The notes beneath the pieces were generated by a model. The model was not told where the DNA came from and did not search any database. It worked only from the letters and a program-made list of their open reading frames with translations. Position numbers and translations under genes: made by a program. From NCBI GenBank assembly GCA_024643945.1, contig JAHELX010000287.1:1-7604 (forward strand): 7,604 nt of DNA. The letters are read 5' to 3'. The stretch is from Anaerolineales bacterium. Lineage in GTDB: Bacteria > Chloroflexota > Anaerolineae > 4572-78 > NAK82. Of the stretch, positions 1 to 7,604 are shown in pieces (the stretch's first letter is position 1; the number at the start of each line of letters is the position of its first letter).

Positions 1-1
1 A

Positions 2-595
2 ACCGTCATCGACTGGTTCACACTCTTTCAGAACAATTGGTTTCTTGGACTTCGCAACCTTGGTCTTCTAAATATTGTTCTCACGGCTCTGGCGATCCCG
101 ATCTTTTTCGCCCTCTATGGCGCCCACCGGCGCGTCAATCAAGCGTACGCGGCACTCGCCATGATCATTGCTTTCATTGGGGTAGCGGTCTTCTTCGCAA
201 CGAATAGGGCCTTCCCCATGCTGGAGCTTAGCCGCCAATACGCGGCTGCCACGACAGATGCCCAAAGATCTATGATAGCAGCAGCCGGGCAAGCGATGCT
301 TTCTGTGGGCCAAAGCCATACTCCTGGCACTTTCATAGGGTTCCTCCTCACAGAAATTGCCGGCATAGTAATCTCCATTGTGATGCTGCGCAGCCAAGTC
401 TTCAGCAAAGCAACCGCTTATGCGGGAATTCTGGGATTTGGACTCTTATTGATCTTTGAAATCTGCTCATCTTTCGTGCCAGCATTAGACGTGGCTATAA
501 TATTTGCCATGGGCGGCGGCCTTTTGAGCATGGTATGGTACATCCTGATTGCCCGCAGGCTCTTCCAGCTTGGGCAGGGCATCTCGAAAGAATAG
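2..595 (+). CDS. DUF4386-like multi-pass membrane protein, 5' partial
   Basis: The frame is open from base 2 to a TAG at 593-595, giving 197 residues; the true start lies before the window. ATG 161 is only an internal methionine, because coding-like hydrophobic sequence continues upstream of it. Five hydrophobic segments are visible, at about residues 20-40, 48-66, 110-129, 138-157 and 162-184, so this is an integral membrane protein. A polar loop of about 40 residues separates the second and third. The FSKATAYAGILGFG stretch and the closing WYILIARRLFQLG match my recollection of DUF4386 proteins, a family of unknown function common in Chloroflexota and Firmicutes. No catalytic motif is visible. 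There is no operon link to the next gene, which starts more than 300 bases downstream. The membrane-protein call is firm; the family name is moderately sure. Confidence 0.65.
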   Translation, partial: TVIDWFTLFQNNWFLGLRNLGLLNIVLTALAIPIFFALYGAHRRVNQAYAALAMIIAFIGVAVFFATNRAFPMLELSRQYAAATTDAQRSMIAAAGQAMLSVGQSHTPGTFIGFLLTEIAGIVISIVMLRSQVFSKATAYAGILGFGLLLIFEICSSFVPALDVAIIFAMGGGLLSMVWYILIARRLFQLGQGISKE

Positions 596-601
596 GCGTT
601 A

Positions 602-626
602 TAGTCCGCGGCTTTAGCACGGACTA
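602..626 (+). other. Stem-loop just after the membrane protein gene
   Basis: A 7-bp perfect stem (TAGTCCG 602-608 with CGGACTA 620-626) encloses GC-containing bases that can form a small inner GCT/AGC pairing. It begins 6 bases after the stop codon at 593-595. No T-run follows, so it is not a typical Rho-independent terminator, but it could serve as an mRNA 3' end or attenuator. Confidence 0.35.
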
Positions 627-720
627 CAAGTGGAACCTAACCCTCCGGCCGGTGAGCTAACACAAAAGGGCCTGTAAGAGCGGAACAAATTCAGTCTAGT
701 CCGTGGTGCAAAACTCCGTA

Positions 721-898
721 GCTGAGCCATCCCCACGCCTCAGCAGGTGCGGGTAGCATCGTTAGGGCCGAGAGCGAAGCGGTCGGCCCTGACGGGGCGG
801 CGGACAATAAGTCCGTTCAGCGGGTAGAAGCGTCAAATGAACGCGTCCGATAGTAGTCCCAAGCACCCTCACGGTTTGGAAGGGGTGCTTGGGGGACT
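721..898 (+). other. Cluster of consecutive stem-loops, possible structured RNA
   Basis: This gene-free stretch holds five stems in a row: GCTGAG 721-726 with CTCAGC 739-744; AGGGCCGA 764-771 with TCGGCCCT 783-790; CGGAC 801-805 with GTCCG 811-815; GCGT 830-833 with ACGC 841-844; and a long stem 855-868 with 883-898 containing a 2-base bulge. Such density suggests a folded RNA or the remnant of one. The short motifs around 822-857 remind me loosely of sequence in front of group II intron reverse transcriptase genes. However, no reverse transcriptase and no intron domain V is present, so I do not claim an intron. No promoter was recognised for it. Confidence 0.35.
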
Positions 899-904
899 TG
901 TCAA
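855..904 (+). promoter_or_regulatory. Hairpin covering a Shine-Dalgarno-like GGGGGA before ATG 905
   Basis: GGGGGA at 891-896 lies 8 bases before ATG 905, a good ribosome-binding distance. The same bases form the 3' arm of a stem with AGTCCC plus AAGCACCC (855-868), 14 bp with two bulged G bases at 891-892. If ATG 905 was the original start of the downstream regulator gene, this hairpin would hide its ribosome-binding site. The site also argues that ATG 905, not TTG 1042, was the ancestral start. Confidence 0.4.
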
Positions 905-1041
905 ATGGCCAGACGATCTAGGCTGGTTGCTTTGCCCTGGGCGACCTACGGCTTCACTTCAAAAGGCCCCTTTTTACCGATAGGTCGGTCCGGTGGCTGC
1001 GACCAGCAGTCGAGGCCGACCGGCCCCATCCTCGCGAGATC
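905..1041 (+). pseudogene. Frameshifted N-terminal segment of the SARP-STAND gene
   Basis: ATG 905 begins MARRSRLVAL, which looks like the first strand of a SARP-type winged-helix domain. The reading then fits a different frame: from 937 the frame of the large gene reads LGDLRLHFK, and later VEADRPHPREILAGLLWPD, which is typical SARP N-terminal sequence. Joining the two needs a frameshift near 935-937. The large gene's own frame has a TAG at 919-921 and no ATG or GTG between it and TTG 1042. The helix region around 985-1010 (VRWLRPAVEAD) also looks about two residues shorter than the usual form. The segment therefore seems to be a decayed or mis-sequenced DNA-binding N-terminus. Confidence 0.55.
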
Positions 1042-4000
1042 TTGGCCGGACTGTTGTGGCCTGACTATCCCGATCGCTCTGCCCTTACCAACTTACGCTC
1101 CGCGCTGGCGAATCTGCGCCAGACCAGCGGTGACCACCAGGCCCATCCGCCCTTCTTGCTGATCACCCGCGACACAGTCCAGTTCAACACCGCCAGCGAT
1201 TATGCGCTGGATGCATCAACCCTCCAAGACCTACCACATCTATCGATTGACCAGTTGGAACAAGCCGTCGCCACCTATCGGGGCAGCTTCCTGGAGGGGT
1301 TCTCCCTTGCGGATAGCGCACCTTCTGAGGAATGGGTGCTGTATAAGCGGCAGCAGATCAGCCGGCAGATGCTGGATGCGCTGCAACGACTGGCGGCGCA
1401 TTTCGAGGAATGCGGAGATTACAAACGCGCCATCGCTTATGCCCGCCGGCGGCTTGAACTGGAGCCGTGGGATGAGAATGCGCATTGCCAGTTGATGCGG
1501 TCACTCGCGTTAAGCGGTCAGCGCAGCCTGGCCCTGGCCCAGTACGAGGCGTGTAGCCGTCTGCTGCAACAGGAATTGGGCGTCGAGCCGGCCCATGAGG
1601 CGACGGCGCTATATGAGAGCATCCGCGATGAGACGCTCGCGCCGATCTCCACGGCGCGCCTCGCCAGGCCAGACGGTCAAGCGCCGGAACCTCCGGCCCC
1701 CGGTGAACCCCCCTTCAAGGGCTTGAGCTTTTTTGACGAGGCAGATGCCGGTCTGTTTTTCGGCCGCGAAGCGCTGACCGCCCAACTCGTGGCCCAGGTA
1801 TGTGACTGTCTTGCTCCCGATCACGGCCAGTACCGCGTCCTGACCGTGATCGGCGCGTCCGGCAGCGGCAAATCGTCGATCGTGCGCGCCGGGCTCGTCC
1901 CTGCTCTCAGACTCTTGGCGCCGCCTGCGGAAGGCTCCATTGCCCGCAGCGGCCCTGAATCACAACCAGCCTTCCAGGATTCGATCTACGTGATCACGCC
2001 CACGGCTCACCCGCTGGAAGCGCTTGCCATCAGTTTGACGCGCACGGCCGATTCGGTGATGGCAACCACTGCGCTGATGGATGAGCTGGTCCGTGACCCG
2101 CGCAGCCTGCACTTCGCTGCCGCCCGCATCGCGCACCTTGGCGGCGCTTCGCATGTGTTGCTGGTCGTGGATCAATTCGAAGAGCTGTTCAGCCTGTGTC
2201 ACGACGAAGCCGAGCGCAGAGCATTCGTGGACAACCTGCTCTACGCCGCCCAAGCCCCTGGCCCGACCATCGTCGTCATTGCCTTGCGTGCCGACTTCTA
2301 TGCCCAATGTGTCCCCTTCGAAAACCTGCGCCAGGCATTGTGCGAACGGCAAATATACATCGGCGCCATGAGCCCCGAGGCGTTGCGCCGGGCGATCGAA
2401 GAACCGGCCCGACTCGGCGGCTGGACCTTTGAGCCGGGCCTGGTAGATTTGCTGCTGCACGAGGTTGGCGATGCGCCGGGCGCGCTGCCGCTGCTGTCGC
2501 ATGCCTTGCTCGAAACGTGGCGGCGACGGCGCAGGCGCACCCTCACGCTGGCCGCTTACCAGGAGTCCGGTGGCGTGTCCGGCGCGCTTGCCAGGACCGC
2601 CGAGACAACGTTCAATCGGTTGACGCCCAAGGAGCAGGTGATTGCCCGCAACATCTTTGTGCGGTTGACCGAGCTGGGCGAAGGTGCAGGCGACGAGCAT
2701 CTGCCGGAACTCTACACGCGCCGCCGCGCCGCGCTGGCCGAGCTCATCCCGCGCCCGGAAGACGCCCTGGTAGTGCAAGACGTGCTCAAGAAGCTGGCCG
2801 ATGCCCGCCTGGTCACCACCGGCCACGAGACGGTTGAAGTCGCCCATGAAGCCCTGATTCAGGAGTGGGTCAGGCTGCGCGAATGGCTGAATGAGAGGCG
2901 CGCAGGGTTGCGTTTGCACCGCCAGCTCACCGAAGCTGCCCAGGAGTGGGAAAGGCTGGCGCGAGATTCGGGCCTGCTCTACCGGGGCGCCCGGCTGGCC
3001 CAGGCGCTGGAGTGGGCAGACGCCCATCCAGACGATCTGAATATGCAGGAGCGGCTCTTCCTTGAAGCGAGCCTGACCGAACAGCGGGCTGAGCAGGAAG
3101 CTGAAGCAGCCCGCCAGCGGCGCGAGCTCGAAGCGGCGCAGACCCTGGCCGAGGCGCAGCGCCGGCGAGCAGAAGCCGAAATACAGCGCGCCGAGGAGCA
3201 GGCGCAGGCCGTCCGCAAGCTGCGCCGAAGTGCAGTTTACCTCGTCTTGGCGCTCGTCGCCCTGACCGGGCTGCTGCTCGTCGCCACCTGGCTGGGCCAA
3301 CTGGCGAGACGCAATGCTCAAGCGGCGCAGGAGCAAGCGCGCCTGGCCACATCGCGCGAGCTGGCCGCTGCTGCGGTCAACAACTTGCAGGTTGATCCGG
3401 AGCGCAGCGTACTCCTGGCTTTGCACGCGCTCTCGACGGCCGACACGCTGGAAGCCAGGAATGCTCTCCACCAGTCCCTGCCTGAGCTGCACATCCTGCG
3501 CACCACGGCGGCCCACAGCAGCCGGGGTACGCCCGGCGTGGCATTCAGCCCGGATGGCGCCCGGCTGGCCAGCATCGGCGTAGATGAAACGGCCAAAGTG
3601 TGGGATACAGACTCCGGCCAACAGTTGCTGACGCTAACCGGCGCGCCAGGCGACGCCGGATTTAGTGTTGCCTTCAGCCCGGACGGCAGGCTCCTGGCGA
3701 CGTCTTGGATCAGCCAGGTCATTGTGTGGGATGCCGCCACTGGTGAAAGGCTGTTCAGCCTACCCGGGGAAGTCATCGGCATGGCCGTCGATCGCTTTGA
3801 CTTCAGCCCAGACAGCACACGCCTGGCGGTCGCCAACATGGATGGCCTGCCCAAGGTTTGGGATCTCGCCAGGCGCACCGAGCTATTCGCACTGGCCGGC
3901 CACACGCAGATTTGCGACGGTATTGCTTTCAGTCCTGACGGGAAACGACTGGCCACCGGTGATCTTGCCGGTATCGTCAAGATTTGGGACGCGCTCACGG

Positions 4001-4680
4001 GCCAGGAACTGGCCACGCTTGAGCACGGTGGGATGGTCCATAGCGTGACCTTTAGCCCGGATGGAGGACGATTGGCCTCGGCCAGCAACAACGGCCGGCT
4101 GATGGTCTGGGAAACCGCCAGCGGCAGATCGGTGTTGAGCTTGCCCGCCCGTTCGGGACTCTACGATGTGACTTACATGCCGGATGGGGAGCGCCTGGTT
4201 AGCGTTCATCAGGATGGAACGACAGCCGTGTGGGATGCGGTCTCCGGCCAGCCGCTGCTCACGCTGGCCGGTCACCTGAGCACGGTCATCGCTGTCGCCG
4301 CCAGCCCTGACAACGTCCAGATTGCGACTTCAGGCTACGACGGCTCGGTCTACGGCGTCGCCTACAACCCAGACGGGTCTCGGCTGGCTACAGCTAGCTT
4401 CGACAAATTCGCCAAGGTGTGGGATGTGCAAACAGGCCAAGAGCTTATGACCCTGTATGGCAACACCAGCAACGTGTTTGGCGTTTCCTTTAGCCCGGAC
4501 GGCAAGCATGTGGCGACCGCAGGCGGCGATGGCACGGCACGTATCTACACCATGGACATGGATGAACTGACCAATCTTGCCCGCTCACGCGTAACTCGTG
4601 CGCTGACAACCGAGGAATGCCGCGGGTATTTTCACCTGGAACAGTGTCCAGATGACCGTTCGGGGCATAGCGCACCTTGA
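1042..4680 (+). CDS. BTAD - STAND ATPase (nSTAND1-type) - transmembrane - WD40 repeat protein
   Basis: From TTG 1042 this frame encodes 1212 residues. Domain order (TTG as residue 1): end of a SARP-type DNA-binding region (1-60); BTAD helical repeat domain (about 64-198); P-loop STAND ATPase (about 225-640) with Walker A GASGSGKSS (271-279, Lys277), Walker B LLVVDQFEE (373-381), and the family-typical YIGAMSPEALRRAIEEP (from 439) and VEVAHEALIQEW; charged coiled coil (674-729); one transmembrane helix (731-751); then WD40 repeats from about 834 to 1190, recognised by nine FSPDG-like strands and VWD ends. The C-terminal tail with SRVTRALTTEEC is familiar from Chloroflexota homologues. STAND proteins are signal-responsive ATP switches; the WD40 propeller is probably the sensor or scaffold. 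TTG 1042 is only the first usable start in frame: homology runs upstream to about 937 but is frameshifted. The target genes and ligand are unknown. Confidence 0.85.
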   Translation: MAGLLWPDYPDRSALTNLRSALANLRQTSGDHQAHPPFLLITRDTVQFNTASDYALDASTLQDLPHLSIDQLEQAVATYRGSFLEGFSLADSAPSEEWVLYKRQQISRQMLDALQRLAAHFEECGDYKRAIAYARRRLELEPWDENAHCQLMRSLALSGQRSLALAQYEACSRLLQQELGVEPAHEATALYESIRDETLAPISTARLARPDGQAPEPPAPGEPPFKGLSFFDEADAGLFFGREALTAQLVAQVCDCLAPDHGQYRVLTVIGASGSGKSSIVRAGLVPALRLLAPPAEGSIARSGPESQPAFQDSIYVITPTAHPLEALAISLTRTADSVMATTALMDELVRDPRSLHFAAARIAHLGGASHVLLVVDQFEELFSLCHDEAERRAFVDNLLYAAQAPGPTIVVIALRADFYAQCVPFENLRQALCERQIYIGAMSPEALRRAIEEPARLGGWTFEPGLVDLLLHEVGDAPGALPLLSHALLETWRRRRRRTLTLAAYQESGGVSGALARTAETTFNRLTPKEQVIARNIFVRLTELGEGAGDEHLPELYTRRRAALAELIPRPEDALVVQDVLKKLADARLVTTGHETVEVAHEALIQEWVRLREWLNERRAGLRLHRQLTEAAQEWERLARDSGLLYRGARLAQALEWADAHPDDLNMQERLFLEASLTEQRAEQEAEAARQRRELEAAQTLAEAQRRRAEAEIQRAEEQAQAVRKLRRSAVYLVLALVALTGLLLVATWLGQLARRNAQAAQEQARLATSRELAAAAVNNLQVDPERSVLLALHALSTADTLEARNALHQSLPELHILRTTAAHSSRGTPGVAFSPDGARLASIGVDETAKVWDTDSGQQLLTLTGAPGDAGFSVAFSPDGRLLATSWISQVIVWDAATGERLFSLPGEVIGMAVDRFDFSPDSTRLAVANMDGLPKVWDLARRTELFALAGHTQICDGIAFSPDGKRLATGDLAGIVKIWDALTGQELATLEHGGMVHSVTFSPDGGRLASASNNGRLMVWETASGRSVLSLPARSGLYDVTYMPDGERLVSVHQDGTTAVWDAVSGQPLLTLAGHLSTVIAVAASPDNVQIATSGYDGSVYGVAYNPDGSRLATASFDKFAKVWDVQTGQELMTLYGNTSNVFGVSFSPDGKHVATAGGDGTARIYTMDMDELTNLARSRVTRALTTEECRGYFHLEQCPDDRSGHSAP

Positions 4681-4711
4681 GACAGAACTTTGTTAAAAGA
4701 AAAAGCGTCCT

Positions 4712-4726
4712 TGGCAACGCTTGCCA
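4712..4726 (+). other. Small hairpin after the STAND-WD40 gene
   Basis: TGGCAA (4712-4717), a CGC loop and TTGCCA (4721-4726) form a perfect 6-bp stem. It competes with an overlapping stem, AAGCGT (4703-4708) with ACGCTT (4717-4722). No T-run follows, so it may only stabilise the mRNA end ahead of the stronger terminator at 4829. Confidence 0.3.
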
Positions 4727-4828
4727 GTAATGATAGGCACATTCTGAAGTCTGGGACGAAATTTATACCCGTAGTTTTGATTTAACAAAAATGCCTTGTA
4801 TATTTATAGAGCTTTAAAGGCGCACGAT

Positions 4829-4855
4829 AAAACCCGCCTCACCGGGCGGGTTTTT
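4829..4855 (+). terminator. Rho-independent terminator
   Basis: AAAACCCGCC (4829-4838) pairs perfectly with GGCGGGTTTT (4845-4854) around a 6-base loop, and the 3' arm runs into a T tract (4851-4855). It lies about 150 bases after the stop of the STAND-WD40 gene and closes that transcription unit. The A-run on the other arm means it could also stop transcription from the opposite strand. Confidence 0.9.
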
Positions 4856-4916
4856 CCCTTAAAGGCGGACCTACAGGTGAGTGGCACACTAATTTAGATA
4901 ATCTGGATAAAATTCG

Positions 4917-4945
4917 TGGACAAGCCAAACATAATATGGTATACT
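4917..4945 (+). promoter_or_regulatory. Strong sigma70-type promoter with extended -10
   Basis: TGGACA (4917-4922) is one base off the -35 consensus. It is followed by a 17-base spacer and TATACT (4940-4945), preceded by TGG (4937-4939), an extended -10. Transcription would begin near 4951. The first convincing start codon downstream is 5538, so the product would be either a long leader of the MerB-like gene or a separate noncoding RNA. Confidence 0.7.
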
Positions 4946-5186
4946 GATCTTGTCAAGCCGCCCGCAGTTACTGTCGATCGTCCCTGAGGGCTAAAACTCA
5001 ACGAGACTCTCACCCAGCAGACTCACGCACCAAGTGAGTATCTAGTAATCGGCGGGTCTGAGTGACCTTGCTCTACATCATTGTCGACCTTGTGAGACTC
5101 CATCTATATTCTTCTGTGGTTGTTTAGGCATCTATCATGAGCATCGAGAGTTCCCTAACGCTATCCGTGTTTTACCTGCGAGGTAA

Positions 5187-5308
5187 TTCCGCATATTACC
5201 CCGTTGGAGACATATAGACGGAATATCTTCCCTCCGAAGTCCCGCGCAGGCGTGGCGAAGTCCCTCGAGAGGAAAATATGCGGAAGAGGTTTAGACGGAA
5301 GATATTCC
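5187..5308. repeat. Two interleaved perfect inverted repeats (pseudoknot-like order)
   Basis: TTCCGCATATT (5187-5197) is the exact reverse complement of AATATGCGGAA (5275-5285). GGAATATCTTCC (5220-5231) is the exact reverse complement of GGAAGATATTCC (5297-5308). The order is A-B-A'-B', so pairing of both in RNA would make a pseudoknot. TAGACGGAA also occurs as a direct repeat (5215-5223, 5292-5300), and CGAAGTCCC is repeated at 5235-5243 and 5256-5264. A 6-bp hairpin (5172-5186) abuts the left edge. Confidence 0.75.
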
Positions 5309-5492
5309 AGTTAATCAGGTAGTTAGCCCGCCTGCCTCAGCCATGTTGGCAAAATCGCGGCCACGCCATCACGTTCCCACCTTTGTATGACAACAGTCGC
5401 ATATGGGAGCATAAGGTGGAGAAAGGAAGTACGCCTATAAGCCACAAGACCTTCTTCATTTCTAAACCATATAGTTATCAATCATTAGTGTT

Positions 5493-5505
5493 ATTCGTTC
5501 CGAAT
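5493..5505. promoter_or_regulatory. Short dyad upstream of the MerB-like gene, possible operator
   Basis: ATTCG (5493-5497), a TTC spacer and CGAAT (5501-5505) form a perfect short dyad 32 bases before ATG 5538. A possible -10 (TATAGT, 5470-5475) lies just upstream but has no good -35. This could be an operator, but such short dyads also occur by chance. Confidence 0.25.
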
Positions 5506-5537
5506 CGCACCTTACTCGTACAAAGGACGTATATTCA

Positions 5538-6251
5538 ATGTCGGCAGAAGAAACTTTGGTACAGCGAGCCTACACCAGCATTCTTGAACACTTGGTACAG
5601 ACTGGACGGGCACCTCATTACACCGAGTTGGCCCATACTCTGGGAGTGGGACCTGACGAAGCCCGGGATCTACAGCGCGAGGCGGCGAAAGCTGGCGTCG
5701 GCTGTTGGTTCGTCCAAGACACAGATTACATTGAGTCGTGGGCGCCGTTCTACAACGCTCCCACCCAATATCTGGTGACGGTGGAGGGCGAACAGAAATG
5801 GTATGGTCAATGAGGACTGGAAGTGCTAGCCGTGCGCTGGCTCTTTCCCGGCACTGAGGTCCGCATCGACACACGTTGCCTGGATTGCGGAGAACCGATC
5901 CTCATCCGCATGCGGGACGAGGAGATTCTGGAAGTGAACCCACCGACGACTGTCGGCCATATGAACGTCCCGCTCTCCAAGCTTTTAGCGGGGGAAGTCT
6001 CTGCTAGATTTGCGTGAAGCCAAATGAATCTCTTCCGGTCGGAAGAGCATGTCAAGAACTGGTCATCTTACAATTCCATCTCCGAGGAGGCCATAATGCC
6101 GCTGGCCAACTGGGCGTTGGCCTTCAGTGGGTCGATGTGTCGCGACCGTCTGGGACCGGATATTCTCTCACGGAGGAGCGAATACCTTTCCGAACTCTTC
6201 CGTACGTTGCAGGAGTTGGGTAAGGAGGGTTCGTTCTGGCAGCCCGGGTAA
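5538..6251 (+). CDS. MerB-like (organomercurial lyase family) protein, candidate double selenoprotein with TGA at codons 92 and 160
   Basis: One frame of 238 codons runs from ATG 5538 (AGGA at 5524-5527, 10 bases ahead) to TAA 6249-6251. It is broken only by TGA at 5811-5813 (codon 92) and 6015-6017 (codon 160). Residues about 10-90 resemble the MerB N-terminal helix-turn-helix domain. The region after codon 92 (GLEVLAVRWLFPG, then a CLDC pair at 114-117, then VNPPTTVGHMNVP) matches the MerB core. In MerB (R831b numbering) Cys96 and Cys159 bind mercury and Asp99 protonates the C-Hg bond. Here the first TGA aligns with Cys96, Glu95 with Asp99, and the second TGA (before SQMNLF) with Cys159. 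The length of 237 compares with 212 for MerB. Cysteines elsewhere use TGC or TGT, and the neighbouring STAND gene ends in TGA, so general TGA reassignment is unlikely. Read strictly, this would be a pseudogene of three ORFs (5538-5813, 5823-6017, 6024-6251). The actual substrate is unproven. Confidence 0.72.
5819..5847 (+). promoter_or_regulatory. SECIS-like hairpin after the first in-frame TGA
   Basis: GGAAG (5819-5823) pairs with CTTTC (5843-5847), with one G-T pair. After a single T-T mismatch, GCTAGC (5825-5830) pairs with GCTGGC (5836-5841), again with one G-T pair. The apical loop is CGTGC (5831-5835). The loop starts 17 bases after the TGA and has G in its second position followed by T. 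This fits the general bacterial SECIS rules: a G in the first two loop bases, and 16-37 bases from the TGA. In E. coli fdhF the key loop bases G23 and U24 are counted from the U of UGA; here GT is at 22-23. Confidence 0.55.
6030..6047 (+). promoter_or_regulatory. SECIS-like hairpin after the second in-frame TGA
   Basis: CTCTTCC (6030-6036) pairs perfectly with GGAAGAG (6041-6047) around the tetraloop GGTC (6037-6040). The loop begins 19 bases after the TGA. Counting the T of TGA as 1, the loop reads G23 G24 T25; the E. coli fdhF SECIS loop contains the same GGUC with G23 and U24. The hairpin lies inside coding sequence, as bacterial SECIS elements do. Confidence 0.62.
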
Positions 6252-6348
6252 GCGAAAAGCCACCCCTGACACCCGGCTAACATCAATGCGTTTTCAGTAT
6301 CAGTGGACGCAAAATAAACAACGTTGACGAGTGTTGTCTGCCGAAATA

Positions 6349-6477
6349 ACCTTGACACTTCCCAACAAACACCACTATGACGTCGACCTGGGACCCTTCG
6401 GCATCAAGAGCGACGAGGTTTTCTTCCCCGTTAAGGATCCGCGCGGGACGATTGAAGGCACAACTCGACGATCCTAA
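6349..6477 (+). pseudogene. Short coding-like fragment, unrecognised
   Basis: The frame is open from just after TAA 6346-6348 to TAA 6475-6477. From TTG 6352 it gives 41 residues, including DLGPFGIKSDEVFF and VKDPRGTIEG, with protein-like composition. There is no ATG and no good ribosome-binding site. I do not recognise the family. It may be the remains of a gene whose other parts were lost, or chance. Confidence 0.25.
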
Positions 6478-6488
6478 GTGCTGCGAAG

Positions 6489-6647
6489 GTTAGGCCCACG
6501 GCAAGCCGCGGCCGACTGAGTAAAATGCGTCGAGGGCGACCCACTTAAACTGGCTGAAGCGTGGGATACGAAAAGTCGAAGTTCGAAACGCCGTAGCCTA
6601 ACATTGCGTGGACCTGACGCCAGGTGATCGAGGCTTTTCGTTAGGGC
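6489..6647. repeat. attC-like inverted core sites (weak)
   Basis: GTTAGGC (6489-6495) is a perfect GTTRRRY-type core. GCCTAAC (6596-6602), its reverse complement, fits RYYYAAC, and GTTAGG recurs at 6640-6645. Between the last two lies a small hairpin, ACCTG-ACGC-CAGGT (6612-6625), and ACGAAAAG/CTTTTCGT (6568-6575, 6634-6641) is a further inverted repeat. This order recalls an integron attC site (6596-6647), but the inner L boxes do not pair well and no integrase is present. Confidence 0.25.
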
Positions 6648-6784
6648 CGTTGAAGACCATCTAGCGCAGGTCACATAGGCCGTTAGCTGACTTCCGATCT
6701 GCTATGATTGCCAGCCTACAAGTGACCCTCCCGGAGGATATCCAGCAAAATCCGCCCCTATGTGGCACGTTTCATTTTGACTGA

Positions 6785-6813
6785 TTGTCAGAGGTATGTA
6801 AGTGTGCTATACT
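6785..6813 (+). promoter_or_regulatory. Sigma70-type promoter of the MNT/HEPN/DUF4258 operon
   Basis: TTGTCA (6785-6790), a 17-base spacer and TATACT (6808-6813) form a near-consensus promoter, with TGC (6805-6807) giving an extended -10. Transcription would start near 6820, about 60 bases before the first start codon at 6879. Confidence 0.7.
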
Positions 6814-6878
6814 TTAATGCACATCCTATTAGCCACCGGACTGCGTAAGAGACGTCATATCTGAATGAGGAGCCAAAA

Positions 6879-7019
6879 ATGTTCACGAAAGAAGCGATAA
6901 CCAAGATGCTCCGCGAGAAGTATCCTTATCTTGCTGCTGAATATGGCGTCAAAAGGATAGGTTTGTTAAGAATCCCCCACATTGCTCAAAGCATCGAGGA
7001 AAACATCGTATATGTCTAA
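6879..7019 (+). pseudogene. MNT-type nucleotidyltransferase remnant, internal deletion
   Basis: ATG 6879 has a good ribosome-binding site (GAGGAG, 6867-6872, 6 bases ahead). The 46-residue product begins like MntA-type minimal nucleotidyltransferases (KMLREKYPYLAAEYGVKRIGL, in which residue 29 would normally lead into FGSYARG). Instead it continues with RIPHIAQSIEENIVYV, which looks like the family's C-terminal end. About 50 residues, including the GSxxxG and DxD catalytic segment, seem to be missing, with the junction near bases 6963-6968. These proteins normally act as antitoxins that AMPylate a HEPN toxin; this one cannot be catalytic. It remains in frame and has a good promoter and ribosome-binding site, so a short peptide may still be made. 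Confidence 0.6.
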
Positions 7020-7086
7020 GCGCAGCGATCAAGATCTTCTGAGCGACATTCGAACTTATTCGTCGGATTTCATGGCATGGCCATGA
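7012..7086 (+). pseudogene. HEPN (DUF86, HepT-like) toxin remnant, N-terminus only
   Basis: ATG 7012 overlaps the end of the MNT remnant (stop at 7017-7019), the usual arrangement of MntA-HepT gene pairs. The 24 residues start MSKRSDQDLLSDIRTYSSDF, which resembles the first helices of DUF86 HEPN toxins. A TGA at 7084-7086 ends it. The Rx4-6H ribonuclease motif and most of the domain, normally over 100 residues, are absent. The call rests on the short N-terminal likeness plus the position behind the MNT remnant. Confidence 0.45.
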
Positions 7087-7388
7087 TTGAGGAAATCTGC
7101 CAGAAGTTTGCACGTGACGAGTTTGAGTTCTCAAAGCATGCCGCAGACCAATCGATCCTGCGCGGAATCAGGGTCTGGGAGATACGGGAAGCGGTTAGCG
7201 TTGGGGAAATCATCGAGGACTATCCAGATGACAAATACGGACCGAGTTGCTTGATACTCGGATACACTCAATCAAACAGACCAATTCACATTCAGTGCAG
7301 TTACTCATCGCGTTCGGTGATAAAGGTAATTACGGTTTACGAACCTGACCCTACCGAGTGGGTCGAGTTCAGACTCAGGAGAGAGTAA
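7077..7388 (+). CDS. DUF4258 domain protein (possible toxin of a type II-like pair)
   Basis: This frame encodes 103 residues from ATG 7077; ATG 7083 is an equally likely start, because it forms an ATGA overlap with the stop of the HEPN remnant, suggesting coupled translation. Only a weak GGA (7065-7067) precedes. The protein shows the DUF4258 pattern: FSKHAADQSILRGI (the HAxxRxxxRGI-like first motif, with Gln in place of the usual first Arg), then VSVGEIIEDYPDD, SCLILGY and the closing VITVYEPDPTEW. DUF4258 proteins are small and related to RelE/BrnT-like folds. They are often encoded directly before a YgiT-type protein, as here, which suggests a toxin-antitoxin role, though biochemical function is generally unproven. 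The gene looks intact. Confidence 0.8.
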   Translation: MAMIEEICQKFARDEFEFSKHAADQSILRGIRVWEIREAVSVGEIIEDYPDDKYGPSCLILGYTQSNRPIHIQCSYSSRSVIKVITVYEPDPTEWVEFRLRRE

Positions 7389-7389
7389 G

Positions 7390-7604
7390 ATGGCAACTGA
7401 GACTAGGGAAGAAAGACTTGTAGAGCAAAGAGTCACCTACACTTTGTTAAAAGATGGTAAGCTTTACGTTATTGAGAAGGTGCCGGCACGGGTGAACGTA
7501 GAGACAGGTGAACAGTTCTTCTCACCGCAAACGGTTGAGCAATTGCAGCACATCATTTGGGAGGAGCGACAGCCGATTCGGGTCATTCAAACGCCGGTAT
7601 TTGA
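7390..7604 (+). CDS. YgiT-like protein without zinc-finger cysteines, 3' partial
   Basis: ATG 7390 lies one base after the stop of the DUF4258 gene, with GGAG at 7378-7381 eight bases ahead, so the two genes are translationally coupled. The frame is open to the window end (71 full codons). The pattern LKDGKLYVIEKVPARV and ETGEQFFSPQTVEQLQ matches YgiT/MqsA-type antitoxin N-termini. However, the CxxC pairs usual in that family are absent: VNVETGE stands where VCxxCGE would be expected, and no cysteine occurs in the visible part. It is probably the antitoxin partner of the DUF4258 protein. Its C-terminal end, and any DNA-binding part, are outside the window. Confidence 0.7.
   Translation, partial: MATETREERLVEQRVTYTLLKDGKLYVIEKVPARVNVETGEQFFSPQTVEQLQHIIWEERQPIRVIQTPVF

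Follow-up and report, generated by a model that had tools for sequence, protein, structure and literature searches.

A predicted MerB-fold protein with probable selenocysteine at both catalytic cysteine positions

A 7,604-nucleotide contig of an Anaerolineales bacterium (JAHELX010000287.1; this whole stretch of DNA is referred to below as the window) carries a gene for a predicted MerB-fold protein in which both catalytic cysteines are encoded as TGA, read here as selenocysteine (Sec). Sec at both sites is very probable. The combined reading, in which the protein is predicted to bind and protonolyse organic mercury, is probable; an organomercurial is somewhat favoured over another soft-metal organyl as the substrate.

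A MerB-like gene with two in-frame TGA codons

The gene runs in a single frame from an ATG at 5538 to a TAA at 6249–6251, and the two TGA codons are the only in-frame stops besides this terminator (Table 1). An earlier note on the window had described a frame of 238 codons interrupted only by these TGAs and ending in TAA, and had placed the TGAs, by eye, at the mercury-binding Cys96 and Cys159 of MerB. The frame is confirmed (237 residues and the stop), and the placement proved right when a profile built from 60 family members was aligned to MerB chains from the PDB. The read-through translation, which the note proposed to compare with PF03243, matches that Pfam family far above its gathering score and is predicted to adopt the MerB fold. 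According to the accessible parts of two papers (PMC8261052, PMC4525700), Cys96, Asp99 and Cys159 are the active-site residues of MerB. In a comparison of the window gene with locus L001, dN/dS is 0.16 upstream of TGA 92, 0.17 between the TGAs and 0.26 downstream of TGA 160, showing that purifying selection acts on both sides of the TGAs.

Table 1 Features of the MerB-like gene (coordinates are those of the window)
Feature	Position	Strand	Detail
MerB-like gene with two in-frame TGA	5538–6251	+	237 codons and TAA
PF03243 MerB domain, residues 73–191	5754–6110	+	73.9 bits; gathering score 27
TGA codon 92, predicted Sec, at MerB Cys96	5811–5813	+	Alignment to PDB MerB chains
Glu95 codon, at MerB Asp99	5820–5822	+	Same PDB MerB alignment
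SECIS-like hairpin 1, 6-bp stem, loop CGUGC (5831–5835)	5825–5841	+	17 nt after TGA 92
CLDC motif, Cys114 and Cys117, with Cys114 opposite MerB Cys117	5877–5888	+	Alignment
TGA codon 160, predicted Sec, at MerB Cys159	6015–6017	+	Alignment to PDB MerB chains
SECIS-like hairpin 2, 7-bp stem, loop GGUC (6037–6040)	6030–6047	+	19 nt after TGA 160

Elsewhere in the window, and unrelated to the finding, positions 1042–4680 encode a 1212-residue protein with BTAD, nSTAND1 NTPase and WD40-repeat regions that ends in a TGA stop. A DUF4258 protein (7077–7388) is directly followed by a small open reading frame (7390–7602); our guess is that the two form a toxin–antitoxin pair. A search of the window for tRNAs found none, and a search against Rfam at E ≤ 1 gave a single weak match, under the gathering score and outside the MerB-like gene.

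The double TGA recurs in many bacterial groups

A scan of genome contigs yielded 200 loci, the best 80 of which form our main set; its patterns were derived from an alignment in which some database proteins carried Trp, Cys or Ser at site 92. Among these best 80 of 200, codons 92 and 160 are TGA/TGA in 75; four loci (L022, L028, L029 and L065) have TGC or TGT at 92 with TGA at 160, and in L031 codon 92 is TGA and the second site lies past the contig end. Counted by site, TGA occupies 92 in 76 of the 80 loci and Cys in 4, and TGA occupies 160 in all 79 loci that reach it. Position 95 is GAA or GAG in 79 of the 80 and GAC in one, and both cysteines of the CLDC motif are present in 75. By construction, the frames end at TAA or TAG; they give products of at least 218 residues, except in L031, and no other in-frame TGA was found between the chosen start and the terminator in the loci examined.

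A profile search of 395 genomes of one phylum retrieved 27 loci in 23 genomes, of which 26 read Sec/Glu/Sec at positions 92, 95 and 160; the remaining locus, L152, is split over two frames and has TGA at both sites. Since 11 of the 27 belong to the main set as well, 16 are new, and the double TGA is found in 15 of these. Judged from record titles, double-TGA loci come from Chloroflexota, deltaproteobacterial groups, Nitrospirae and Acidobacteria, and also from Gammaproteobacteria, Acidimicrobiales, Rokubacteria and Poribacteria. The family is rare in the class of the nearest relative of the window (genome G001), where a match to the window protein was obtained in 10 of 150 genomes: two TGAs are present in one of these, a single TGA in eight and none in the last, a partial match.

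By the plain code, two in-frame TGAs are two nonsense mutations, as a decaying pseudogene might acquire. We consider this reading refuted: the same two codons are TGA in 75 of the best 80 of 200 loci and in nearly all new loci of the phylum sample, in-frame TGA occurs nowhere else, and dN/dS is low on either side of the TGAs. We assign it next to no probability. Decay, as the earlier note argued, should hit other codons or shift the frame, and the homologues are free of random stops and frameshifts, the split L152 excepted. The tblastn match of one locus, L080, crosses a stop close to its C-terminal end.

Conserved SECIS-like hairpins follow both TGA codons

The accessible text of a 2026 selenoprotein inventory (PMC13188914) gives rules for bacterial SECIS elements: a loop of 3–9 nt, a stem of 4–16 bp, a G in the first two loop positions and a spacing of 16–37 nt. 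Both hairpins of the window gene agree with these loop, stem, G and spacing rules, the comparison covering those four: the loops are 5 and 4 nt long, with G at loop positions 2 and 1, and the spacings are 17 and 19 nt.

The test of folding took the window gene and 79 loci, 80 genes in all, and compared 48-nt windows with shuffled sequences of unchanged protein and codon usage. The excess folding over shuffles is −1.67 kcal at site 92 (t −5.8) and −4.53 kcal at site 160 (t −13.0), the t values being inflated because the genes are related, and it peaks at the TGA in both cases. It is gone 18 nt past the TGAs, with lesser excesses 9–27 nt upstream, and downstream of site 160 the windows at 27 and 36 nt fold less than the shuffles. 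Folded singly, the two hairpins of the window gene are weak (z −1.1 to −2.1); the hairpin evidence is comparative.

Of 80 sequences, 72 carry the exact 16-nucleotide core of hairpin 2, UCUUCC-GGUC-GGAAGA, and 78 have its GGUC loop. The Arg codon in this loop is CGG and the Ser codon TCG in 79 of 79 sequences each, compared with 25% and 19% elsewhere in the same genes. One pair of this hairpin changes on both sides, in 13 distinct sequences. For hairpin 1, 99.8% of the pair cells across 77 sequences are paired; none of its pairs has changes on both sides, and the shuffles attain its pair scores. Together these results show that the hairpins are conserved beyond the demands of the protein code. 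Among the loci with Cys at 92, the site 92 hairpin is gone in L028 and L029 and retained in L022 and L065; they provide no clean control, because they are too few and two of them keep the hairpin.

Selenocysteine machinery in genomes with the gene

Components of Sec decoding were searched for in 49 genomes of relatives, those behind loci L001–L051 other than L015 and L019, the latter being a second locus in the genome of L007. Over curated cut-offs, SelB was found in 41 genomes, SelA in 43 and tRNA-Sec in 42; at least one of the three is present in 48 of these 49 genomes carrying the gene, and G009 alone has none of them over cut-off. The genome of L001 has SelA (545.7 bits), a tRNA-Sec with a TCA anticodon and the start of SelB, 42 residues that run into a gap of 100 Ns.

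In the class of G001, SelA is present in 129 of 150 genomes. Use of Sec by the host of the window is likely for this reason, and for the same reason SelA failed there as a discriminating test, being common anyway. In the class of another relative, G026, SelA occurs in 15 of the 16 genomes whose homologue bears a TGA, versus 119 of 182 others (p 0.023), a modest link.

Exchange of cysteine and predicted selenocysteine, and database disguises

Alignment of an in-frame TGA with cysteines of homologues, a criterion for selenoproteins, is seen in this family. Of 39 further loci, 38 could be aligned (L092 could not), and at positions 92, 95 and 160 they read Cys/Asp/Sec in 21, Cys/Glu/Cys in 11, Sec/Glu/Sec in 4 and Cys/Glu/Sec in 2, with no other states among the 38. 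The homologues that the earlier note had suggested looking for, with both positions occupied by Cys or TGA, exist in the main set, the further loci and database proteins. In a quickly built tree of 165 rows, in which one join, of L080 with P0118, is between long branches, parsimony counts 22 changes at site 92, 9 of them forced by starred branches; the tree neighbours of the window protein are L001 (Sec92, 89% identical) and the database protein P0012 (Cys92). Serine also occurs at 92, in 3 of 148 fetched database proteins by motif count; among the matches listed, it is seen in P0009, P0010 and P0002, the last of which has Cys at 160.

As a side observation, 21 of the loci L084–L091 and L105–L128 make up a MerB-like group that is further removed and combines Cys92 and Asp95 with a lone TGA at 160. 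One of them, L084, is about 30% identical to the window protein and keeps the GGUC hairpin; it was the only one read among eight distant loci tried as a hairpin control.

Some database forms of the family are about 155–159 residues long, ending at codon 160, and others have Trp at both sites. The Trp forms bear on whether the TGAs might be read as Cys or Trp, through a changed code or read-through, with selenium not involved. Among the 148 fetched database proteins, 44 full-length ones have Trp at site 92 (motif count), as Trp decoding would predict. However, L003 has TGA/TGA where P0003, 95% identical to it, has Trp/Trp, and the Trp residues of P0003 therefore most likely come from a gene caller reading TGA by code 4. 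The long gene at 1042–4680 of the window uses TGA as its stop, and the conserved SECIS-like hairpins, the tRNA-Sec with its TCA anticodon and SelA also count against such decoding. On the P0003–L003 comparison and these related tests we reject it as highly improbable.

The short forms could instead mean that the TGAs act as a selenium-dependent switch, with a functional product of 91 or 159 residues; P0129, for example, has 157 residues, is identical to L029 up to the second TGA and ends there. Yet the region past TGA 160 is conserved and under purifying selection, and in some loci it continues into a further domain, which makes a switch of this kind extremely improbable. Decoding of both TGAs as Sec remains the preferred reading.

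Neighbourhood, fusions and mercury genes

No mer operon was found around the gene. Its neighbourhood is not conserved as an operon: within 4 kb, the most frequently shared cluster of neighbours occurs in 10 of 81 loci, as counted with a simple open-reading-frame caller on flanks of unequal length. As a separate observation, Syntrophaceae-like loci, including L054, L058, L064 and L068, have recurring downstream genes on the same strand, which we guess may encode an iron–sulfur oxidoreductase and an FAD-linked oxidase.

In six Chloroflexota loci with the double TGA (L013, L014, L016, L017, L023 and L076) the frame runs on C-terminally for about 280 residues, and in the two that were tested, L013 and L016, this extension contains an AAA ATPase over cut-off. 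Three other loci, L019 and L021 (double TGA) and L022 (Cys/TGA), are fused to a class III adenylate/guanylate cyclase, with PF00211 over cut-off. These cyclase and AAA fusions suggest sensing in some members.

With its MerB fold and two Sec, the protein might then act in sensing or sequestering soft metals, or on another organometal or organometalloid, without cleaving organomercury. The missing mer operon and the fusions fit this, as do the scarcity of MerA, over cut-off in just 5 of the 49 relatives' genomes, and general chemistry, by which two selenols would hold Hg(II) very tightly. By contrast, the position of MerB Asp99 is Glu or Asp in all of the best 80 of 200 loci and in all 38 aligned further loci, as protonolysis would require, and a large extra region is confined to nine of those 80 loci, with products of 393–519 residues. 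The distribution of the mercury methylation gene hgcA also speaks against it: in the phylum sample, hgcA is present in 16 of 23 genomes with the gene versus 98 of 372 without it, in a count uncorrected for kinship, hinting at methylmercury. In the nearest relative, the HgcA match scores 198.8 bits, under the cut-off of 275. We consider sensing, sequestration or the handling of another organometal or organometalloid, without cleavage of organomercury, unlikely, and continue with cleavage of organic mercury as the preferred reading.

Proposed mechanism and implications

In the mechanism we propose, TGA 92 and TGA 160 would be decoded as Sec by SelA, SelB and tRNA-Sec with the aid of the conserved SECIS-like hairpin after each codon. 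Sec92 would bind the metal of an alkyl-mercury compound, Sec160 and Glu95 would play the parts of Cys159 and Asp99 in protonolysis of the carbon group, and Hg(II) would then be handed to cell thiols or to the CxxC motif. The predicted cleavage of organomercurials rests on homology. Selenols bind mercury more tightly than thiols and, if the prediction is true, they take the place of both thiols with which a detoxification enzyme binds mercury.

A review of methylmercury formation states, in its accessible text, that demethylation genes are yet to be discovered (PMC7319479), and the gene described here would be a missing demethylation route. A genome survey, as far as its accessible text goes, screened MerB for Cys96, Asp99, Cys117 and Cys159 and reported no hgcAB in genomes with merB but without merA (PMC8261052). 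With TGA for the catalytic codons and Glu as the acid, the double-Sec family cannot pass the screen so described; the predicted selenium-based mercury enzyme would have escaped gene surveys. More broadly, we tentatively propose that anaerobes, including many hgcA methylators, hold a double-Sec methylmercury lyase, and that the domain fused to cyclase or AAA modules serves as a selenium-based organomercury sensor in some lineages. The methylation–demethylation cycle would then close inside one cell. This idea may be directly testable in Desulforhabdus sp. TSK (L005), since it has the double-TGA gene, with SelA, SelB, tRNA-Sec and HgcA over cut-off and MerA not over cut-off; the title of its record does not call it a metagenome-assembled genome.

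Comparison with known systems

Literature searches found no title on a double-Sec MerB, and term searches of the accessible text of PMC2398784, PMC5029168, PMC9312934 and PMC12013277 found no entry for one. The accessible text of the 2026 inventory (PMC13188914) likewise lists no MerB with two Sec, SaoL alone appearing under MerB and alkylmercury; it cites Haft and Gwadz 2023 and Haft and Tolstoy 2025, either of which may contain a double-Sec MerB. The earlier note's statement that it knew of no description of a two-Sec MerB therefore holds for the literature searched, with the single-Sec SaoL already on record. The inventory also names double selenoproteins such as MbdU (NF045648), which likewise have two Sec per protein; the window protein has no match to models of this kind at E ≤ 1.

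The E. coli fdhF SECIS has the same GGUC apical loop, 22–25 nt from the U of its UGA, compared with 23–26 nt for codon 160 here. Its stem sequence is different, and the window gene has two such elements.

Organomercurial lyase MerB (PF03243; PDB 1s6l, 3f2f and 5c17) has Cys96, Cys159 and Asp99 where the window protein has TGA, TGA and Glu. The canonical signature, given in the accessible text of PMC8261052 as Cys96, Asp99, Cys117 and Cys159, is thus retained at Cys117 alone, as Cys114. Unlike MerB, the window protein continues past the MerB match to 237 residues and has no mer operon, and it scores far below both MerB cut-offs of NCBIfam (NF009710, 34.1 of 193 bits; NF033555, 29.5 of 200 bits).

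SaoL (NF040728) is described in the accessible text of PMC13188914 as a MerB-like organometallic lyase predicted to have a single Sec in a CU motif. On this description both proteins are MerB-related and predicted to contain Sec, but SaoL has one Sec, in its CU motif, whereas the window protein has two separate ones, the second in Ala159-U160; Cys directly precedes codon 160 in none of the 79 loci that reach it among the best 80 of 200. The window protein scores 37.4 bits against the 159-position SaoL profile, far under its curated cut-off of 140, and all 60 family members of our alignment (A4) match that profile at E ≤ 0.001 (best 2e-14). We conclude that the predicted double-Sec MerB-like family is widespread and distinct from the single-Sec SaoL.
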